This document shows positions 1 through 64,000 of a stretch of 64,000 bases of DNA, piece after piece. This DNA comes from Segatella copri (GTDB lineage Bacteria > Bacteroidota > Bacteroidia > Bacteroidales > Bacteroidaceae). The position numbers were made by a program, and so were the translations under genes. The stretch lies in NCBI RefSeq assembly GCF_026015625.1, contig NZ_JAPDVG010000001.1:372001-436000 (forward strand), given 5' to 3'. Every line of letters starts with the position of its first letter. The first letter of the stretch is position 1. Under the pieces are notes generated by a model. It saw only the letters and a program-made list of their open reading frames with translations, ran no database searches and had not been told where the DNA came from.

Positions 1-2
1 TT

Positions 3-1250
3 GCCAAGGGCGAAAAGGTGCTGGGCGAACAGGTGGTAGAATTCTCTGAGGGCGGTGTGCTCTGGAACGGCAACCAGTACAGCCAGCTCACCTTCCATCC
101 GCAGAGTGCCGACGCCTCGTTTTCGCTGAGCGACGTAACCATCGGTGTCAATTTCCACTGGGAGCGCAAGGAAACCCAAACCTTCCTGGGCACGCTCCGC
201 TTTGTGGTAGAATCGGATAAGATTGTGGCAATCAATGAGTTGCCTGTAGAGAAATATCTGGAGAGCGTCATCAGCAGTGAGATGAGTGCCACTTCGAGTC
301 TCGAACTCCTGAAGGCGCACGCCGTCATCTCCCGTTCATGGCTCCTGGCACAGATGAAGAAGCGCCGAGAGGTGGCTGAGAGCGGCAACAACTTCTTCTC
401 CTTCACCAAGAAGGAAGATACGCTCATTCGCTGGTACGACCGCGAAGACCACACCCTCTTTGATGTATGTGCCGACGACCACTGCCAGCGCTACCAGGGT
501 ATCACCAAGGAAACATCGCCCCATGTAGCTGAAGCCATCCGCCAGACCAAGGGACAGATTCTGATGGACGGCGAAGAAATCTGCGATGCAAGATTCTCGA
601 AATGCTGCGGCGGAATAACCGAGGAATTCCAGTATTGCTGGGAGGACACGCCGAAGACTTATCTCACGGCGGTTCGCGACATCGCCCTGGGCGTGGAACA
701 TACACTGCCTAATCTGACCAATGAGGAGGAGGCTGAGAAATGGATCCGCTTTAATCCGCCAGCTTTCTGCAACACGCAGGACAAGAAAATCCTGTCAGAA
801 GTGCTCAACGACTATGATCAGGAAACCGTCAATTTCTACCGCTGGAAGGAAACGCTCAGCCAGGAGAAGTTGCAGCAGCTCATCGCCGACAAACTGAAGA
901 TGGACCTGGGTGCCATCCTTGACATGAAGGCCGTGGAGCGCGGAAAGAGTGGAAGAATCAGCAAACTCCAGATCATCGGAACAGAGAAGACCTTTACCAT
1001 CGGTAAGGAACTCGAAATCCGCCGTACGCTGAGCGACAGTCATCTGCTGAGTTCAGCCTTCGTGGTGGATAAGTATGATAAGGATGAGCAGGGAGTGCCT
1101 CAGCGTTTCGAACTCATCGGAGCCGGTTGGGGGCACGGAGTAGGCCTCTGCCAGATTGGTGCTGCCGTGATGGGCGAGCAGGGTTATCATTATGATGCCA
1201 TCCTGCTGCACTACTATCAGGGTGCTGAAATCAAGAAACTTTATAAATAG
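3..1250 (+). CDS. SpoIID/LytB domain protein (5' end outside window)
   Basis: The reading frame is open back to the window edge, so the first visible start-like codon (GTG at 18) is probably internal and the true N-terminus lies upstream. About 410 residues are visible. The core resembles SpoIID/LytB: a segment with VISSEM followed by LKAHAVISRSW, where the Glu of SSEM matches the catalytic Glu of SpoIID lytic transglycosylases, then a Cys-Gly-Gly segment (KCCGGITEEF) and the C-terminal block GWGHGVGLCQIGA typical of the family. SpoIID proteins cleave glycan strands lacking stem peptides. It sits 9 bp upstream of an AmpG-like permease, which fits a muropeptide recycling operon. Family assignment is firm; the exact substrate is inferred. 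Confidence 0.88.
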   Translation, partial: AKGEKVLGEQVVEFSEGGVLWNGNQYSQLTFHPQSADASFSLSDVTIGVNFHWERKETQTFLGTLRFVVESDKIVAINELPVEKYLESVISSEMSATSSLELLKAHAVISRSWLLAQMKKRREVAESGNNFFSFTKKEDTLIRWYDREDHTLFDVCADDHCQRYQGITKETSPHVAEAIRQTKGQILMDGEEICDARFSKCCGGITEEFQYCWEDTPKTYLTAVRDIALGVEHTLPNLTNEEEAEKWIRFNPPAFCNTQDKKILSEVLNDYDQETVNFYRWKETLSQEKLQQLIADKLKMDLGAILDMKAVERGKSGRISKLQIIGTEKTFTIGKELEIRRTLSDSHLLSSAFVVDKYDKDEQGVPQRFELIGAGWGHGVGLCQIGAAVMGEQGYHYDAILLHYYQGAEIKKLYK

Positions 1251-1259
1251 TGATGTAAA

Positions 1260-2585
1260 ATGGTAACAAAGAAAAACAGTCGGAGTCCATGGGCATGGAT
1301 TCCGACCCTCTATTTTGCCGAAGGACTCCCCAACGTCATCGTAACCGCCCTCTCTGTGGTGATGTACATGCAGTTGGGGCTGACCGATGCTGAGGTGGGT
1401 CTCTATACCGGATGGCTCGCCCTTCCCTGGGTCATCAAACCCTTGTGGAGTCCGTTCATAGATTTGCTGAAGACTAAGCGCTGGTGGGTGCTCACCATGC
1501 AGGCTCTCATCGGAGCTGCCCTTGCCGGCATCGCCTTCTCGCTGCCTACCGCCTTCTGGTTCCAGGCAACGATGTGCTTCTTCTTCCTCATCGCTTTCTG
1601 TAGTGCCACCCACGACATTTCGGCAGATGGTTTCTATATGATTGAGCTGGATGAGCACACGCAGACCAAGTTTGTGGGCTTGAGAAACACCTTCTACCGC
1701 CTCGCCATCATCTTTGTGAATGGTTTTCTGGTGATGCTGGCAGGTGTGCTTCAGGTTCTCTTCCGCAACCAGATTCGCTTCTCATGGGCGCTTATCTTTT
1801 ACGGACTGGCAGGTATCTTCATCGGTTTGTGGCTCTACCACAGCCGCTTCATGCCTCGCCCGAAGGATGATGTGCAGACCGACAGAACGGTGGGTGAAGT
1901 GGCTCATGAACTGAAGAACATGTTCCGCACCTTCTTCGTGAAGTTCGGATTGGGTGAAACCGTCTGTGTGATGCTCTTTCTCTTACTCTACCGATTCCCT
2001 GAAGCGCTTCTGAACACCATGACCAAGACCTTCATCCTCCGTCCTAATTCGCAGGGTGGACTGGGCTTGTCACCTCAGGAATATGGCTTTGCCAACGGTA
2101 CTGTGGGATTGATAGGTTTGCTGCTGGGTGGAATTCTTGGTGGTATTCTGGTGAGCAGGGATGGAATGAAGAAATGGCTCTGGCCTCTGGTTTGCGCCAT
2201 CACCTTGCCTGATGTGGTTTACATCTATCTGAGTTACTCGCTCAACAGCAACCTCATCGTGGTTTCCAGCTGTCTTTTTGTCGAGCAGTTGGGTTATGGT
2301 CTGGGCTTCACGGTTCTTACCCTCTACATGCTGTTCTACAGTCAGGGAAAGTTCAAGACCTCCCATTATTCCATCTGTACGGGTATCTCCTATCTCGGAT
2401 TGATGCTGCCGGGCATGGTTTCTGGATATCTGAAGGATATGGTAGGTTACCGCATGTTCTTCATCATCGTGATGGCATGTTGCGCCATCACCTTCCTGGT
2501 TACTGCTTTCCTGAAGATTGATCCTAATTTCGGAAAGAAAGAGGAGAAGGAAGAGGATGAAGCGGAATTGGACGCGATAGAATAA
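1260..2585 (+). CDS. AmpG-like MFS permease (muropeptide import)
   Basis: 441-residue polytopic membrane protein of about 12 predicted helices. The N-terminus (WIPTLYFAEGLPN, then GLYTGWLALPWVIKPLWSP) is typical of the AmpG/PAT branch of the major facilitator superfamily, which imports anhydromuropeptides or related compounds across the inner membrane. It begins 9 bp after the SpoIID-like gene, so the two are probably co-transcribed and work in cell-wall recycling. The C-terminal tail is rich in Lys and Glu and cytoplasmic. A strong hairpin follows the stop codon. The substrate is inferred from family and neighbour; other PAT-family cargo cannot be excluded. Confidence 0.85.
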   Translation: MVTKKNSRSPWAWIPTLYFAEGLPNVIVTALSVVMYMQLGLTDAEVGLYTGWLALPWVIKPLWSPFIDLLKTKRWWVLTMQALIGAALAGIAFSLPTAFWFQATMCFFFLIAFCSATHDISADGFYMIELDEHTQTKFVGLRNTFYRLAIIFVNGFLVMLAGVLQVLFRNQIRFSWALIFYGLAGIFIGLWLYHSRFMPRPKDDVQTDRTVGEVAHELKNMFRTFFVKFGLGETVCVMLFLLLYRFPEALLNTMTKTFILRPNSQGGLGLSPQEYGFANGTVGLIGLLLGGILGGILVSRDGMKKWLWPLVCAITLPDVVYIYLSYSLNSNLIVVSSCLFVEQLGYGLGFTVLTLYMLFYSQGKFKTSHYSICTGISYLGLMLPGMVSGYLKDMVGYRMFFIIVMACCAITFLVTAFLKIDPNFGKKEEKEEDEAELDAIE

Positions 2586-2601
2586 ATGATTATGTTAACG
2601 T

Positions 2602-2633
2602 AAAAACGAGGATGTGCGAACATCCTCGTTTTT
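2602..2633. terminator. Bidirectional intrinsic terminator
   Basis: Perfect 13-bp stem (2602-2614 with 2621-2633) around a 6-nt loop. The stem has A5 on the left and T5 on the right, so it can end both the AmpG-like gene on the plus strand and the convergent yjbQ gene on the minus strand. Confidence 0.9.
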
Positions 2634-2637
2634 ATCT

Positions 2638-3051
2638 TTATTCCCCGATAATCGTTGCGATGAGGTGTCGGCTTCCGCCTCCCTCTCTGAATTCGCAGAG
2701 GTAGATCCCCTGCCATGTGCCAAGGTTCAGTCTGCCATTGGTAATAGGAATGGTGAGCGATACACCCACCATGCTCGATTTGGCATGGGCCGACATATCC
2801 GTCGGTCCTTCATCCTGGTGCAGGTATCTTGGGTCGCCATCCGGAACCAGTCTTTCGAAGATACCCTTCAAGTCATGTCTCACATCTGGGTCGAAGTTCT
2901 CGTTCAGCGACAATCCGCAACTGGTATGTCTTACGAAGAGATTCAGAATCCCTGTCTTAGGCAGCGCTGGCAGGTTCCTCATCACCTCGTTGGTTACGAG
3001 GTGAAAGCCGCGAGGAAGCGGACGCAATGAAAATTCTACTTGCTGTATCAT
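2638..3051 (-). CDS. YjbQ family protein (UPF0047)
   Basis: 137 residues, the usual length for the YjbQ/UPF0047 family. Characteristic segments are FVRHTSCGLSLNEN and the Asp/His-rich stretch with HAKSSMVG, ending in GTWQGIYLCEFRE. Members have weak thiamine-phosphate synthase activity in vitro, but the physiological role is unsettled. The gene is monocistronic on the minus strand and shares a terminator hairpin with the convergent permease gene. Family call is secure; function is not. Confidence 0.9.
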   Translation of the reverse strand: MIQQVEFSLRPLPRGFHLVTNEVMRNLPALPKTGILNLFVRHTSCGLSLNENFDPDVRHDLKGIFERLVPDGDPRYLHQDEGPTDMSAHAKSSMVGVSLTIPITNGRLNLGTWQGIYLCEFREGGGSRHLIATIIGE

Positions 3052-3094
3052 ATCATTCTTTGTTTTTATATTCTTATACTTCTATCTTTATACT

Positions 3095-4258
3095 TTATAA
3101 TTCCTTCTTCAGCCATTCACCGAAGAACTTATCGTATAGTTCGTAAGTTCCATCCGTCTCCGTAACAAAATCTTTCTCCAATAATCCCTTGATACCACCT
3201 TGTACAAAACTGGCGGAAGGAAGATTGTGCTTCTTGATGAATGCCGATGACATGATGTTTTGAGCCTTGCCAGCGTTGCAGATGGCTAAGAGAAGTTCCT
3301 TTTGCTTGGCTGGCAACTGGAAAAGGAGGGCTTCATAGGCAAAAGCACTTTCGTCTATAATCGAGTTGAGCGCCAGTTCCATCATCTTATCATCAGCCAG
3401 TTCCCTCGTCTTGTCATCAGCCTTTTCCATCATCTTGTCATCAGCCTTTTCCGTGAGCGAGAAAATCTTATTGAGCATCCTTTGCAGATACCAGGTGATG
3501 CCGTCAAAACGGTCGTATATTCGATAAATGGTTTCTCGTTTGATATGCTTCTGTCTTTCCTCGAAAAGACGAGTAGCGAAGTCGGCATACACCTCTCGAT
3601 CAATAGCTTTCAGTGTTTTTATGGAGGTGCTCTGGTAGAAAGGACGGGCATGGCTCAAGAATATTTCCGACATCATATTGCGCTGAGATCCGGCAAAGAT
3701 GAAACTGGCATTATGGCAGTGCTGGATGTAGGTGCGCAGTATGGCTTCCACATTAGCTTCTCTATAGCTGCTGATGGTTTGGAATTCATCAATGGCCACG
3801 ATGCAAGGCTTATCTGCGCTCTCTAGATAAAGGAAAATTTCATCGAGCGTTGTGGTTGGACTGGTGATTTCTCCCAAATCTACTCCCCACGAAGGTACAC
3901 CATTCATATCGAAGCTGATGGATGAACGGAGTGAGTGGAGGCAGTTAAGAAAATGTTCCACTACTTTGGTGCCTTTAGGTTTCAGACTTTGCAGAATACT
4001 TCTGCCTAGTTCCTGAATGAAGTCGGCTAGGGTTTTTGTGGCATAAATATCTACAAGAAATGTATAGTATTTATCCTTGATGCCTTCCTGGGCATAGACG
4101 TGCTGCACCAACCCTGTCTTGCCGATTCTTCTAGGTGCAATCAGGGTGATATTATTGCCATTCTTGATTTCTCTTATCAAGTCGATGGTTTCCTTTTCTC
4201 TATCACAGAAGTAAGCGTCGGATATGTATCCTCGCAGAATAAACGGATTCTCTATCAT
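3095..4258 (-). CDS. AAA ATPase, ATPase_2-like (archaeal-type P-loop)
   Basis: 387-residue P-loop ATPase of the ATP-binding family common in Bacteroidota accessory DNA. The N-terminus reads NPFILRGYISDAYFCDRE, followed by a Walker A of the form APRRIGKTGLV (about residues 40-50) and Walker B CIVAIDEFQTI (about 150-160). The C-terminal third is a predicted winged-helix region ending GEWLKKEL. Between the two lies a low-complexity stretch of three 8-residue repeats built on ADDK, encoded by a 24-bp tandem repeat. A -7-like TATCTTTGC lies upstream on the minus strand (4317-4325). No nuclease domain is attached, so no defence role can be assigned directly; it is often grouped with mobile-region ATPases of unknown function. 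Confidence 0.85.
   Translation of the reverse strand: MIENPFILRGYISDAYFCDREKETIDLIREIKNGNNITLIAPRRIGKTGLVQHVYAQEGIKDKYYTFLVDIYATKTLADFIQELGRSILQSLKPKGTKVVEHFLNCLHSLRSSISFDMNGVPSWGVDLGEITSPTTTLDEIFLYLESADKPCIVAIDEFQTISSYREANVEAILRTYIQHCHNASFIFAGSQRNMMSEIFLSHARPFYQSTSIKTLKAIDREVYADFATRLFEERQKHIKRETIYRIYDRFDGITWYLQRMLNKIFSLTEKADDKMMEKADDKTRELADDKMMELALNSIIDESAFAYEALLFQLPAKQKELLLAICNAGKAQNIMSSAFIKKHNLPSASFVQGGIKGLLEKDFVTETDGTYELYDKFFGEWLKKEL
3380..3451. repeat. Three 24-bp tandem repeats inside the ATPase gene
   Basis: Three imperfect copies (3380-3403, 3404-3427, 3428-3451) encode the peptide units EKADDKMM, EKADDKTR and ELADDKMM on the minus strand. The length is a multiple of three, so copy-number change would keep the frame and lengthen a predicted helical linker. 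Confidence 0.9.
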
Positions 4259-4514
4259 TGTATATTATCTTCTTTATTGTCTTTGAATAGTCTTATATCT
4301 TTCTGATAATCATGGTGCAAAGATAATTATAATTTTATTATTATAATACTATTATAATGCAAATATAGGAAAGTTTAACCATTTAAGGGAATCTCCTTCA
4401 ATCAAGTCGAGTATATCTCTTCTAATCAAGTCGGGTATTTTCTTGCTATTTGCTTCCCCGAAAATCTTCTTCTTTAGAAGAAGGAAAAAAACAAGAAAAA
4501 TAATCCCGAAAAAA

Positions 4515-4547
4515 TTTGGTGGTTTTAGAATAATGATGTACTTTTGC
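4515..4547 (+). promoter_or_regulatory. Bacteroidota promoter for the 93-residue protein
   Basis: TTTG at 4515-4518 and TACTTTTGC at 4539-4547 separated by exactly 20 bp, the primary sigma factor arrangement of Bacteroidota. The predicted transcript starts near 4554, giving an untranslated leader of about 110 nt before the gene at 4666. The rest of the 4259-4665 gap is AT-rich and shows no other gene. Confidence 0.8.
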
Positions 4548-4665
4548 ACCCGAAATCAAGCATTAAGAGTTGCCCAGTTGCGGCACACCAACCGAGTTTC
4601 GCATAGAGATAACCACGGTGGTAAAAGAATGTGTAAGTGTTTAACAACTTAAAATAATTATCTTT

Positions 4666-4947
4666 ATGAATCCAAATTCAGATTTAAAGAACAATGAGAA
4701 TGTAATGGCAGCTAATGCCGAGTCTTCAACAATTAAGGCAGTTAATGCCGAGTCATCAACTGTTGATGCAGGTTATGCCGAGTCAAGAATTTCAGAGTAT
4801 GCTGCCCGCTTTGCTGCATACAGCGATGAGCGCTTGAAGCAGACCATAGATCACGAGCGCAAGGTTCGTGGTTGGGGCAGCGAGCGCAGCTACTTCCTCG
4901 CTGCCCTGCGAGGAGAGTGCGAGAAACGAGGCATTGATTACTACTAA
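4666..4947 (+). CDS. Small repeat-containing protein of unknown function
   Basis: 93 residues, no signal peptide and no recognised domain. The first third holds a 10-residue repeat (AVNAESSTVD type) encoded by a 30-bp direct repeat at 4708-4737, 4738-4767 and a partial third copy from 4768. The remainder, from SRISEYAARFAAYSDERL to the charged C-terminus GECEKRGIDYY, looks like a compact helical domain. A canonical promoter 120 bp upstream and a start preceded by an A/T-rich stretch support it being a real gene. I do not recognise the family. Confidence 0.65.
   Translation: MNPNSDLKNNENVMAANAESSTIKAVNAESSTVDAGYAESRISEYAARFAAYSDERLKQTIDHERKVRGWGSERSYFLAALRGECEKRGIDYY
4708..4785 (+). repeat. 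30-bp in-frame direct repeat
   Basis: Two full copies and a partial third of a 30-bp unit that starts GCAG and contains AATGCCGAGTC. It encodes the Asn-Ala-Glu-Ser-Ser repeat of the small protein above. Confidence 0.85.
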
Positions 4948-5130
4948 TCAAGCCCCATCTGTGTGAATCTGTGAATTGAAAATCGGCGGACGAAGGGAAA
5001 GCCAAATCTGTGGGAGCTTATGACTTGAATTCCTCGATGAAGGGTTGCAGGTTTCCACCTCTTGGCTCCAGCCCTGAATAAGGTAGCGTATGGCACATAG
5101 ATGCCTCCGAATCTCACAGGCATCGGATAA

Positions 5131-5402
5131 ATACCAAAAGAACAAATTGTGTCGCAACTTGCGACCCAATTGACATGGTCGCATATAATAGAGGTTCTTC
5201 CGGTAAAAGATCCTTTAGCTGTAGAGTTCTATCTGACAATGTCGTCTTCTGGTAGATGGGGAACAAATCGAACTTCTCCAACTCGACAAGGCGGGAATCA
5301 AGGTCGCCCAATACATGACGGAACTTCCTTCTCGTAAAGTCTTGATGGAGCAAATCAGAAAGTCGCTGAAAATTGCCAAGGAATTGGGTGCTGAGGATGA
5401 AT
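5131..5402 (+). pseudogene. Remnant of a DUF1016/YhcG-type PD-(D/E)XK nuclease gene
   Basis: Two fragments in different frames resemble the ends of a DUF1016 (YhcG) protein. The first (5131-5265) reads EQIVSQLATQLTWSH then DPLAVEFYLTMSSSGRW, the N-terminal family signature. The second, in another frame and ending at TAG 5400-5402, reads GEQIELLQLDKAGIKVAQY then LPSRKVLMEQIRK, the family's C-terminus. The central portion, including the nuclease core, is missing, and there is an in-frame stop upstream of the first piece. YhcG proteins are often linked to restriction-modification loci, and this scar lies directly beside one. Based on family recall, not on a search. Confidence 0.7.
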
Positions 5403-5451
5403 AGCAAGACAGAATTTTTTCCAATCACCGATTGGAAAATCTTCCTTGATA

Positions 5452-5484
5452 TTTGGAAGTCTCGATTATTTTTCGTACCTTTGC
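5452..5484 (+). promoter_or_regulatory. Bacteroidota promoter driving the structured leader / R-M region
   Basis: TTTG at 5452-5455 and TACCTTTGC at 5476-5484 with a 20-bp spacer. The predicted start is near 5491, about 130 nt before the structured element and 470 nt before the first methyltransferase start. No open frame of note follows it directly, so it probably makes a long leader or a free-standing RNA. Confidence 0.75.
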
Positions 5485-5623
5485 CATCGAATAGGGTGTC
5501 GGTGCCTTCGGCTTCGTTCCCTTGTAACATAAGTTGAACAAATAAAATAGAAAAATAAGAAACAGAAAGAATAAACTTTAGATATATAACATATTAATAT
5601 ACAAAGCGTTTACGATATTCGGA

Positions 5624-5787
5624 ATACTCTCGAAATTTGGCGATTAAAAGATGTAAAACCGAGATTAAGTGAACGCCTGCGCTATAGCGTGGGCGGAACT
5701 TATCGGTTTTACGGGCCACGCCAAATGCCTGAGAGTATGATAAGTGAAGCTCACGCTTCTTTTGTATCATGCTCTCAGGTATTTTTT
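5624..5787 (+). ncRNA. Structured RNA element with alternative hairpins, terminator-like 3' end
   Basis: A long hairpin is formed by 5624-5631 with 5731-5738, 5635-5642 with 5719-5726, 5653-5662 with 5703-5712 (10 bp perfect), 5666-5670 with 5698-5702, 5674-5677 with 5692-5695 and an apical palindrome at 5680-5689. A second hairpin pairs 5728-5742 with 5765-5779 (15 bp, one G-U), contains an inner GAAGC/GCTTC stem, and is followed by T6 at 5782-5787. The segment 5731-5738 is needed by both, so they exclude each other, as in an attenuator. It lies between a good promoter and the restriction-modification operon. It could instead be the 3' part of an independent ~300-nt RNA ending at 5787. Confidence 0.65.
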
Positions 5788-5961
5788 GCTTGTGGCTCGT
5801 ACTTCCAGAATAAAGTTCAACGCTCATAGTTTTCTATAGCGGCAGCGTATGGTTCTATTGTCTGTGTTTGACTTTTCCATTCTCTGTCACTATTCCTATA
5901 TGTGTACTTGCAACTGAATGTTGTAAGTATGGCTAGTATTGGATTTTTTATTCAGTGCAGA

Positions 5962-6723
5962 ATGGAAGATTTACAAGAGATAAAAGGTTTCTTGGGAATT
6001 GATGGAAAGATACTTTTGAAGCAAGGTGATGCTATCGAGTGTTTATGTCAGTTGCCAACAGATTCTGTGGATTTAATAATAACGGATCCACCCTATAATT
6101 TGGGCTTATTCATGAAAAAGCGTGGTACAAATATGAATAAGCTTCGAGATGGTCATTTTGCTGCATCAGGTTGGGATGACCTAGACTTTGTGGAATGGAC
6201 TCAGCAAATGGACATGCTTTTTCATGAATGCAATCGTGTCTTGAAAAAGCGTGGCTCGTTGATTGTCTTTATGTCTATCATTAAAGTCGAGACTATCATA
6301 AACTTAGCTCAGAAACATGGCTTTTATTATAAAACAGTAGGTGTTTGGCATAAGACGAATCCTTTGCCAAGAAATATGAACTTGCAGTTTATAAATTCAA
6401 CTGAACCTTGGGTTTATATGGTCAATGATGCAACAACAGGTACATTTAATAACGAAGGTAAAGCTATTCATGATTTCGTAGAAACAAGTACGATAAGTAC
6501 GAAAGAAAGAAAAATGGGTAAGCATCCTACTCAAAAACCATTGGCGTTAATAGAACATTTCGTGAATATACTTTCTAATAGAGGTGACGTTGTTCTTGAT
6601 CCTTTTATGGGTAGTGGTACAACAGGTGTTGCGTCTGCCAAACTTAATAGGAATTTTATAGGAATAGAGTTGAATGAAGAATACTTTAATTTATCTTTAA
6701 AACGAATAAAGGAAGTCTTATGA
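5962..6723 (+). CDS. DNA amino-methyltransferase, beta class (N6-adenine or N4-cytosine)
   Basis: 253 residues from the ATG at 5962; an in-frame GTG at 5902 is possible, but the added residues (VYLQLNVVSMASIGFFIQCR) do not look like the family. The catalytic motif IV DPPYNLG is at residues 42-48 and the S-adenosylmethionine motif DPFMGSGTTG is near 213-222, after KHPTQKP. Motif IV preceding motif I defines the beta class. The enzyme methylates an exocyclic amino group of A or C in its site. It overlaps the next gene by 4 bp (ATGA), so translation is probably coupled. Whether the target base is A or C cannot be read from DPPY alone. The gene is clearly more AT-rich than its chromosomal surroundings, suggesting transfer. 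Confidence 0.9.
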   Translation: MEDLQEIKGFLGIDGKILLKQGDAIECLCQLPTDSVDLIITDPPYNLGLFMKKRGTNMNKLRDGHFAASGWDDLDFVEWTQQMDMLFHECNRVLKKRGSLIVFMSIIKVETIINLAQKHGFYYKTVGVWHKTNPLPRNMNLQFINSTEPWVYMVNDATTGTFNNEGKAIHDFVETSTISTKERKMGKHPTQKPLALIEHFVNILSNRGDVVLDPFMGSGTTGVASAKLNRNFIGIELNEEYFNLSLKRIKEVL

Positions 6724-7766
6724 TAATAGGTGATCTGTTTGCTGGCGTTGGTGGTATGTCAGAAGGTTTTAGAATGGCAGGGTTTGATGTTGCTTTTGCT
6801 ATTGAGTATGATAAAGATATAGCTGCTTCTTATAAGAAAAATAATACCGATACGGATGTGATAGCAGATGATATATGTAATGTTGATGTTGTTCTGTTAC
6901 ATCAAAAGCATCCTCATATAGATGTGATTATTGGTGGTCCACCATGTCAGGGCTTCTCTCAAAAGGGTAAGCGGTTAAGTTTAGATGATCCACGAAATTT
7001 CTTATTTAAACAATTCGTGAAATTTGTGGCTGAGTTCAAACCGAAGTACTTTGTTTTAGAGAATGTGCCTAATATTATTACGACATCAAATGGGTATTTT
7101 AAAGACCAAATAATAAAGTCTTTTGAGGAACTTGGTTATGTTGTAACTTGTGGTGTACTGTGTGCAAAAGATTATGGGGTTCCACAAGATAGAAGGCGAG
7201 CAATCTTCTTGGGCGAGTTGAATAAGCTAGAGGTGAAATTACCTGAACCTCTTGATATTCAGACTACGGTTAAGGATGCCATTTACGATTTACCTTTCAT
7301 TGCATCGGGAGAAGGTGTTGATGAGCGTGATTATGATAAACCTGCAATATCTTCTTATCAAAAGAAACTTCGTGCAGGTGCGCAAGTCCTTTATAATCAT
7401 GTGGCAACCAAGCATTCGAAGTCTGCTTTAGACAGATTGAAAATGATTCCTAAAGGAAAAGGAAAGGAAGTCTTGCCAAAGGAATTGCTGACTAAGTCTA
7501 TTTATAGTGGTACTTGGTGCAGATTATTGGAAAATGGGATTGCTCCAACAATAACCACGAGGTTTGATACGCCTTCCTCTGGCAGGTTTACTCATCCTGT
7601 ATTAGATAGGTGTCTTACTATTAGAGAAGCAGCGAGAATACAATCTTTTCCTGATACTTTCCGATTCTATGGTAATAGAACCTGTCAAATGAAGCAAGTA
7701 GGAAATGCTGTGCCTCCTTTATTGGCAAAGGCTATAGCTGAAGTTATTATAAACAACGAAAAATAG
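6720..7766 (+). CDS. DNA (cytosine-5)-methyltransferase
   Basis: 348 residues with all main C5-MTase motifs in canonical order: DLFAGVGGMSEGF (motif I), GGPPCQGFSQKG with catalytic Cys76 (motif IV), ENVPNI (motif VI), PQDRRRAIFLG (motif VIII) and QVGNAVPPLLAKAI at the C-terminus (motif X). The target recognition domain between VIII and IX is fairly short. It starts inside the stop of the amino-methyltransferase gene and ends 7 bp before the McrB-like gene, placing it firmly in the four-gene operon. It is expected to protect one strand of an asymmetric site or a second site from the cognate nuclease. Confidence 0.95.
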   Translation: MIIGDLFAGVGGMSEGFRMAGFDVAFAIEYDKDIAASYKKNNTDTDVIADDICNVDVVLLHQKHPHIDVIIGGPPCQGFSQKGKRLSLDDPRNFLFKQFVKFVAEFKPKYFVLENVPNIITTSNGYFKDQIIKSFEELGYVVTCGVLCAKDYGVPQDRRRAIFLGELNKLEVKLPEPLDIQTTVKDAIYDLPFIASGEGVDERDYDKPAISSYQKKLRAGAQVLYNHVATKHSKSALDRLKMIPKGKGKEVLPKELLTKSIYSGTWCRLLENGIAPTITTRFDTPSSGRFTHPVLDRCLTIREAARIQSFPDTFRFYGNRTCQMKQVGNAVPPLLAKAIAEVIINNEK

Positions 7767-7773
7767 AACAATT

Positions 7774-9810
7774 ATGGCAGATGTTTTTCCTTCATCATTG
7801 ATTTATAGAGAAAATCCTAATCTCAGATTGGGAATCAAATCTTCCTTGAATTCTTTCAAGCAACTTTTGGCTTCTTTGTATATCATTTATAAGTCATGTG
7901 CAAATCCTTCTAAAGTCCTTTTTTCTGAAGAAGTGAATGTTGGGGATAATATTGCAATTTGTTTGAGTAAGAAATTGTTGGTGCGCATTAATGAGCAGTT
8001 TCCACAATTGCCTAATTTGCAAGATAGAATAAATCAATCTCCATTATTTAAGTCTCAGTGTGAGGCATTACAGGTGGGATTGGAATTGTTTTTACATTTG
8101 GGAAAAATAGATTTTGTAGAGAATGGAAAACAAGAACGAACAGGTGCGAATCGTTACAATAAGTTGATTGCTTTTTCTGACAAAATGCTAGTCCTTGATG
8201 CTTATTTATCTATGCAGGCTGAATATACAGACTCATTGCTGAATAATTGGTTGAATGGTGAAGAGTGTGGTGATAAGTTCGAAGATGGATTGAAATCAAT
8301 TCTTTCTACGTTTATTATTGATTGCTGCTATAAGATCAAAAAGCCTGATGGAGCAGAAGTTGTTTTTAATCTGGAGAATATTTGCAAGGTTTTAGAGAAT
8401 GGCGATAGTGCGTTGTTTAAAAGTGGTGAGACTGTTGGACCGTTGAGGGTACTGAATTCTTATATTGGCGAGAATATGTTGCCTGATATTGTGAAAGGTA
8501 AAGGAGTTTATAGTGCTGATAATCTGGAGAATTTGAAATGGAAGGCTCCTATGTTTTCTACATCTTTGGATTTGCTAGTAAGACAATTGCCTGGACAAGT
8601 TGATAATCAAAAGCCACCGGTCACTCAAAGTGAAATCAACCAAACTTATCGTCCTTATATCACGGCCATTAAGTCGAAGCCTTTCCTTCTTTTGGCAGGT
8701 ATTTCTGGTACTGGAAAAAGTAGAATCGTTCGTGAATTGGCTCGTGCTTGTTGGGATGTTGATTCTCCTGAATATAAGGATCATAAGCCAAAGAACTTTG
8801 AGATGATACAGGTGAAGCCTAATTGGCACGACTCTTCTGAACTTATTGGGTATGTAAGCAGACTTGGAGATGAACCAACGTTTATTGCTGGTGACTTTTT
8901 GAAGTTTGTAGTGCGAGCATGGGAGAATGAAAGTACCCCATATTTCTTATGTTTAGATGAAATGAACCTGGCTCCTGTTGAACAGTATTTTGCAGAATAT
9001 CTGAGTGTTGTGGAATCTCGAAAGCGCAATGAAACAGGTAAGGTTGTGACAGACCCAATTCTCAAGCCTGAATTTGAAAAAGAAAGGAATGGTGAACATG
9101 CAGAATTCGTTCCTAAGGCTTGGTATAAAAAACTGATAGATGAACTTTTGGTAGATTGTTCTGATGGTCAAAAGGATATTTTAAAACAGCAGTTCATAGA
9201 TAAAGGTATTACAATCCCCCAGAACCTCATTATCGTGGGAACCGTCAATATGGACGAAACAACCTTTTCTTTCTCCCGAAAAGTACTCGACAGAGCCATG
9301 ACCATCGAAATGAATGAGGTGGATTTATATGGTGGATTAACTTCCCGACACGAACAGATAGGAAAACTCAACTTTGAAGACTTGGTAGGAGATAAGGTGG
9401 AGGGTGTTGACGTGTATAAGGAAAACCAGGAGGTTTGCAACCAGGCGATACAGTACTTACAGGAAATCAATGCAGTATTGGAAGGTACACCTTTTAAGAT
9501 AGCTTATCGAACCCGTAACGAGTTCCTGCTCTATGTGGTCAATAATTTGCCTTATCGTAAAAATAGCCAAGGTTTGGAAATGACGCAAAATGAAGTCGTG
9601 GCCCGTGCTTTGGATGAAATTACTTCTATGAAAATCCTATCTAGAATAGAAGGCGATGAGGAGAAGGTAAAGGCGGAGTTGCTTGCTTCTTTAAAGGAAG
9701 TTGTTTCGAAGATGTTGCCGGAAAACATGAGAGATAGTTCTGTTTCTCTGGCTAAATTGGATGAAATGGAAAAGAAACTTAGTTCTGGTTATACTAGTTT
9801 TTGGAGTTAA
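7774..9810 (+). CDS. McrB-like AAA+ NTPase subunit of restriction system
   Basis: 678 residues. The first ~285 residues resemble no DNA-binding domain I can name and probably recognise the target. The AAA+ module has Walker A GISGTGKS at 309-316, Walker B FLCLDEMNLAPVEQYFAEYL, and the McrB-type segment VGTVNMDETTFSFSRKVLDRAMTIE, close to the GTP-specificity motif of McrB. Such subunits form hexamers that translocate or remodel DNA and activate a McrC-type nuclease. The start is an ATG 7 bp after the C5-methyltransferase stop. The last third (from about 9200) appears more GC-rich than the first part, a possible mosaic. Relation to LlaJI R1 is inferred from gene order. Confidence 0.88.
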   Translation: MADVFPSSLIYRENPNLRLGIKSSLNSFKQLLASLYIIYKSCANPSKVLFSEEVNVGDNIAICLSKKLLVRINEQFPQLPNLQDRINQSPLFKSQCEALQVGLELFLHLGKIDFVENGKQERTGANRYNKLIAFSDKMLVLDAYLSMQAEYTDSLLNNWLNGEECGDKFEDGLKSILSTFIIDCCYKIKKPDGAEVVFNLENICKVLENGDSALFKSGETVGPLRVLNSYIGENMLPDIVKGKGVYSADNLENLKWKAPMFSTSLDLLVRQLPGQVDNQKPPVTQSEINQTYRPYITAIKSKPFLLLAGISGTGKSRIVRELARACWDVDSPEYKDHKPKNFEMIQVKPNWHDSSELIGYVSRLGDEPTFIAGDFLKFVVRAWENESTPYFLCLDEMNLAPVEQYFAEYLSVVESRKRNETGKVVTDPILKPEFEKERNGEHAEFVPKAWYKKLIDELLVDCSDGQKDILKQQFIDKGITIPQNLIIVGTVNMDETTFSFSRKVLDRAMTIEMNEVDLYGGLTSRHEQIGKLNFEDLVGDKVEGVDVYKENQEVCNQAIQYLQEINAVLEGTPFKIAYRTRNEFLLYVVNNLPYRKNSQGLEMTQNEVVARALDEITSMKILSRIEGDEEKVKAELLASLKEVVSKMLPENMRDSSVSLAKLDEMEKKLSSGYTSFWS

Positions 9811-9815
9811 CGGTA

Positions 9816-12059
9816 ATGGAACTTTTAAGAATCAAGCATCACGACTTTGTGATGACCATAGAATGCACCAAGTTTGATGCTATTTGGGATAAAGCGAAGA
9901 GGAATGTGGGGGAAGACAAACTTTCCTCCACATATTCCTGGTCGGATGGTGTTGAACTGGTGGAGCGGTATTTGAATGACCAATCCACTTCTAAGGTTAT
10001 ATTAAAAGATTCTTCTGCTCCTGCCATATTCTTTGATAATGCAGACTATCCGATATGGGTGGAGTTTGAGGAAAAGAATGATGCCAAGATTGTAGATGCA
10101 CATTTTGGTTCCATCTTGCAGAATGATAACGACAGGTTCAGTTTCCGTCATGGTATGTTGGCTGGCTTTCTGAATTTCGGCAATGAGATAGGACGTTCTG
10201 AAATCTGTTTTGATTATATTGTCAAGAGAAAGAAATCAGATGGTGTATCTTCTGAGCTCATCAAAAGAAAGTTTTCATTCTCCTTCGAGGTGTTGAGTAC
10301 CAAACTGGATTATCATTCTCATTGGAAGAAAATTGTAGAGGATATTGAGCAAGAGTATCGGATGCTCTCGCTTGATTTTCTAAAACGGACCTATCATAGC
10401 TTTGCTCCTGATAAACAGGGAGAAACGCCAGAGATTATATGGTGGAGTATCTTTGCTTGTGAACAAAAGAAGTTCTTGGAGGCTTGTCGGCACATTATCG
10501 ACCGACCACGTCATCGCTTGCATGGCAGGGAAACTTATCTGCGGGCTGATAAGTTGCGGCGGATTCCTATGTCTCTTGAAAATGAAATAGCTGAGCATCG
10601 CAAAGAACCCGCTCATCTTTATCGTATCACCGAAAAAATAGAGTCGAATGATACCCAGGAAAATCGATTTCTGAAATTTGCTTTATCGCAGATTACGAGT
10701 AAGTATGAACTCTTAAAAACTCGTATAGAGCAGGTTAAGGAGGTCTCTGATGCTACTAAGCAAGAACTTCAGGCAACTTATGTTTCCCTGAATCGGTTAA
10801 GGAAAAATTCTTTCTTCCGAACCGTTGGGCGTTTCAAGGGGTTGAACCAGGAAAGTATGGTTCTTCAGAAAGCTACGGGATATAGTCAGGTTTATCGTAC
10901 TTGGAATTTGCTCCGTAAGGCTTACTCTCTAAATGAAGGCATCTATCGGTTGCAATCCAAGGACATCGCCACGCTTTATGAAATATGGTGTTTCATAGAG
11001 GTGAGCCACATAGTAAAGAAGGAGTTGAATCTGGATCAGGATGATGTGGAACATCGCAATCGAATGGAACTGAATGGTCTGTTTACCTGGGAGTTGGGTA
11101 AGGGAGAGCATTCTCGTATTCTCTTTAGAAAAGATGGGGTAGAACTTGCCGAATTGGTATATAATCCGAAAAGTACGGAGCAGACCAACGATAGTATTGG
11201 AATGCAGAATCTGATAGTACCAACAGTACCTCAGAAGCCGGATATTGTCTTGCAGCTTACCAAGAATGATCTGCAGAAAGATATGAAGATGACTTATCTC
11301 TTCGATGCGAAATATCGGATAGCCAGCAAGAATGCGAGTGGAGTAGATGTGCCGCCGGATGATGCCATCAATCAGATGCATCGTTATCGTGATGCCATTT
11401 ATTATCGAGATTATGTTGAGGCTCCGTTAAAGAAGGAAGTGATTGGTGGATACATTCTTTTTCCTGGTGATGGTGAACCGGCTGATGTGGAGGTTTCAAA
11501 GTTCTATCAGACTATTAAGGAGGTGAACATAGGTGCTTTTCCGCTTCGTCCGAACGATAACGAAAACAGAAAGTTGCTTGAAGGTTTTATCCGGGAACTG
11601 ATAGAAACGAAGGCGAAGGATACTGTGCAACATGTGATTCCGCAGAAGGGTACTGTAATGGAAGTGGATAATCGGGTGTTGGTTGGTGTGGTTCGTCCGA
11701 GTCATCGGCGTGGGTACGAAAAGAGTTTCTTGAATCAATCTGCCACCTTATATTATACGGGTGCCAAGTTCCCGTCAACCATAGCATTGCAGGATCTTCA
11801 TTATTTCTTGCCATATATTAAGGGTAAGGGGATTCGTGATGTGTATGAGATTGTAAGAATGAGAACCATTACGGGTAAAGAGGCAAAGCAGGATGAAGGG
11901 GCTGATGCAACAGATGATTTGCGTTTGGCCTTTGAACTTCGTTTTTCTCGCCAGTTGTATAAGGAATATCGTATGATTGATGTCTTGCAAATGAAAGACC
12001 TGACGTTTCTGGATACGACATTTAGCGATATTGATGGTTATGTTTCATCGCGTATATAG
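9816..12059 (+). CDS. McrC-like nuclease with DUF2357 and PD-(D/E)XK domains
   Basis: 747 residues from the ATG at 9816, 5 bp after the McrB-like stop; the alternative TTG at 9801 would overlap that gene and adds only MELTV. The N-terminal half matches DUF2357-type McrC relatives (including ENRFLKFALSQI). The nuclease core is PD at 475-476 followed by FDAKYR with Asp497 and Lys499, the PD-(D/E)XK signature, and a helix INQMHRYRDAIYY. It is the likely cleaving subunit partnered with the AAA+ protein. The C-terminal ~170 residues after the nuclease may hold another recognition module. It ends the operon. Confidence 0.87.
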   Translation: MELLRIKHHDFVMTIECTKFDAIWDKAKRNVGEDKLSSTYSWSDGVELVERYLNDQSTSKVILKDSSAPAIFFDNADYPIWVEFEEKNDAKIVDAHFGSILQNDNDRFSFRHGMLAGFLNFGNEIGRSEICFDYIVKRKKSDGVSSELIKRKFSFSFEVLSTKLDYHSHWKKIVEDIEQEYRMLSLDFLKRTYHSFAPDKQGETPEIIWWSIFACEQKKFLEACRHIIDRPRHRLHGRETYLRADKLRRIPMSLENEIAEHRKEPAHLYRITEKIESNDTQENRFLKFALSQITSKYELLKTRIEQVKEVSDATKQELQATYVSLNRLRKNSFFRTVGRFKGLNQESMVLQKATGYSQVYRTWNLLRKAYSLNEGIYRLQSKDIATLYEIWCFIEVSHIVKKELNLDQDDVEHRNRMELNGLFTWELGKGEHSRILFRKDGVELAELVYNPKSTEQTNDSIGMQNLIVPTVPQKPDIVLQLTKNDLQKDMKMTYLFDAKYRIASKNASGVDVPPDDAINQMHRYRDAIYYRDYVEAPLKKEVIGGYILFPGDGEPADVEVSKFYQTIKEVNIGAFPLRPNDNENRKLLEGFIRELIETKAKDTVQHVIPQKGTVMEVDNRVLVGVVRPSHRRGYEKSFLNQSATLYYTGAKFPSTIALQDLHYFLPYIKGKGIRDVYEIVRMRTITGKEAKQDEGADATDDLRLAFELRFSRQLYKEYRMIDVLQMKDLTFLDTTFSDIDGYVSSRI

Positions 12060-12129
12060 AAAAAGTTTTTCTATTTTATTGTCACATCTGCCACGCAGAT
12101 TGTAAGTAATTGATACACAGAAAGAAATG

Positions 12130-12160
12130 GGTGGCAATAAGACGTATTCTTATTGTCACC
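12130..12160. terminator. Hairpin between convergent genes, with 10-bp repeats
   Basis: 12-bp stem with one G-U pair (12130-12141 with 12149-12160), loop 7 nt, between the nuclease gene and the convergent SGNH hydrolase. The right arm is the first of three 10-bp repeats of the TATTGCCACC type at 12151-12180. There is no long T-run, so terminator activity is only inferred. Confidence 0.5.
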
Positions 12161-12185
12161 TATTGCCACCTATTGCCACGGATTT

Positions 12186-13052
12186 CTAGAAGACGCAAGG
12201 CAATGCAGATAGCTGCTGCATGATGGTCTTTGCCATGCGGGAGTGGCCGGCATCGTTTGGATGAAGACGGTCGGTATCCGGTTTGTTAAACATCTGCGCA
12301 CCAGCATCGTAAAGAGGGAAGAGACCGGAAAGGGAGTTGAGGTCGATGACCGGAACTGCCCAGACATTGCCTGTTTCCTTGATAGCTTTCACGTATTCAT
12401 CGAAGAAGATGCCACGCGCATTCTCGTACATCTCATCTGGCTGGATGTTCTTGTCACCACTGGCAAAGAGAGCACGATGCACAGGAGTCATCACCACGAT
12501 TTGCTTGGTAGGATACATCTGCTTCAGCTTCGACATGGCGATGTTGATGCGGCCTTTCAATGTATTCTTGTCCATACAGAAGTGGCGGTGGCGGCGCTGT
12601 ACCATTTCGCTTGGCTTGTGGCGGGCTACTCTCACACTGTCGAAAGTCTCCGTGTACCATTCGCCGATAGGCACACCATTGTTATAATCATTGGTACCCA
12701 TAAAGATGAGGATGGCATCAAAATCATCGCCATGTTCCTTCTGCAGTTGGTCTGCCTGACGGGGAATATCGTTCCACTGCCTGCCGCTCACACCATAAAC
12801 GTAAGGGGTGATGCCGAGCCAATCCTGCAGGAATCCCCAGTATTTTACTTTTGATGCTTTGATTCTTGGGTCTGTGATGGAGTCGCCGAAGTAAGCCACT
12901 TTCTTTCCCTTCCAGGGATGCTGAAGGTTCTTGAATGCCTTTTCTTTTTCGGCGATTTCTTTCTTGCTCATCGCCTTCTGGGCGAAGGCGGGTAGGGTTG
13001 GCATTGCCAAAGTCAAGGTGAGTGCCAGGGTAATCATTGTTTGTTTCTTCAT
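12186..13052 (-). CDS. Secreted SGNH/GDSL-family hydrolase
   Basis: 288 residues with a cleavable signal peptide ending in PAFAQ. Block I is VAYFGDSITD with the nucleophile Ser, a GTNDY segment supplies the Asn block, and DRLHPNDAGH gives the catalytic Asp and His. SGNH hydrolases deacylate carbohydrate esters, lipids or other esters in the periplasm or outside the cell. A minus-strand promoter fits upstream: TACCTTTGC at 13084-13092 and TTG at 13114-13116, spacer 21 bp. No polysaccharide locus adjoins it, so the substrate is unknown; an acetyl-esterase role is a reasonable guess only. Confidence 0.88.
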   Translation of the reverse strand: MKKQTMITLALTLTLAMPTLPAFAQKAMSKKEIAEKEKAFKNLQHPWKGKKVAYFGDSITDPRIKASKVKYWGFLQDWLGITPYVYGVSGRQWNDIPRQADQLQKEHGDDFDAILIFMGTNDYNNGVPIGEWYTETFDSVRVARHKPSEMVQRRHRHFCMDKNTLKGRINIAMSKLKQMYPTKQIVVMTPVHRALFASGDKNIQPDEMYENARGIFFDEYVKAIKETGNVWAVPVIDLNSLSGLFPLYDAGAQMFNKPDTDRLHPNDAGHSRMAKTIMQQLSALPCVF

Positions 13053-13083
13053 TGCTAGTTTGTTTTTAATTCTTTTTCTGAGT

Positions 13084-13116
13084 GCAAAGGTACGGCAAAA
13101 ATCTCAAACGGCGCAA
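13084..13116 (-). promoter_or_regulatory. Promoter of the SGNH hydrolase gene
   Basis: On the minus strand, TTG (13114-13116) and TACCTTTGC (13084-13092) with 21 bp between them, 32 bp upstream of the start codon. Confidence 0.65.
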
Positions 13117-13211
13117 CATTTATTGTTCAAATATCAGTCTTTTTCTGTTTTTTTTTGTAATTTTGCAGCCGCTAATAGAAATGAGTATTTATAATAGGTA
13201 TATTATTAAGG

Positions 13212-14384
13212 ATGACAGTCAGTTTGAGTAATTTAAGTGATTTGGCGCGCAAGCGAGTGGCGGTTGCGGCTTATTATTTTGTTCCGGGAGTCGTGTTTGC
13301 CAGTTGGGCAAGCCGTATTCCGGATGTAAAACAGATGTTGCATCTGAGCAACGGTCAGTTGGGAACGGTGCTTTTCGCCATTCCTATCGGCCAACTTCTG
13401 ATGATGGCTTTCTCGGGTATCCTGGTGAGTAGATTTGGCAGCAAGAAGATGCTGGTTCTCTCTGAGGTGCTCTATGTTCTGGTTCTTTTCTGCATCGGTA
13501 GCAGTACTACGGTTTTTCATCTGATTTTGAGTCTTATTGCTTTCGGAATGATGGCGAATCTGATGAACATTGCCACCAATACGCAGGCATGTCTGGTAGA
13601 GAAGATGTATGGGCGCAACATCATGTCGTCGTTTCATGGTCTGTGGAGTCTGGGTGGATTCTCCGGTGGTATCATCGGTGCCATCTTTGCCAACACTTTG
13701 CTCCCGATAGATGTCCACTTTGGAACTATCCTGGCTCTGAGTATTCTCATCGTTGCTGTCGGTTTCCGCTTTCTGATTAATGATGCCATGGCGAAAGCAG
13801 AAGAGGAGGATGTTCCGAAGTTCTCTTTCAAGACCATCGACCCGATTCTGTTCCTTTTGGGACTGATGGGATTTGCAGGCATGTTCTGTGAAGGTACCGT
13901 TTACGATTGGAGTAGCGTATATTTTTCATCAGTAGTAAAACCCGATGAGGCTTTTATCCGTGCGGGCTATGTGGCTGGTATGGGTGCGATGACGTTGGGT
14001 AGATTCATGGCTGATGGGTTTGTTACGAAATACGGCCCAGCCAGAGTATTGAAGGTTTGTGGTGGTTTGATATTGGGCGGTTTGTGGCTGGCTGCTGCCT
14101 TGCCTTATCTCATTCCTGCCACCTTGGGTTTCCTGCTGGTAGGTTTCGGCATCTCTTCGTCGGTTCCTATCTGTTACAGTATCGCCGGAAAATTGGGAAC
14201 CATCAAGGCGAGCATCGCTATTACCATCGTTTCAAGCATCAGCTTCTTCGGTTTCCTTGTAGGTCCTCCGGTTATCGGATGGCTTGCTGAGGCTACCGGT
14301 CTCCGCATTGCCATCAGCATTGCCGCCTGCCTGGGTCTGATGATAGCGTTTGTTGCCGCAAAGGTAGGAAAGAGATTATCCTGA
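13212..14384 (+). CDS. MFS transporter, YbjJ/fucose-permease-like group
   Basis: 390 residues, about 12 membrane helices, with the MFS loop 2-3 motif in SGILVSRFGSKKM and the N-terminal ASWASRIPDVK typical of the YbjJ-like subgroup. Substrate unknown; related proteins include sugar permeases and poorly characterised exporters. A -7 box TAATTTTGC lies at 13158-13166, about 45 bp upstream of the ATG, without a clear TTTG partner. Monocistronic, convergent with feoAB. Confidence 0.83.
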   Translation: MTVSLSNLSDLARKRVAVAAYYFVPGVVFASWASRIPDVKQMLHLSNGQLGTVLFAIPIGQLLMMAFSGILVSRFGSKKMLVLSEVLYVLVLFCIGSSTTVFHLILSLIAFGMMANLMNIATNTQACLVEKMYGRNIMSSFHGLWSLGGFSGGIIGAIFANTLLPIDVHFGTILALSILIVAVGFRFLINDAMAKAEEEDVPKFSFKTIDPILFLLGLMGFAGMFCEGTVYDWSSVYFSSVVKPDEAFIRAGYVAGMGAMTLGRFMADGFVTKYGPARVLKVCGGLILGGLWLAAALPYLIPATLGFLLVGFGISSSVPICYSIAGKLGTIKASIAITIVSSISFFGFLVGPPVIGWLAEATGLRIAISIAACLGLMIAFVAAKVGKRLS

Positions 14385-14420
14385 ATAAGGAAACGGTTGA
14401 TGTCTTCTAATGATATGATT

Positions 14421-14535
14421 GATGTCGTTCAGGTATATGACTGATAACGTTCTAGTATATGACTAAAATCTTCCAAACAGTTACTTGAAGTCTTTCAGAT
14501 ATATAGAATAAGTCTTCTGGATATATTATATAGTA
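14421..14535. repeat. Degenerate AT-rich repeats between convergent genes
   Basis: Loose repeats built on GTCNTTCNGGTATAT followed by AT-rich sequence, for example at 14424, 14447, 14490 and 14512 (the last two 22 bp apart). No open frame is present. They run up to the palindrome that follows. Confidence 0.45.
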
Positions 14536-14536
14536 A

Positions 14537-14604
14537 GCCGCACAACAGCTGATGTGCGCTTGCACAACAGGTGTTGTGCAAGCGTCGCTCAGCTGTTGTG
14601 CGGC
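14537..14604. repeat. 68-bp nested palindrome
   Basis: Perfect 16-bp outer arms (14537-14552 with 14589-14604), 5-nt unpaired segments on each side, then perfect 12-bp inner arms (14558-14569 with 14572-14583) around a 2-nt loop. A further direct copy of the right outer arm motif (TCAGGTGTTGTGCG) follows at 14611-14624. It sits between the convergent MFS and feoAB genes and lacks a T-run, so it is not a standard terminator. Confidence 0.85.
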
Positions 14605-14660
14605 TGTCGTTCAGGTGTTGTGCGCTCTCTTTGTTTGTTTTCTTAAAGCAGACACCTTGA

Positions 14661-17192
14661 TTAGATAAACAAACATCCTATCTGGAAGACCAGGGCTGAT
14701 ACTACCCATGCCAGGAGCGTGGTGTAGCCGGCGGCGAAGCCTGCCCATTTCCAACTGCCCGTCTCGCCCTTGATGGCAGCGATTGTGGCGATGCAAGGGA
14801 AGTAGAGCAATACAAAGAGGAGGAAACAGTAGGCGGTGAGCGTTGCCTTCGCTGCTGCCTCGGCATCGCTGTAACCGTAGGTCTTCTTCAGGTCTGAAGT
14901 CATCTGTTTCTTCAAAACCTCGTATTTTCCGTCTTCATCGTTGTAATCCTGATCATCAGAGAAACTGTCGTTGTTGCTGTAGAGCACGCCCATTGTTGAG
15001 GCTACAATCTCCTTGGCACCCACACCGGAAACCAAGCCCACATCCAGTTTCCAGTCGAATCCCTGTGGGGTAAAGATAGGCTCGATGGTCTTACCGATTC
15101 TGCCGATATAGCTTTGCTCCTGCTGGGCCTGGTTATCAAGTTCTTCATTATGAGGAAAATACCCCAAAGCCCATACGATGATACTTGCCACAAGGATGAT
15201 ACCACCCATCTTCTTCAAGTACTGCTTACCCTTCTCCCAGGTATGGCGGCCTATCGCCTTCCAGGTAGGGAAGCGGTAAGGAGGCAACTCCATTACGAAC
15301 GGGGTATCTTCGCCCTTCACCACGAAACTGGCAAAGATGCGGCTCAATATCACGGCTAGGAAGATGCCGATGAGATAGAGCGATACCATGATGAGCGAAC
15401 GGTATTGGATGGCAAAGAATGTTCCGATGACCATGATGTAGATTGGCAGACGAGCCGAACAGCTCATCAATGGCAATATCAGCATCGTAATCAGACGCGA
15501 ACGGTGACTCTCGATGGTTCTCGTTGCCATCACCGCAGGTACGTTACATCCGAATCCCATAATCAGCGGGATGAATGACTTGCCATGCAGGCCCATCTTG
15601 TGCATCAGCTTATCCATGATGAAGGCTGCACGAGCCATATATCCCGAATCCTCCATATAAGAAATGAAGAAATACAGAATCAGAATCTGTGGCAGGAACA
15701 CGATCACGGCACCTACACCACCAATCACACCATCTACCAGCATATCCTTTACAGGTCCGTCCGGCATCGTATTACTGATGAACTCGCCCAGCCATGCTAC
15801 GCCGTCCTCAATCCATCCCTTAGGAATCTCGCCCAGAACGAAGGTGGCTGAGAACATGATGAACAGCAGGAGGACGAAGATAGGGAAGCCTACATATTTA
15901 TTGGTCAGGATTCTGTCGATGAGGTGGGTTACCTGATAGGTATCCTTCGCCTTGCCCGGTTCATAGCCTGCTTCCTGCAATGCGCCATGGATAAAACCGT
16001 ATTTGGCATCCATGATGGCGGTTTCGCTATCCTCCAGGGTCTCTTCCTTCACACGCTTGGCTGCCTCGTCACGGGCTGCGAAAATTTCCTTGGCCGATTT
16101 CAGATGACTTACGTATTCCTCGGCGTGCTTATCATTCTCCAACAACTTGATAGAGAGGTATCGGGTAGAGTAGCGCTGGCGGATGGAATCATCTGCCTTC
16201 AGATATTTCTGGATATGCTCGATACCATGTTCTATCTCATGTCCGTGGTTGATGTGGATATGGCGATAGTGAGCGCTGGAATCTTCCTTGCCTTCGTAGA
16301 GTTCGATGATGGTCTCGAAGAGCTTATCTACGCCTCGGCCATTGGTGAAGACGGTAGGAATCATCGAGATACCAAAGAGTTCGCCCAGTTTGTCGTAGTC
16401 GATGTTATCGCCACGCTTCTCGGTTTCATCAAACATATTGAGGGCGCAGACCATGCGGATGTGCATATCTATCAATTGTGTGGTGAGATAGAGATTGCGC
16501 TCCAGGTTGCTGGTGTCGATGACGTTGATGACGATATCCGGCGTATGCTCGATGAGCTGCTTGCGCACATAGAGTTCTTCTGGCGAATAAGCCGAGAGGG
16601 AATAGGTACCCGGCAAATCTACCAGATTGAAGTGGTAGCCGTTGAAATTGGCTTCACCTACTTTCGCATCCACGGTTACACCGCTATAGTTTCCTACGCG
16701 TTCGTGAGCACCCGAAGCAAAGTTGAAGAGGGAAGTCTTACCGCAGTTTGGATTTCCTACCAGTGCCACGTTGATGACGCGGTGGAGTCTTTCTGCTTCC
16801 TGTTCAGCCAGGGCTTCGTTGCTGGCATTGTCTTTTCTTTCAGCTACGAGCATCTTGTCGCCGAGCGCCTGCTCGTCGCTATCGTTGGAATCTATTACTT
16901 TTGAGTTAATTACCTGTTGGCGGTCTTCTTCTTCCGCCTTGCTGAGCTTTGCATCGTTCTTGGCTTCATCAATGGAAACCACCTCGATATGGTCGGCTTC
17001 GCTGTGGCGGAGAGAAACTTCATAGCCCATGATCTTGTATTTTACAGGGTCCTGGAGTGGGGCGTTAAGGAGTACATCTACCTTCTTGCCTTTGATGAAT
17101 CCCATCTCGATGACTCTCTTTCTGAAGCCACCGTGTCCTGATACCTTGACGATAACGGCGCTTTCACCTGTTTTAAGTTCTGATAATTTCAT
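14661..17192 (-). CDS. feoB: Fused FeoA-FeoB ferrous iron transporter
   Basis: 843 residues. Residues 1 to about 75 form a FeoA SH3-like domain (KLSELKTGESAVIVKVSGHGGFRKR). After a charged linker come the FeoB G domain with VGNPNCGKTSLFN (G1), DLPGTYSLSAYSPEE (G3) and the NVIDTSNLERN region, then a transmembrane permease with Gate-like segments including FGCNVPAVMATRT. It imports Fe2+ across the inner membrane in a GTPase-dependent way. FeoA-FeoB fusion is usual in Bacteroidota. A -7 box TATTTTTGC lies at 17268-17276 on the minus strand. No FeoC is visible. Confidence 0.95.
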   Translation of the reverse strand: MKLSELKTGESAVIVKVSGHGGFRKRVIEMGFIKGKKVDVLLNAPLQDPVKYKIMGYEVSLRHSEADHIEVVSIDEAKNDAKLSKAEEEDRQQVINSKVIDSNDSDEQALGDKMLVAERKDNASNEALAEQEAERLHRVINVALVGNPNCGKTSLFNFASGAHERVGNYSGVTVDAKVGEANFNGYHFNLVDLPGTYSLSAYSPEELYVRKQLIEHTPDIVINVIDTSNLERNLYLTTQLIDMHIRMVCALNMFDETEKRGDNIDYDKLGELFGISMIPTVFTNGRGVDKLFETIIELYEGKEDSSAHYRHIHINHGHEIEHGIEHIQKYLKADDSIRQRYSTRYLSIKLLENDKHAEEYVSHLKSAKEIFAARDEAAKRVKEETLEDSETAIMDAKYGFIHGALQEAGYEPGKAKDTYQVTHLIDRILTNKYVGFPIFVLLLFIMFSATFVLGEIPKGWIEDGVAWLGEFISNTMPDGPVKDMLVDGVIGGVGAVIVFLPQILILYFFISYMEDSGYMARAAFIMDKLMHKMGLHGKSFIPLIMGFGCNVPAVMATRTIESHRSRLITMLILPLMSCSARLPIYIMVIGTFFAIQYRSLIMVSLYLIGIFLAVILSRIFASFVVKGEDTPFVMELPPYRFPTWKAIGRHTWEKGKQYLKKMGGIILVASIIVWALGYFPHNEELDNQAQQEQSYIGRIGKTIEPIFTPQGFDWKLDVGLVSGVGAKEIVASTMGVLYSNNDSFSDDQDYNDEDGKYEVLKKQMTSDLKKTYGYSDAEAAAKATLTAYCFLLFVLLYFPCIATIAAIKGETGSWKWAGFAAGYTTLLAWVVSALVFQIGCLFI

Positions 17193-17324
17193 ATATCTTT
17201 CCTTGTTTTAATCTTGTTCTTTTCTTTGGGGCATGACCTCATGGTCAGCTCTTTTTTCTTTTCGACTGCAAAAATACTAATAATTTTTTGCAACTTGGTA
17301 GCAATAATGTAGTTTTAAAACAAA

Positions 17325-17365
17325 AATACCTAGAAATGATGAGAGTATCATCAAATCTAGGTATT
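17325..17365 (-). terminator. secA terminator
   Basis: 10-bp perfect outer stem (17325-17334 with 17356-17365), 2-nt internal loop, 6-bp inner stem (17337-17342 with 17348-17353), 5-nt loop, followed on the minus strand by a T-rich tract. A weaker hairpin with TCTTATA/TATAAGA arms lies between it and the secA stop, around 17380-17430. Confidence 0.8.
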
Positions 17366-17437
17366 CTTATCATTATTTCTGATGATGGATGTTCTTATAC
17401 CTTATTATATATATAAGAGCATCATCATTTTCTGTGA

Positions 17438-20400
17438 TTACAGGTTTCTGCCGTGGCAGTTCTTAAACTTCTTGCCGCTTCCGCATGGACATGGGTCGTT
17501 AGGACGTGGCATGTGCTCTGCACGGTAAGGAGTGCGGTTTACCTGTGCGCCCTCTCGGGTATCCTGGTTAGCAGCTGCCTCCTGTGCCTCACGCTCTGCA
17601 TCCAAATCTACCTTGCTTTCTACATAGTTCTGCTGAGTGTGCTGCTCAGGAGCTGCCTCCTGAACTGGCTGCTCTTGCTCCATTACTGGAATCTGACCAC
17701 GCATCAGGATACTTGCAATACGGTCGTACATGTCATTGATCATGGCATCCCAAACCTTGGCACTCTCCAACTTAAAGATGAGGAGAGGATCCTTCTGCTC
17801 GTAGCTTGCATTCTGTACAGAGTGCTTCAGTTCGTCGAGCTTGCGGAGGTTCTCCTTCCAGTCGTCATCGATAATCTGGAGAACAACGCTCTTCTCAAAC
17901 TCCTTAACTACGTTCTTAGCCTCGCTCTCGTATGCCTCCTTGAGGTTGCAAGGAATATTGTACATGCGCTTGCCGTCTGTGATAGGCACCATGATGCGCT
18001 CGTATATAGCACCCTGGTTTTCGTATACCTGCTTGATGATAGGCATAGCTGTAGCCTGGATGCGGTCTGTCTTACGCTTGAATGTAGCCATAGCCTCCTG
18101 GAAAGCACGCTCTGCCAAATCCTCACGTCTGCCGTTCTCATACTCATCCTCGTTGAATGGAATCTCCATAGCGAGAACTTTCAGGAACTCTTCCTTGGCA
18201 CCGAAGAAGTCGTTGTTGTTGACGATGTTCAATACGCGGTCCCAGATGATGTTGGCAATATCCATACCGATACGCTCACCCATGAGGGCGTGGCGACGCT
18301 TCTCGTAGATAACGGTACGCTGACGGTTCATCACGTCATCATACTCCAAGAGGTGTTTACGGATACCGAAGTTGTTTTCCTCAACCTTGCGCTGAGCACG
18401 CTCGATGCTCTTGCTGATCATTGGGCTCTCGATACGCTCGCCATCCTCGAAACCGAGACGATCCATAACCTTGGCGATACGCTCTGAAGCGAACAGACGC
18501 ATCAGCTTATCCTCCAATGATACATAGAATACAGAAGAACCTGGGTCACCCTGACGACCGGCACGACCACGGAGCTGACGGTCTACACGGCGGCTCTCAT
18601 GACGTTCTGTACCGATGATGGCAAGACCACCTGCAGCCTTTACCTCAGGAGTCAGCTTGATATCGGTACCACGACCTGCCATGTTGGTAGCGATGGTTAC
18701 GGCACCCTTACCGTTTACTGAGCGACCTGCCTCGGCTACAATCTGAGCCTCCTGCTGGTGCAGCTTAGCGTTCAATACATTATGAGGAATGTTGCGCATC
18801 TTCAACATCTTGCTCAACAACTCAGAAATCTCGACAGATGTTGTACCTACCAAGACTGGGCGGCCAGCATTACGTGTTTCCTCGATTTCGTCGATAACTG
18901 CACGATATTTCTCGCGGGCAGTCTTGTATACACGGTCATCCAAGTCCTTACGCTGGATAGGGCGGTTGGTTGGAATCTCAACAACATCGAGTTTGTAGAT
19001 ATCCCAGAACTCACCTGACTCTGTACTTGCTGTACCGGTCATACCTGCGAGTTTGTGGTACATACGGAAGTAGTTCTGAAGTGTGATGGTAGCAAAGGTC
19101 TGTGTAGCAGCCTCTACCTTTACGTGCTCCTTAGCTTCAATAGCCTGGTGCAAACCATCGCTCCAGCGACGGCCTTCCATGATACGTCCTGTCTGCTCAT
19201 CCACAATCTTCACCTGTCCGTCCATGACAACATATTCGTCGTCCTTATTGAACATGGTGTAACCCTTCAGGAGCTGCTGCAAGGTGTGAACACGTTCGCT
19301 CTGTACACCATAGTGAGCCAGCATCTCGTCTTTCTTGTCAAGACGCTCCTGGTCGGTAAGGTCTGTACGTGCCTCGAGTTCACTCATTTCTGTTGTGATA
19401 TCAGGCAATACGAAGAGTTCCTTGTCGTTTACCTGCTTAGCCAACCAGTCGGTTCCCTTATCGGTAAGGTCGGCAGAATTCATTTTCTCGTCTACTACGA
19501 AGTACAATGGCTCAGTAGCCTTAGGCATCTCACGGTTGTTGTTTGCCATGTAGTACTCCTCGGTCTTCAGCAGACCAGCTTTGATACCTTCCTCAGAAAG
19601 ATACTTGATCAATGGCTTGTTCTTAGGCAATGCCTTGTAAGAACGGAAGAGTGCGAGGAAGCCTTCATCAAGGAGTTCCTGATTCTTAGCTTTTGTACCT
19701 TCGTTAATCTTCTGCTTAGCCTCGGCGAGCAATTCTGTAGCCTGCTTGCGCTGTACCTCATAAAGTTTCTCAACCAATGGCTGATACTGCTCAAACATCT
19801 GGTCGTCGCCCTTAGGAATAGGACCAGAGATGATCAATGGGGTACGGGCATCATCAATCAATACTGAGTCGACCTCATCGACGATGGCGTAGTTGTGCTG
19901 GCGCTGTACCAGGTCGGCTGGGTTGGTAGCCATGTTATCGCGAAGATAATCGAAACCGAACTCGTTGTTGGTACCGAAGGTGATATCTGCCAGGTATGCC
20001 TTGCGACGCTCGTCGGAATTAGGACGGTGCTTGTCGATACAATCTACAGAGAGACCGTGGAACATATAGAGAGGTCCCATCCACTCAGAGTCACGCTTAG
20101 CCAAATAGTCGTTCACGGTAACGACGTGAACACCATTGCCAGTCAAGGCATTCAGGAAGATAGGTGTTGTACCTACAAGGGTCTTACCCTCACCGGTAGC
20201 CATCTCGGCAATCTTACCCTGATGGAGAACAACACCACCGAAGAGCTGTACATCGTAGTGAATCATTTCCCACTTCATATCATTACCGCCGGCTGTCCAG
20301 TGGTTGTGATAGATAGCCTTGTCGCCATCGATGGTAACGAAGTCGTTAGCTGGATTAGAAGCCAACTCGCGGTCGAAGTCGGTAGCAGTAACTATTGTTT

Positions 20401-20776
20401 CCTCGTTCTCAGCGAAACGGCGAGCAGTATCCTTAACGATAGCGAAAACCTGAGGCAAAACCTCGTTGAGGGCTTCCTCATACTTGTCGAGTGCTTCCTG
20501 CTCTAACTTGTCGATCTGGTTGAAGATACCTTCACGCTCATCGATAGGAGTGTCTTCAATTTTAGCCTTGAGTTCAGCAATCTTAGCCTTCTCTTCCTTG
20601 GCGTACTCCTGTACGTACTTCTGAAGTTCTTTTGTTTTTGCACGAAGTTCGTCATTGCTTAAGGCCTGCATCTTAGGATACTCTGCCTTGATCTTTTCTA
20701 CGATTGGCTGGATCAACTTCATATCGCGAGTTGACTTGTTGCCAAACAATGACTGGAGAATTTTGTTAAAGTTCAT
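17438..20776 (-). CDS. secA: Preprotein translocase ATPase SecA
   Basis: 1112 residues, the long form seen in Bacteroidota. Walker A is in [14 protein letters not shown], the DEAD-type box in [21 protein letters not shown], the helicase II region has [12 protein letters not shown] and [16 protein letters not shown], and the C-terminus carries the SEC-C zinc motif with [15 protein letters not shown]. An insertion of about 100 residues after the first NBD region (from [16 protein letters not shown]) is typical of the phylum. SecA drives protein export through SecYEG. The gene is monocistronic. Confidence 0.98.
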
Positions 20777-20846
20777 TGTATATTTATTTTTTATTATTAT
20801 TCGATGATGTTTGGGAGTAAAATCTCCTGTTGTTTATTACTAGCTT

Positions 20847-20879
20847 GCAAATTTACTAAAAATATCTGTAAATCTGCAA
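20847..20879 (-). promoter_or_regulatory. secA promoter
   Basis: Minus-strand TAAATTTGC (20847-20855) and TTG (20877-20879) with 21 bp between, about 70 bp upstream of the secA start. Confidence 0.65.
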
Positions 20880-20945
20880 GGAATTGCCAATTATTACCTG
20901 TTTTTATGGCAAATCTTCTGAGTTTTGCTTACAGAAAGCATAAAA

Positions 20946-21305
20946 TCAGCAGTTTGGACCTCGAATAACAATACTCCCATACGGAACTTTGTATCTATGC
21001 TCCGTAGGGGAATCATAATAAATATGTGAATGAATGCCTGTCAGAATGTCAGAAGAATTGGCGGCAAGTGTTGCCGACAGGATAGGATGATGCGTTGCGA
21101 TGCTCTCATCTTCTGATGCCGCTTTGATGGCTTTGAGCACGCAGAGAATGTCCTCCTCCAATGCCTTCGCCTCCGGTTGCTGGATGAATTCATCGTAGGA
21201 TATATCCGTAAGCGCAAACTTCAGCGCCTGCTGATAAGTCTGCGCCTCCATGCCGGTTGCCGCCAGGACAACCAAAAGGGCTGTGATATATCTGTTTACC
21301 ATCAT
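20946..21305 (-). CDS. Small putative secreted protein of unknown function
   Basis: 119 residues with a signal peptide (VNRYITALLVVLAATGMEAQ; the second Met may be the start). The mature part is mostly helical and Ala/Glu-rich, then IHSHIYYDSPTEHRYKVPYGS and a C-terminal GPNC. No family recognised. It follows the DUF4105 gene on the same strand, with a 9-bp hairpin (21328-21336 with 21346-21354) between them. Signal peptide and codon use suggest a real gene, but there is no strong promoter. Confidence 0.5.
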   Translation of the reverse strand: MMVNRYITALLVVLAATGMEAQTYQQALKFALTDISYDEFIQQPEAKALEEDILCVLKAIKAASEDESIATHHPILSATLAANSSDILTGIHSHIYYDSPTEHRYKVPYGSIVIRGPNC

Positions 21306-21372
21306 TGTTGTTTGTCTTCTTCTGTTCGGAAACGATGTTGCGCCAATCGTTTCCTTACGTATATTTTAATGT

Positions 21373-22716
21373 CTATTTATTCTTTCTGAATTTCTTTACG
21401 ATATGCTTCTGTAGACCGTAATTGTTTGGACTTAAATCCATCATGGTCGACTTGACGCAGTATCTCGCTAGCAAAGAAAGTGCCAAAATACTCATACCCT
21501 CAGCATAGTTCTGCCATATCTGCATGAACAGGGCTATGAGCAGAAGCCATCCCAGGAGTTCGAAATACCAATACTGACGACATGCTTTCATCCTCTTGAC
21601 AGTCTTCCAGGCAAAGATGAGGTTGAGCGGATTCAGTATCAGAATCTGGAAATTTATCTGTACAGTAGGATGCTGCGAGAAGATCATGGTAAAGAGAATC
21701 AGTCCCGGTAATCCTGTCAGGACAAGCAGGATGGCATCAAACCACCAGTAGTTTTTCTTTTTTACACATTCTCTTACCGTTGTTCCTATGATGATGATTG
21801 CCAGAGCTATGGCTATCATTTGTGGTGTAACAGGAGCATCGTCTGTTATTTGTGCCTGGGCTGGGATGATATCGGATGTTTCATCTACCAGAGTGATATA
21901 GCCGCTGGCACTTGTTGCATTGGTCTTGCCGTCTGCAGTCTGAGATGCATCAATAAAGTCGGTTCTTCCTTCTGTGGCAAAGTCTTTGCTCAGATTGTCT
22001 GGCAAGAATTCCCATTCTCTTTGTGTGATAGGGCGGTCTGCCTGACAACCCAAAAGGAGGTCATTGCCGAATCTTGCCCAGCGGTGCTGTCCGTTGAGCT
22101 TGTGAATCTCTTCCCTGTAGGTAGAAGGGGTAGGGATATCTTTAAAGTTGGTACTCTGGTTTCCAATGTTGGAGAGAATCATCTCGCGTGCCCGGGTCGT
22201 ACAATTATCATAGAAGAAATTGTAGCGGTATACGCGGTTCTCCGGCTGTGCATTCTTGTCGATGCTTCTCAGAATTCCCAGTTTCTCTGTACGGGAGAGA
22301 CGGAGGCGCTGCTGTCTTACCCATCTACCTTCATGTGCATATTCGGCAATGAAGTCGCTCATCGGGTAGATGCCGATCTGGTAATCGGTGAGTCCGAAAA
22401 CAAAACGGAGTACAAAGCAACTTTGGTTAAAACTAAACATACCCCAGTTGACGGCAACATCCGTTCCCATAGCTTTGTTCTGGATGCGGAGAGCGGTATG
22501 TCCATAATACGACCACACCTCCTGGCCTGGTCCGCAAGTCAGGAGAGAAATGTCAACAGAATCAAGCCACGCAGTAGCTTCTTCATTGACACGACTGTTC
22601 TGCACAGAAATATCAGAGTCCTTGTCTCTTGAAAAATCCTGTGCAGCCACTTCAGTAGTTAAATTGATTAAAATTACTGCTAAAATGGCACTAAAAATAT
22701 GCTTAAAACGTTTCAC
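21373..22716 (-). CDS. DUF4105 (Lnb-type N-terminal domain) membrane protein
   Basis: About 447 residues from the GTG at 22716. The ATG at 22743 gives 456 residues but would place a -7-like TATTTTTGC (22720-22728, minus strand) inside the coding region, so the shorter, nearly leaderless form is preferred with moderate confidence. After a signal sequence (FSAILAVILINLTTEVAAQ) comes the DUF4105 domain with YGHTALRI and NFFYDNCTTR, resembling the Cys/His region of the lipoprotein transacylase Lnb. The C-terminal ~150 residues hold about four to five membrane helices. Possible role in lipoprotein or envelope modification; activity inferred only from the family. Confidence 0.8.
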   Translation of the reverse strand: MKRFKHIFSAILAVILINLTTEVAAQDFSRDKDSDISVQNSRVNEEATAWLDSVDISLLTCGPGQEVWSYYGHTALRIQNKAMGTDVAVNWGMFSFNQSCFVLRFVFGLTDYQIGIYPMSDFIAEYAHEGRWVRQQRLRLSRTEKLGILRSIDKNAQPENRVYRYNFFYDNCTTRAREMILSNIGNQSTNFKDIPTPSTYREEIHKLNGQHRWARFGNDLLLGCQADRPITQREWEFLPDNLSKDFATEGRTDFIDASQTADGKTNATSASGYITLVDETSDIIPAQAQITDDAPVTPQMIAIALAIIIIGTTVRECVKKKNYWWFDAILLVLTGLPGLILFTMIFSQHPTVQINFQILILNPLNLIFAWKTVKRMKACRQYWYFELLGWLLLIALFMQIWQNYAEGMSILALSLLARYCVKSTMMDLSPNNYGLQKHIVKKFRKNK

Positions 22717-22815
22717 GATGCAAAAATACCTTATTATTTTCAATTATCCTTCTTTTTTCTAGATTTTTTTTAATACTTTTGCACTCTGAATATAATTTTG
22801 AATGATTATTAAAGA

Positions 22816-24096
22816 ATGAGAAAGCTTTTTTTAGCAACCCTATTGTTGGGTTCAGCCCTTATGGTTAATGCCCAAAGTGGTACTAATTCGCCATACAGCC
22901 AGTATGGTCTTGGCATCTTGTCAGACCAGACTTCTGGTTTTAATCGCGGTATGAATGGAGTCGGTCTTGGCTTTCATGAGCATAATCAGGTAAACTATCT
23001 CAACCCTGCATCTTATGCTTCGATTGATTCTATGACTTTCATCCTTGATGCCGGTATCTCTGGTCAGGTGACAAATTTTGAAGAGAATGGTGTGAAGAAG
23101 AATGCCAACAACTCAAATTTTGAGTATGTTGTTGCAGGCTTCCGCTTGCTGCCACATGTAGGTATGAGCTTCGGTATCATTCCTTTTACCAATGTGGGCT
23201 ATAATTATTCTGCATCAGAATGGGTGAATGCTGACAAGGAAGCTTACTATACTAATACTTATTCAGGCGATGGTGGTTTGCATCAGGCATACATCGGTGC
23301 TGGTTGGGAACCGGTCAGGGGCTTGGCCGTAGGTGCCAACTTCTCATATCTCTGGGGTAGTATAGACAGAAGTGTATCAAACAGCTACAGCAATTCTTAT
23401 TACAAGACCCTCACCCGCTACTATTCTATGCAGGTGAACAGCTATAAGGTTGATTTCGGTGTACAGTATACCCATCAGTTCTCAAAGAAAGATTGGGCTA
23501 CCGTAGGTGTCACCTTCTCACCAGGACATGGTCTGGGAGCTTCTGCTGATATGAAAATCATTTCTAATGATACCCAGAACGGTGTTACCGATACCACCGC
23601 TTACTCTATCGGCAAGGCTTACGAGTTGCCTACTATGATTGGTGCGGGTGTGATGTGGAATCATAACAACCAGTGGAAGGTTGGCTTTGATTATAGTCTG
23701 CAGAAGTGGGGTAGCTTGGGGTATCCTAGTTTCGATGGAACCAACTACGCCTTGAAAAATGGTATCTACAAGGATAGAAGCAAGTTCAATCTCGGTGCCC
23801 AGTATTGCTATGGAGAGCGCAGCCGTGCTTTCTTCAAGCGTGTTCAGTATCGTGTAGGTGCCAGCTACGCCACACCTTATTATAAGATGAATGGTGTTGA
23901 TGGTCCGAAGGAAATCTCTGTAAGTGCCGGTTTCGGTATTCCTATCATGAACTCTTATAACAACCGCTCTATGCTGAATATCAGCGGTCAGTGGGTGAAG
24001 AGTTCGGCTAAGGATCTGATTAAGGAAAATTCTTTCCGTATTAATATCGGATTCACATTCAACGAGGATTGGTTTAAGAAGTGGAAGATGGATTAA
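22816..24096 (+). CDS. Outer membrane beta-barrel protein, FadL/OmpP1-like
   Basis: 426 residues, signal peptide ending MVNAQ, then SPYSQYGLGILSDQTSGFNRGMNGVGLGF, a Bacteroidota outer membrane transport signature, and many alternating-residue strands ending in INIGFTFNEDWFKKWKMD. The predicted place is the outer membrane as a channel for hydrophobic compounds. A -7 box TACTTTTGC sits at 22774-22782. It opens the conserved run barrel - lptC - CNNM - ppiD found in Bacteroidales. Confidence 0.82.
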   Translation: MRKLFLATLLLGSALMVNAQSGTNSPYSQYGLGILSDQTSGFNRGMNGVGLGFHEHNQVNYLNPASYASIDSMTFILDAGISGQVTNFEENGVKKNANNSNFEYVVAGFRLLPHVGMSFGIIPFTNVGYNYSASEWVNADKEAYYTNTYSGDGGLHQAYIGAGWEPVRGLAVGANFSYLWGSIDRSVSNSYSNSYYKTLTRYYSMQVNSYKVDFGVQYTHQFSKKDWATVGVTFSPGHGLGASADMKIISNDTQNGVTDTTAYSIGKAYELPTMIGAGVMWNHNNQWKVGFDYSLQKWGSLGYPSFDGTNYALKNGIYKDRSKFNLGAQYCYGERSRAFFKRVQYRVGASYATPYYKMNGVDGPKEISVSAGFGIPIMNSYNNRSMLNISGQWVKSSAKDLIKENSFRINIGFTFNEDWFKKWKMD

Positions 24097-24139
24097 TCTT
24101 CCACTTATATATAATAATGTATAGAATCTCTATATAATA

Positions 24140-24805
24140 ATGTATAGAATAAAAGGCTCTTATGTTGTCGGTATCCTGATGTTCCTGATTTTGGCTGGTT
24201 GCCAGAACCAGGTAGAACATACTGCGCCCGCCATCCGTCCGCAAGACTCGGTGGCGATGATGACGTCGTATGGTGTAAATACATTGGTAAGCGACTCGGG
24301 AGTTATGAAATATCGCATCGTAACAGAACGGTGGGAGGTGAATACCAGCAAGAATCCATCTTTGTGGATCTTTGATAAGGGACTTTTGCTGGAGCAGTTT
24401 GATGAGAAATTCCATATTAATAGTTATATCCAGTGTGATACAGCTTATTATTATGATCAGCAGAAGATATGGAAACTTTATGGTAGGGTGAGTATCCTGA
24501 CCAAAGATGGTTTGCGCTTCAATAGTGAGCAACTTACCTGGGATCAGAATAAGCACGAATTGTCAAGTAACGTATTCAGTAAACTTGTTACTCCTGAAAG
24601 AACGTTACAGGGTTCTCATTTCTGGAGTGATGAAAAGATGACGCGCTATTATGTGAGCAATTCGAAGGGTAGCTTTGAAAAGGGAGACCTGACAGGAGGT
24701 GGTGGTGCTGCCGATACTTTGAGCAGCCAGCCTGATTCTGTCAAGAATAACTTCCGTCAGCCTGCTACACCTGTCAGAGCCACTACGATTCCTATCATGC
24801 ACTAA
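24140..24805 (+). CDS. lptC: LPS export periplasmic protein LptC
   Basis: 221 residues. Lipobox LILAGC with Cys21 rather than the single N-terminal helix of enterobacterial LptC. The region YRIVTERWEV to SSNVFSKLVTPERTLQG matches the LptC beta-jellyroll that hands LPS from LptBFG to LptA. A Gly-rich and Pro-rich tail follows. Located 43 bp after the barrel gene and 19 bp before the CNNM gene, probably one operon. Confidence 0.88.
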   Translation: MYRIKGSYVVGILMFLILAGCQNQVEHTAPAIRPQDSVAMMTSYGVNTLVSDSGVMKYRIVTERWEVNTSKNPSLWIFDKGLLLEQFDEKFHINSYIQCDTAYYYDQQKIWKLYGRVSILTKDGLRFNSEQLTWDQNKHELSSNVFSKLVTPERTLQGSHFWSDEKMTRYYVSNSKGSFEKGDLTGGGGAADTLSSQPDSVKNNFRQPATPVRATTIPIMH

Positions 24806-24824
24806 TTAAAAAGAAAAAGATATA

Positions 24825-26096
24825 ATGAATGAACAGGTGGATATGAGTTTAGTCGTAGGCATTCTCATTACGATGGTCTTCTCAGCATTCTTCAGCGGAA
24901 TGGAGATTGCCTTCGTCTCTTCTAACCGTATGTTGGCGGAGATGGATAAGGAGAAAAACGGCCTTACGCAACGACTGTTATCTTTGTTTTATAATCATCC
25001 GAATGGCTTTGTCAGTACTATGCTCGTGGGCAACAATATAGCCCTTGTTGTTTATGGTATTCTGATAGCCCGTCTTTTTGACAATACGATTTTCGCAGGT
25101 TTTGATGCAGCCTTTACGGTGCCTGCAGATACCATTCTGTCTACGCTGATAGTACTCTTTACAGGTGAGTTTCTGCCAAAGACGCTTTTCAAGTCTAATC
25201 CGAACCGCTTGCTTTCTATCTTCAGTCCGATAGCTTATCTGTGCTATGTGGTATTGTGGCCTATCAGCAAGTTCAGTACTTTCTTGAGTAAGTGCCTGCT
25301 GCGTCTGGTGGGTATGAAGATGGATGCAGAGGGGACAGATGAAGGCTTTTCTAAGGTAGACCTTGATTATCTTGTGCAGTCAAGTATCGATAACGCTACC
25401 AATGAAGATGAAATTAATGATGAGGTGAAGATATTCCAGAATGCCCTTGATTTCTCTGATACTAAAGTACGCGACTGTATGGTGCCCCGTACGGAGATTC
25501 AGGCAGTTGAAATGGATACTTCTCTCGAAGAACTGCAGCAGAAATTCATAGAGAGCGGTAATTCGAAAATCATAGTATATGAAGAGGATATAGACCATAT
25601 TGCGGGATATATTCACAGTTCCGAACTGTTCCATCATCCTTCACGTTGGCAGGATCATATCCGTACACTTCCTTTTGTGCCTGAAACGATGCAGGCACAG
25701 AAACTGATGCAGACTTTTTTGCAGCAGAAGAAGTCTTTGGGTATCGTTGTTGATGAGTTTGGAGGTACTAGCGGTTTGGTGAGTCTGGAGGATATCGTGG
25801 AGGAAATCTTCGGTGATATAGAAGATGAGCACGACTCAGCCAAATATGTAGCTAAGAAAACCGATGATGGTGACTATCTCCTTTCTGCACGACTGGAGAT
25901 TGACAAGGTGAACGATATGTTTGGTCTTGAACTGCCGGAAAGTGATGAATATATGACTGTAGGCGGTTTGATATTGCATGAATATCAGAGTTTTCCTAAA
26001 CTCAACGAGGTGATTAAGTTTGATAACTTTGAGTTCAAGATTATCAAGTCAACATCCCGTAAAATAGAGCTTGTTAAACTCCACATCATCAAATAG
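24825..26096 (+). CDS. CNNM/CorC-HlyC family transporter (GldE-like)
   Basis: 423 residues: a DUF21 membrane domain with about four helices (to about residue 170), two CBS repeats (about 205-330, including VRDCMVPRTEIQAVEMD and LGIVVDEFGGTSGLVSLEDIVEEIFGDIEDEHD) and a C-terminal CorC_HlyC domain. Family members are linked to Mg2+/Co2+ efflux; the Bacteroidota homologue in gliding species is GldE. The annotation hemolysin often used for this family is historical. A long hairpin ends the operon after the stop. Confidence 0.88.
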   Translation: MNEQVDMSLVVGILITMVFSAFFSGMEIAFVSSNRMLAEMDKEKNGLTQRLLSLFYNHPNGFVSTMLVGNNIALVVYGILIARLFDNTIFAGFDAAFTVPADTILSTLIVLFTGEFLPKTLFKSNPNRLLSIFSPIAYLCYVVLWPISKFSTFLSKCLLRLVGMKMDAEGTDEGFSKVDLDYLVQSSIDNATNEDEINDEVKIFQNALDFSDTKVRDCMVPRTEIQAVEMDTSLEELQQKFIESGNSKIIVYEEDIDHIAGYIHSSELFHHPSRWQDHIRTLPFVPETMQAQKLMQTFLQQKKSLGIVVDEFGGTSGLVSLEDIVEEIFGDIEDEHDSAKYVAKKTDDGDYLLSARLEIDKVNDMFGLELPESDEYMTVGGLILHEYQSFPKLNEVIKFDNFEFKIIKSTSRKIELVKLHIIK

Positions 26097-26105
26097 CTGA
26101 GCAGG

Positions 26106-26168
26106 AAAAGGGAATTTTTTGCTTTTTTTGAGGTAATAGTCAAAAAAGATAGCAAAAAATTCCCTTTT
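26106..26168 (+). terminator. Long hairpin terminator after the CNNM gene
   Basis: Perfect 18-bp stem (26106-26123 with 26151-26168) and an inner A/T stem, just 10 bp after the stop codon. The right arm ends in T4 and a T-rich stretch. Confidence 0.85.
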
Positions 26169-26272
26169 CTCGTATTATTTTTGTATTTTTGCAGACAATT
26201 GGCTACTAGCATCAAAAGTGGTTCAATCTAAACTTAGGAAAAAATAAAAATAATAATAATAATTAAAACGTA

Positions 26273-28423
26273 ATGGCAGCATTAGGAACAATTAGAAAAA
26301 GAGGCGTGATACTGGTTTGTATCATCAGTTTCGGCCTTTTCGCCTTTATTGCCGAGGAAGCTTTCCGCTCTTGCGATTCAGCAAAGAATAATGAGCGCCA
26401 GCAGATTGGTGAGGTTTTGGGCGAAAAAATCAGCGTGCAGGATTTCCAGAAGCTCGTTGATGAGTATTCAGAAGTTATTAAAATGCAACAGGGTCAGGAA
26501 AATCTTCCTGAAGAGCAGATGAATCAGGTGAAGGATATGGTATGGAATACCTACATCCAGAACCAGATTATCGCTAAGGAAGCTAGCAAGTTGGGTCTTA
26601 CTGTGACCGACGCAGAGCTTCAGGACATCTTGAAGACAGGTACTAACCCTATGCTTCAGCAGACTCCTTTCGTTAATCAGCAGACAGGTCGTTTCGATGC
26701 ATCTTCTCTCCAGAAGTTCTTGGCAGACTACAAGGCACAGAAGGCTAACCCATCTGCTAACGCACAGATGATGGATCAGTATACCAAGATTTACAACTAC
26801 TGGTCATTCATCGAGAAGACTCTCCGCCAGCAGATTTTGGCTCAGAAGTATCAGGCTCTTCTCGCCGGTTGCTTCCTGTCAAACCCTGTAGAGGCAAAGA
26901 TGGCTTTCAAGGAGGAGAATGAAGAGAGCCTGATTCAGTTGGCTGCTTTCCCTTACTCTGACATCCAGGATGATAAGGTAAAGATTTCTGAAAGCGATCT
27001 GAAGGCTAAGTATGATGAGATCAAGGCACGCTTCAAGCAGCCTGTTGAGAGCCGTGACATCAAGTTTGTAGATATCGAGGTTCAGGCTTCAAATGCAGAC
27101 CGTGCTGCTCTTAACAAGGAATTTGCAGGTTATCACTCACAGTTGGCTGCTGCTGCAGATCCTACAGAGGTTGTACGTAAGTCAGCTTCTACTGTAGCAT
27201 ATCTTGGTATTCCTGTTTCAAAGGATGCTTTCCCACGTGATATCGCTGCTCAGCTTGATTCTATGGCTGTAGGTTCTACTTCTGCTGTTAAGGCTAATGC
27301 CGGTGACAATACATTGAACATCGTTAAGTTGGTAGCTAAGCAGGAATTGCCAGATTCAGTACAGTATCGTGTTATCCAGGTTGCTGCTAACTCAGTAGCT
27401 GAGGCTAAGACTAAGGCAGATTCTATTCAGGGCGCTATTGCCGGTGGTGCTGATTTCGAGGCTATCGCTAAGAAGTATGGTCAGACTGGTGACAAGGCTT
27501 GGATGACTACTAAGCAGTATGAGTATGCCCAGTCTATGGATAAGGACAACAAGACATTCATCAATACATTGAATACTGCAGCAGTTAACTCTTTGAACCA
27601 GCTTCAGTTGGGTCAGGGATATGTAGTTCTTCAGGTTCTCGACCGCAAGGCAATGGTCAGCAAGTATACCGCTGCCGTTATCAAGAAGCCTATCGACTTC
27701 TCTCAGGGTACTTACCGTACTGCTTACAACAAGTTCTCTAGTTTCGTAAGTGCTAATCCTAAGTCAGAGGATCTCTTGAAGAATGCAGCTAAGGAAGGTT
27801 ACAAGGTTCAGGACTTGAAGGATATTACAACTTCTGTTCACTATGTAGCAAACATCCATTCTACACGCGAGGCTTTGAAGTGGATCTTCGATAGCAAGGA
27901 AGGTGAGATTTCACCTCTCTATGAGTGTGGTGACAACAACCACCTGTTGGTTGTGGTTCTTGATAAGATTCATCATATCGGTTATCGTGATTTGAATGAT
28001 GCAGTTGTCAAGGAGACTGTTAAGGCAGAGGTGCTCAAGGATAAGAAGGCTGAGATGATTGAGGCTAAGTTGAATGGTGTTAAGAACATCGCAGCTGCTA
28101 AGGCTAAGGGTGGTAAGGTTTCTTCTGTAAACCAGATTACTTTCGCTGCTCCTGTATTCATCGCAGCTACTGGCGCTAGCGAGCCAGCTCTCTCTGGTGC
28201 TGTTGCAGGTACTAAGAAGGGTGCTTTCTCTGCTCATGCTGTGAAGGGTAACGCTGGTGTTTATCTCTTCCAGGTTACTAACAAGACTAATCGTCCTGTT
28301 AAGTTCGATGACAAGACATACGAGCAGAAGTGCCGCCAGAAGGCTATGCAGTATGCAGGTAACTTCATGAATGAGCTTTATCTGAACGCTCATGTAGTAG
28401 ATAACCGCTACTTGTTCTTCTAA
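26273..28423 (+). CDS. PpiD-like periplasmic peptidyl-prolyl isomerase (SurA_N domain)
   Basis: 716 residues. One N-terminal membrane helix (GVILVCIISFGLFAFIAEEAF) anchors a periplasmic chaperone. The SurA-type N-terminal domain (QDFQKLVDEYSEVI ... VKDMVWNTYIQNQII) covers about 45-200. A parvulin domain lies around 340-450 (VQYRVIQVAANSVAEAKTKADSI, then GGADFEAIAKKYGQTGDKAWM). It helps folding of exported and outer membrane proteins. A -7 box TATTTTTGC is at 26184-26192. Strong codon bias toward one codon per amino acid suggests high expression. Confidence 0.9.
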   Translation: MAALGTIRKRGVILVCIISFGLFAFIAEEAFRSCDSAKNNERQQIGEVLGEKISVQDFQKLVDEYSEVIKMQQGQENLPEEQMNQVKDMVWNTYIQNQIIAKEASKLGLTVTDAELQDILKTGTNPMLQQTPFVNQQTGRFDASSLQKFLADYKAQKANPSANAQMMDQYTKIYNYWSFIEKTLRQQILAQKYQALLAGCFLSNPVEAKMAFKEENEESLIQLAAFPYSDIQDDKVKISESDLKAKYDEIKARFKQPVESRDIKFVDIEVQASNADRAALNKEFAGYHSQLAAAADPTEVVRKSASTVAYLGIPVSKDAFPRDIAAQLDSMAVGSTSAVKANAGDNTLNIVKLVAKQELPDSVQYRVIQVAANSVAEAKTKADSIQGAIAGGADFEAIAKKYGQTGDKAWMTTKQYEYAQSMDKDNKTFINTLNTAAVNSLNQLQLGQGYVVLQVLDRKAMVSKYTAAVIKKPIDFSQGTYRTAYNKFSSFVSANPKSEDLLKNAAKEGYKVQDLKDITTSVHYVANIHSTREALKWIFDSKEGEISPLYECGDNNHLLVVVLDKIHHIGYRDLNDAVVKETVKAEVLKDKKAEMIEAKLNGVKNIAAAKAKGGKVSSVNQITFAAPVFIAATGASEPALSGAVAGTKKGAFSAHAVKGNAGVYLFQVTNKTNRPVKFDDKTYEQKCRQKAMQYAGNFMNELYLNAHVVDNRYLFF

Positions 28424-28440
28424 TTCAGACTCTTAGATTT

Positions 28441-28499
28441 ATCCCAATAAAAAAAGGTGTATTGCCAATGAGCAATACACCTTTTTTATTTATTGGGAT
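28441..28499. terminator. Strong bidirectional terminator
   Basis: 10-bp GC-containing stem (28456-28465 with 28472-28481) with a 6-nt loop, flanked by A6 and T6, and extended by an outer 11-bp stem (28441-28451 with 28489-28499). It serves ppiD on the plus strand and could serve the convergent HAD gene. Confidence 0.9.
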
Positions 28500-28566
28500 A
28501 TCTTTTATTTTATCTATCAGGATATCGTTTATCGTATTTACTAGGATATCCTTTTGGAGAATCACT

Positions 28567-28995
28567 TTATCCGCGGCTCCACCAATGCTTCTTTTTAGGA
28601 GCTTCCTGCTGTTCGCCGAACTTCTGTTTCAGTACTCTGCGATAACTGGTATGGTTGGTGATAATCTGATAAATCTCCCCCCAATCAGGCAAACCGCCGA
28701 TACCTCGGTCGTCAATGAACCAGTCGGCTTTGAGCTTGCGGGAGAAGTGATTGTTGTTCTCCAGACTCTCTTCAGGATAATCCTTGTTTACAGCCCAGAA
28801 TTCAACTCCTCTTTCTCTACACCATTCTACTGCCTCGTCCAGGAGTTTTCCTTCGCGTACGCTCCATAGAATAAGCTTGTGGTGGTCTCTAATCAACATC
28901 TTTAATGTTTCTGTGGCGAAAGGTAGCTCTGTACCAATCTTCGGGTACTCGTGGGTTACGATTGTACCATCAAAATCTACTGCAATTGTTGCCAT
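28567..28995 (-). CDS. Small HAD-superfamily hydrolase (BT0820-like)
   Basis: 142 residues. Motif I is AVDFDGTIV near the N-terminus, then LILWSVREG, and a late ADWFIDDRGIGG with the acidic motif IV. There is no cap domain. Related short HAD proteins in Bacteroidales lie near exopolysaccharide genes, as here beside the wzc-like and rfbA genes, but the substrate is unknown. The C-terminus is basic with KKKHWWSRG. A terminator hairpin separates it from the wzc-like gene, so it is probably transcribed independently. Confidence 0.8.
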   Translation of the reverse strand: MATIAVDFDGTIVTHEYPKIGTELPFATETLKMLIRDHHKLILWSVREGKLLDEAVEWCRERGVEFWAVNKDYPEESLENNNHFSRKLKADWFIDDRGIGGLPDWGEIYQIITNHTSYRRVLKQKFGEQQEAPKKKHWWSRG

Positions 28996-29019
28996 ATAGT
29001 CTTAATGTTTTTAAAATCT

Positions 29020-29055
29020 AAAAGAGTCTTCCTATCTGGATAGAAAGACTCTTTT
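29020..29055 (-). terminator. Terminator of the wzc-like gene
   Basis: 11-bp stem (29020-29030 with 29045-29055) plus inner CTATC/GATAG stem and a 2-nt loop, flanked by A/T runs, 24 bp beyond the stop codon. Confidence 0.85.
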
Positions 29056-29078
29056 CTTTGTTGTATGTATGTTCTTGA

Positions 29079-31625
29079 TTACTTCTTGATACTGTTGTCG
29101 TTGGCATTGCCATAGTGGCTGTTGCTATAGTTGCCATAGCTGCCATACTGGCCGTAAGTTCCATATTTGCCATACTTGCCGTATGATCCATAAGAACCAT
29201 AGTTGCCATATTTACCATATTTGCCGTACTTACCGACACCATAATAGAAGCTGTGCTTCTTCTTAGAGAGGTCGACGCCATTGAGTACTAAGCACATGTT
29301 AGGCAATTTATTCTCGGCTTTCAAACCATTGATCATGCCGAAACTAGCCTTTGGAGTATAATCTGCGCGGCAGACGTATACACAGAGATTAGCCAGACGT
29401 CCAAGCTGCAAACTGTCGTTTACAAGACCTACAGGAGCCGTATCGAGGATAACATAGTCGTAATGTTCCTTCAACTGACTGATAATGTCGTCAAGGCTTG
29501 CTCTGGTTACTAACTCTCCTGGGTTAGGAGGAACGGGACCAGCCATAAGGAGGTCGAGTTTACTGTTGACACCCGAAGAGAGAATCTGTTTCTGAATGTC
29601 ATCCCATGTATTATGGTCGTGTATAATCAGATTGGTGATACCATTATGGTGGTTGTCAATCTCAAAGAGCTCTGCCAGACGTGGCTTGCGGATATCCAGA
29701 CCTACCATGATAACCTTCTTGCCCAGCAAGGCGAGCGAGATACCGATATTGGATGCCACGAATGTTTTACCTTCACCTGATGTAGAAGAGGTAAACATCA
29801 TCACCTTCTCACCTTCTTTCAGCATAAACTGAATATTGGTACGCAGGCCACGGAAAATCTCCTCCATCAGGTTGTTTACATTCTGGTGAACCACAATGTC
29901 TGCCTTTCCTTCCTTCTTGGCAGCGTCGCTTGCCACAGGAATATCGGCAATGACAGGTATCTGAGTGAGTTTCATCACGTCTTCATGTCCCTCAATCTTG
30001 TACTTGAAGAATTCTCTCAGGAAGAGGATGCCGGCAGGGATTGCAATACCCAGTACCAGTGCTATCAGCATAATGATAGGATTCTTAGGACTACTAACCT
30101 TTCCTTCTAATGAAGGAGCATCGATAACCTTACCCTTGTCTGCCGTTGCTGCTAGTGAAATGGAGTTTTCCTCACGTTTCTGAAGAAGCATCAGGTAAAG
30201 ACCAGATTTTACTTCCTGCTGGCGACCAATCTGTGTAAGAACTCGCTCTTGCTCTGGCGAGTTACCTATTTGGTTGGCATACATGGCAGCTTGTTTGGCA
30301 ATGCTGTTACGCTGGATTTCCATACCTAGCTTAGCTTGTCTCATGGCACGTTTGATAGATGTTGTGAGTGCATCCAACTGTGCGGTCAGAGGAGTTATTG
30401 TAGGAGAAGTCTCGCTGGCTGCATGCAAAGCGTTGTTGCGATCCAGGGCTATTTTGTTGTACTGGTTGATGAGTTCTGTTGAACTTTCATCAGTCAGACC
30501 TACGTTTGATGGGATAGGCTGATATCTGTTGCCAGGTTCGTTCATGTATTTGCCAAGCTCATTCAGAAGTTCAACCTGTGTGTTGGCCTCCTGGAGTTTC
30601 TGGGCGTATGTGTCTGAGTTAGCGATGGCAGCTGTTGCGTTGAGCTTCATCTCTACAACATTGTTACGCTTCTTGTAGCTTTCGAGCTGGCCTTCTGTAT
30701 TGCCCAGTTCGTTGTTGATCTTCTCCAGACGCTGGTTGATGAACTGTTCTGTGCGGAAAGAAATTTCATTCTTGTCCTCGTTGGCCTGGCGGTTATAAAC
30801 ATTTACCAGAGTTCTCAGATAGTCGATGCTGCGCTGAGGATCTTCATCTTTCATCACCAGTTCGGCTATGGTTGTAGTCTTTGAAGTCTGGCTGACAGTC
30901 AGTGCTTTTGTATAGCCCTTAGCCGCCATTTCTGGTGACACGATAATCACCTTCAGACTCTCACCGTCTTTTAATGCGTATTTGCCGTTCTGAGTGAAGT
31001 AGAGGGTTCCTACACGTGTATTGATGCTTGCTGGCAGACCAGCTAAAGTCTTTTCAATCTTTACAGGATCCTTCTGATAGGAAAAGGCATCTATAGGTAT
31101 GTAGTATGAACCTGTTACCTGATACTGGCTGCCAGTTTTCTCTATAAGAAGCTTGATAGGAGCATTCAGTTTCTTGAGATGAGCCAGGTCTAAGTCAACG
31201 CTGACTTCCTGCTCTTTATAGACTAACTGATCCCTGAAGGTTCCTTTATGGTAATAGTTCACGTAGCATTTCATGTCTACTACAGCCTGGTTAGCCAAGT
31301 CTTGAGCCGAAAGAATTTCAATCTCATTGTCTATACCGTTTGAGTTTGAAATAAAACCGAGGTTTGCAGCATTCTGAATCATGCTGTTACCCATTCCTCT
31401 GTTCTTTCTCTGGTCGTCATCCTTTATCAGTACCTTAGCGGTTGCCTGATATTGCGGTCTTGCATGACGTATGTAGAGATATCCCAATCCCAAACATACA
31501 ATGAGTGATAGAACGAACCATTTCCAGTTGAGGATAAGAGTAGAATAAATCAGCTGGAAGTCAATAGATGACTTCTCTTCCTGCTCTTGATCACGTCCCA
31601 AATCAAAGTTCTTTGTTTCTTCCAT
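29079..31625 (-). CDS. Wzc-like polysaccharide co-polymerase / tyrosine autokinase
   Basis: 848 residues. The N-terminal Wzz domain has a membrane helix (WKWFVLSLIVCLGLGYLYI), followed by a long periplasmic coiled-coil region, a second helix (PIIMLIALVLGIAIPAGILF) and a C-terminal BY-kinase with Walker A STSGEGKTFVASN, A' in VIMVGLDIRKPRL and Walker B YVILDTAPVG. The last ~55 residues hold 15 tyrosines in X-Tyr-Gly triplets, an extreme form of the autophosphorylated Tyr cluster of these kinases. It controls chain length and export of a capsule or exopolysaccharide. rfbA lies 64 bp upstream on the same strand. Confidence 0.9.
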   Translation of the reverse strand: MEETKNFDLGRDQEQEEKSSIDFQLIYSTLILNWKWFVLSLIVCLGLGYLYIRHARPQYQATAKVLIKDDDQRKNRGMGNSMIQNAANLGFISNSNGIDNEIEILSAQDLANQAVVDMKCYVNYYHKGTFRDQLVYKEQEVSVDLDLAHLKKLNAPIKLLIEKTGSQYQVTGSYYIPIDAFSYQKDPVKIEKTLAGLPASINTRVGTLYFTQNGKYALKDGESLKVIIVSPEMAAKGYTKALTVSQTSKTTTIAELVMKDEDPQRSIDYLRTLVNVYNRQANEDKNEISFRTEQFINQRLEKINNELGNTEGQLESYKKRNNVVEMKLNATAAIANSDTYAQKLQEANTQVELLNELGKYMNEPGNRYQPIPSNVGLTDESSTELINQYNKIALDRNNALHAASETSPTITPLTAQLDALTTSIKRAMRQAKLGMEIQRNSIAKQAAMYANQIGNSPEQERVLTQIGRQQEVKSGLYLMLLQKREENSISLAATADKGKVIDAPSLEGKVSSPKNPIIMLIALVLGIAIPAGILFLREFFKYKIEGHEDVMKLTQIPVIADIPVASDAAKKEGKADIVVHQNVNNLMEEIFRGLRTNIQFMLKEGEKVMMFTSSTSGEGKTFVASNIGISLALLGKKVIMVGLDIRKPRLAELFEIDNHHNGITNLIIHDHNTWDDIQKQILSSGVNSKLDLLMAGPVPPNPGELVTRASLDDIISQLKEHYDYVILDTAPVGLVNDSLQLGRLANLCVYVCRADYTPKASFGMINGLKAENKLPNMCLVLNGVDLSKKKHSFYYGVGKYGKYGKYGNYGSYGSYGKYGKYGTYGQYGSYGNYSNSHYGNANDNSIKK
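29100..29250 (-). repeat. 9-bp repeats coding for the X-Tyr-Gly tail
   Basis: A run of about thirteen near-identical 9-bp units encodes KYG, NYG, SYG, TYG and QYG triplets at the C-terminus of the autokinase. Unit number could vary by slippage without breaking the frame. Confidence 0.8.
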
Positions 31626-31689
31626 TATTTTATGTTCTATTGTGTTTACACCTTTTTATATTCGTATAAGATAAATGATAGAATCTGTG

Positions 31690-32565
31690 CTATCTGCTTG
31701 CTGCTAGTTCTTTCAGATACTGTCCATAACCGTTTTTGAGCATCGGTTGGGCAAGTTTCAGCAACTGTTCTTTGTCAATCCATCCTTGTTTGAATGCGAT
31801 TTCTTCCAGACATGCCACTTTCAGACCCTGTCTCTTTTCGATGACTTCTATAAAGGTACTGGCTTCCGAAAGGCTATCGTGGGTGCCGGTGTCAAGCCAG
31901 GCGAAACCGCGCTGTAAGGTTCTTACTTTCAGAGCCTTTTCTGTCAGATAGTGCTGGTTAACTGTTGTTATTTCCAACTCACCTCTTGCGCTAGGCTTGA
32001 TGTTCTTAGCCACATGCACCACGCTGTTTGGATAGAAATAGAGTCCTACAACCGCATAGTTGCTCTTAGGCATTTCCGGTTTTTCTTCTATGCTCAGGCA
32101 GTTGCCGTTTTCATCAAACTCTGCCACACCATATCTTTCCGGATCGTTGACATAATAGCCAAATACGCTTGCCAGTCCTTCTTCTGCAGCTTTTACGCTT
32201 TCCTTGAGTAAACCCGTAAAACCGGCTCCATAGAAAATGTTATCACCCAAAACCAGACAGGCTGTATCATTACCGATAAACTTCTCGCCAATGATGAAGG
32301 CTTGAGCCAGACCATCGGGTGATGGCTGTTCTGCATATTCGAAGTGTACACCCAATTCACTTCCGTCGCCTAACAGACGTTTGAAACCAGGCAAGTCGAA
32401 TGGGGTAGATATAATCAAAATCTCCTTGATTCCTGCCAACATTAGCACGGAAACAGGGTAGTATATCATTGGCTTATCAAAAATTGGTATCAATTGCTTA
32501 CTGATACCTTTGGTAATAGGGTAAAGTCTTGTACCCGAACCTCCCGCTAATACGATTCCTTTCAT
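31690..32565 (-). CDS. rfbA: Glucose-1-phosphate thymidylyltransferase
   Basis: 291 residues, the usual RfbA length. The nucleotidyltransferase signature [16 protein letters not shown] opens the protein, with [24 protein letters not shown] and [18 protein letters not shown] following. It makes dTDP-glucose, the first step toward dTDP-L-rhamnose and other deoxysugars. rfbB, C and D are not in the window. It precedes the wzc-like gene on the same strand and may share its transcript. A -7 box TAACTTTGC lies at 32619-32627 (minus). Confidence 0.95.
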
Positions 32566-32718
32566 ATCTTCTCTATTTCTAATATAATAAAGTTGAATAG
32601 TCTTATCTTAAAAACGCGGCAAAGTTACTAAAAAAAGTTGAATGAGTGAAATCATAAGCCATAAAAATGCATTTTTTGATAAAAAAAGCACCTTTTTATA
32701 TAAAAAACGTCGCTTTGA

Positions 32719-32751
32719 TTTGGGTATTTACTGATTTTATTGTATTTTTGC
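32719..32751 (+). promoter_or_regulatory. Promoter of the 216-residue protein
   Basis: TTTG (32719-32722) and TATTTTTGC (32743-32751), spacer 20 bp, 41 bp upstream of the ATG. Confidence 0.8.
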
Positions 32752-32792
32752 AGAACAATTTAAATAGATATAGAAAATAAAATAATAAAGGA

Positions 32793-33443
32793 ATGGGAAT
32801 TTTTGCTAAACTATTCGGTCGTAAGGACGACGATAAAAAGGTAGGTGGAATGGAAGATTACATGACCTTGGTCCGTGTATACTTTCAGGCTGCACTTGCT
32901 TCTCAGTTAGGTATCACCAATTTGGCCATGTTGCCAGACTTGCGTGTCTTCAAGACAAGTCTGCATGTTCCGACGGTCAACAATCGTCTGGGGATTGGCG
33001 AAAAAGCACAGGTGAAGAAAATGATGAAGAATATCTATGATACGGATGATGCCTTCTTCAAGGAAATAGATTCCAGTATCCGTAAGAACTGCCACAAACT
33101 GCAGGATGTCAATGTATATCTTATCCAGTTCCAGAACTTTACGCAGGATCTGATGATGCTGATGGGTAATCTGATGAAGTTCAAACTCCGTTTGCCTAGC
33201 TTCATGAAGAATTCACTTTACAAGCTGACTGCTAAAACTGTAGAAGATATCTTCACTAAGAATGATTTCTCTGATGCCAGTGTGCTGAAAACCGTGCTTC
33301 AGTTGCGCCAGTTCAACAAGCGCTTGGCGTTCAGCCAGCAATGGGTAACCGACTTTACCTTCCAGGTATTGATGCTTGCCAAAAAAGAGCCACGTCCATC
33401 AGATGAAGACGTAGAAAAGGCAAAGCAGAAGATGGGAAAGTAA
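32793..33443 (+). CDS. Conserved Bacteroidales protein of unknown function
   Basis: 216 residues, no signal peptide or membrane helix. The N-terminus is MGIFAKLFGRKDDDKK, then a largely helical protein with FQAALASQLGITNLAMLPDLRVFKTSL and a Met/Leu-rich middle (DLMMLMGNLMKFKLRLPSFM). The ending is Lys-rich. I do not recognise a named domain. It has its own canonical promoter and lies upstream of, but separate from, the coiled-coil/zapA/rny group. Confidence 0.75.
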   Translation: MGIFAKLFGRKDDDKKVGGMEDYMTLVRVYFQAALASQLGITNLAMLPDLRVFKTSLHVPTVNNRLGIGEKAQVKKMMKNIYDTDDAFFKEIDSSIRKNCHKLQDVNVYLIQFQNFTQDLMMLMGNLMKFKLRLPSFMKNSLYKLTAKTVEDIFTKNDFSDASVLKTVLQLRQFNKRLAFSQQWVTDFTFQVLMLAKKEPRPSDEDVEKAKQKMGK

Positions 33444-33482
33444 CAAATGTTGCGCCCAAAATGAAAAAAAAATAGCAGAATA

Positions 33483-33515
33483 TTTGTTTTATTCAAATAA
33501 TTCTCTTAAATTTGT
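33483..33515 (+). promoter_or_regulatory. Promoter of the coiled-coil/zapA group
   Basis: TTTG (33483-33486) and TAAATTTGT (33507-33515), spacer 20 bp, just upstream of the ATG at 33533, giving a very short leader. Confidence 0.65.
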
Positions 33516-33532
33516 AGCCAAAAATAATAGTC

Positions 33533-33826
33533 ATGAGTGCAAATGAGAAAACAATTAATACGTTTGCCACAAGAGTAAGGCAGATGATTCTTAAGTTTGA
33601 CGAGGTCAAGCAGGAGAATGCTGAACTCTATGCGATGGTGGATGAGCGCGATGCCAAAATCAAGGCATTGGAGGAAAAGTTGGCTCAAGCGCAGAGTGAT
33701 TACGACAGCTTGAAGATGGCGAAGATGATGACGATTTCTGACAATGATATGGAAGCTACTCAGAAGCGCATCGCCAAGCTCATCAGAGATGTCAATAAGT
33801 GTATCACACTATTGGGTGAAAAGTAA
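33533..33826 (+). CDS. Small coiled-coil protein beside zapA
   Basis: 97 residues. A heptad-rich coiled coil spans most of the protein (VRQMILKFDEVKQENAELYAMV to EEKLAQAQSDYDSLKM). Size, coiled-coil form and position immediately before zapA suggest a ZapB-like cell division partner, but sequence alone does not prove this. The next gene starts 11 bp later, so the two are almost certainly co-transcribed. Confidence 0.75.
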   Translation: MSANEKTINTFATRVRQMILKFDEVKQENAELYAMVDERDAKIKALEEKLAQAQSDYDSLKMAKMMTISDNDMEATQKRIAKLIRDVNKCITLLGEK

Positions 33827-33837
33827 AAATCGGAACG

Positions 33838-34137
33838 ATGGCAGAACAAGAACAAGATAAATTACTCATACGATTACACGTCTATGATACAGATCTTTCG
33901 GTAAGAATACCTAGGGAAGACGAGGAGTATTATCGTAAATCAGCTAAGCTGATAGATGATATTGTAAACTCATATACCAAGATTTTCAAAGGCAGAAAGA
34001 GCGATAAGGAAATCCTGTATATGGCGCTCATAGATGTGGCATTGAGATATGAGAAGGAATCGGATCGGAATGATACGAAACCTTATGATGATATTCTTGA
34101 GAAGCTTACCTCCGAGATTGAAGACGCTTTGAAATAA
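33838..34137 (+). CDS. zapA: Cell division protein ZapA family
   Basis: 99 residues. The N-terminal [33 protein letters not shown] region fits the ZapA fold, followed by a C-terminal helix with the typical [15 protein letters not shown]. ZapA cross-links FtsZ filaments at the division site. It sits between the coiled-coil gene and rny, a conserved order in Bacteroidales. Confidence 0.85.
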
Positions 34138-34165
34138 GAATATTAATAAACATATATATAATATA

Positions 34166-35701
34166 ATGATAGTAACTATTATAGCAGCCTTGGTGGCGCT
34201 TGTTATCGGCGGTGCTGCAGGGTATTTCATTTTCCGTTATGTCATTAAGGGAAAATATAATGAAATGATAGAAGCTGCCAACAAAGAGGCAGAAGTAGTA
34301 AAAGAGAAGAAGCTTTTGGAAGTGAAGGAGAAATTCCTCAACAAGAAGGCGGAACTCGAAAAAGAAGTGCAGCAGCGTAATTCTCGCATCCAGCAGAATG
34401 AGAATAAGCTGAAACAGCGCGAGATTTCTCTCAATCAGCGTCAGGAAGACCTCGGTCGACGCAAGATGGAGATTGATCAGTATCAGCAGCGTGTTGACAA
34501 CGAGAAGAAACTCTTGTCTGTCAAGCAGCAGGAACTTGATAAGATGCAGAAACAGGAGCAGGCTAAACTGGAAGAACTTTCTGGTCTGAGTGCTGAAGAG
34601 GCTAAGCAGAGATTGATTGAGAGTCTGAAAGATCAGGCTAAACTCGATGCTGCAAGCTATGTGAATGAGATTATGGATGATGCCAAACTCAATGCTAACC
34701 AGCAGGCTAAGAAGATTGTGATTCAGACAATCCAGCGTGTTGCTACTGAAACAGCTATTGAGAACTCTGTCAGCGTTTTCCATATTGATAATGATGAGGT
34801 GAAGGGACGTATTATCGGTCGTGAAGGCCGTAACATCCGTGCCTTGGAAGCTGCAACTGGTGTAGAAATCGTAGTGGATGATACTCCAGAGGCAATCGTT
34901 ATCTCAGCCTTCGACCCTGTTCGTCGTGAGGTTTGCCGTCTGGCTCTCCATCAGTTGGTAGCTGATGGACGTATCCACCCAGCCCGTATCGAGGAGGTGG
35001 TAGCCAAGGTGAAGAAACAGTTGGATAATGAAATTATCGAAACTGGTAAGCGTACAGCTATCGACCTCGGTATCCATGGTCTGCACCCAGAGTTGATTCG
35101 TATCATCGGTAAGATGAAGTACCGTTCTTCTTATGGTCAGAACCTCTTGCAGCATGCTCGTGAAACAGCTAACCTCTGTGCGGTTATGGCTTCAGAATTG
35201 GGATTGAATCCTAAGAAGGCTAAGCGTGCCGGTCTCTTGCACGATATTGGTAAGGTGCCTGATGAGGAGAGTGAATTGCCACACGCATTGTATGGTGCCA
35301 AGATTGCTGAGAAGTATAAGGAGAAACCAGATATCTGCAATGCCATCGGTGCTCACCATGATGAGATGGAGATGAACACGTTATTGGCTCCTATCGTACA
35401 GGTTTGTGATGCTATCTCTGGTGCTCGTCCTGGTGCTCGTCGTGAAATTGTAGAGGCTTATATCAAGCGTTTGAACGATCTTGAAGCTATCGCCATGAGT
35501 TATCCTGGCGTAACCAAGACTTACGCTATCCAGGCAGGTCGTGAACTCCGTGTCATCGTGGGTGCGGATAAGATGAACGATGAAGAGAGCATCAAGCTTT
35601 CTGATGAAATCGCAACCAAGATTCAGAATGAGATGACTTATCCTGGTCAGGTTAAGATTACTGTGATTCGTGAAACTCGTAGCGTAGCTTACGCTAAGTA
35701 A
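34166..35701 (+). CDS. rny: Ribonuclease Y
   Basis: 511 residues in the canonical order: N-terminal membrane helix ([22 protein letters not shown]), long coiled coil to about residue 190, KH domain ([26 protein letters not shown]) and HD domain with [10 protein letters not shown] and [10 protein letters not shown]. It is a membrane-bound endoribonuclease that starts mRNA decay. Begins 28 bp after zapA. A hairpin terminator follows at 35768. Confidence 0.96.
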
Positions 35702-35767
35702 GATAGAATTATATTTGAAGTTTAAATTGTCGTTTCTCTTCTGCAAGGTAGAGAGATGTATCTTGAT

Positions 35768-35806
35768 AAAGCCGTACTCTGGAAAAAGGGTGCGGCTTTT
35801 CTTTTC
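35768..35806 (+). terminator. rny terminator
   Basis: 10-bp stem with one G-U pair (35768-35777 with 35790-35799), 12-nt loop and a T-rich tail. It lies inside the long version of the next reading frame, arguing for a downstream start there. Confidence 0.7.
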
Positions 35807-35818
35807 CCTTTTCAGAAT

Positions 35819-36517
35819 ATGATGAAAGCAGAACAGAAAGTATTAAAGCGATTCAATAAAGGATGTGTTGACTATCATCTTTTGGAGGATGGGGACCGTA
35901 TTCTTATTGCCTTGAGTGGAGGCAAGGATTCATTGGAACTTGTCCGTTTGCTGGCTCAGCGTGCCCGTATCTATAAGCCGCATATCGAAGTGGAGGCGGC
36001 TCATATCATCATGGATAACATTCCTTACGAAACCGACCGCTCTTATCTGCAGGATTTCTGTGCAGAGAATGGCATCAAGCTCCATATCCTTCATAGTTCG
36101 TTCGATGAATCAACCGATCCCCGTAAGACCCGTTGCTTCCTCTGTGCCTGGAACCGTCGCAAGACGCTCTTCGAGTTCGCGGTAAGCCACGGGTTCAATA
36201 AGATAGCTCTGGGACATCACATGGATGATATCCTCGTTACCCTGCTGATGAACATCACCTTCGAGGGTTCGCATTCCACCATGCAGCCCAGTCTTCCTCT
36301 GAAATATTATCCGCTTACCATTATCCGCCCGCTCTGTCTCGTACATGAGGCGGATATCCGGCAGGTAGCAGAAGAGTTGCATTTCACTAAGCAGAAGGCG
36401 TTGTGTCCTTACGAAGAGACTACCCGCCGTTCGGATATGCAAGCCGTCTTCCATCATTTGGAGCAGTTGAACCCAGAGGCGCGCTATAGTCTTTGGCGCT
36501 CTGTCTTTATGGAATAA
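35819..36517 (+). CDS. TtcA-like ATP pyrophosphatase (tRNA 2-thiolation family)
   Basis: 232 residues from the ATG at 35819; the longer frame from 35756 runs through the rny terminator and is rejected. The PP-loop SGGKDS is at residues 33-38, and a CxxC motif occurs in RCFLCAWNRR, with a further Cys in KALCPYEE, matching the three-Cys iron-sulphur site of TtcA. TtcA thiolates cytidine 32 in some tRNAs. Bacteroidota proteins of this group are short and the exact tRNA position is unproven. Confidence 0.85.
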   Translation: MMKAEQKVLKRFNKGCVDYHLLEDGDRILIALSGGKDSLELVRLLAQRARIYKPHIEVEAAHIIMDNIPYETDRSYLQDFCAENGIKLHILHSSFDESTDPRKTRCFLCAWNRRKTLFEFAVSHGFNKIALGHHMDDILVTLLMNITFEGSHSTMQPSLPLKYYPLTIIRPLCLVHEADIRQVAEELHFTKQKALCPYEETTRRSDMQAVFHHLEQLNPEARYSLWRSVFME

Positions 36518-36542
36518 AATATAGTAGAAAAAGCAATAAAAA

Positions 36543-36580
36543 ACGAAAGTAGTTGCATGAGCACATGCAACTACTTTCGT
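36543..36580. terminator. Perfect 17-bp hairpin after ttcA-like gene
   Basis: 36543-36559 pairs perfectly with 36564-36580 around a 4-nt loop. A second perfect 10-bp hairpin (36591-36600 with 36611-36620) follows. Both separate the ttcA-like gene from the convergent regulator gene. Confidence 0.75.
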
Positions 36581-36615
36581 TGTACAATGTAATAGGCTTC
36601 ATTTGCCATCGAAGC

Positions 36616-36723
36616 CTATTGTATTTGTTCCTGGGTTAGACCGGAATACTTCTTGATTAGATTGATGTCAACACCATCGGCAAGCATGTTCTTGGCAATT
36701 TCCAAGGCTTTCTCATTCTTACT
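36616..36723 (-). pseudogene. C-terminal scrap of an Rpn/PD-(D/E)XK transposase-family protein
   Basis: About 35 codons on the minus strand ending in TAG read KNEKALEIAKNMLADG then VDINLIKKYSGLTQEQIQ, the usual C-terminal tail of Rpn (recombination-promoting nuclease/putative transposase) proteins of Bacteroidota. The rest of the gene is absent: the regulator gene's stop lies immediately upstream. Recognised from memory of the family. Confidence 0.65.
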
Positions 36724-36725
36724 TC

Positions 36726-37394
36726 TTATTTCATGTCATCCGAGTTGAGTATGGTGATGGTCTTGCCCTCAATCCTGATGGCACCCTTCTCCTCGAATTC
36801 GGAGAGGCAGCGGAGGAGCGAGAACTTCTGGATGCCGAAGATATCTGCCATTTCCTGTCGGCTGACATCCAGCCGGATGGTTCTGCTCTGCTGTTCGGTA
36901 GCCATCTTGATGAGGTATTGCGCCACCTTCTCCTTGACGGAGAAAAGGGAGAGCATGCGCATTTTCTGCGAAAGGAAGATATCTATCCTTGACAGGTGCT
37001 GGATGAAGTTCCAGCGTATGCGCTCATCAGTATCTATTAGCAGTTTCAGTTCCGAAGGCCTCATGCGCAGGAGGGTGGTCTTCTTGCTTGTCTCCACGCT
37101 TACGGGCATCTCGTTATTATGTGCGAAGATATAGGCAGGGGCTATCAACATCGATTCGCCCAACCGCTCTATCTGAGCCTGCTTGCCCGACAATCCCGAC
37201 ATGCGGGCTATCATCTCCCCCTCGACAATGATGTCGGCATATCTGCAGGGCATTCCTGCCAGCACATAGGTTTTCCTGGCAGCAAGCTCCACCATCCGGT
37301 AGCTTACCATCGACAGTGCCTCTCTGATTTCCTCTGGAGTAAACCCCTCAAACACCGTGCATTTCTGCAAGGTAACGAATATTGATTCTTTCAT
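36726..37394 (-). CDS. Crp/Fnr-family regulator, probably HcpR
   Basis: 222 residues from the ATG at 37394 (MKESIFVTLQKC); the upstream start at 37415 is less likely. The N-terminal cyclic-nucleotide-type beta-roll lacks the Fnr Cys cluster, and the C-terminal helix-turn-helix is SRQEMADIFGIQKFSLLRCL. It lies directly downstream of hcp on the same strand, behind the hcp terminator. HcpR proteins, described in Bacteroidales and Desulfovibrio, control hcp in response to nitrosative stress, so this assignment follows from family plus neighbour. The likely operator is at 39312-39341. Confidence 0.8.
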   Translation of the reverse strand: MKESIFVTLQKCTVFEGFTPEEIREALSMVSYRMVELAARKTYVLAGMPCRYADIIVEGEMIARMSGLSGKQAQIERLGESMLIAPAYIFAHNNEMPVSVETSKKTTLLRMRPSELKLLIDTDERIRWNFIQHLSRIDIFLSQKMRMLSLFSVKEKVAQYLIKMATEQQSRTIRLDVSRQEMADIFGIQKFSLLRCLSEFEEKGAIRIEGKTITILNSDDMK

Positions 37395-37454
37395 ACATTT
37401 AAGTTTTATATTCAATAACGCATTTTCCTCCGATTTATTGTTTGCTCAAAAAAT

Positions 37455-37499
37455 AAGGCACTTTGCAACACTATCTAGAGTGTTATTGCAAAGTGCCTT
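37455..37499 (-). terminator. hcp terminator
   Basis: 14-bp perfect stem (37455-37468 with 37486-37499) with an inner ACACT/AGTGT stem, followed on the minus strand by a run rich in T. Confidence 0.88.
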
Positions 37500-37573
37500 T
37501 TAAACATGAAAACTTATCTTTTGATTTTTCCCCGAGTTTTACAGATTCTCCCTTAACTCAGTAGCTGCTGTTC

Positions 37574-39217
37574 TTATCCTATATATTTTTTGATGTCCTC
37601 TTCTACCGTTCCGTTTCCGGCAATGCCAAAGGTATCTACCAGAACCTTCAGTACGGCTGGTGAACAGAAGGCTGGGAGCGTAGGACCCAGATGGATGTTC
37701 TTTACGCCCAGATGCAGCAGGGCAAGAAGTACGATGACAGCCTTCTGCTCGTACCAGGCAATATTGAAGAAGATAGGAAGTTCGTTGATGTCGCTGGCTC
37801 CAAAGATCTCCTTCAGCTTCAATGCCACAACCGCCCAGGAATAGGAGTCGTTGCACTGACCGGCATCCAGCACACGAGGAATGCCGTTGATGTCGCCCAG
37901 ATTGAGCTTGTTGTACTTGAACTTGGCACAGCCGCTGGTGAGTATCACTACATCCTGAGGCAGCGCCTTGGCAAACTCCTCGTAGTAGTTGCGGCTCTTC
38001 ATTCTGCCATCGCAGCCACTCATCACCACAAACTTGCGGATGGCTCCGCTCTTTACAGCTTCTACTATCTTGTCTGCCAGGGCAAAGACCTGAGCATGCG
38101 CAAAACCGCCGATGATCTCGCCTGTCTCTATCTCCCTAGGTGGCTGGCAGGTCTTGGCAAGCGCAATCACCTCGGAGAAGTCCTTGTGCCCGTCGGCACC
38201 CGCCTGGATATGCTTCCAGCCAGGGAAACCGGTAGAGTTGGTGGTGAAGACGCGGTTCCTGTAGCCTGCCGATGGCGATGGCGGTACGATGCAGTTGGTG
38301 GTGAAGACTACAGGACCGTTGAAGCTCTCGAATTCTTCCTTCTGTTTCCACCACGCATTGCCGTAGTTGCCCACCAGATGCTTGTACTTCTTGAGCTGCG
38401 GATAGTAGTGGGCAGGAAGCATCTCGCCATGTGTATAGACGTCGATGCCCGTGCCTTCGGTCTGGATGAGGAGATCTTCGATATCCTTCAGGTCGTGACC
38501 GGAGATGAGGATGCCCGGATTGCTGCCTGTGCCGATGTTCACTCTGGTGAGTTCCGGATTACCGTATGCCTGGGTGTTGGCCTTGTCGAGGAGTGCCATC
38601 ACATCCACGCCGTACTTTCCTGTTTCGAGCACCACGCCCAGCAGCGTGTTCATATCAGCATCAGGGTTGCTGATGGTGGCGAGAGCACGGCAGATAAAGC
38701 TGATAATCTCGCTGTTCTCTTCTCCCAGATGGGCTGCGTGCTCGTAGTATGCTGCCATACCCTTCAGACCGAGCATGGTGAGTTCCTTGAGCGAGCGGAT
38801 ATCTGCATTCTCGTGGCGGAGCACGGATTCACGGGCGCCCTCTGCCTCATAGTCTGTCTTCTCGCCACCCCAGATTACCTCCTGATAGGCAGGGAGGTGG
38901 ATATTCATGCTTGCTGCCTTTTGCAGCAGCTGTTTCTTCAGTACGATGCCCTTATCTACCTTTTGTAGGATATCCTGGTCGTTGAAGTTGGCGTTGGTAA
39001 TGGTGGTGAAGAGTGCATCCGTGAGGAAATGGGTTACCTCTGGTGTCGGTTCTTCGCCTATGCTATGCTGTATGGTTCCTATGCCACGAACCACGCTGAG
39101 CAACAGATCCTGCCACTTGGAAGTTGTAGCCTCCTTACCGCAAACACCCTTGATGGTACAGCCTGTACCCTTAGCTGTTTCCTGACACTGGAAACAGAAC
39201 ATCTTGTTTTCTGCCAT
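37574..39217 (-). CDS. hcp: Hydroxylamine reductase / hybrid cluster protein
   Basis: 547 residues. The N-terminal cysteines C8, C11, C20 and C26 (CX2CX8CX5C) fit the [4Fe-4S] site of class I-type Hcp. Later conserved parts include [31 protein letters not shown], and the hybrid-cluster ligand regions with [12 protein letters not shown] and [12 protein letters not shown]. Hcp reduces NO or hydroxylamine and protects against nitrosative stress. It is preceded by a promoter with a clear -7 box and a large palindrome in place of a -33 box, and its likely regulator is the next gene. Confidence 0.95.
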
Positions 39218-39288
39218 ATTGCTATAAATTAATGAGTTATTTTAATGTTTTCTTCCAGGCGGCAATCTGCCATTCCTGGTTTCCGGCT

Positions 39289-39341
39289 GCAAAATTACGG
39301 CTTTAAAAATAATCCTACGGTAACAATTGTGACCGTAGGAT
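39289..39341 (-). promoter_or_regulatory. hcp promoter with 30-bp palindromic operator
   Basis: The -7 box TAATTTTGC is at 39289-39297 (minus strand). The segment 39312-39341 is a 30-bp palindrome with a single mismatched pair: perfect 10-bp arms (ATCCTACGGT and its complement) flank a centre containing ACAATTGT. Its centre falls about 43 bp upstream of the expected start and it replaces the -33 box, the layout of a class II Crp/Fnr activator site. The linked HcpR-like protein is the obvious candidate. Confidence 0.8.
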
Positions 39342-39435
39342 ATTAAAAAAACATAAAAAGAGTGTGGGGGAATGGATTTCTCCCTTCTTGAAGAGCATGA
39401 TGATTAGATTGATGTCAACACTATCATATATTTAT

Positions 39436-39486
39436 CCTTAAGGGAAAATAAAATTAGCCTTAAGGGAAAATAAATTTTGCCTTAAG
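39436..39486. repeat. 22-bp tandem repeat, 2.3 copies
   Basis: Copies start at 39436, 39458 and 39480 (third partial), each beginning CCTTAAG followed by GGAAAATAAA in the full copies. It lies between the ResB-CcsA stop and the hcp upstream region. The 39218-39513 gap also holds a 20-bp match (39402-39421) to the Rpn scrap at 36655-36674. Confidence 0.8.
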
Positions 39487-39513
39487 ACTAAATATATTCT
39501 GTCTTCTGATGGG

Positions 39514-41778
39514 CTATGCATAAGAGTGCATACCCGTGAGGAAATAGTTCACGCCGAAGTATGTCATGGCGATACTCAGGAAGGCTAGGGTGATGTAGAT
39601 GTGATACACCAGCGGCTTGCGGAAAACCGGCAGACTCTGCGTATGCACTACTACGGCATAAATCATAAAGGTGATGAGCGCCCAAGTCTCCTTGCTGTCC
39701 CAACTCCAGTAGTTGCCCCAGCTCACGTTAGCCCAGATAGCACCGATAAAGATACCAAATCCCATGCAGGTGAGGGCAGGGTAGAGGAACACACGGCTCA
39801 ATGCCTGGAGTTCTTCGCCATGAGAGCGCATGCAGATGCCCATGATGCCGCAGATAAATGTCAATGATAACAGAGCATAGCTCATCATAATGATGCTTAC
39901 GTGCATACTCAGAAGAGGACTATTCAGTACAGGCATCATCTGTCCAATGGCAGGATCCATCTGGTTGATATGACTAACAAGCAGGAAGAAACCTGAGAGC
40001 AAGAAGCCGAATACCATCACCAGTCGGATTCTGAACTGCATGAAGATGGCTATCAGCATCACAAACCATGCCACGGTGAGCATACTCTCATAGCCATTCG
40101 ACATCGGCACATTGCCACTGATAATCCATCTCAATACCAAACCGAAGGTCAGTGCCAAGAATGATACAACCAAAAGGATTGGCAAGGCGATGTCTAGGAC
40201 CTTCACTTCTCTCTTCTTAGTCATGCGATAGATGGTGTAGAAGAGGGCAATGAAGCCCAATGTGAGGTTTGCCATGAAGAGAATGGTGGCAAAAGGAAAG
40301 GCATTATTGATGCGTTCTGCCTTATACTGGGTATTTGTTGGCAGCGAGTTACCACTACTTACCTCCTGATATTTCTTCATCTTGACGAAGAACTCATTTA
40401 CACGGCTGATATTTCCTGCCTTTACATCACCATTCAGCAGAGAGAATACATTCCTGATATAGAGCGCATGCTGCTGCTCTACGGCTTGCGGCAACTTATC
40501 CACCGGTGAAAACCACGTGGTAGTACCCGCCTTGATGAAAGGATGATCCTTGGTAGCTTTCACATTCTTGGTGAAGGTGTAAGGAAGAACTTTCAATGAG
40601 ATACCTTCTCGCAACTCCATGATGATTTGTATCTTGCCATCGATATCGGCGGCTTGCTGATGGAACTTGTCCTGCTGCCCATTGTAGTATTCCTGAACAT
40701 ACTGTCCGATGGTATAGCCACCCATTTCACGATTGAAGAAAGTATTGAGCGAAGCATAGTCTGGCAGATTCATCGCTGTTTTCATTTCTCCGCTCTTGAT
40801 CTTGATGAAAGGCTCGTTTGCCCAAGTATTTCCATAGAACACCCAACCAGAGAGTACCTGTTCTGCAGTCAATCCCTGATAGCTCCTGGCTCCATATATC
40901 TTCTTGCAGAAATCGAGGGCAAAGGTCTGTACCTGACAGATGCGGTCGTTGTAGAGAATATGAAGCTCGCCAAACTTCTCTGCAGTTTCCTTTGGCAATA
41001 CAGCATTTTGGAGATTGCCTGTTGCAGATTCTGCATGCAGTGTCTGTATATTGCCCATGCTGAGGATGAGTGCTGTTATCAAGGCTCCCTTCTTGAGCAA
41101 AGGACTCTTCAGTAGTTTGTGATAACCGCCCTTTGGGTCGAAGAGCATCCATACGAGGGAGATGAAGAGCAGCGCATAGCCAGTATAGGTGACTGGTATG
41201 CCGTATGGATCGGCATTGATAGCGAGCACGCTTCCCTTGCCGTCTTCATCGTAAGATGACTGATAAAGACGGTAAGACCGGTGGGAATAGATGTTGTTCA
41301 TCGAAACTTTGCCTTCGCTCTTATCATCCCCATCCGTTACGGTGAATTTTGAAGAATAGTCAGCCACAGCGTTGGTACCATCATGCATCTTCGCTTCAAA
41401 CTTCTTTAGGCAGAGCGAGAAAGGGAGTTTCTCTTCCTTCATACCCTGCTCTTCATCCTGAGCCATATAAGTATCTGTAGGCTGACCGATGCGCAGATGA
41501 ATCATGCCCCGTTTAGCCGATATATGTGTGAGCAATGCCCCGGCAAGGATGATGATGAAGGAGAGATGGAGTGCCAGCGTAGAAGCGCACTTCACTTTTC
41601 TTTTGATGATATAGAACGCACCTAGGGCAGCGAGTACTGCCCAGATAAGAATGAACCACCATGCCCCATAGTAGTGGGCATGGGCATAATCCGTGCCCTG
41701 GCTTTTTTCCACGATGGTGGCGGCAGCCATGCATACGAGCACAAGGATGTAAAGAATGAATATAATCTTTTTAACCAT
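39514..41778 (-). CDS. Fused ResB-CcsA cytochrome c biogenesis protein
   Basis: 754 residues. The N-terminal part has membrane helices and a periplasmic ResB-like domain (LHLRIGQPTDTYMAQDE, then SHRSYRLYQSSYDEDGKGS). The C-terminal part is CcsA with about eight helices and the haem-handling WWD region WANVSWGNYWSWDSKETWAL. The fused protein exports haem and attaches it to CxxCH sites of periplasmic c-type cytochromes (system II). The neighbouring di-haem oxidoreductase is one such client. A -7 box TAATTTTGC at 41810-41818 gives it its own promoter, and a terminator separates it from the upstream operon. Confidence 0.92.
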   Translation of the reverse strand: MVKKIIFILYILVLVCMAAATIVEKSQGTDYAHAHYYGAWWFILIWAVLAALGAFYIIKRKVKCASTLALHLSFIIILAGALLTHISAKRGMIHLRIGQPTDTYMAQDEEQGMKEEKLPFSLCLKKFEAKMHDGTNAVADYSSKFTVTDGDDKSEGKVSMNNIYSHRSYRLYQSSYDEDGKGSVLAINADPYGIPVTYTGYALLFISLVWMLFDPKGGYHKLLKSPLLKKGALITALILSMGNIQTLHAESATGNLQNAVLPKETAEKFGELHILYNDRICQVQTFALDFCKKIYGARSYQGLTAEQVLSGWVFYGNTWANEPFIKIKSGEMKTAMNLPDYASLNTFFNREMGGYTIGQYVQEYYNGQQDKFHQQAADIDGKIQIIMELREGISLKVLPYTFTKNVKATKDHPFIKAGTTTWFSPVDKLPQAVEQQHALYIRNVFSLLNGDVKAGNISRVNEFFVKMKKYQEVSSGNSLPTNTQYKAERINNAFPFATILFMANLTLGFIALFYTIYRMTKKREVKVLDIALPILLVVSFLALTFGLVLRWIISGNVPMSNGYESMLTVAWFVMLIAIFMQFRIRLVMVFGFLLSGFFLLVSHINQMDPAIGQMMPVLNSPLLSMHVSIIMMSYALLSLTFICGIMGICMRSHGEELQALSRVFLYPALTCMGFGIFIGAIWANVSWGNYWSWDSKETWALITFMIYAVVVHTQSLPVFRKPLVYHIYITLAFLSIAMTYFGVNYFLTGMHSYA

Positions 41779-41876
41779 ACTTAGTTGGAATCTTGATAGA
41801 ATTTCCGCTGCAAAATTACGATATTATTCGGAGACGAGCAAGATTTTATACGTATATTTAGAGGTTCTGATAAAAA

Positions 41877-41912
41877 AAAGCTGCCAAATGCTTTTGATAG
41901 CCTGGCAGCTTT
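41877..41912 (-). terminator. Terminator of the porin-imelysin-DHOR operon
   Basis: 10-bp perfect stem (41877-41886 with 41903-41912) with A and T runs on both sides, 35 bp after the di-haem oxidoreductase stop. Confidence 0.85.
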
Positions 41913-41946
41913 TCTTATTTTTGTTTCTTCTTGTAATATCTTATGA

Positions 41947-43749
41947 TTAGATAGAACGCAGGAACTTAACCACTGCATCACGATCGCTCTTCGATGCCTT
42001 GTAGAAGTTCATAGCTGAATTATAGGCATGACTCTTCTTGCTGTAGCAGTGCCACATGATGGCTTCCACCTCGTTGCGGGCACGACAGTCGTGCAAGCGG
42101 TCTTCTGCACCTGTGTTCAGATAGCTCAAGCCACGACCCCAGAGTGGAGTGGTGCGGCACCATGATCCGTGGATGTCGTTCATCATATAGAGCTTGTGCT
42201 GAACGAAGTCAGAATATGGATGGATGGTCTGGTTCTGATAACGAGGCAACTTCTTGTCTGCGAGATACTTGGATGTTACGTAGTTGTCATCGCCAGTCTT
42301 CCATGTTGGCTTGTGACAGCTGGCGCATCCCCAATTCATGAAGAGCTTCTTACCCTCCTGTACCTGAGGATCGTTCAGGTTGCGGGCACGAGGCACGGCA
42401 AGACCACGGTGCCATACCATGAAGGCATAGAAATCGTCCATGCTCTGTTCAGGCTTGAAGTTGTGCCATTGGTTGTCAAACTGGTTGGTTTTTGGATCCA
42501 ACAGGTTTACTACTGCTTCCTTGATTCCCTCGTCAGTACCATCTGCATAATATGGAGAGGTAGGGTCCTTCTTGATGGCTGCAATCACATCCGTATTCTC
42601 TGACATTGCCTTTGCCCAAGGGGTCGTGGTATAGAGGCAAGGACGATCCTGACGGGTAACATTGGTGATGTTCCAGATAGCGTTAGCACCAGGACCATCC
42701 TGTAAACTACCACGGGTCAAGGCATAAGTGAAGCGCTTGACAATCTTTTTGTTCAATTCAGAGGTGTTTGGATCGAATGTGCTGCCATCTGCATGCACGC
42801 CACCAATAGCGTATTTGCTATCTCTACCAAATGTTGTATAGTATGCTCCGTCGGTAAAGTCATTCTTGTCGGCATCCCAAAATGATGGATTGATGTATTC
42901 TTTTACGTCAAGTCCAGCTTTCTTGAAGTAAGATGCCTCTGATGCATACTGTGCCTTGATAGCTTCGTTAGGAATGGCATCTACCAGTCCTGTACCACCA
43001 ATACCGATGGTAGATTCCAATCTTACAGCTACTGTACCATTGCCGGTTTCGTATGGAGTAGGACTGGTGTTGAAGGCACTCTTAGGGATAGAAATCTCAG
43101 GATAAATCAAATCAAACTTTTCGCCATCAGGGAACTGCATGGATGGTATCTCTTCTGTTTCCATCTTGTTGACGTGCTCCCAACTCATATTGATTTTGCT
43201 CTCATCGATAGGTGGCAAGAATGGAGACTGTGCTTGTGTCTGAGGCATACCTGTAACCTCAGCTACATAGCCACCATCATTGCTGTTGGCACCATCTACA
43301 GGATGATAAACTACGAGCAGATAACCATTACCGTTACCATAGCGGGTTTCATACTGTGCCTTGCGCTTGCCATGACCATACTCTGGGTGGCAGTCAAAGC
43401 AAGATGAGCGTACAGAAGCAGGACCCAAGCCCTTGAAGGCACCGGTGTTCCATGAATACTGGCGCTCGAATATCTGCTCGCCGATAAAGAACTGCTTGAA
43501 GAGTTCTGGATCGTTATCTACGGCAGGGGTCTGGTCAGAGTAACTGCTGGAACCAGTGTTCTCTGTTGTCCCCAGCTTACCACCTGGATACCACTCATCT
43601 GCAGTAAAGTTACCCACTTCCTTACCTACGTATGCGGCATCTGTTTCCTGAATTTCAACTTTGTTGTCATCGTCAGAACAGCTAGCCATTGTCGTAGCCA
43701 AAGCCAGGGCGAACGACAGGTAGGCGTAATTCTTAAAATTCTTATTCAT
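41947..43749 (-). CDS. Di-haem oxidoreductase lipoprotein (DHOR/DUF1111)
   Basis: 600 residues. Lipobox with Cys24 followed by SDDDN, a run that in Bacteroides directs lipoproteins to the cell surface. Two haem c sites: CFDCH at 117-121 and CASCH at 475-479. The GPGANAIWNITN and TPLWGRGLSYL segments fit the DHOR (DUF1111, formerly thiol oxidoreductase-like) family. In proteobacteria DHOR genes lie beside imelysin genes in iron-regulated clusters, as here. It follows the imelysin gene by 116 bp with no terminator between. The redox reaction is not established. Confidence 0.88.
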   Translation of the reverse strand: MNKNFKNYAYLSFALALATTMASCSDDDNKVEIQETDAAYVGKEVGNFTADEWYPGGKLGTTENTGSSSYSDQTPAVDNDPELFKQFFIGEQIFERQYSWNTGAFKGLGPASVRSSCFDCHPEYGHGKRKAQYETRYGNGNGYLLVVYHPVDGANSNDGGYVAEVTGMPQTQAQSPFLPPIDESKINMSWEHVNKMETEEIPSMQFPDGEKFDLIYPEISIPKSAFNTSPTPYETGNGTVAVRLESTIGIGGTGLVDAIPNEAIKAQYASEASYFKKAGLDVKEYINPSFWDADKNDFTDGAYYTTFGRDSKYAIGGVHADGSTFDPNTSELNKKIVKRFTYALTRGSLQDGPGANAIWNITNVTRQDRPCLYTTTPWAKAMSENTDVIAAIKKDPTSPYYADGTDEGIKEAVVNLLDPKTNQFDNQWHNFKPEQSMDDFYAFMVWHRGLAVPRARNLNDPQVQEGKKLFMNWGCASCHKPTWKTGDDNYVTSKYLADKKLPRYQNQTIHPYSDFVQHKLYMMNDIHGSWCRTTPLWGRGLSYLNTGAEDRLHDCRARNEVEAIMWHCYSKKSHAYNSAMNFYKASKSDRDAVVKFLRSI

Positions 43750-43865
43750 AATGTATTTTCTTTGTGATATATTATATTTAACCCAAATGACGTAGCTTCG
43801 CTTCTATTGAAGAAAGCAAAGCTACGTAATCCTTTATTCCTGTTGTTTCTGCTGTAATGGATAAA

Positions 43866-45194
43866 TTACTTGGAAACCTTCAAGGCGCGGAACCAGGCAC
43901 CCGCATTGTTCAACTCGTCGTCCAGGGTGTTGATCTTGTCGATGCAAGTCTTTACCTGAGCATTGGCTGGATCATCCACGAAGGCGATACCGCTCTTCTT
44001 GGCAGACTCCAATGCTGCGATAGCCTCATCAAGAGCTGTATTCAATGCGTTGTAGCCACTGTAGTTGTACTTCTTCATGATAGTCATCAATGAATTAGCA
44101 ACAGGAGTTGTAGCAGTTACATGACGTGTACCATAGAGAGAGTTCTTGATAGAGTAGATGTTGTCCTGATAGTCGATGAATGAACGCTTGCTGTATGGTG
44201 ACTCAATGTAGTCGCGAGATTCAGCTTCGCCATCCTCTGTTGTACCGCCATGACCGGTAGCTACACGGTAAGCCTGACCCAGCTTCTGGGTGTAAACCTC
44301 CTGGCAGATGCTTGAGCAGCCGCCTACGAATACATTCTCCAAGGTCTCCTGCCATGTAGGGAACCAAGCCTTGTCGCCTGTGGCATTGAGGAAGAACTGA
44401 CCGTAACCGATACCTGCAGAAGAAAGGGCACCAGCACTCTCCTCCAGACCAGCAAGACCATCAACCACCCACTTGCAATTGGTTGTCAACCAAGAACCGA
44501 GGGTTGCATCACCATTCCAACCATACTGGAGGAGTGAAGTCATGTTGTAGATGTCGCCAGCTACAGCGGCAGCAAATGCCAACTCGTCGATACCCTTTAC
44601 GGTGGTCATGCCCTCTTCTGTCTCGTTGTTGTTCAGCATGGCTGCAGTACGTGCGGCTCCATTACGGAAGAGTACGAACTCCAATCCGTGGAAACCGATT
44701 ACAGAGTCGAAGTTCTTGTTCTCGGTATAGATAAACTGAGCTGGGTTTGAACCCTGGATTCCGGCGATGATGTTCTGGTTGTTGAGTGCCTCTACCATCT
44801 GGTCGTGGTCGAGTGGCCATGAGTCGATGTGTGGGTCAATCTCGTTGTTGGCTGCTGCACCATAGAGGAATGCCTCACTGCGCTCCCATTCACGACGAGC
44901 GTTCTTGAAAGCCTCGCAGGCATCGGTGATATCTGCATCGCTCAAGTTGCCAGCCTTGGCGTTGGCGTATGCCTTGTCGCATGCATCCTTCAGAACCTTA
45001 GCGTTGTCTCTCAAATCCTTGTAGGTAGGATTGATAATGTCGTTTACATAAGTGTTGGCAACTGCTGATAATTCTGTTGCTGGAACTACGTTACCCTCTG
45101 TTACTGGGCCATCATCATCGCTACAAGAAGCGAAACCCAAAGATAAGGTCATTGTTGCTACGAACAAGAATGCCTTCTGGAAAATCTTTTTCAT
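43866..45194 (-). CDS. Imelysin-family lipoprotein (M75-like)
   Basis: 442 residues. Lipobox with Cys24 followed by SDDDG. The GxHxxE motif, the diagnostic imelysin site, is present as GFHGLE at 167-172, and the rest is mostly helical as expected for the two four-helix-bundle fold. Imelysins are iron-regulated envelope proteins, often part of iron uptake, and most are not proven peptidases. It is the middle gene of the minus-strand operon porin - imelysin - DHOR. Metal or haem binding is plausible but not shown. Confidence 0.9.
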   Translation of the reverse strand: MKKIFQKAFLFVATMTLSLGFASCSDDDGPVTEGNVVPATELSAVANTYVNDIINPTYKDLRDNAKVLKDACDKAYANAKAGNLSDADITDACEAFKNARREWERSEAFLYGAAANNEIDPHIDSWPLDHDQMVEALNNQNIIAGIQGSNPAQFIYTENKNFDSVIGFHGLEFVLFRNGAARTAAMLNNNETEEGMTTVKGIDELAFAAAVAGDIYNMTSLLQYGWNGDATLGSWLTTNCKWVVDGLAGLEESAGALSSAGIGYGQFFLNATGDKAWFPTWQETLENVFVGGCSSICQEVYTQKLGQAYRVATGHGGTTEDGEAESRDYIESPYSKRSFIDYQDNIYSIKNSLYGTRHVTATTPVANSLMTIMKKYNYSGYNALNTALDEAIAALESAKKSGIAFVDDPANAQVKTCIDKINTLDDELNNAGAWFRALKVSK

Positions 45195-45260
45195 GTTTCT
45201 TTGTTTTTTATGTTTGAATATGATAATTATTATTCTATGAAACGGCTCTTTTCACCTGGA

Positions 45261-46556
45261 TTAGAGGAAGAAGCCCTGATAAGCGATGCCGATGTTCACG
45301 GCTGGCTCATTGTTGTACTTAGAGTGGAAGATGCGCTGGTTGTATTCAGCTTTCACACAGATTTGTGGGAGAGGGAAGTAGTTGATACCTGCTGCCACAA
45401 TTTTGCGGTTGGTCCACTTGGCGGTGGTATTGTGAACGGATGAATCGTAATACTCGAAATGACCGAACACATACAGCTTCTGGTTGTTTTCACGCAACTT
45501 GGAAATCTGAGAGAAGACATCATAGCCTGCTTCCACCATGGTAGCGATGGCATGACTGCCGAAGTATTTGCCGCTGCCTGATTCATTAGGCTTGACGTTA
45601 GCCGTACCAGGATATACAATGCTGGTAATGGCTGTAGCATCGCTTACATAGCCATAATCCACGTTGCCTCTAATCTTCCAGTTGTACTTGTTGTAGGTGA
45701 AGTCGAAGGCACCTACATATACGTTTCCCTTGATGTTTTTGTGTTGGGTATCCTGTGGGGTGGTGTTGCCCATCGCCTTGCCGTAGTAACCGCTCAGTCC
45801 GATGCGCAGACCAGGAATACTGTAGTTATCTACACGGGCAGCAACGGCATATTTGTTGGCTACCTCAAACTCGTATGGACTCTTGGCACCGCCTTGAATC
45901 CAGTTGCTGCGACTGAAACGGTAGGCGTTCAAACCTGCCAGAAACTGTGCCTCGTAGCGGAACTTACCGCTCTTTCCCCAGAAACTGATACCAGTCTGGT
46001 GCCATGTGCAAGGAAGGATAGTGTTTTCGCCTTCTGGACGATAAACAGTAAAGAAGTTTAATGGCTCATGATAGGCATTGGTCAGACCCACAGGTACTAC
46101 GATGTGACCCATCTTGATGTTGGCAGCTCTGCCGAAAGACTTCTGAATCCAGAACTGTTCCAGTTCTACCTCTCCACCTTTCTCCACTTCCTGCTCGTAC
46201 TCGATAGCTTCCTCAGCCTCGTATTCGATAGACTGTCCGGTACCTCCGTGTTCAAATTCAATCTCAGTACCCATGGTCCATCCCTTTCCGAAGTCGTAAC
46301 CCAAGTAGATTACTGCATGAGGAATGTCGAAGCGTCCGTGGTCAGGAGCGTTCTTATAAGCAGTAGCGTTAGAGTAGCGTTTGCCAGCGTCGCTGTAGAA
46401 GTTGCGGCTCATGGCAACCTCGCCATAACCACCCACGCTGAGGCGCTTGCCATTCACGTGCTGCATCACGCTGTCTGCAGCCACAGTTTGTGCACTTGCC
46501 GTTGCCAAACCGGCAACCAGGGCAGCGGACATCAATCCAATTCTTAAACTGTTCAT
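45261..46556 (-). CDS. Outer membrane porin
   Basis: 431 residues, signal peptide ending TASAQ, then VGGYGEVAMSRNFYSD and GRFDIPHAVIYLGYDFGKGWTMGTEIEFEHGG, a 16- to 18-strand barrel of the Bacteroidota porin type often annotated as phosphate-selective porin-like. An acidic stretch (residues about 130-150, EYEAEEAIEYEQEVEKGGEVE) is an unusual loop that could bind cations. It is the first gene of the imelysin operon and has a 186-nt structured leader. Confidence 0.82.
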   Translation of the reverse strand: MNSLRIGLMSAALVAGLATASAQTVAADSVMQHVNGKRLSVGGYGEVAMSRNFYSDAGKRYSNATAYKNAPDHGRFDIPHAVIYLGYDFGKGWTMGTEIEFEHGGTGQSIEYEAEEAIEYEQEVEKGGEVELEQFWIQKSFGRAANIKMGHIVVPVGLTNAYHEPLNFFTVYRPEGENTILPCTWHQTGISFWGKSGKFRYEAQFLAGLNAYRFSRSNWIQGGAKSPYEFEVANKYAVAARVDNYSIPGLRIGLSGYYGKAMGNTTPQDTQHKNIKGNVYVGAFDFTYNKYNWKIRGNVDYGYVSDATAITSIVYPGTANVKPNESGSGKYFGSHAIATMVEAGYDVFSQISKLRENNQKLYVFGHFEYYDSSVHNTTAKWTNRKIVAAGINYFPLPQICVKAEYNQRIFHSKYNNEPAVNIGIAYQGFFL

Positions 46557-46607
46557 CTTTAATATTTTGAAATTATTGTTATCGTATTATCCTTAATATA
46601 ATAAAGA

Positions 46608-46734
46608 AAAGAGCGCGGATATCTGCTTGCGGTCTCGACACTTTAGAGGCCTAGTATCTCCTTAAAGCCATGAGGCATGATAAGGAATTACGCAGCTCTG
46701 CCGCTCGGGAGTGGCAATCATCACCGCGCTCTTT
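46608..46734 (-). promoter_or_regulatory. Structured 5' leader, candidate riboswitch or other cis-acting RNA
   Basis: On the minus strand the predicted transcript starts near 46742 and at once enters a GC-rich, 127-nt folded element. An 11-bp perfect closing stem pairs 46724-46734 with 46608-46618. Inside are a UGCC/GGCA hairpin, and a hairpin with arms CCUUA...GCC and GGC..UAAGG closed by UCAU. A competing pairing exists: the 5' GCGGU can pair with an internal GACCGC (near 46630) instead of the closing strand. I do not recognise it as a known riboswitch class. It precedes an operon whose products fit iron or haem handling. Confidence 0.6.
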
Positions 46735-46747
46735 CTCGATTTCGGGT

Positions 46748-46779
46748 GCAAAGGTACGGAGTTTTAAAATATCTTGCAA
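46748..46779 (-). promoter_or_regulatory. Promoter of the porin operon
   Basis: Minus-strand TTG (46777-46779) and TACCTTTGC (46748-46756), spacer 20 bp. The TTG lies in one arm of an inverted repeat shared with the divergent promoter. Confidence 0.75.
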
Positions 46780-46825
46780 TACCTAAAAATCGGTAAACTG
46801 CGGCATCCCCATTTCTAGGTATTGC
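46776..46825. promoter_or_regulatory. Inverted repeat spanning two divergent promoters
   Basis: 10-bp arms GCAATACCTA (46776-46785) and its perfect complement (46816-46825) are 30 bp apart, centre near 46800. Each arm contains the -33 TTG of one of the two divergent promoters, so one regulator bound here could govern both the porin operon and the hemerythrin-LuxR gene. Confidence 0.65.
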
Positions 46826-46853
46826 GAGTTTCGAAACTTTTTTGTATATTTGC
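46822..46853 (+). promoter_or_regulatory. Promoter of the hemerythrin-LuxR gene
   Basis: TTG (46822-46824) and TATATTTGC (46845-46853), spacer 20 bp; start codon at 46919. Confidence 0.72.
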
Positions 46854-46918
46854 ACCCGAAATAGAAACATTATGAATGTTCTTGATACAAGGATGTTTTC
46901 ATTTAAGGATAAAAGAAG

Positions 46919-47875
46919 ATGAAAAATCAGAAGATGTATGAAGCTGACGACAAGATGATCAGCATCATTAGAGACAATTACAACATCTTGCAGAGCCTGG
47001 GCAGCTTCGGCATCAACCTGGGCTTTGGTGATAAAACTGTGCGCGAAGTTTGCGACGAGCAGAATGTGGATACTTATACATTTCTGGCTGTGGTAAACTT
47101 TACAATTAATGGTTACAAGGAGTATGACAATGCCGACCGTTTGTCGTTACCGACCTTATTGCATTATCTCAAGGCATCCCATGTCTATTATATTGATTTC
47201 CAGTTGCCTTTCATCCGTAAGGAACTCGTTGAGGCTTTGGATGAAAAGGATAATCTGGCACGCCTTATCCTCAAGCTTTATGATGATTATGCCCATAGTA
47301 TCACTAATCATATGCGGTATGAAGAAAAGATGGTATTCCCTTATGTTCAGGCACTTATCGATGGTAATGCCAATGCAAACTTTGATATAGAAACCTTCTC
47401 GAAGCACCATGCTCAGGTAGATATGAAGTTAAAAGAGTTGAAGAGCATCATCATCAAGTATTTGCCTTCTGATGGCTTGCATAATAATCAGCTCAGCGCC
47501 ACTCTTTATGATATATATAATAATGAGGAATGGCTCACCCATCACTCTGAGGTAGAGGAAGAAATCTTTATTCCTGCAGTAAGAAATGCAGAGCGTAAAC
47601 TGAAGCAGAATGATGTGAGTGCCAAGATTTCGAGCATGATTAATCAGACTCCGATGAGTGACGAACAGTTGAGCGACCGTGAGAAAGATGTGATTGTTGC
47701 TTTGGTTCAGGGAATGACCAACAAGGAGATTGCCGATCACCTTTATATCTCCATCAACACGGTGATTACCCACCGCAGAAACATCGCCCGAAAGCTTCAG
47801 ATTCACTCTCCTGCAGGTCTTACAATTTATGCCATCGTGAACAATTTGGTTGATATTTCTTCTGTAAAGCTGTAG
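46919..47875 (+). CDS. YtfE/RIC-like hemerythrin fused to LuxR-type DNA-binding domain
   Basis: 318 residues. Residues about 10-50 resemble the ScdA/DUF542 N-terminal domain of iron-sulphur repair proteins, but the usual Cys-Cys-Gly-Gly is replaced by LGFG. Residues about 80-225 form a hemerythrin-like bundle in which all di-iron ligands line up with E. coli YtfE: H88, H131, E135, H164, H209, E213, with nearly the same spacing. Residues about 250-313 are a LuxR/GerE helix-turn-helix (LSDREKDVIVALVQGMTNKE, TVITHRRNIARKL). The protein probably senses O2, NO or iron through the di-iron site and controls transcription. It is divergent from the porin operon. Domain calls are firm; ligand and targets are inferred. 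Confidence 0.88.
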   Translation: MKNQKMYEADDKMISIIRDNYNILQSLGSFGINLGFGDKTVREVCDEQNVDTYTFLAVVNFTINGYKEYDNADRLSLPTLLHYLKASHVYYIDFQLPFIRKELVEALDEKDNLARLILKLYDDYAHSITNHMRYEEKMVFPYVQALIDGNANANFDIETFSKHHAQVDMKLKELKSIIIKYLPSDGLHNNQLSATLYDIYNNEEWLTHHSEVEEEIFIPAVRNAERKLKQNDVSAKISSMINQTPMSDEQLSDREKDVIVALVQGMTNKEIADHLYISINTVITHRRNIARKLQIHSPAGLTIYAIVNNLVDISSVKL

Positions 47876-47919
47876 TTTATCTGTGGAATATCAGTTTAAA
47901 TAATGTTATTTTTTCTAAA

Positions 47920-47961
47920 ATGATAGCGCCTTCCTCTCACATGAGGGGAAGGCGCTATCAT
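47920..47961. terminator. Strong bidirectional terminator
   Basis: Perfect 15-bp stem (47920-47934 with 47947-47961) between the convergent hemerythrin-LuxR and second LuxR genes. Confidence 0.88.
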
Positions 47962-48007
47962 TATATTTAGGTATGTGATGATTCTGCATCACTATTTATG
48001 GTGAAGG

Positions 48008-48637
48008 CTAGATCATATTGATGTCAACAAAACCATGCATCACAGCATAAATGGTGAGTGAAGACACACTTTTTAATCCCAGTTTTTCCTGTATTTTCTT
48101 GCGATGGGTAATCACAGTAGTCAGTCCGATACAGAGTTGGTCGGCTATCTCTTTGTTGATTTTCCCTTGTGCTACCAGAGATAATACCTCTATTTCTCTA
48201 TCCGACAGAACTTTTTCCTGAGTGACAGGGGGCATGGCAGGGATATGCTCGCCATGAGGATGACCGGAATGCTGCAGGTTGAGAAGCTCTTTTATCAGGT
48301 ATCCTTCTGGTACATTGACGCAGAGACAATGAAATTCTGCAAGTTGCGAATTGGGATCGTTGCTGGGTGTTAGAACGATCACGTGGCGGTTCCTGTTGCC
48401 CTGTGTGAAGAAGTAACGGTGTTCCAGTACAATGTGCATAGATACAAAGCTATGAACAAAGTGGTCTGGATTGTTTGCCTCGTACTGACGGAACGAACCG
48501 AAGGTCGAGATTTTCATCATGGGCATCACCGACTCAAGCAGTTGTCTGAGTCCCATTGCGGCGAGTGTATTGCTCTCTACTATTGCCATTTCCGGCATCT
48601 GTTTGCCAGCCATGGATTTCATCATTTCTTCATTCAT
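48008..48637 (-). CDS. LuxR-family transcriptional regulator with degenerate receiver
   Basis: 209 residues. The N-terminal part (MAIVESNTLAAMGLRQLLESVMP) recalls a receiver or NarL-like start but lacks a clear phosphoacceptor pattern. A His-rich stretch (HSGHPHGEH, 123-131) precedes the GerE helix-turn-helix (LSDREIEVLSLVAQGKINKE to the C-terminus, 143-205). That domain is closely similar to the one in the adjacent hemerythrin fusion, including the VDIN/VDIS ending, so the two are probably paralogous or bind related sites. It is the last gene of a minus-strand run. Confidence 0.82.
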   Translation of the reverse strand: MNEEMMKSMAGKQMPEMAIVESNTLAAMGLRQLLESVMPMMKISTFGSFRQYEANNPDHFVHSFVSMHIVLEHRYFFTQGNRNRHVIVLTPSNDPNSQLAEFHCLCVNVPEGYLIKELLNLQHSGHPHGEHIPAMPPVTQEKVLSDREIEVLSLVAQGKINKEIADQLCIGLTTVITHRKKIQEKLGLKSVSSLTIYAVMHGFVDINMI

Positions 48638-48691
48638 CTCTGTTTATTTTACTTCTGCTAGTGATAGTTGGGTTATACTTATATCTTGTTT

Positions 48692-49963
48692 TTACAAGAA
48701 TGGAGTGAGTACCTTTGCGGCAAACCATCCTTTGAATCTTTGCCAGCCCGTACGCCATTCTCTCCAGTTCTTCTCATTGAGTAAGAAACTGTCTTTCTTT
48801 TCCCCATCAAAGAGCTGTACCAGTTGTTGGGTAGTACAAGAATCCACAATCACTGCATTCTCTTCATAGTCCCAGCGCAGGCTTCGGGCATTGAGATTGG
48901 CACTGCCCACGGTACAGAACTTGCCGTCTACCATGATAATCTTGGTATGGTGGAAGCCCCGTGTGTACATCCAAACATTGCATCCTGCCTTCATCAGCTT
49001 GTGCGCATTATAGAAACCACAGTCAGGAGTCAGCGGAATGTCGCTCTTGGTAGAGAGCATGATTTCTACCTTTACTCCTCTTTTCACTGCATTCTTCAAT
49101 GCCTTTTTAAGTTTATGACTCAAGGTAAAGTAGGGGCTGATAATCTTGATGCTGTCCTGTGCATCATTGATGGCATTCACATAAAAATATCGGATGATAT
49201 CTTTTGTAATATGCGGTTCGCGGTTGATGATGCCGACCATCTTTCTGTAGGCTGTTGCTGTCGTATCTGGCTTGAGATTCTCTACCAGATAATCCTTCTT
49301 CTTATATCTCCAGAACTCAGTGCTGTGCACATTCTGTCCGCTCACCTTATTCCACATTTTGAGGAATATCTTCTGCAGGGTATTTACCTCACTGCCATCG
49401 ATGCGACAGTGCATATCGTGCCATTCTCCTACAACCTTCGTACCTTTTATATAGTAATCGGCTACGTTCATACCGCCCGTATAGGCTATCTGCCCATCGA
49501 TGACAACGATTTTACGGTGATCACGGTTGAAGATTGCATGTACCCATGGAAACTTCAGGGGCTTGTATTCATAAATCTCTATACCATTGGCACGGATTTT
49601 CTTGAGATGTCTCTTTCGAAGAGGCTTATTGTTGGAAGAGTTTCCGAAACCATCATATAAGGCTCTCACCTTCACACCCTCCTTGACTTTCTGAGCTAGC
49701 AGGTCGAAGAGGAGGGAGGCGATGCTGTCGTTGCGAAAGTTAAAGTATTCCAGGTGTACACTATGTTTAGCCTGTCGGATTGCCTGGAACATATCATCAA
49801 ACTTTTCCTGACCATTCATCAGTAGGGTCACGGAATTATCGTGAGAAAAACTCACACCTTTCCCACGAAGCTGATTTACAATCAGTGAATCGCTGGTCTG
49901 TGCGCTGCACAGCGAACTGACCAGCATCAGTGTTATCGTTGTTATTATCTCTCTGAGTCTCAT
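48692..49963 (-). CDS. Phospholipase D-superfamily protein, cardiolipin synthase-like
   Basis: 423 residues with two HKD motifs: HRKIVVIDG followed by AYTGGMN, and HTKIIMVDG followed by TVGSANLNARS. The family transfers phosphatidyl groups; most bacterial members make cardiolipin from phosphatidylglycerol. Unusually for ClsA it starts with a signal peptide ending LCSAQ and lacks the two N-terminal membrane helices, so the enzyme may be periplasmic. The start is 57 bp after the kdsD stop. Confidence 0.85.
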   Translation of the reverse strand: MRLREIITTITLMLVSSLCSAQTSDSLIVNQLRGKGVSFSHDNSVTLLMNGQEKFDDMFQAIRQAKHSVHLEYFNFRNDSIASLLFDLLAQKVKEGVKVRALYDGFGNSSNNKPLRKRHLKKIRANGIEIYEYKPLKFPWVHAIFNRDHRKIVVIDGQIAYTGGMNVADYYIKGTKVVGEWHDMHCRIDGSEVNTLQKIFLKMWNKVSGQNVHSTEFWRYKKKDYLVENLKPDTTATAYRKMVGIINREPHITKDIIRYFYVNAINDAQDSIKIISPYFTLSHKLKKALKNAVKRGVKVEIMLSTKSDIPLTPDCGFYNAHKLMKAGCNVWMYTRGFHHTKIIMVDGKFCTVGSANLNARSLRWDYEENAVIVDSCTTQQLVQLFDGEKKDSFLLNEKNWREWRTGWQRFKGWFAAKVLTPFL

Positions 49964-50020
49964 GTCAACTCCTAATAATCTATTTGCTATAAATTATTAA
50001 TTATAAATTGTTAATTAAAA

Positions 50021-51001
50021 TCACACCATGCAGGCATAGTGGTCTACGATACCTTTCAGATGATTATCCTTGTCTACAACCAGTACCGTATGCACCTTAT
50101 ACTTGTGCATGATGCGCTGAATCTCCGAAATCTTCGTCTTCGGAGTCACCATTTTCGGAGTGGTGGTCATGATGTCGCTTACAGTCTTGTTAAAGAATTC
50201 TGCCTGCCATTTCTCCATGGCGCGTCGGATATCACCATCGGTAATAAGTCCGATAACGTGGTTGTCTTCATCCAATGAGATACCCAATCCCAGTTTGCCC
50301 TTGCTTACGTGGATGATAGCCTCGCCCAGGTGCATTTCCTTAGGAATGATAGGCATATCATCGCTGCGCATCACATCTTCTGCTGTGGTCAGCAGTCGTT
50401 TGCCTAATTCTCCACCAGGATGGAACTGTGCAAAGTCACGAGGCTTGAAGTGGCGTACCTGCATCAGGGCGATAGCCAGTGCATCACCCATAGCCAATGC
50501 TGCAGTAGTACTGCTGGTAGGGGCGAGGTTCAGCGGACAAGCCTCCTTCTTTACCTTTACGGTGATATGATGGTTGGAGTATTTTGCCAGCAGAGAATCT
50601 GGATTTCCGGTGATGGAAATGATAGGAATATTCATGTGGAGTACCATCGGGATGAAACGAAGCAGTTCATCGGTCTGACCGCTGTTACTCAGTGCCAGAA
50701 CCACATCCTTGTCGGTCATCACACCTAAGTCGCCGTGATAGACATCCAGTGGATTGATGTAGAAGGCTGGTGTGCCTGTAGAGGCAAGTGTAGCGGCAAT
50801 CTTGGCACCTACGTGTCCACTCTTGCCCACACCTGTAACGATAATCTTGCCTTGGCAATGATACATCATGTCTACAGCTTTCTCAAAGTTGTCGTCCAGA
50901 TAAGGTATCTGGTCGAGGATGGCCTGCGCCTCGTCTCTAAGAGCCTGTTCGCCATAACCGCGAACAATCTTATCATCTATATTGTTATTTTTATCGGTCA
51001 T
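50021..51001 (-). CDS. kdsD: Arabinose-5-phosphate isomerase (KdsD type)
   Basis: 326 residues from the ATG at 51001 (MTDKNNNIDD), matching the usual ~320; the upstream start at 51076 adds a basic, poorly matching leader. SIS domain with VTGVGKSGHVGAKIAATLASTG and LALSNSGQTDELL, then two CBS repeats (about 200-320). It converts ribulose 5-phosphate to arabinose 5-phosphate for Kdo synthesis. It follows kdsA directly, so consecutive steps are paired. Confidence 0.93.
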   Translation of the reverse strand: MTDKNNNIDDKIVRGYGEQALRDEAQAILDQIPYLDDNFEKAVDMMYHCQGKIIVTGVGKSGHVGAKIAATLASTGTPAFYINPLDVYHGDLGVMTDKDVVLALSNSGQTDELLRFIPMVLHMNIPIISITGNPDSLLAKYSNHHITVKVKKEACPLNLAPTSSTTAALAMGDALAIALMQVRHFKPRDFAQFHPGGELGKRLLTTAEDVMRSDDMPIIPKEMHLGEAIIHVSKGKLGLGISLDEDNHVIGLITDGDIRRAMEKWQAEFFNKTVSDIMTTTPKMVTPKTKISEIQRIMHKYKVHTVLVVDKDNHLKGIVDHYACMV

Positions 51002-51076
51002 TTCTAAATCATTTGAATTGGCTTTCCATTCGTACGCCGAACGTTGTTTCTTCATTCTTCGTTCTTCACTTTTCAC

Positions 51077-51826
51077 TTAAAGGAGTTCCTGGATAAGTGA
51101 TTCCAACTTGTTTAATTCCAGCATATTGGCTGCATCGCTCTTGCCCTGGTCTGGGTCAGGATGTACTTCAAAGAAGTAGCCGGTAGCTCCGAAAGCTTTA
51201 GCCGCCTTTGCCATTGCTGGTACGAACTTGCGGTCGCCTACGGTCTTGCCGTCACCTGCACTCGGGCGCTGAACGCTATGGGTACAGTCCATGATGACAT
51301 TTGGCACAATCTCCTTCATGTCAGGGATGTTTCTGAAATCTACCACGAGATTGTTATAGCCGAAACAGTTGCCGCGTTCTGTGAGCCAAACTTCCTTGGC
51401 ACCGCTCTCCAATGCTTTTTCTACAGGATATTTCATATCTCTACCGCTCAGGAACTGTGCCTTCTTGATGTTGACGGTTTTACCAGTCTTGGCTGCAGAA
51501 ACCAGAAGGTCGGTCTGTCGGCAGAGGAAGGCTGGAATCTGGAGAATATCACAAACTTCGCCTGCTGCTGAAGCCTGATAACTCTCATGAATATCTGTTG
51601 TAACCTGAAGGTTGTACTTCTCTCTGATATCTCCCAGCATCTGGAGTCCTTTCTCCAGTCCTGGACCACGGAAAGAGTGGATGCTGGTACGGTTGGCTTT
51701 GTCGAATGAAGCCTTGAATATGATTTTAGTTCCTAACTTTTCGTTGATGCGGACGAGTTCCTGCGCTACTGTTTCCAATAGTTCCATTGACTCGATGACG
51801 CAAGGACCTGCTATGAATGTTGCCAT
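51077..51826 (-). CDS. kdsA: 3-deoxy-8-phosphooctulonate synthase
   Basis: 249 residues, a little shorter than E. coli KdsA. Key segments are GPCVIESMELL, FKASFDKANRTSIHSFRGPG, TDIHE, and the C-terminal EVHPDPDQGKSDAANML. It condenses PEP and arabinose 5-phosphate to Kdo-8-phosphate, a step of lipid A-core synthesis. A 7-bp repeat tract lies just upstream of the start. Confidence 0.96.
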   Translation of the reverse strand: MATFIAGPCVIESMELLETVAQELVRINEKLGTKIIFKASFDKANRTSIHSFRGPGLEKGLQMLGDIREKYNLQVTTDIHESYQASAAGEVCDILQIPAFLCRQTDLLVSAAKTGKTVNIKKAQFLSGRDMKYPVEKALESGAKEVWLTERGNCFGYNNLVVDFRNIPDMKEIVPNVIMDCTHSVQRPSAGDGKTVGDRKFVPAMAKAAKAFGATGYFFEVHPDPDQGKSDAANMLELNKLESLIQELL

Positions 51827-51833
51827 ATTTTTT

Positions 51834-51865
51834 ATAGTTTATAGTTGATAGTTTATAGTTAATAG
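51834..51865. repeat. 7-bp tandem repeat upstream of kdsA
   Basis: Four full and one partial copies of ATAGTTN (51834-51865), 8 bp before the kdsA start codon in the minus-strand leader. Related A/T-rich words continue to 51905. Copy-number change would alter leader length. Confidence 0.8.
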
Positions 51866-51901
51866 GGAGTAAACCTGCTATTAACTGTAAACTACAAACT
51901 G

Positions 51902-54262
51902 TTAATTATTAACTTGTTTAATTGTAATTTCACGCTGTGGGAACGGAATCTCGATGTTATGATCGTTGAGCGTATCGTAGATGCACTCCATGATGGTGGC
52001 ATCGTCGATGGCTTGGGTAAGCACGTTCACCCATACCACAATTCTGAGTGTGATACAGCTGTCATCGAAACTCTTCAGTAACACCTTCACACCTTTGTCC
52101 TGATAGATACAATCCAGTTTCATCAGGGCATTGATGAGAATCTGTTTCACTTCCTTCACATTGCTGCCATAAGCAATACCTACCTCCAGAATATCCAGCT
52201 CATAACCATGATTCTTGGTCATGTTCTTGTAGTTTTTGGAGAAGAGCTGCGAGTTCTGGAAGGCTATGACCGAACCGTCGGTAGCCTCCAGCATCGTAGA
52301 GGTATAACTGATACTGCTCACCTTACCACGGGTGCCGTCACAGATGATATAATCACCCACCTTCACACGGCCCATCATCAGAGAGATGCCGTAGTAGATG
52401 TTCTCAAGAATATCCTTTGATGCAAAACCCAGACCGGTTGATAAGCCGGCAAAGATAGCAAGCAGCCATGATTTACCAACCTGGAACACATTCAAGGCTA
52501 TCATCAGCCAGATACCCCAGATAATCACCTGCATCACGTTCTTGAACATCACAATCTTTGAAGCAGCCGACGCCGGGTCTGCTTTCTCGAAGTGATGACG
52601 CATGAAATCTACAGAAGTAATGTTGATGTAGTTGAACAGGAAGTACAGACAAGCTACCTCTGAAATACTGAAAAGCGATGCAGTGAAGTTGCTGGTCTTG
52701 ATGTAATCCTTGTTGAATATCTCCCATGTCGTATCACTCATGTTGAATACATCTGCAGCCCAATAGATAGAGATGATGAACGAGAGTACACCTGAAATAG
52801 GGAGCAATACCTTATAGATAAAGCGATACAGCCATTTGTCGGTAATCGCCTTGTCTGCCAGTTTTTTACGCTTGGCATATACGCTGAGCCATCCTTCGCA
52901 ACAGGTGATGGTAAGCACGCAGGTAAGCTGCATGGTCCACCAGATGATAAGCTGGACGGCAAGCAGTGTGAAACCTATCCAGGCAAAAATGGTACTTACT
53001 CCGAATACGGCAAGCGATATGAATGCGTATGTCTTGTCGGTACGCAATACCTGATTGTGTTTTCTGCCTATCACATTCCACTGCCAGAGATCGCAGAGCA
53101 GGAGGACTGGTGGAAAGATGAGGTTTACCAGGTCGTTTGGTATCAGGATGATACGGAACACGATAACGATGAAACCTACCAGCATCAATGGCGAATAGAT
53201 ACGGAAGGTATTCTTAATCTTATCGTTGTCTACACGTAGCAAGATAGATACCAGGATGACGCCAACCAGCCAGGAATATTCTACCAGCAGCTGGCTTGCC
53301 ATAATCACGAAGTTCTGGGTAACCGTCATTCTTACGATACCGAGAATAACAGCGAAGGTTACTACTGTCATAGCCATGATAAGGCATGGACGTTTTGCCA
53401 TAAAACTTTCCTTTCTGTTCTCGAACATACCATGCTTCATGAGTTGGGTAATTACGATGCGGATGGTAAAGAGATTGAGGAAGATGGAGATGAGACCCCA
53501 GAAGATGATGATACCGAAGAGGATGAAGATGATACGTACATCCCATTGTGACATCATGCCTGGTACGGGCTTGTATTTCTCGGTTACAGACGTCTTCGCC
53601 TCCTTATAGTTCATGCTGATATTGCGGAGTATACGCAGATAGTTGTCGCCTCCATTATTGAAGATGCTGTTCTGGATATCTTCGTATCTGCGGTTGGCAT
53701 AGTCGTTGAGTGCCTGTAGCTTACGGTCGGTTCTGTCGTAAGCCTGCACATAGGCTTGCAGCTGTTTCTGTTTCTCTACCAGCTGGCGGCGGATATTGAC
53801 AGCCAGAGTCAGGTCAACGTTTCGGTTCACCTGTGCTTCTTCGCTGAGAAACATGGTGTTCATGCCGTAGAGATAGTTGATGAGTGAATCGAAACGCGCC
53901 ACCTCAACATTGTTCTTCTTGATCATCTGGCGGAAAGGAACAGCCTTCGACTTAAACTTCTTAAACTGCTCTGTAGCCTCATGACAGGCATACGTCATGT
54001 CGAAAATATACCCATTGCGCTGCGAATAGAGCATGATGGAGTTCTGGTCAGCCTGTTTCACAATACTGATGAGCTCCTGAATCACAGCCAGCTGTTGAGC
54101 CTTGGCAGTTTGGTTCTGTTTCTCCAAGTCTATGTGATAGTTGGTCAATTCTGTACGCAGCATATAGAGCGTTGTGTCCAGGTTGGCTTCCTTGAGCACT
54201 GCGTTGCTTGGCAGTACGAATGCCACCATCAGCAGAATTATGATGTATAGTCTCTTCTTCAT
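51902..54262 (-). CDS. Large MscS-family mechanosensitive channel
   Basis: 786 residues from the ATG at 54262, which opens a clean signal peptide (KKRLYIIILLMVAFVLPSNA). A longer frame from 54376 runs across the promoter and is rejected. The N-terminal ~250 residues are a periplasmic coiled-coil domain, then about 11 membrane helices, then the MscS pore and beta domains (FAGLSTGLGFASKDILENIYYG region, VGDYIICDGTRGKVSSISYT). It resembles the MscK/YbdG large-channel group and releases solutes upon hypo-osmotic shock. Confidence 0.9.
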   Translation of the reverse strand: MKKRLYIIILLMVAFVLPSNAVLKEANLDTTLYMLRTELTNYHIDLEKQNQTAKAQQLAVIQELISIVKQADQNSIMLYSQRNGYIFDMTYACHEATEQFKKFKSKAVPFRQMIKKNNVEVARFDSLINYLYGMNTMFLSEEAQVNRNVDLTLAVNIRRQLVEKQKQLQAYVQAYDRTDRKLQALNDYANRRYEDIQNSIFNNGGDNYLRILRNISMNYKEAKTSVTEKYKPVPGMMSQWDVRIIFILFGIIIFWGLISIFLNLFTIRIVITQLMKHGMFENRKESFMAKRPCLIMAMTVVTFAVILGIVRMTVTQNFVIMASQLLVEYSWLVGVILVSILLRVDNDKIKNTFRIYSPLMLVGFIVIVFRIILIPNDLVNLIFPPVLLLCDLWQWNVIGRKHNQVLRTDKTYAFISLAVFGVSTIFAWIGFTLLAVQLIIWWTMQLTCVLTITCCEGWLSVYAKRKKLADKAITDKWLYRFIYKVLLPISGVLSFIISIYWAADVFNMSDTTWEIFNKDYIKTSNFTASLFSISEVACLYFLFNYINITSVDFMRHHFEKADPASAASKIVMFKNVMQVIIWGIWLMIALNVFQVGKSWLLAIFAGLSTGLGFASKDILENIYYGISLMMGRVKVGDYIICDGTRGKVSSISYTSTMLEATDGSVIAFQNSQLFSKNYKNMTKNHGYELDILEVGIAYGSNVKEVKQILINALMKLDCIYQDKGVKVLLKSFDDSCITLRIVVWVNVLTQAIDDATIMECIYDTLNDHNIEIPFPQREITIKQVNN

Positions 54263-54279
54263 ATTTAGTAAATTTGACT

Positions 54280-54311
54280 GCAAAGTTATTAATAATTCGT
54301 GAAAAAGCAAA
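54280..54311 (-). promoter_or_regulatory. Promoter of the MscS-family gene
   Basis: Minus-strand TTTG (54308-54311) and TAACTTTGC (54280-54288), spacer 19 bp; expected start about 11 nt before the ATG at 54262. Confidence 0.75.
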
Positions 54312-54369
54312 GAGAAAATCGCCTTTTTTGATATATTAGCACCTTTACGTTCGATTTTTAGGGTTATCT

Positions 54370-54402
54370 TTTGCATTTTTCATATAAATTGATTACATTT
54401 GC
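54370..54402 (+). promoter_or_regulatory. Promoter of the GlcNAc-kinase-like gene
   Basis: TTTG (54370-54373) and TACATTTGC (54394-54402), spacer 20 bp; ATG at 54439. Confidence 0.8.
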
Positions 54403-54438
54403 AACGTCAAAGGATACGTTAATTAATCTGATTGGAAT

Positions 54439-55389
54439 ATGAAGATACTCATAGCAGATAGTGGCAGCACCAAGACCGATTGGGCTCTGGTTGATGAACA
54501 GGGTAACGTGATGGTTACCTGTAAGACGCAGGGCATCAGTCCGATTCATCAGAGTGATGCCGAGATATTGGATGTATTGTGTAAGGAACTTGTTCTGTCA
54601 GAGCAGCCTCAGGAGGTTTTCTTTTATGGCAGTGGAGTAACCGAGGCGATGAAGTCTCGCATGAAATCACTCTTGCAGCAGTCTTTTCCCGAAGCCAAGG
54701 TTGAGGCAGAAGGTGATATGCTGGGAGCAGCCCGTGCCCTCTTTGGCAAGAAACCGGGTATCGCCTGTATTTTGGGAACCGGTGCCAACAGTTGTCTTTA
54801 CGATGGAGAGAAGATTGTGATGAACACGCCTCCGTTGGGATATATCCTGGGCGATGAGGGTAGTGGGGCAGTAATCGGCAAACTTTTCCTCAATGGTATC
54901 TTCAAGGGCACATTGCCTGTATCGCTAAAGAATAAATATCTTGCCTGGTCGGGTTTGGATTATCCTACTATTATTAATAAGGTGTACAGACAGCCGCTTG
55001 CCAATCGCTTCCTTGCTTCCATCTGTCCTTTTATCTCAGAACAGATAGCAGAAGGTGAGAAACATGAGAACGGGACTGACGAACTGAATGAAGCGATGGC
55101 TCTCTATCGTATGATATTGGAGAGCTTCAATCAGTTCTATGCAAAGAATCTCACACCTTATATTAAATATGTCAAGGCGAGCACCGAAGATATAAGTCAG
55201 TTGGAGCCTGGCATGAAGGCCTGGCATTCATCCTTGGAAGAAGAAATCCCGATGCTTGGTTTTGTTGGAAGCATAGCTCATTACTTTGAATCACCTTTGA
55301 GAAATGTGATGGAGGATGAGTTTCATCTCAAGATTTCCCAGATTTTGAAAGCTCCGATGCCGGGGTTGATAAAATATCATATTAATTAA
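54439..55389 (+). CDS. BadF/BadG-type ATPase, N-acetylglucosamine kinase-like
   Basis: 316 residues of the ASKHA fold: phosphate-1 loop ADSGSTKTDWALVD, phosphate-2 region CILGTGANSCLYDG and adenosine motif LGDEGSGAVIGK. No [4Fe-4S] Cys pair is present, so it belongs to the sugar-kinase side of the BadF/BadG family rather than the dehydratase activators. Members phosphorylate GlcNAc or similar sugars. It precedes the susC locus but has its own promoter and terminator. Confidence 0.85.
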   Translation: MKILIADSGSTKTDWALVDEQGNVMVTCKTQGISPIHQSDAEILDVLCKELVLSEQPQEVFFYGSGVTEAMKSRMKSLLQQSFPEAKVEAEGDMLGAARALFGKKPGIACILGTGANSCLYDGEKIVMNTPPLGYILGDEGSGAVIGKLFLNGIFKGTLPVSLKNKYLAWSGLDYPTIINKVYRQPLANRFLASICPFISEQIAEGEKHENGTDELNEAMALYRMILESFNQFYAKNLTPYIKYVKASTEDISQLEPGMKAWHSSLEEEIPMLGFVGSIAHYFESPLRNVMEDEFHLKISQILKAPMPGLIKYHIN

Positions 55390-55398
55390 GCAATTTTT

Positions 55399-55437
55399 GC
55401 ACCAAAATGTATTTTATGCTACATTTTGGTGCTTTTT
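55399..55437 (+). terminator. Terminator of the kinase-like gene
   Basis: Perfect 13-bp stem (55399-55411 with 55420-55432), 8-nt loop, then T5. A second hairpin with an inner TTGCGCAA palindrome follows at about 55443-55467. Confidence 0.92.
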
Positions 55438-55516
55438 CGTTAAAAAATGTAGGTTGCGCAACATTTTATACGTAATTGATTAACCAAAACATACCCTATT
55501 GTGTCTGTTTTTTATC

Positions 55517-55678
55517 TATCTTTGTCCCCGAAAAAGTAAATGCAAACAACGATAAATCGAGGCAATCCTCATAACCGAGGCTTATACCTTATTTATATAA
55601 AGGCAATATTCGACCTATGTTACATAGGCCTATATTAAACCTAGAAGCAACAATTATTAATTTAAACCTAAAGTAATT
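55517..55678 (+). promoter_or_regulatory. Promoter -7 box and leader of the susC operon
   Basis: A TATCTTTGT box at 55517-55525 has no well-spaced -33 partner (nearest TTG is 15 bp away), suggesting activator dependence. The predicted leader of about 150 nt contains a CCTC/GAGG hairpin and a 7-bp arm palindrome at 55614-55628. No sigma/anti-sigma or hybrid two-component gene lies in the window. Confidence 0.5.
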
Positions 55679-58600
55679 ATGAGAAAAACATCTCAGAAAT
55701 TCTCGCAGAGCCACATGCTCTGCAAAGTTGCTCTGGTAGCCATCATGTTGGTGTTCCAGGCAATGTTAGGAATCGGAGCGGGTGTCCTCAATGCTCAGAC
55801 GGTTAAGGGTACTGTCATCTCTGGCAGTGACAATGAACCATTGATTGGTGCAAGTGTCATGGTGCAGGGTACAAAGACGGGTGCCGTTACTGACCTGGAT
55901 GGTAACTTTACCATTGAAGCAAAGAATGGACAAACTCTCGAAGTTTCGTATCTGGGCTTTATCACCCAAAAGATTAAAGTTACAGGTTCGACAATCAACG
56001 TAACCTTAAATGAAGACAAACAGTCACTTGATGAAGTTGTCGTAGTAGGTTACGGTGTTCAGAAGAAAAAGCTGGTGACGGGTGCCAACATCAACGTGAA
56101 GGGTGATGACATCGCCAAGTTGAACACTTCCAATCCGCTTCAGGCGCTCCAGGGACAGACTCCTGGTATGAGCATCATCTCAACATCCGGTCAGCCGGGT
56201 TCCGGTTTGAAGGTAAACATCCGTGGTATGGGTACCGTGAGTGGTTCTGATCCGCTTTACATCATTGATGGTGTACGTGGTGACATCGCTTCTCTGAATC
56301 CAGCAGATATCGAAAGCATTGATGTGCTGAAGGATGCGGCATCGGCTGCCATCTATGGTTCGCAGTCGGCCAATGGTGTTGTTCTGATTACTACCAAGGG
56401 TGGTAAGGAAGGCCGTGCCGTGGTTAGCTTCGACGGATATGTGGGTTGGCAGAACAAGCCACGCAGCATTGATATGCTCAATGCTAGGGAGTATATGGCT
56501 ATTCTGGATGAGGCTGCCATCAACTCGGGCAAGAATGCCTACGACTGGAGCAAGTACAAGAGTATCTATGATGCCAATGGCGATTTGATTGATACCGACT
56601 GGGTAGATCAGATGTTTGTGAAGAATGCCAAGACTTCTTCATATAATATAGGTGTAAATGGCGGTAGCAAGACTGCCAATTATGCCATGACGCTGGGTTA
56701 TATGAACCAGGAGGGTATTGTTGGCGGCAAGGACGTCAGCAATTATGAACGTTACAACTTCCGTGTCAATTCCGACTGGAAGGTGAAGGACTGGTTGAAG
56801 GTGGGTGAGCAGATCAGTTTCATCTATACCCAAAATTCGGGTATCGGTGTGGGCAATGCTTACAACAACTCTCTGCGCAGTGCCTTCAATACCTCTCCAT
56901 TGTCGCCTGTGTATAGCGACAACAACAAGTATGATTCTCCTTTTAATGATACCAGTAACAGCGACTGGTATAATGCCGATGGCAACCCATACGGCTTGAT
57001 GATGACGAACAATAACAATCAGACGAATGCAGCCCGTTTCACCGGTAATGTGTATGCGGAGATTGAGCCTATCAAGAACTTGAAGTATCGCACCGTAGTA
57101 GGTTACGAATATTATGCAAGCGATTACCGTTCGTTTACTCCTCTCTATCAGTTCTCTATCTATAGCTACAACACAGCCAACCGTACCAGTGTGAACCAGA
57201 ATATGGGACATAACTGGCAGTTGACCTGGACCAACACCCTGTCTTACGACTTCAAGGTAAAGGATCATAGCTTCACAGCCTTGGCAGGTATGGAGTCCTG
57301 GCGCTTTGATGGCGTAGGCGTAAGTGCATCCAATGCCACCCTGAAGAGTGGCTTTGCCGACTGGAACCATGCTTATGTAAGCAATGGTACCGCTGCCACC
57401 GCTACCGATGGTCTGGGTGCCAACGGTGCTCCTTCTCTGTCACAGCGCATGGTGAGCTACTTTGGTCGTGTAAGCTGGAACTGGAAGGAAACCTATATGG
57501 CAACAGCTACCCTGCGTGCCGATGCTTCTTCTAAGTTTGCCCGTGGCAACCGCTGGGGCTACTTCCCTTCTGTTTCTGCCGGTTGGATTGTAACCAATGA
57601 AAAATGGGTGAAGCCTCTGCTCAAGGTGCTTGATTATGCCAAGGTGCGTGCAAGCTGGGGACAGGTTGGTAACCAGAATATTGGCGACCTGATGTTTATT
57701 TCTCCTATCTCAACATCGGGCGCTTACTATAACTTCGGTACGGCTTTGGGTGCTGACGGACAGTCAAATTACTATGGTGCTTACGAAAGCCGTCTGTCTA
57801 ACGAGAATGTGAAGTGGGAAACTTCAGAGCAGTTGGACTTCGGTTTGGATTTGCGTCTCCTGGGCAAGCTGAATGTCAACATCGACTGGTATAAGAAGAC
57901 CACCAAAGACTGGTTGCTGGTTAAGCCTATCCCAGGCACAGCCGGTACGGGAGCCCCTTATTTCAATGGAGGTGACGTAGAGAATACCGGTATAGAAATC
58001 GGTTTGGGCTGGAACGACAACATTGGTAGAGATTTCAACTACTATGTGAATGTCAACGGTGCCTATAATAAGAATAAGGTGGGAAGCATCCCTACATCCG
58101 ATGGTATCATTCATGGTACCGATGGTAATGGTCAGCTCTATGATAACTCTACCGAGTTCTACCGTTGCAGCAATGGCGAACCAATCGGTTACTTCTGGGG
58201 TTACAAGACCGCTGGTATCTTCCAGAACCAGAAAGAAATCAACGAGTGGGTAGCGGCAGGCAATGGCGTACTTCAGGGGTCTTCTGTAAAACCTGGCGAT
58301 GTAAAGTATTACGATGTCAACCACGATGGTACCATCAATGATGCCGACAAGGTAAACCTGGGCAATGGTATGCCAGACTTTACCTATGGTTTCTCACTCG
58401 GTTTCGGCTACAAGGGACTCGACTTCTCTGTAACCGCCAACGGTTCTGTAGGCAACGACATCGTTCAGAGCTACCGCAATGTAGGTGCCAAGACTGCCAA
58501 CTACACTTCAGCTATTCTGCAGCGCTGGACAGGTGAGGGAACATCCAACAAATATCCACGTGTAACAGAGACCAATGTGAACTATCAGTTCTCCGACCTC

Positions 58601-58852
58601 TTTATCCAGGATGGTGACTTCCTGAGAATCAGCAACATCACCTTAGGTTATGATTTTGCCAAGCTGCTTCATCAGAAGTTCGTATCTCAGGCCCGTTTGT
58701 ACTTCCAGGTTCAGAATGCGTTTACCTTTACCAAGTATGACGGCATGGACCCAGAAATCGGTTATGGTGTCAATAGTTGGGCATCAGGCGTAGATTTGGG
58801 TTACTATCCACGTCCACGTACCTTCATGGTAGGTTTGAATCTTAAGTTCTAA
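55679..58852 (+). CDS. SusC/RagA-family TonB-dependent transporter
   Basis: 1057 residues. Signal peptide ends VLNAQ, followed by a CarbopepD-reg-like domain (GTVISGSDNEPLIGASVMV, about 40-120), the TonB box region DEVVVVGYGVQKKK, plug domain (SNPLQALQGQTPGMSI to AIYGSQSANGVVLITTKGG) and the barrel, ending in the terminal strand PRTFMVGLNLKF. It imports glycans across the outer membrane using TonB energy, as a complex with the following SusD. No extra N-terminal STN domain is seen, so it is not of the trans-envelope sigma-signalling type. Confidence 0.95.
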   Translation: MRKTSQKFSQSHMLCKVALVAIMLVFQAMLGIGAGVLNAQTVKGTVISGSDNEPLIGASVMVQGTKTGAVTDLDGNFTIEAKNGQTLEVSYLGFITQKIKVTGSTINVTLNEDKQSLDEVVVVGYGVQKKKLVTGANINVKGDDIAKLNTSNPLQALQGQTPGMSIISTSGQPGSGLKVNIRGMGTVSGSDPLYIIDGVRGDIASLNPADIESIDVLKDAASAAIYGSQSANGVVLITTKGGKEGRAVVSFDGYVGWQNKPRSIDMLNAREYMAILDEAAINSGKNAYDWSKYKSIYDANGDLIDTDWVDQMFVKNAKTSSYNIGVNGGSKTANYAMTLGYMNQEGIVGGKDVSNYERYNFRVNSDWKVKDWLKVGEQISFIYTQNSGIGVGNAYNNSLRSAFNTSPLSPVYSDNNKYDSPFNDTSNSDWYNADGNPYGLMMTNNNNQTNAARFTGNVYAEIEPIKNLKYRTVVGYEYYASDYRSFTPLYQFSIYSYNTANRTSVNQNMGHNWQLTWTNTLSYDFKVKDHSFTALAGMESWRFDGVGVSASNATLKSGFADWNHAYVSNGTAATATDGLGANGAPSLSQRMVSYFGRVSWNWKETYMATATLRADASSKFARGNRWGYFPSVSAGWIVTNEKWVKPLLKVLDYAKVRASWGQVGNQNIGDLMFISPISTSGAYYNFGTALGADGQSNYYGAYESRLSNENVKWETSEQLDFGLDLRLLGKLNVNIDWYKKTTKDWLLVKPIPGTAGTGAPYFNGGDVENTGIEIGLGWNDNIGRDFNYYVNVNGAYNKNKVGSIPTSDGIIHGTDGNGQLYDNSTEFYRCSNGEPIGYFWGYKTAGIFQNQKEINEWVAAGNGVLQGSSVKPGDVKYYDVNHDGTINDADKVNLGNGMPDFTYGFSLGFGYKGLDFSVTANGSVGNDIVQSYRNVGAKTANYTSAILQRWTGEGTSNKYPRVTETNVNYQFSDLFIQDGDFLRISNITLGYDFAKLLHQKFVSQARLYFQVQNAFTFTKYDGMDPEIGYGVNSWASGVDLGYYPRPRTFMVGLNLKF

Positions 58853-58870
58853 TTTAAAGGAGATATCATT

Positions 58871-60571
58871 ATGAAGACAAATAAAATAAAGATAGCCGCT
58901 TTGGGTATTTTGGCTATGGGAGGTCTGGCATCTTGCAGCGACAGTTGGCTGGATGTGGCTTCCAAGACAGAATCAAATTCCGGCAATTTCTATAAGAGTC
59001 AGGAAGATGGACTTCGCTCGCTCTATGCCTGCTACGATGGTTGGCAGCGTACCGTTTCAGATGGTCCTTCGTTCACCGTCTATCAGTTGACCGAGACGAT
59101 GAGTGATGAGTGCTTTGGCGGTACGGGTAACACCGATGGCCGCAACACGCAGATTCTCGACCGTTTCGACATGAATCAGGCACCGTCTTATACCGATATG
59201 CACGAAACCTTGTGGAAGAGCTATTATGCAGCCATCTTCCGCTGCAATGAGTTTATCGATAAGGGTGAAGGCATTACCTGGGATGATGAGAATGCAAAGA
59301 ACACTTATTTGGGTGAGGCTCATGCCCTTCGTGCCTTGTGCTATTTCGATATGCTTCGCCTTTGGGAGAATATTCCGTTGCTGGAACATGCTACCAGCGA
59401 AGTGGTTCCTCAGGCTGCTCCTGACTCTGTATATAGTCTGGTATTCAGAGATTTGAAGTATGCCATCGAGCATATTCCTGCCAATGCCTATCCTAAGAAG
59501 GATGCGGCTACCAACGATGGACATATCACCAAGTATGGTGCCGAGGCAATTCTGGCTCGCGCGTACCTCTTTTATAGTGGCTATTATGGCAAGGAGCCTG
59601 ATCAGCTGGGCTTGACCAAGGCGGATGCACTGGCTGCCTGCGAGGATATCATCGCCAGTGGCGAGTTCAGTCTGGTACCTCGATTCAGGGATTTGTGGCC
59701 AGCTTCTGCTGATGACAAGAGCGGTGGCCACGTAGGACTTTGGGCACATGAGAACTCTTCCTGGGCTGGTCCTGGAAACCCAGAGACCATACTCTCGATG
59801 AAGTTCAACTACACAGCCGACTATAATGGCAACAATGATGGTAACCGTTTCCAGGTGATGATAGGAATGCGTACCGGTAGTCTGGTTTACGAAGGCTATG
59901 GCCAGGGTTGGGGTGCATGCACTGTTACACCATCCATTGCTTCAGCCTACGCTACGGGTGATACCCGCCGTTCAGCCTCTATCATCGATGCTTCACAGTT
60001 GAAGGATTACGAGAATACCTATCTTGCCGACCAGCGTGAATACACCGGATATTTCGTGAAGAAATATACTCCTTTGTCTAAGCACGAAACTGCTGGTGAT
60101 GGCAAGTTGCAGCATTACACAGAAACAGTGGGGGCAGGCGATTTCCAAATCAGTCAGTTCCAGGATTGGGTCCTCGTCCGTTACGCTGATGTCCTGTTGA
60201 TGGCAGCAGAGTTGGGCAGTCCTAATGCCCAGTCTTACTTCGACCAGGTTCGCAAGCGTGCTTATACCGAGGATGATGGCACTACCCTGAGTGGCAACTA
60301 TTCTCAGCAGACAGCCACCAAGGAGAACATCCTGAAAGAGCGCAAGCTTGAGTTTGCCTTCGAGGGAATCCGTTATTGGGATCAGCTCCGTCAGGGCGTG
60401 GAGCAGGCAGCCAAGGAGATTGCCGGTTCCTGGGAAGTGAAGGATGGCGGCGAGAAAACCACCGTATCCATCAGTGCCGAGAATATCATCAAGAAACGTG
60501 GTTTGATTCAGATTCCTATCACCGAGATCGGACTTTCTCATGGTCTCCTGAAGCAGAATCCAGGTTGGTAA
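58871..60571 (+). CDS. SusD/RagB-family glycan-binding lipoprotein
   Basis: 566 residues. Lipobox with Cys22 (GLASC). The TPR-rich SusD fold is shown by YAAIFRCNEFIDKGE, LGEAHALRALCYFDMLRLWENIPLL, and the C-terminal KERKLEFAFEGIRYWDQLRQG. Starts 18 bp after susC. It caps the SusC barrel on the cell surface and captures oligosaccharides. Glycan specificity cannot be read from the sequence. Confidence 0.95.
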   Translation: MKTNKIKIAALGILAMGGLASCSDSWLDVASKTESNSGNFYKSQEDGLRSLYACYDGWQRTVSDGPSFTVYQLTETMSDECFGGTGNTDGRNTQILDRFDMNQAPSYTDMHETLWKSYYAAIFRCNEFIDKGEGITWDDENAKNTYLGEAHALRALCYFDMLRLWENIPLLEHATSEVVPQAAPDSVYSLVFRDLKYAIEHIPANAYPKKDAATNDGHITKYGAEAILARAYLFYSGYYGKEPDQLGLTKADALAACEDIIASGEFSLVPRFRDLWPASADDKSGGHVGLWAHENSSWAGPGNPETILSMKFNYTADYNGNNDGNRFQVMIGMRTGSLVYEGYGQGWGACTVTPSIASAYATGDTRRSASIIDASQLKDYENTYLADQREYTGYFVKKYTPLSKHETAGDGKLQHYTETVGAGDFQISQFQDWVLVRYADVLLMAAELGSPNAQSYFDQVRKRAYTEDDGTTLSGNYSQQTATKENILKERKLEFAFEGIRYWDQLRQGVEQAAKEIAGSWEVKDGGEKTTVSISAENIIKKRGLIQIPITEIGLSHGLLKQNPGW

Positions 60572-60597
60572 TTCTAACTTTTTAAAGTATTGGTTTT

Positions 60598-62499
60598 ATG
60601 AAGATTATAAATAAAATATATTCGCTTTTGGCAGCTGTCATGATTCTCGTCATGGCGAGCTGCTCTCCAGACGAGTTTGGTCTGGGCGATAAGAACTTGT
60701 CTTCTGAGGATTTGGCTGAGAACATCGCCTTCACGATTACTCACGACGAAAGCAATCCTAATATCGTCAAGTTCAAGAGTCTGTTGCCATCGAGCTATTC
60801 GGTGGTCTTTGATACGCCTCAGGGACGTTTCCAGCAGGATGAGGTGAGCCTGAAGATTCCTTTCAATGGTACCTATCAGGCACGTATCGGTGTTGAAACC
60901 CGCGGCGGTTTCCTCTGGGGACCCTACGCCGAATTCAAGGTAGATGATTTCTGTGCCGAATTCGTTACCGATCCTCTGTGGACCTATCTGAGTGGCGGTG
61001 TAGGCAAATCGAAGCGATGGAAGTTGGATATTGATGCCAATGTCATCACCAAGCATTCAGACCTCTGGGGAGGTCCGCTCGGATTCTGGGGTATGGATGA
61101 TGACTGGAGTACCTGCATGATGGGACAGACCGCTGCAGCCGGCGACCATTGGAACTGGACTCCTGGTATCGCAGACAACTCCTGGGTGATGTCGGCTATG
61201 GACTATGGTTATATGGAGTTCGACCTGATTGGCGGTGCCCATGTCACCGTATATAATGCTGAGACAGGTGAGACCCTTAAGGGTACTTACATGCTGGATA
61301 CAGACAATCATACCATCACCTTCTCGGATGCGGAACTGCTCCACAATTCGGGACATGACCAGGTTGCTACCAACTGGCGTAGCGGACTGAAGCTGATGGG
61401 ACTTGACGACGACCGTTTGCAGATAGCAACAGTTCGAGACAATTCTGATGAGGGCAAGTGCTTGCTTTGCTACAACTTCGTTTCAGAGGAATACTGGGAC
61501 AATTGGACTCCTTCCGCGCCAGAGAACACCCAGGTGAAGCCAACGCTGATGACTGACTGGCGCGACTGGGTAGAGCAGAAGACCAATAAGGAAATCACCT
61601 ACAAGTTGGCTAACCCTGATAATGAAGAGGGACGGCAGTTTGACTATTGCAACCTCGACGGTAGTGCCAAGGGCATTCAGCTTACAGCAGCCAGTGGTAT
61701 CGAGGATGCAACCCTCGTGATGAACAGCGAGTCAAAGAGTTATATCTATACCGCTCCTGATGGAAGTCAGGTTTCCGGTAAATATACCTTGAACGATGAA
61801 GGCGTATTCACTTTCGACAAGGGCTTCGGAAATACCCAGCTTTCTGCAACGGGCAATTACAACATGCATGCCAATGCCGACAACACCCTACGTATTCTGA
61901 AAGTCAGCAAGGATGACTATACCGGACATCTGAAGGATTTGTGGCTCGGTAGCCAGTGTCTTGATGACCAGGGCAATCTCTATCAGTATCAGGCATACCA
62001 CTGGGTAGCCCAGAGCGCAAGTTCTGCATCAGGTCCTAAGTATAAGGCAAACCTCTTCTTCAACAACTCCGGTTGGGGCTGGACCCACGATGGCGGTACC
62101 TCCAACTATATGAGCTCCAATGTGTTCATCACAGGCGATGGCGACTATTCCTTGAAGTTTGAGGGTGCAGAGAGCAATCCATATCTTCTCTACATCGACG
62201 TCAACAAGATTCTGAAGGACAATCCAAACTGCGATATCACCATCAAGAGCATCAAGGTAGATGGCAAGAGTGTTGATTTTGATGATACACTCATCCCAAG
62301 AGGATATACAGATGACGACCCAAGTACCAACTCCTTCCGTCGTTATGTATTGAACCCATGGGGACCTGCCGCATGCTTCAAGTTTGATTCCGGCAAAAAC
62401 GAGTTTACCGACTTCAAGTGTTCTTCAAGCATCGAAGTGGTTATCACCGTGAAGATGGATACAGGTGCTCCTGTAGTGACACCTTCAGAGGGTAAATAA
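60598..62499 (+). CDS. Surface glycan-binding-type lipoprotein of the PUL
   Basis: 633 residues with lipobox Cys22 (MASC followed by SPDEF). The N-terminal ~110 residues look like an Ig/PKD-type domain (TYQARIGVETRGGFLWGPYAEF). Two similar modules rich in Trp and Asp follow (GFWGMDDDWSTC..., and KDLWLGSQCLDDQG...), likely carbohydrate-binding beta-sandwiches. Position after susD and the lipobox support a SusE/SusF or SGBP role. No hydrolase motif is visible. The family is not one I can name. Confidence 0.8.
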   Translation: MKIINKIYSLLAAVMILVMASCSPDEFGLGDKNLSSEDLAENIAFTITHDESNPNIVKFKSLLPSSYSVVFDTPQGRFQQDEVSLKIPFNGTYQARIGVETRGGFLWGPYAEFKVDDFCAEFVTDPLWTYLSGGVGKSKRWKLDIDANVITKHSDLWGGPLGFWGMDDDWSTCMMGQTAAAGDHWNWTPGIADNSWVMSAMDYGYMEFDLIGGAHVTVYNAETGETLKGTYMLDTDNHTITFSDAELLHNSGHDQVATNWRSGLKLMGLDDDRLQIATVRDNSDEGKCLLCYNFVSEEYWDNWTPSAPENTQVKPTLMTDWRDWVEQKTNKEITYKLANPDNEEGRQFDYCNLDGSAKGIQLTAASGIEDATLVMNSESKSYIYTAPDGSQVSGKYTLNDEGVFTFDKGFGNTQLSATGNYNMHANADNTLRILKVSKDDYTGHLKDLWLGSQCLDDQGNLYQYQAYHWVAQSASSASGPKYKANLFFNNSGWGWTHDGGTSNYMSSNVFITGDGDYSLKFEGAESNPYLLYIDVNKILKDNPNCDITIKSIKVDGKSVDFDDTLIPRGYTDDDPSTNSFRRYVLNPWGPAACFKFDSGKNEFTDFKCSSSIEVVITVKMDTGAPVVTPSEGK

Positions 62500-62527
62500 G
62501 ATTAGAAACTTTAATGTGGATTAGATT

Positions 62528-64000
62528 ATGAAAATGAAATATTTAGCAGGTGTGATGCTGCTGATGGCCGGTCTTTGCTCGCTCTCTTCCTGTAGCGATG
62601 ATGACTACTCTGCAGCCACAGGAAATGTAATTAGCACCATTGAGACGGGTGATGCTTCTGTTACTGCTATTTCGGCAGTAGTCAGCGGCAAGGTCTTGGA
62701 CTTGAGTAAGCAGGATGCCGGTGCCTATGCGGTGGGTGTTGTTTACGGTACCAACCCCGATCCTACCACAGCCGGCTCCAAGCAGCCTGGCGTGATTGAT
62801 GCCGAAGGTAATGTAACCGCCACTCTCTCGGGATTGACCAAGGGTAATACCTATTATTATGCCACTTACGTACAGTTACAGGGCATAGTAACCAAGTTTG
62901 GTGAGGTGAAGAGCTTCGTGGCTACCGATGCCCAGATTGCTACAGCCGGAGCCACGGATGTTACGGCTACAAAGGCTACCCTGAGTGCTACAGCCAATGG
63001 CTTGGAAGGCATCCTGATAGAGGGAGAGACCCAGATGAACTACGGTTTCAAGATTTCAACCTCTGAGGCGGATGTAGAGAATGGTATCGATTATCCAATC
63101 TCTGCCAGTGCCAAGACCATCAGTCAACGTGTGGAAGGTTTGCTTCCTGGAACTACTTACTATTATACATCATATTTTGAGTTGGGCGATGGTTTTGTCT
63201 ATGGTGAGACCAAGAGCTTTACCACTCCTGCTCAGACAATGGAATATGTTGACTTGGGTTTGAGCATCCTTTGGGCTAAATGCAACCTGGGTGCAGAATC
63301 AGAGGAAGAGACAGGTACCCTTCTGGGCTATGGTGATTTGACTGGTGTGAATCAGAGTACTTATCTCATCGATTACAATACAGTGGAAGATATCGCCGGT
63401 ACGGATAAGGATATCTTGAAGAAGGTGAACGTGGATGCGGGTGCCTTGATGCGCAGTTCTACTCCTACAGCTGATCAGATGAGTGAGTTGATTGCCAATA
63501 CCACTCAGACAGAAGTTGAGGTGAAGGGCGTGAAGGGTATCAGATTTATTGCAGCCAATGGCAACAGCATCTTTATGCCTTACACCGGTTACCGCAATGG
63601 AACTGCCAAGGTAGGTGAGGGCAACCAGGGCTTGTATTGGAGCGGCAATAACTATAGCATCGCTACGGATTATAGCCAGACGCTCAATCTGAGCAATGGT
63701 ACTGCTTCATCTGGTGTTTCGGCCCGCAACCTGGGCTTGGCGATTCGTCCTGTTCGTATGTCACCTGAGTTGAAGGTTGATAATTCCAAATTGGTTGTCG
63801 GTGACCTTGAGAATAATGGTAGAATCCGTATCGAGATTTTCAACCAGTATGGTTCTACGGGCAGCAATCCTGGCATCAACCAGGCTCAGATTAAGTTTAC
63901 CAAGAACATGGTGGTTACTTTCCGTCTTTCTGGTTTGACAGATAACATGAAGGAAGGTGCGGGCAGTCATGTGGCTGGTTTGGAATATGGTGATGCTTCT
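62528..64000 (+). CDS. PUL lipoprotein with Fn3-like and C-terminal binding regions (3' end outside window)
   Basis: 491 codons are open to the window edge with no stop. The start is ATG at 62528; lipobox has Cys22 followed by SDDDY, a Bacteroides surface-export type signal. Two fibronectin-III-like repeats (each with YYYATYVQ or YYYTSYFE strands) are followed by a segment beginning YVDLGLSILWAKCNLGAESEEETG, the FISUMP-like or Bacteroidales surface-domain motif with YTGYRNGT and GLAIRPVR. The last visible part (NMVVTFRLSGLTDNM) may start a carbohydrate-binding domain. Fourth gene of the susC operon, probably cell-surface glycan binding. Confidence 0.8.
   Translation, partial: MKMKYLAGVMLLMAGLCSLSSCSDDDYSAATGNVISTIETGDASVTAISAVVSGKVLDLSKQDAGAYAVGVVYGTNPDPTTAGSKQPGVIDAEGNVTATLSGLTKGNTYYYATYVQLQGIVTKFGEVKSFVATDAQIATAGATDVTATKATLSATANGLEGILIEGETQMNYGFKISTSEADVENGIDYPISASAKTISQRVEGLLPGTTYYYTSYFELGDGFVYGETKSFTTPAQTMEYVDLGLSILWAKCNLGAESEEETGTLLGYGDLTGVNQSTYLIDYNTVEDIAGTDKDILKKVNVDAGALMRSSTPTADQMSELIANTTQTEVEVKGVKGIRFIAANGNSIFMPYTGYRNGTAKVGEGNQGLYWSGNNYSIATDYSQTLNLSNGTASSGVSARNLGLAIRPVRMSPELKVDNSKLVVGDLENNGRIRIEIFNQYGSTGSNPGINQAQIKFTKNMVVTFRLSGLTDNMKEGAGSHVAGLEYGDAS

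Follow-up and report, generated by a model that had tools for sequence, protein, structure and literature searches.

Upstream of a restriction-modification (R-M) operon of Segatella copri, positions 5606-5830 of the plus strand hold one member of a large family of covarying leader RNAs that is absent from Rfam. Coordinates are those of the window, that is, the whole stretch of 64,000 nucleotides that was analysed (assembly GCF_026015625.1, contig NZ_JAPDVG010000001.1). Pairing tests and gene context suggest, with moderate confidence, that the element and its family represent a new attenuator- or riboswitch-like class, which would serve as leader of the R-M operon and would likely operate as a transcription attenuator. 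If true, such an attenuator would decide on the expression of the phage-defence or cell-surface genes lying behind the leader.

Folds and covariation of the leader element

An earlier, sequence-only reading of this region had described a canonical promoter, two hairpins and, 175 nt further on, the start of a methyltransferase gene, and these landmarks are borne out. Specifically, TTTG at 5452-5455 is separated by 20 nt from TAccTTTG at 5476-5483, an arrangement (TTTG-N20-TAnnTTTG, 5452-5483, plus strand) which we take to be of the Bacteroidota promoter type. A small hairpin is predicted near the putative RNA 5' end (5491-5525) in the fold of 5490-5795, and the methyltransferase reading frame has an ATG at 5962, 175 nt past 5787. 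The multi-part hairpin of about 115 nt is recovered with a folding energy of -55.6 kcal/mol for 5618-5745 (z -6.8), and the terminator-like hairpin followed by six T residues (T6, 5782-5787) with -34.0 kcal/mol for 5725-5790 (z -8.0); in both cases none of 200 shuffles equalled the native value. The two hairpins had been proposed to exclude each other by sharing 5731-5738. The exclusion stands, as this strand, P1', is the partner of P1 (5624-5631) and also contributes to the 5' side of the second hairpin, but the overlap is wider than these 8 nt, sequence 3' of 5768 being complementary to most of 5687-5738. Moreover, a helix that had been missed joins strand C (5687-5704) to strand D (5739-5756) through 15 bp (-22.3 kcal/mol) and is followed by TTCTTTT. 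As for the proposed terminator, the hairpin with its T6 is there, but the T6 belongs to an addition of R-M members, the family-wide U-rich site being 5757-5763, behind C:D.

In 5' to 3' order, a member of the family is composed of strand A (5606-5622 in the window; partner B, or E in R-M members), the 5' arms of a rod (5624-5662, with P1, P2 at 5635-5642 and P3 at 5653-5662), strand B (5663-5682; partner A or C), a short loop, strand C (partner B or D), the 3' arms of the rod (5703-5738, with P3' at 5703-5712, GGG, P2' at 5719-5726 and P1'), strand D and the U-rich stretch. Strand D and the U-rich stretch are also able to fold into a local hairpin (5739-5768) in place of C:D. The rod arms are defined by covariation, strands A, B and C by covariation and swap tests, and the D region by C:D covariation, T count and local folding. 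A third strand, X'', follows the U-rich stretch in many R-M members and ends near the start codon.

The proposal of an attenuator- or riboswitch-type leader is supported by compensatory changes in all three structures that were scored on an alignment of 91 loci picked for diversity (A6). In the rod, 45 of 47 pairs show two-sided changes, 91.4% of the cells pair, and the covariation score is 0.719 against 0.218 for shuffled and at most 0.113 for slid versions; this alignment was fitted to the rod and is hence biased towards it, while A:B and C:D were not part of the model. For A:B, two-sided changes affect 15 of 18 pairs, a number matched by 25 of 500 shuffles, with a score of 0.288 versus 0.198 shuffled and up to 0.104 slid. 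For C:D, they affect 17 of 18 pairs, which no shuffle equals, with a score of 0.256 versus 0.183 shuffled and 0.067 slid. The A:B and C:D structures were picked by voting on the same alignment, and are thereby favoured over their slid versions. RNAalifold, applied to the first alignment, returned A:B- and C:D-like pairs and no rod, because the rod was misaligned there.

The rod is hypervariable in sequence, yet complementary. Beside P2, in contrast, some unpaired positions are nearly invariant: the AA dinucleotide (91 and 91 of 91 rows), a C (91) and a GG (90 and 91). In other words, the family holds a conserved unpaired core within a covarying domain, as expected of a riboswitch. Among paralogues in 13 genomes, cross-pairing of rods averages -28.6 as opposed to -51.3 for a rod with itself, and 22 of 94 cross pairs are as strong as the weakest own value. 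Rod variability probably reduces crosstalk between the several switches of a cell; the values fit this idea without proving selection.

An alignment-free swap test, in which the own pair of strands is compared with the same strand joined to the partner of every other member, addresses the three exclusive helices separately. The set consisted of 161 elements, six of which are the same locus fetched twice, leaving 155 distinct members, of which 105 stand as representatives below 85% identity; all three sets agree in outcome. Before these tests, L178:590-745, L180:589-752 and L142:6382-6567 had been left out as antisense or chance hits. The first two of these are weak minus-strand matches to the model, as expected of a near-palindromic rod. 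In the 155 distinct members, own and swapped energies are -14.2 and -9.8 kcal/mol for A:B (median quantile 0.10), -20.2 and -15.5 kcal/mol for B:C (0.10), and -22.0 and -17.5 kcal/mol for C:D (0.11); the representatives give 0.10, 0.09 and 0.11, respectively. The null pairs A:D, A:C and B:D fall at 0.45-0.60 and reversed strands at 0.39-0.51, the lower end being A:rev(B), with a slight own excess (-8.1 versus -7.4). A closing helix A:D, considered as a candidate, was rejected, own pairs being no better than swapped ones (-8.1 versus -8.6, median quantile 0.60). Since A:B, B:C and C:D beat their swaps while the null pairs do not, each of them is kept despite mutual exclusion.

A predicted switch and its third strand

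Strands A, B, C and D have the 1:2 / 2:3 / 3:4 layout of a transcription attenuator: three consecutive exclusive helices are under selection, and a U-rich stretch lies directly behind the last. This stretch holds at least 5 T in 8 positions in 143 of 155 members, against a background of 10.9% of 7290 octamers; it is also able to pair inside the hairpin of D itself, which could account for its conservation. In attenuators of the trp-operon type, strands 1 to 4 form the successive exclusive helices 1:2, 2:3 and 3:4. The leader family is similar to them in having three exclusive helices, the last one with a U-rich stretch, ahead of an operon, and differs in that its strands are separated by hypervariable complementary arms and in that its genes concern defence or the cell surface instead of amino-acid synthesis. 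A leader peptide across strand 1 was not seen on reading 5490-5620 of the window.

In the proposed mechanism, A:B plus C:D would make up the terminator state, with the U-rich stretch at 5757-5763, while B:C, held by the P1-P2-P3 rod, would represent the read-through state. A signal, in the simplest case a ligand or protein bound in the two internal loops beside P2, would stabilise the rod and so B:C; this would keep C off D and let the polymerase pass, making the element an ON switch. Without signal, A:B would persist and C:D would terminate the transcript. The signal might be a small molecule, a protein or a folding clock. Stepwise minimum free energy (MFE) folding of the window leader runs from A:B to the rod and then to P':P'' with A:E, and C:D never appears. 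With the two halves folded apart, the rod is better than A:B plus C:D by 15.4 kcal/mol on average; given this energetic preference, the terminator fold C:D would need kinetics or a bound factor. Furthermore, C:D would enclose a loop of about 30-40 nt, a size unusual for an intrinsic terminator.

The third strand X'' occupies 5769-5823 in the window, where it comprises P1'' (5769-5779), T6 and E (5808-5823) and complements P1'/P2' and A, as delineated by swap tests; here X':X'' reaches -58.4 kcal/mol versus -55.0 for X:X'. The own X':X'' pair lies within the best 10% of swaps in 58 of 100 members. By gene class, in a table that omits two L070 rows, this applies to most SNF2 (20/24), MTase_II (12/13), type IIG (10/11) and other methyltransferase members (7/10), and only rarely to EcoRI-methylase (1/16) and other members (6/24). 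In many R-M members the 5' half is thus present a third time, in a form able to re-pair the leader, and the T6 hairpin is part of this add-on. Two further proposals about this region were rejected. C:E as the principal contact of X'' is weak (quantile 0.30 in 56 R-M members), and T6 as the family terminator fails in that, by eye on the aligned rows, an equal T-run behind P1'' occurs only in the window and in L021, with weaker ones in L022 and L045. In the attenuator model, X'' would in many R-M members pair anew with P1'/P2' and A, a short way upstream of the translation start, and act as a second checkpoint; in the window the hairpin that it forms also carries the T6.

The same strand could instead mean that the leader acts mainly on translation or mRNA stability, with X'' re-pairing (A:E, P':P'') hiding or freeing the start codon, a reading to which we assign a rather low probability. 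Consistent with it, joint evolution is seen among 56 R-M members both for X':X'' (median quantile 0.05, reversed control 0.48) and for A:E (0.09 and 0.46); the median distance from the element to the first gene is 62 nt, and MFE folding of the window reaches the X'' state. However, C:D and the U-rich stretch are kept in distant members too, for which a separate cause would have to be assumed; X'' is weak in 15 of 16 EcoRI-methylase and 18 of 24 other members; and in the window the place in question is taken by the start of a 22-codon ORF and not by that of the methyltransferase.

Distribution of the family and the genes behind it

A DNA search of 60 related genomes found two strong copies in G001, which is the nearest genome, and a single one in G016, the others being weaker and partial; the same rod fold is present in 12 members. 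With a first covariance model (R1), hits at E <= 0.01 were obtained in 105 of the 150 genomes sampled from the genus, with up to 10 copies each. A second one (R2), built from 101 aligned hits (A3), matched 119 of 151 genomes of the family at E <= 1e-4, covering 25 of its 30 genera. In the order it matched 69 of 198 genomes, a single genome holding as many as 14 copies, and in the phylum 18 of 247; in all these counts E-values are rough, and the genus, family, order and phylum samples have some genomes in common. The exact core pattern occurs in 21 stretches of named records from Segatella copri, Prevotella, Bacteroides, Mediterranea, Alloprevotella and a Paludibacteraceae genome. In agreement with the initial impression that no described RNA family corresponds to this region, Rfam 15 gives no gathering-score match at the element in the window or in sets of 10 and 20 loci. 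When E is relaxed to 10, the window element is touched by microRNA and sRNA models only, all far under their cut-offs; mir-2319 is the best of them (24.6 bits, gathering 89, E 0.019). Four loci scanned with E up to 1 yielded three matches, none of them at the element.

A same-strand ORF of at least 90 aa lies within 250 nt downstream in 138 of the 152 distinct members with enough sequence (median gap 62 nt), the remaining neighbours being on the opposite strand (4) or other (10). Upstream neighbours are near random, with 64 on the plus and 51 on the minus strand. Within 260 nt upstream of 150 distinct members, TAnnTTTG is found 159 times, whereas base shuffles predict 23.9; TAnnTTTG is also given in PMC9723704. 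These figures bear on a free-standing regulatory RNA, which had been suggested to be about 300 nt long and to end at 5787. In the form considered here, an RNA of about 280 nt would end behind D or at T6 and the genes would be transcribed from other promoters. Its own promoter consensus, two terminator-like sites and a strong fold would suit such an RNA, while the presence, in most members, of a co-directional gene close downstream, next to near-random upstream neighbours, and an X'' that lies beyond the first end and co-evolves nonetheless, argue against it and render it improbable.

Among the first genes of top-scoring members, 75 of 97 encode a DNA methyltransferase, a restriction enzyme or an SNF2 protein according to blastp clusters and Pfam/PADLOC, with class labels carried across clusters; the A3 members are the best-scoring hits, so that these shares describe top hits. 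In particular, there are 24 SNF2, 16 EcoRI-type methylases, 13 PADLOC MTase_II, 11 type IIG, 3 HsdM, 3 D12, 4 N6/N4 methylases and 1 Tsp45I restriction enzyme, and a PLDc_2 domain is present in 13 of the 97. The 97 derive from 98 references, with L070:3-431 left out, 3 of the 101 A3 members having given no gene. As a control, 35 other genes of the window include no DNA methyltransferase, no SNF2 and one PLDc_2 among the 25 of 52 families listed. For further first genes, 55 of 56 references were used, L150:1495-2241 being left out. Twenty-five members from named records and other families again precede R-M genes, for example 8 with N6_Mtase, and 30 further, mostly distant members precede genes with a TonB plug domain (9), BspA-type repeats (3) or BACON domains (2). 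The first genes share no metabolic theme. That distant relatives have the same RNA before genes for TonB receptors and secreted proteins suggests a role that is older and general, and that was later recruited to immunity.

Some individual loci deserve mention. Elements in L185, L191, L192, L195, L196, L197, L198 and L200 lie 220-575 nt upstream of ORFs of about 1000 aa, which are likely the TonB-plug genes; in this set, promoter and gap look unlike those of the defence group. Elements in L098 and L141 stand ahead of acyltransferase-3 genes and that of L025 ahead of a NERD-nuclease gene, and one might speculate that these genes also concern phage interaction. The leader could moreover become a discovery handle, the operon behind it being a defence candidate. 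On the minus strand of L077 (2411-3970), an element precedes a 1237-aa ORF with DUF7149 and DUF7814 in its first part, which is, judged by its leader, a candidate uncharacterised defence gene.

It might be asked whether the hairpins act as DNA, as a recombination site or the end of a mobile element that shuffles defence genes. Different cargo beside the leader in close relatives at one locus, 10-14 copies in some genomes and a few sites that score weakly on the minus strand too would be compatible with such an element. On the other hand, promoter and gene hold one orientation, three alternative helices covary, and viral contigs (exact pattern), plasmids and phages (blastn) returned no match, so that we regard this explanation as very improbable. 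By the same searches a phage, plasmid or viral origin was rejected. With regard to an integron attC site, no integrase is found among the Pfam families listed for first downstream genes (25 of 41 families in one listing); with regard to a retron msr-msd RNA, no reverse transcriptase is found among the same families or in the window operon.

Going beyond the attenuator itself, the family may tentatively be viewed as a phylum-wide sensor RNA of Bacteroidota, a view that we consider possible, if less than probable. One attenuator class, with up to 14 copies per genome, would then make R-M systems, SNF2/PLD helicase defences and surface receptors respond to a common signal, so that phage defence and the phage-exposed surface would change together; the rods would be private keys against re-pairing among paralogues, and cargo would be swapped behind the same switch.

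Known regulatory RNAs and the window locus

Controller proteins, antisense promoters or phase variation are the usual explanations for how R-M systems and other defence operons are regulated. If the attenuator model is true, a sense-strand RNA switch before many unrelated defence operons of Bacteroidales would represent a new layer of control. Transcriptional riboswitches share with the leader family the conserved unpaired positions in a helical domain that competes with a terminator-like helix, and differ from it in that the core of the leader family is a rod and not a multi-helix junction, in the lack of a shared metabolic theme and in the lack of an Rfam match. A description of the family was not found in the main texts of the openly available, published papers that were searched, nor in the Rfam scans. 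A survey of microbiome RNAs (PMC8040213) reports, in its main text, candidate motifs such as HMP2_4205, some Bacteroidetes motifs being predicted terminators; the words 'methyl', 'restriction' and 'SusC' are absent from that main text. One of its motifs could be a fragment of the leader family. The flavobacterial transcriptome PMC9723704 presents 64 structured 5' regions, some without Rfam hits, and the Flavo-1 RNA, a structured motif frequent in Flavobacteriaceae. Rfam scans that cover Flavo-1 gave no match to it at members of the leader family; parts of the family may nevertheless be contained in the tables of such papers. With regard to R-M systems, a review (PMC3874152) describes, in the portions seen, antisense RNA control of EcoRI and Eco29kI. 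The leader family resembles these cases in the proposed control of R-M expression at the RNA level, and differs in being a sense-strand leader, the RNA of those systems being antisense and made from a reverse promoter that lies within the genes. In those portions of the review, 'riboswitch' is absent and 'attenuat' occurs once.

The window operon, on the plus strand, starts with an N6/N4 DNA methyltransferase ORF (5902-6723, likely start at 5929 or 5962; PF01555, E 4.6e-44) and continues with a C5 DNA methyltransferase (6720-7766; PF00145, E 3.7e-74), an AAA ATPase (7774-9810; PF07728, E 1.6e-4, marginal with 22.1 bits against a cut-off of 22) and a DUF2357 and PD-(D/E)XK nuclease protein (9801-12059; PF09823, E 1.6e-41, and PF04411, E 4.7e-33). 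We take the ATPase to be McrB-like by its position and the nuclease protein to be McrC/LlaJI-like, the operon presumably resembling R-M systems of the LlaJI/McrBC type. The 22-codon ORF (5849-5917, plus strand) starts, by eye, about where the first gene of other members starts, and the methyltransferase begins 80-113 nt after 5849; this position may be a trace of gene exchange.

The sequence-only reading also raised the question whether relatives of the operon carry the element. A relative of the AAA gene was found at 19 loci, and 5 of these have the element; the 19 loci come from 18 of 150 genomes, and at least 3 of the stretches are cut by a contig end. In four of the five, the C5-methyltransferase match starts 46-89 nt behind the element, and in the fifth at about 310 nt. 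The N6 methyltransferase of the window is in none of the 19 loci (tblastn, E 1e-10), and consequently the exact window operon with its leader was not found elsewhere in the 150 genomes. In G001, the left flank (2215-5066) is 98.8% identical to the window, a 122-base piece at the right end (12059-12180) 97.5% and the leader (5466-5841) 90%, with the P3 stem changed on both sides. Between these shared anchors the window holds the R-M operon, and G001 an SNF2 helicase, an N6/N4 methyltransferase and a ResIII/SWI2 helicase. From the sequence comparison, 2215-12180 appears to be a variable defence locus; with flanks and leader shared and genes different, either the leader stayed while the cargo changed, or it was swapped along with the cargo. 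Within this locus, directly ahead of a 93-aa ORF that has no Pfam match (4666-4947), lies a SAM-I-IV riboswitch (RF01725, 49.6 bits) at 4555-4666 on the plus strand.
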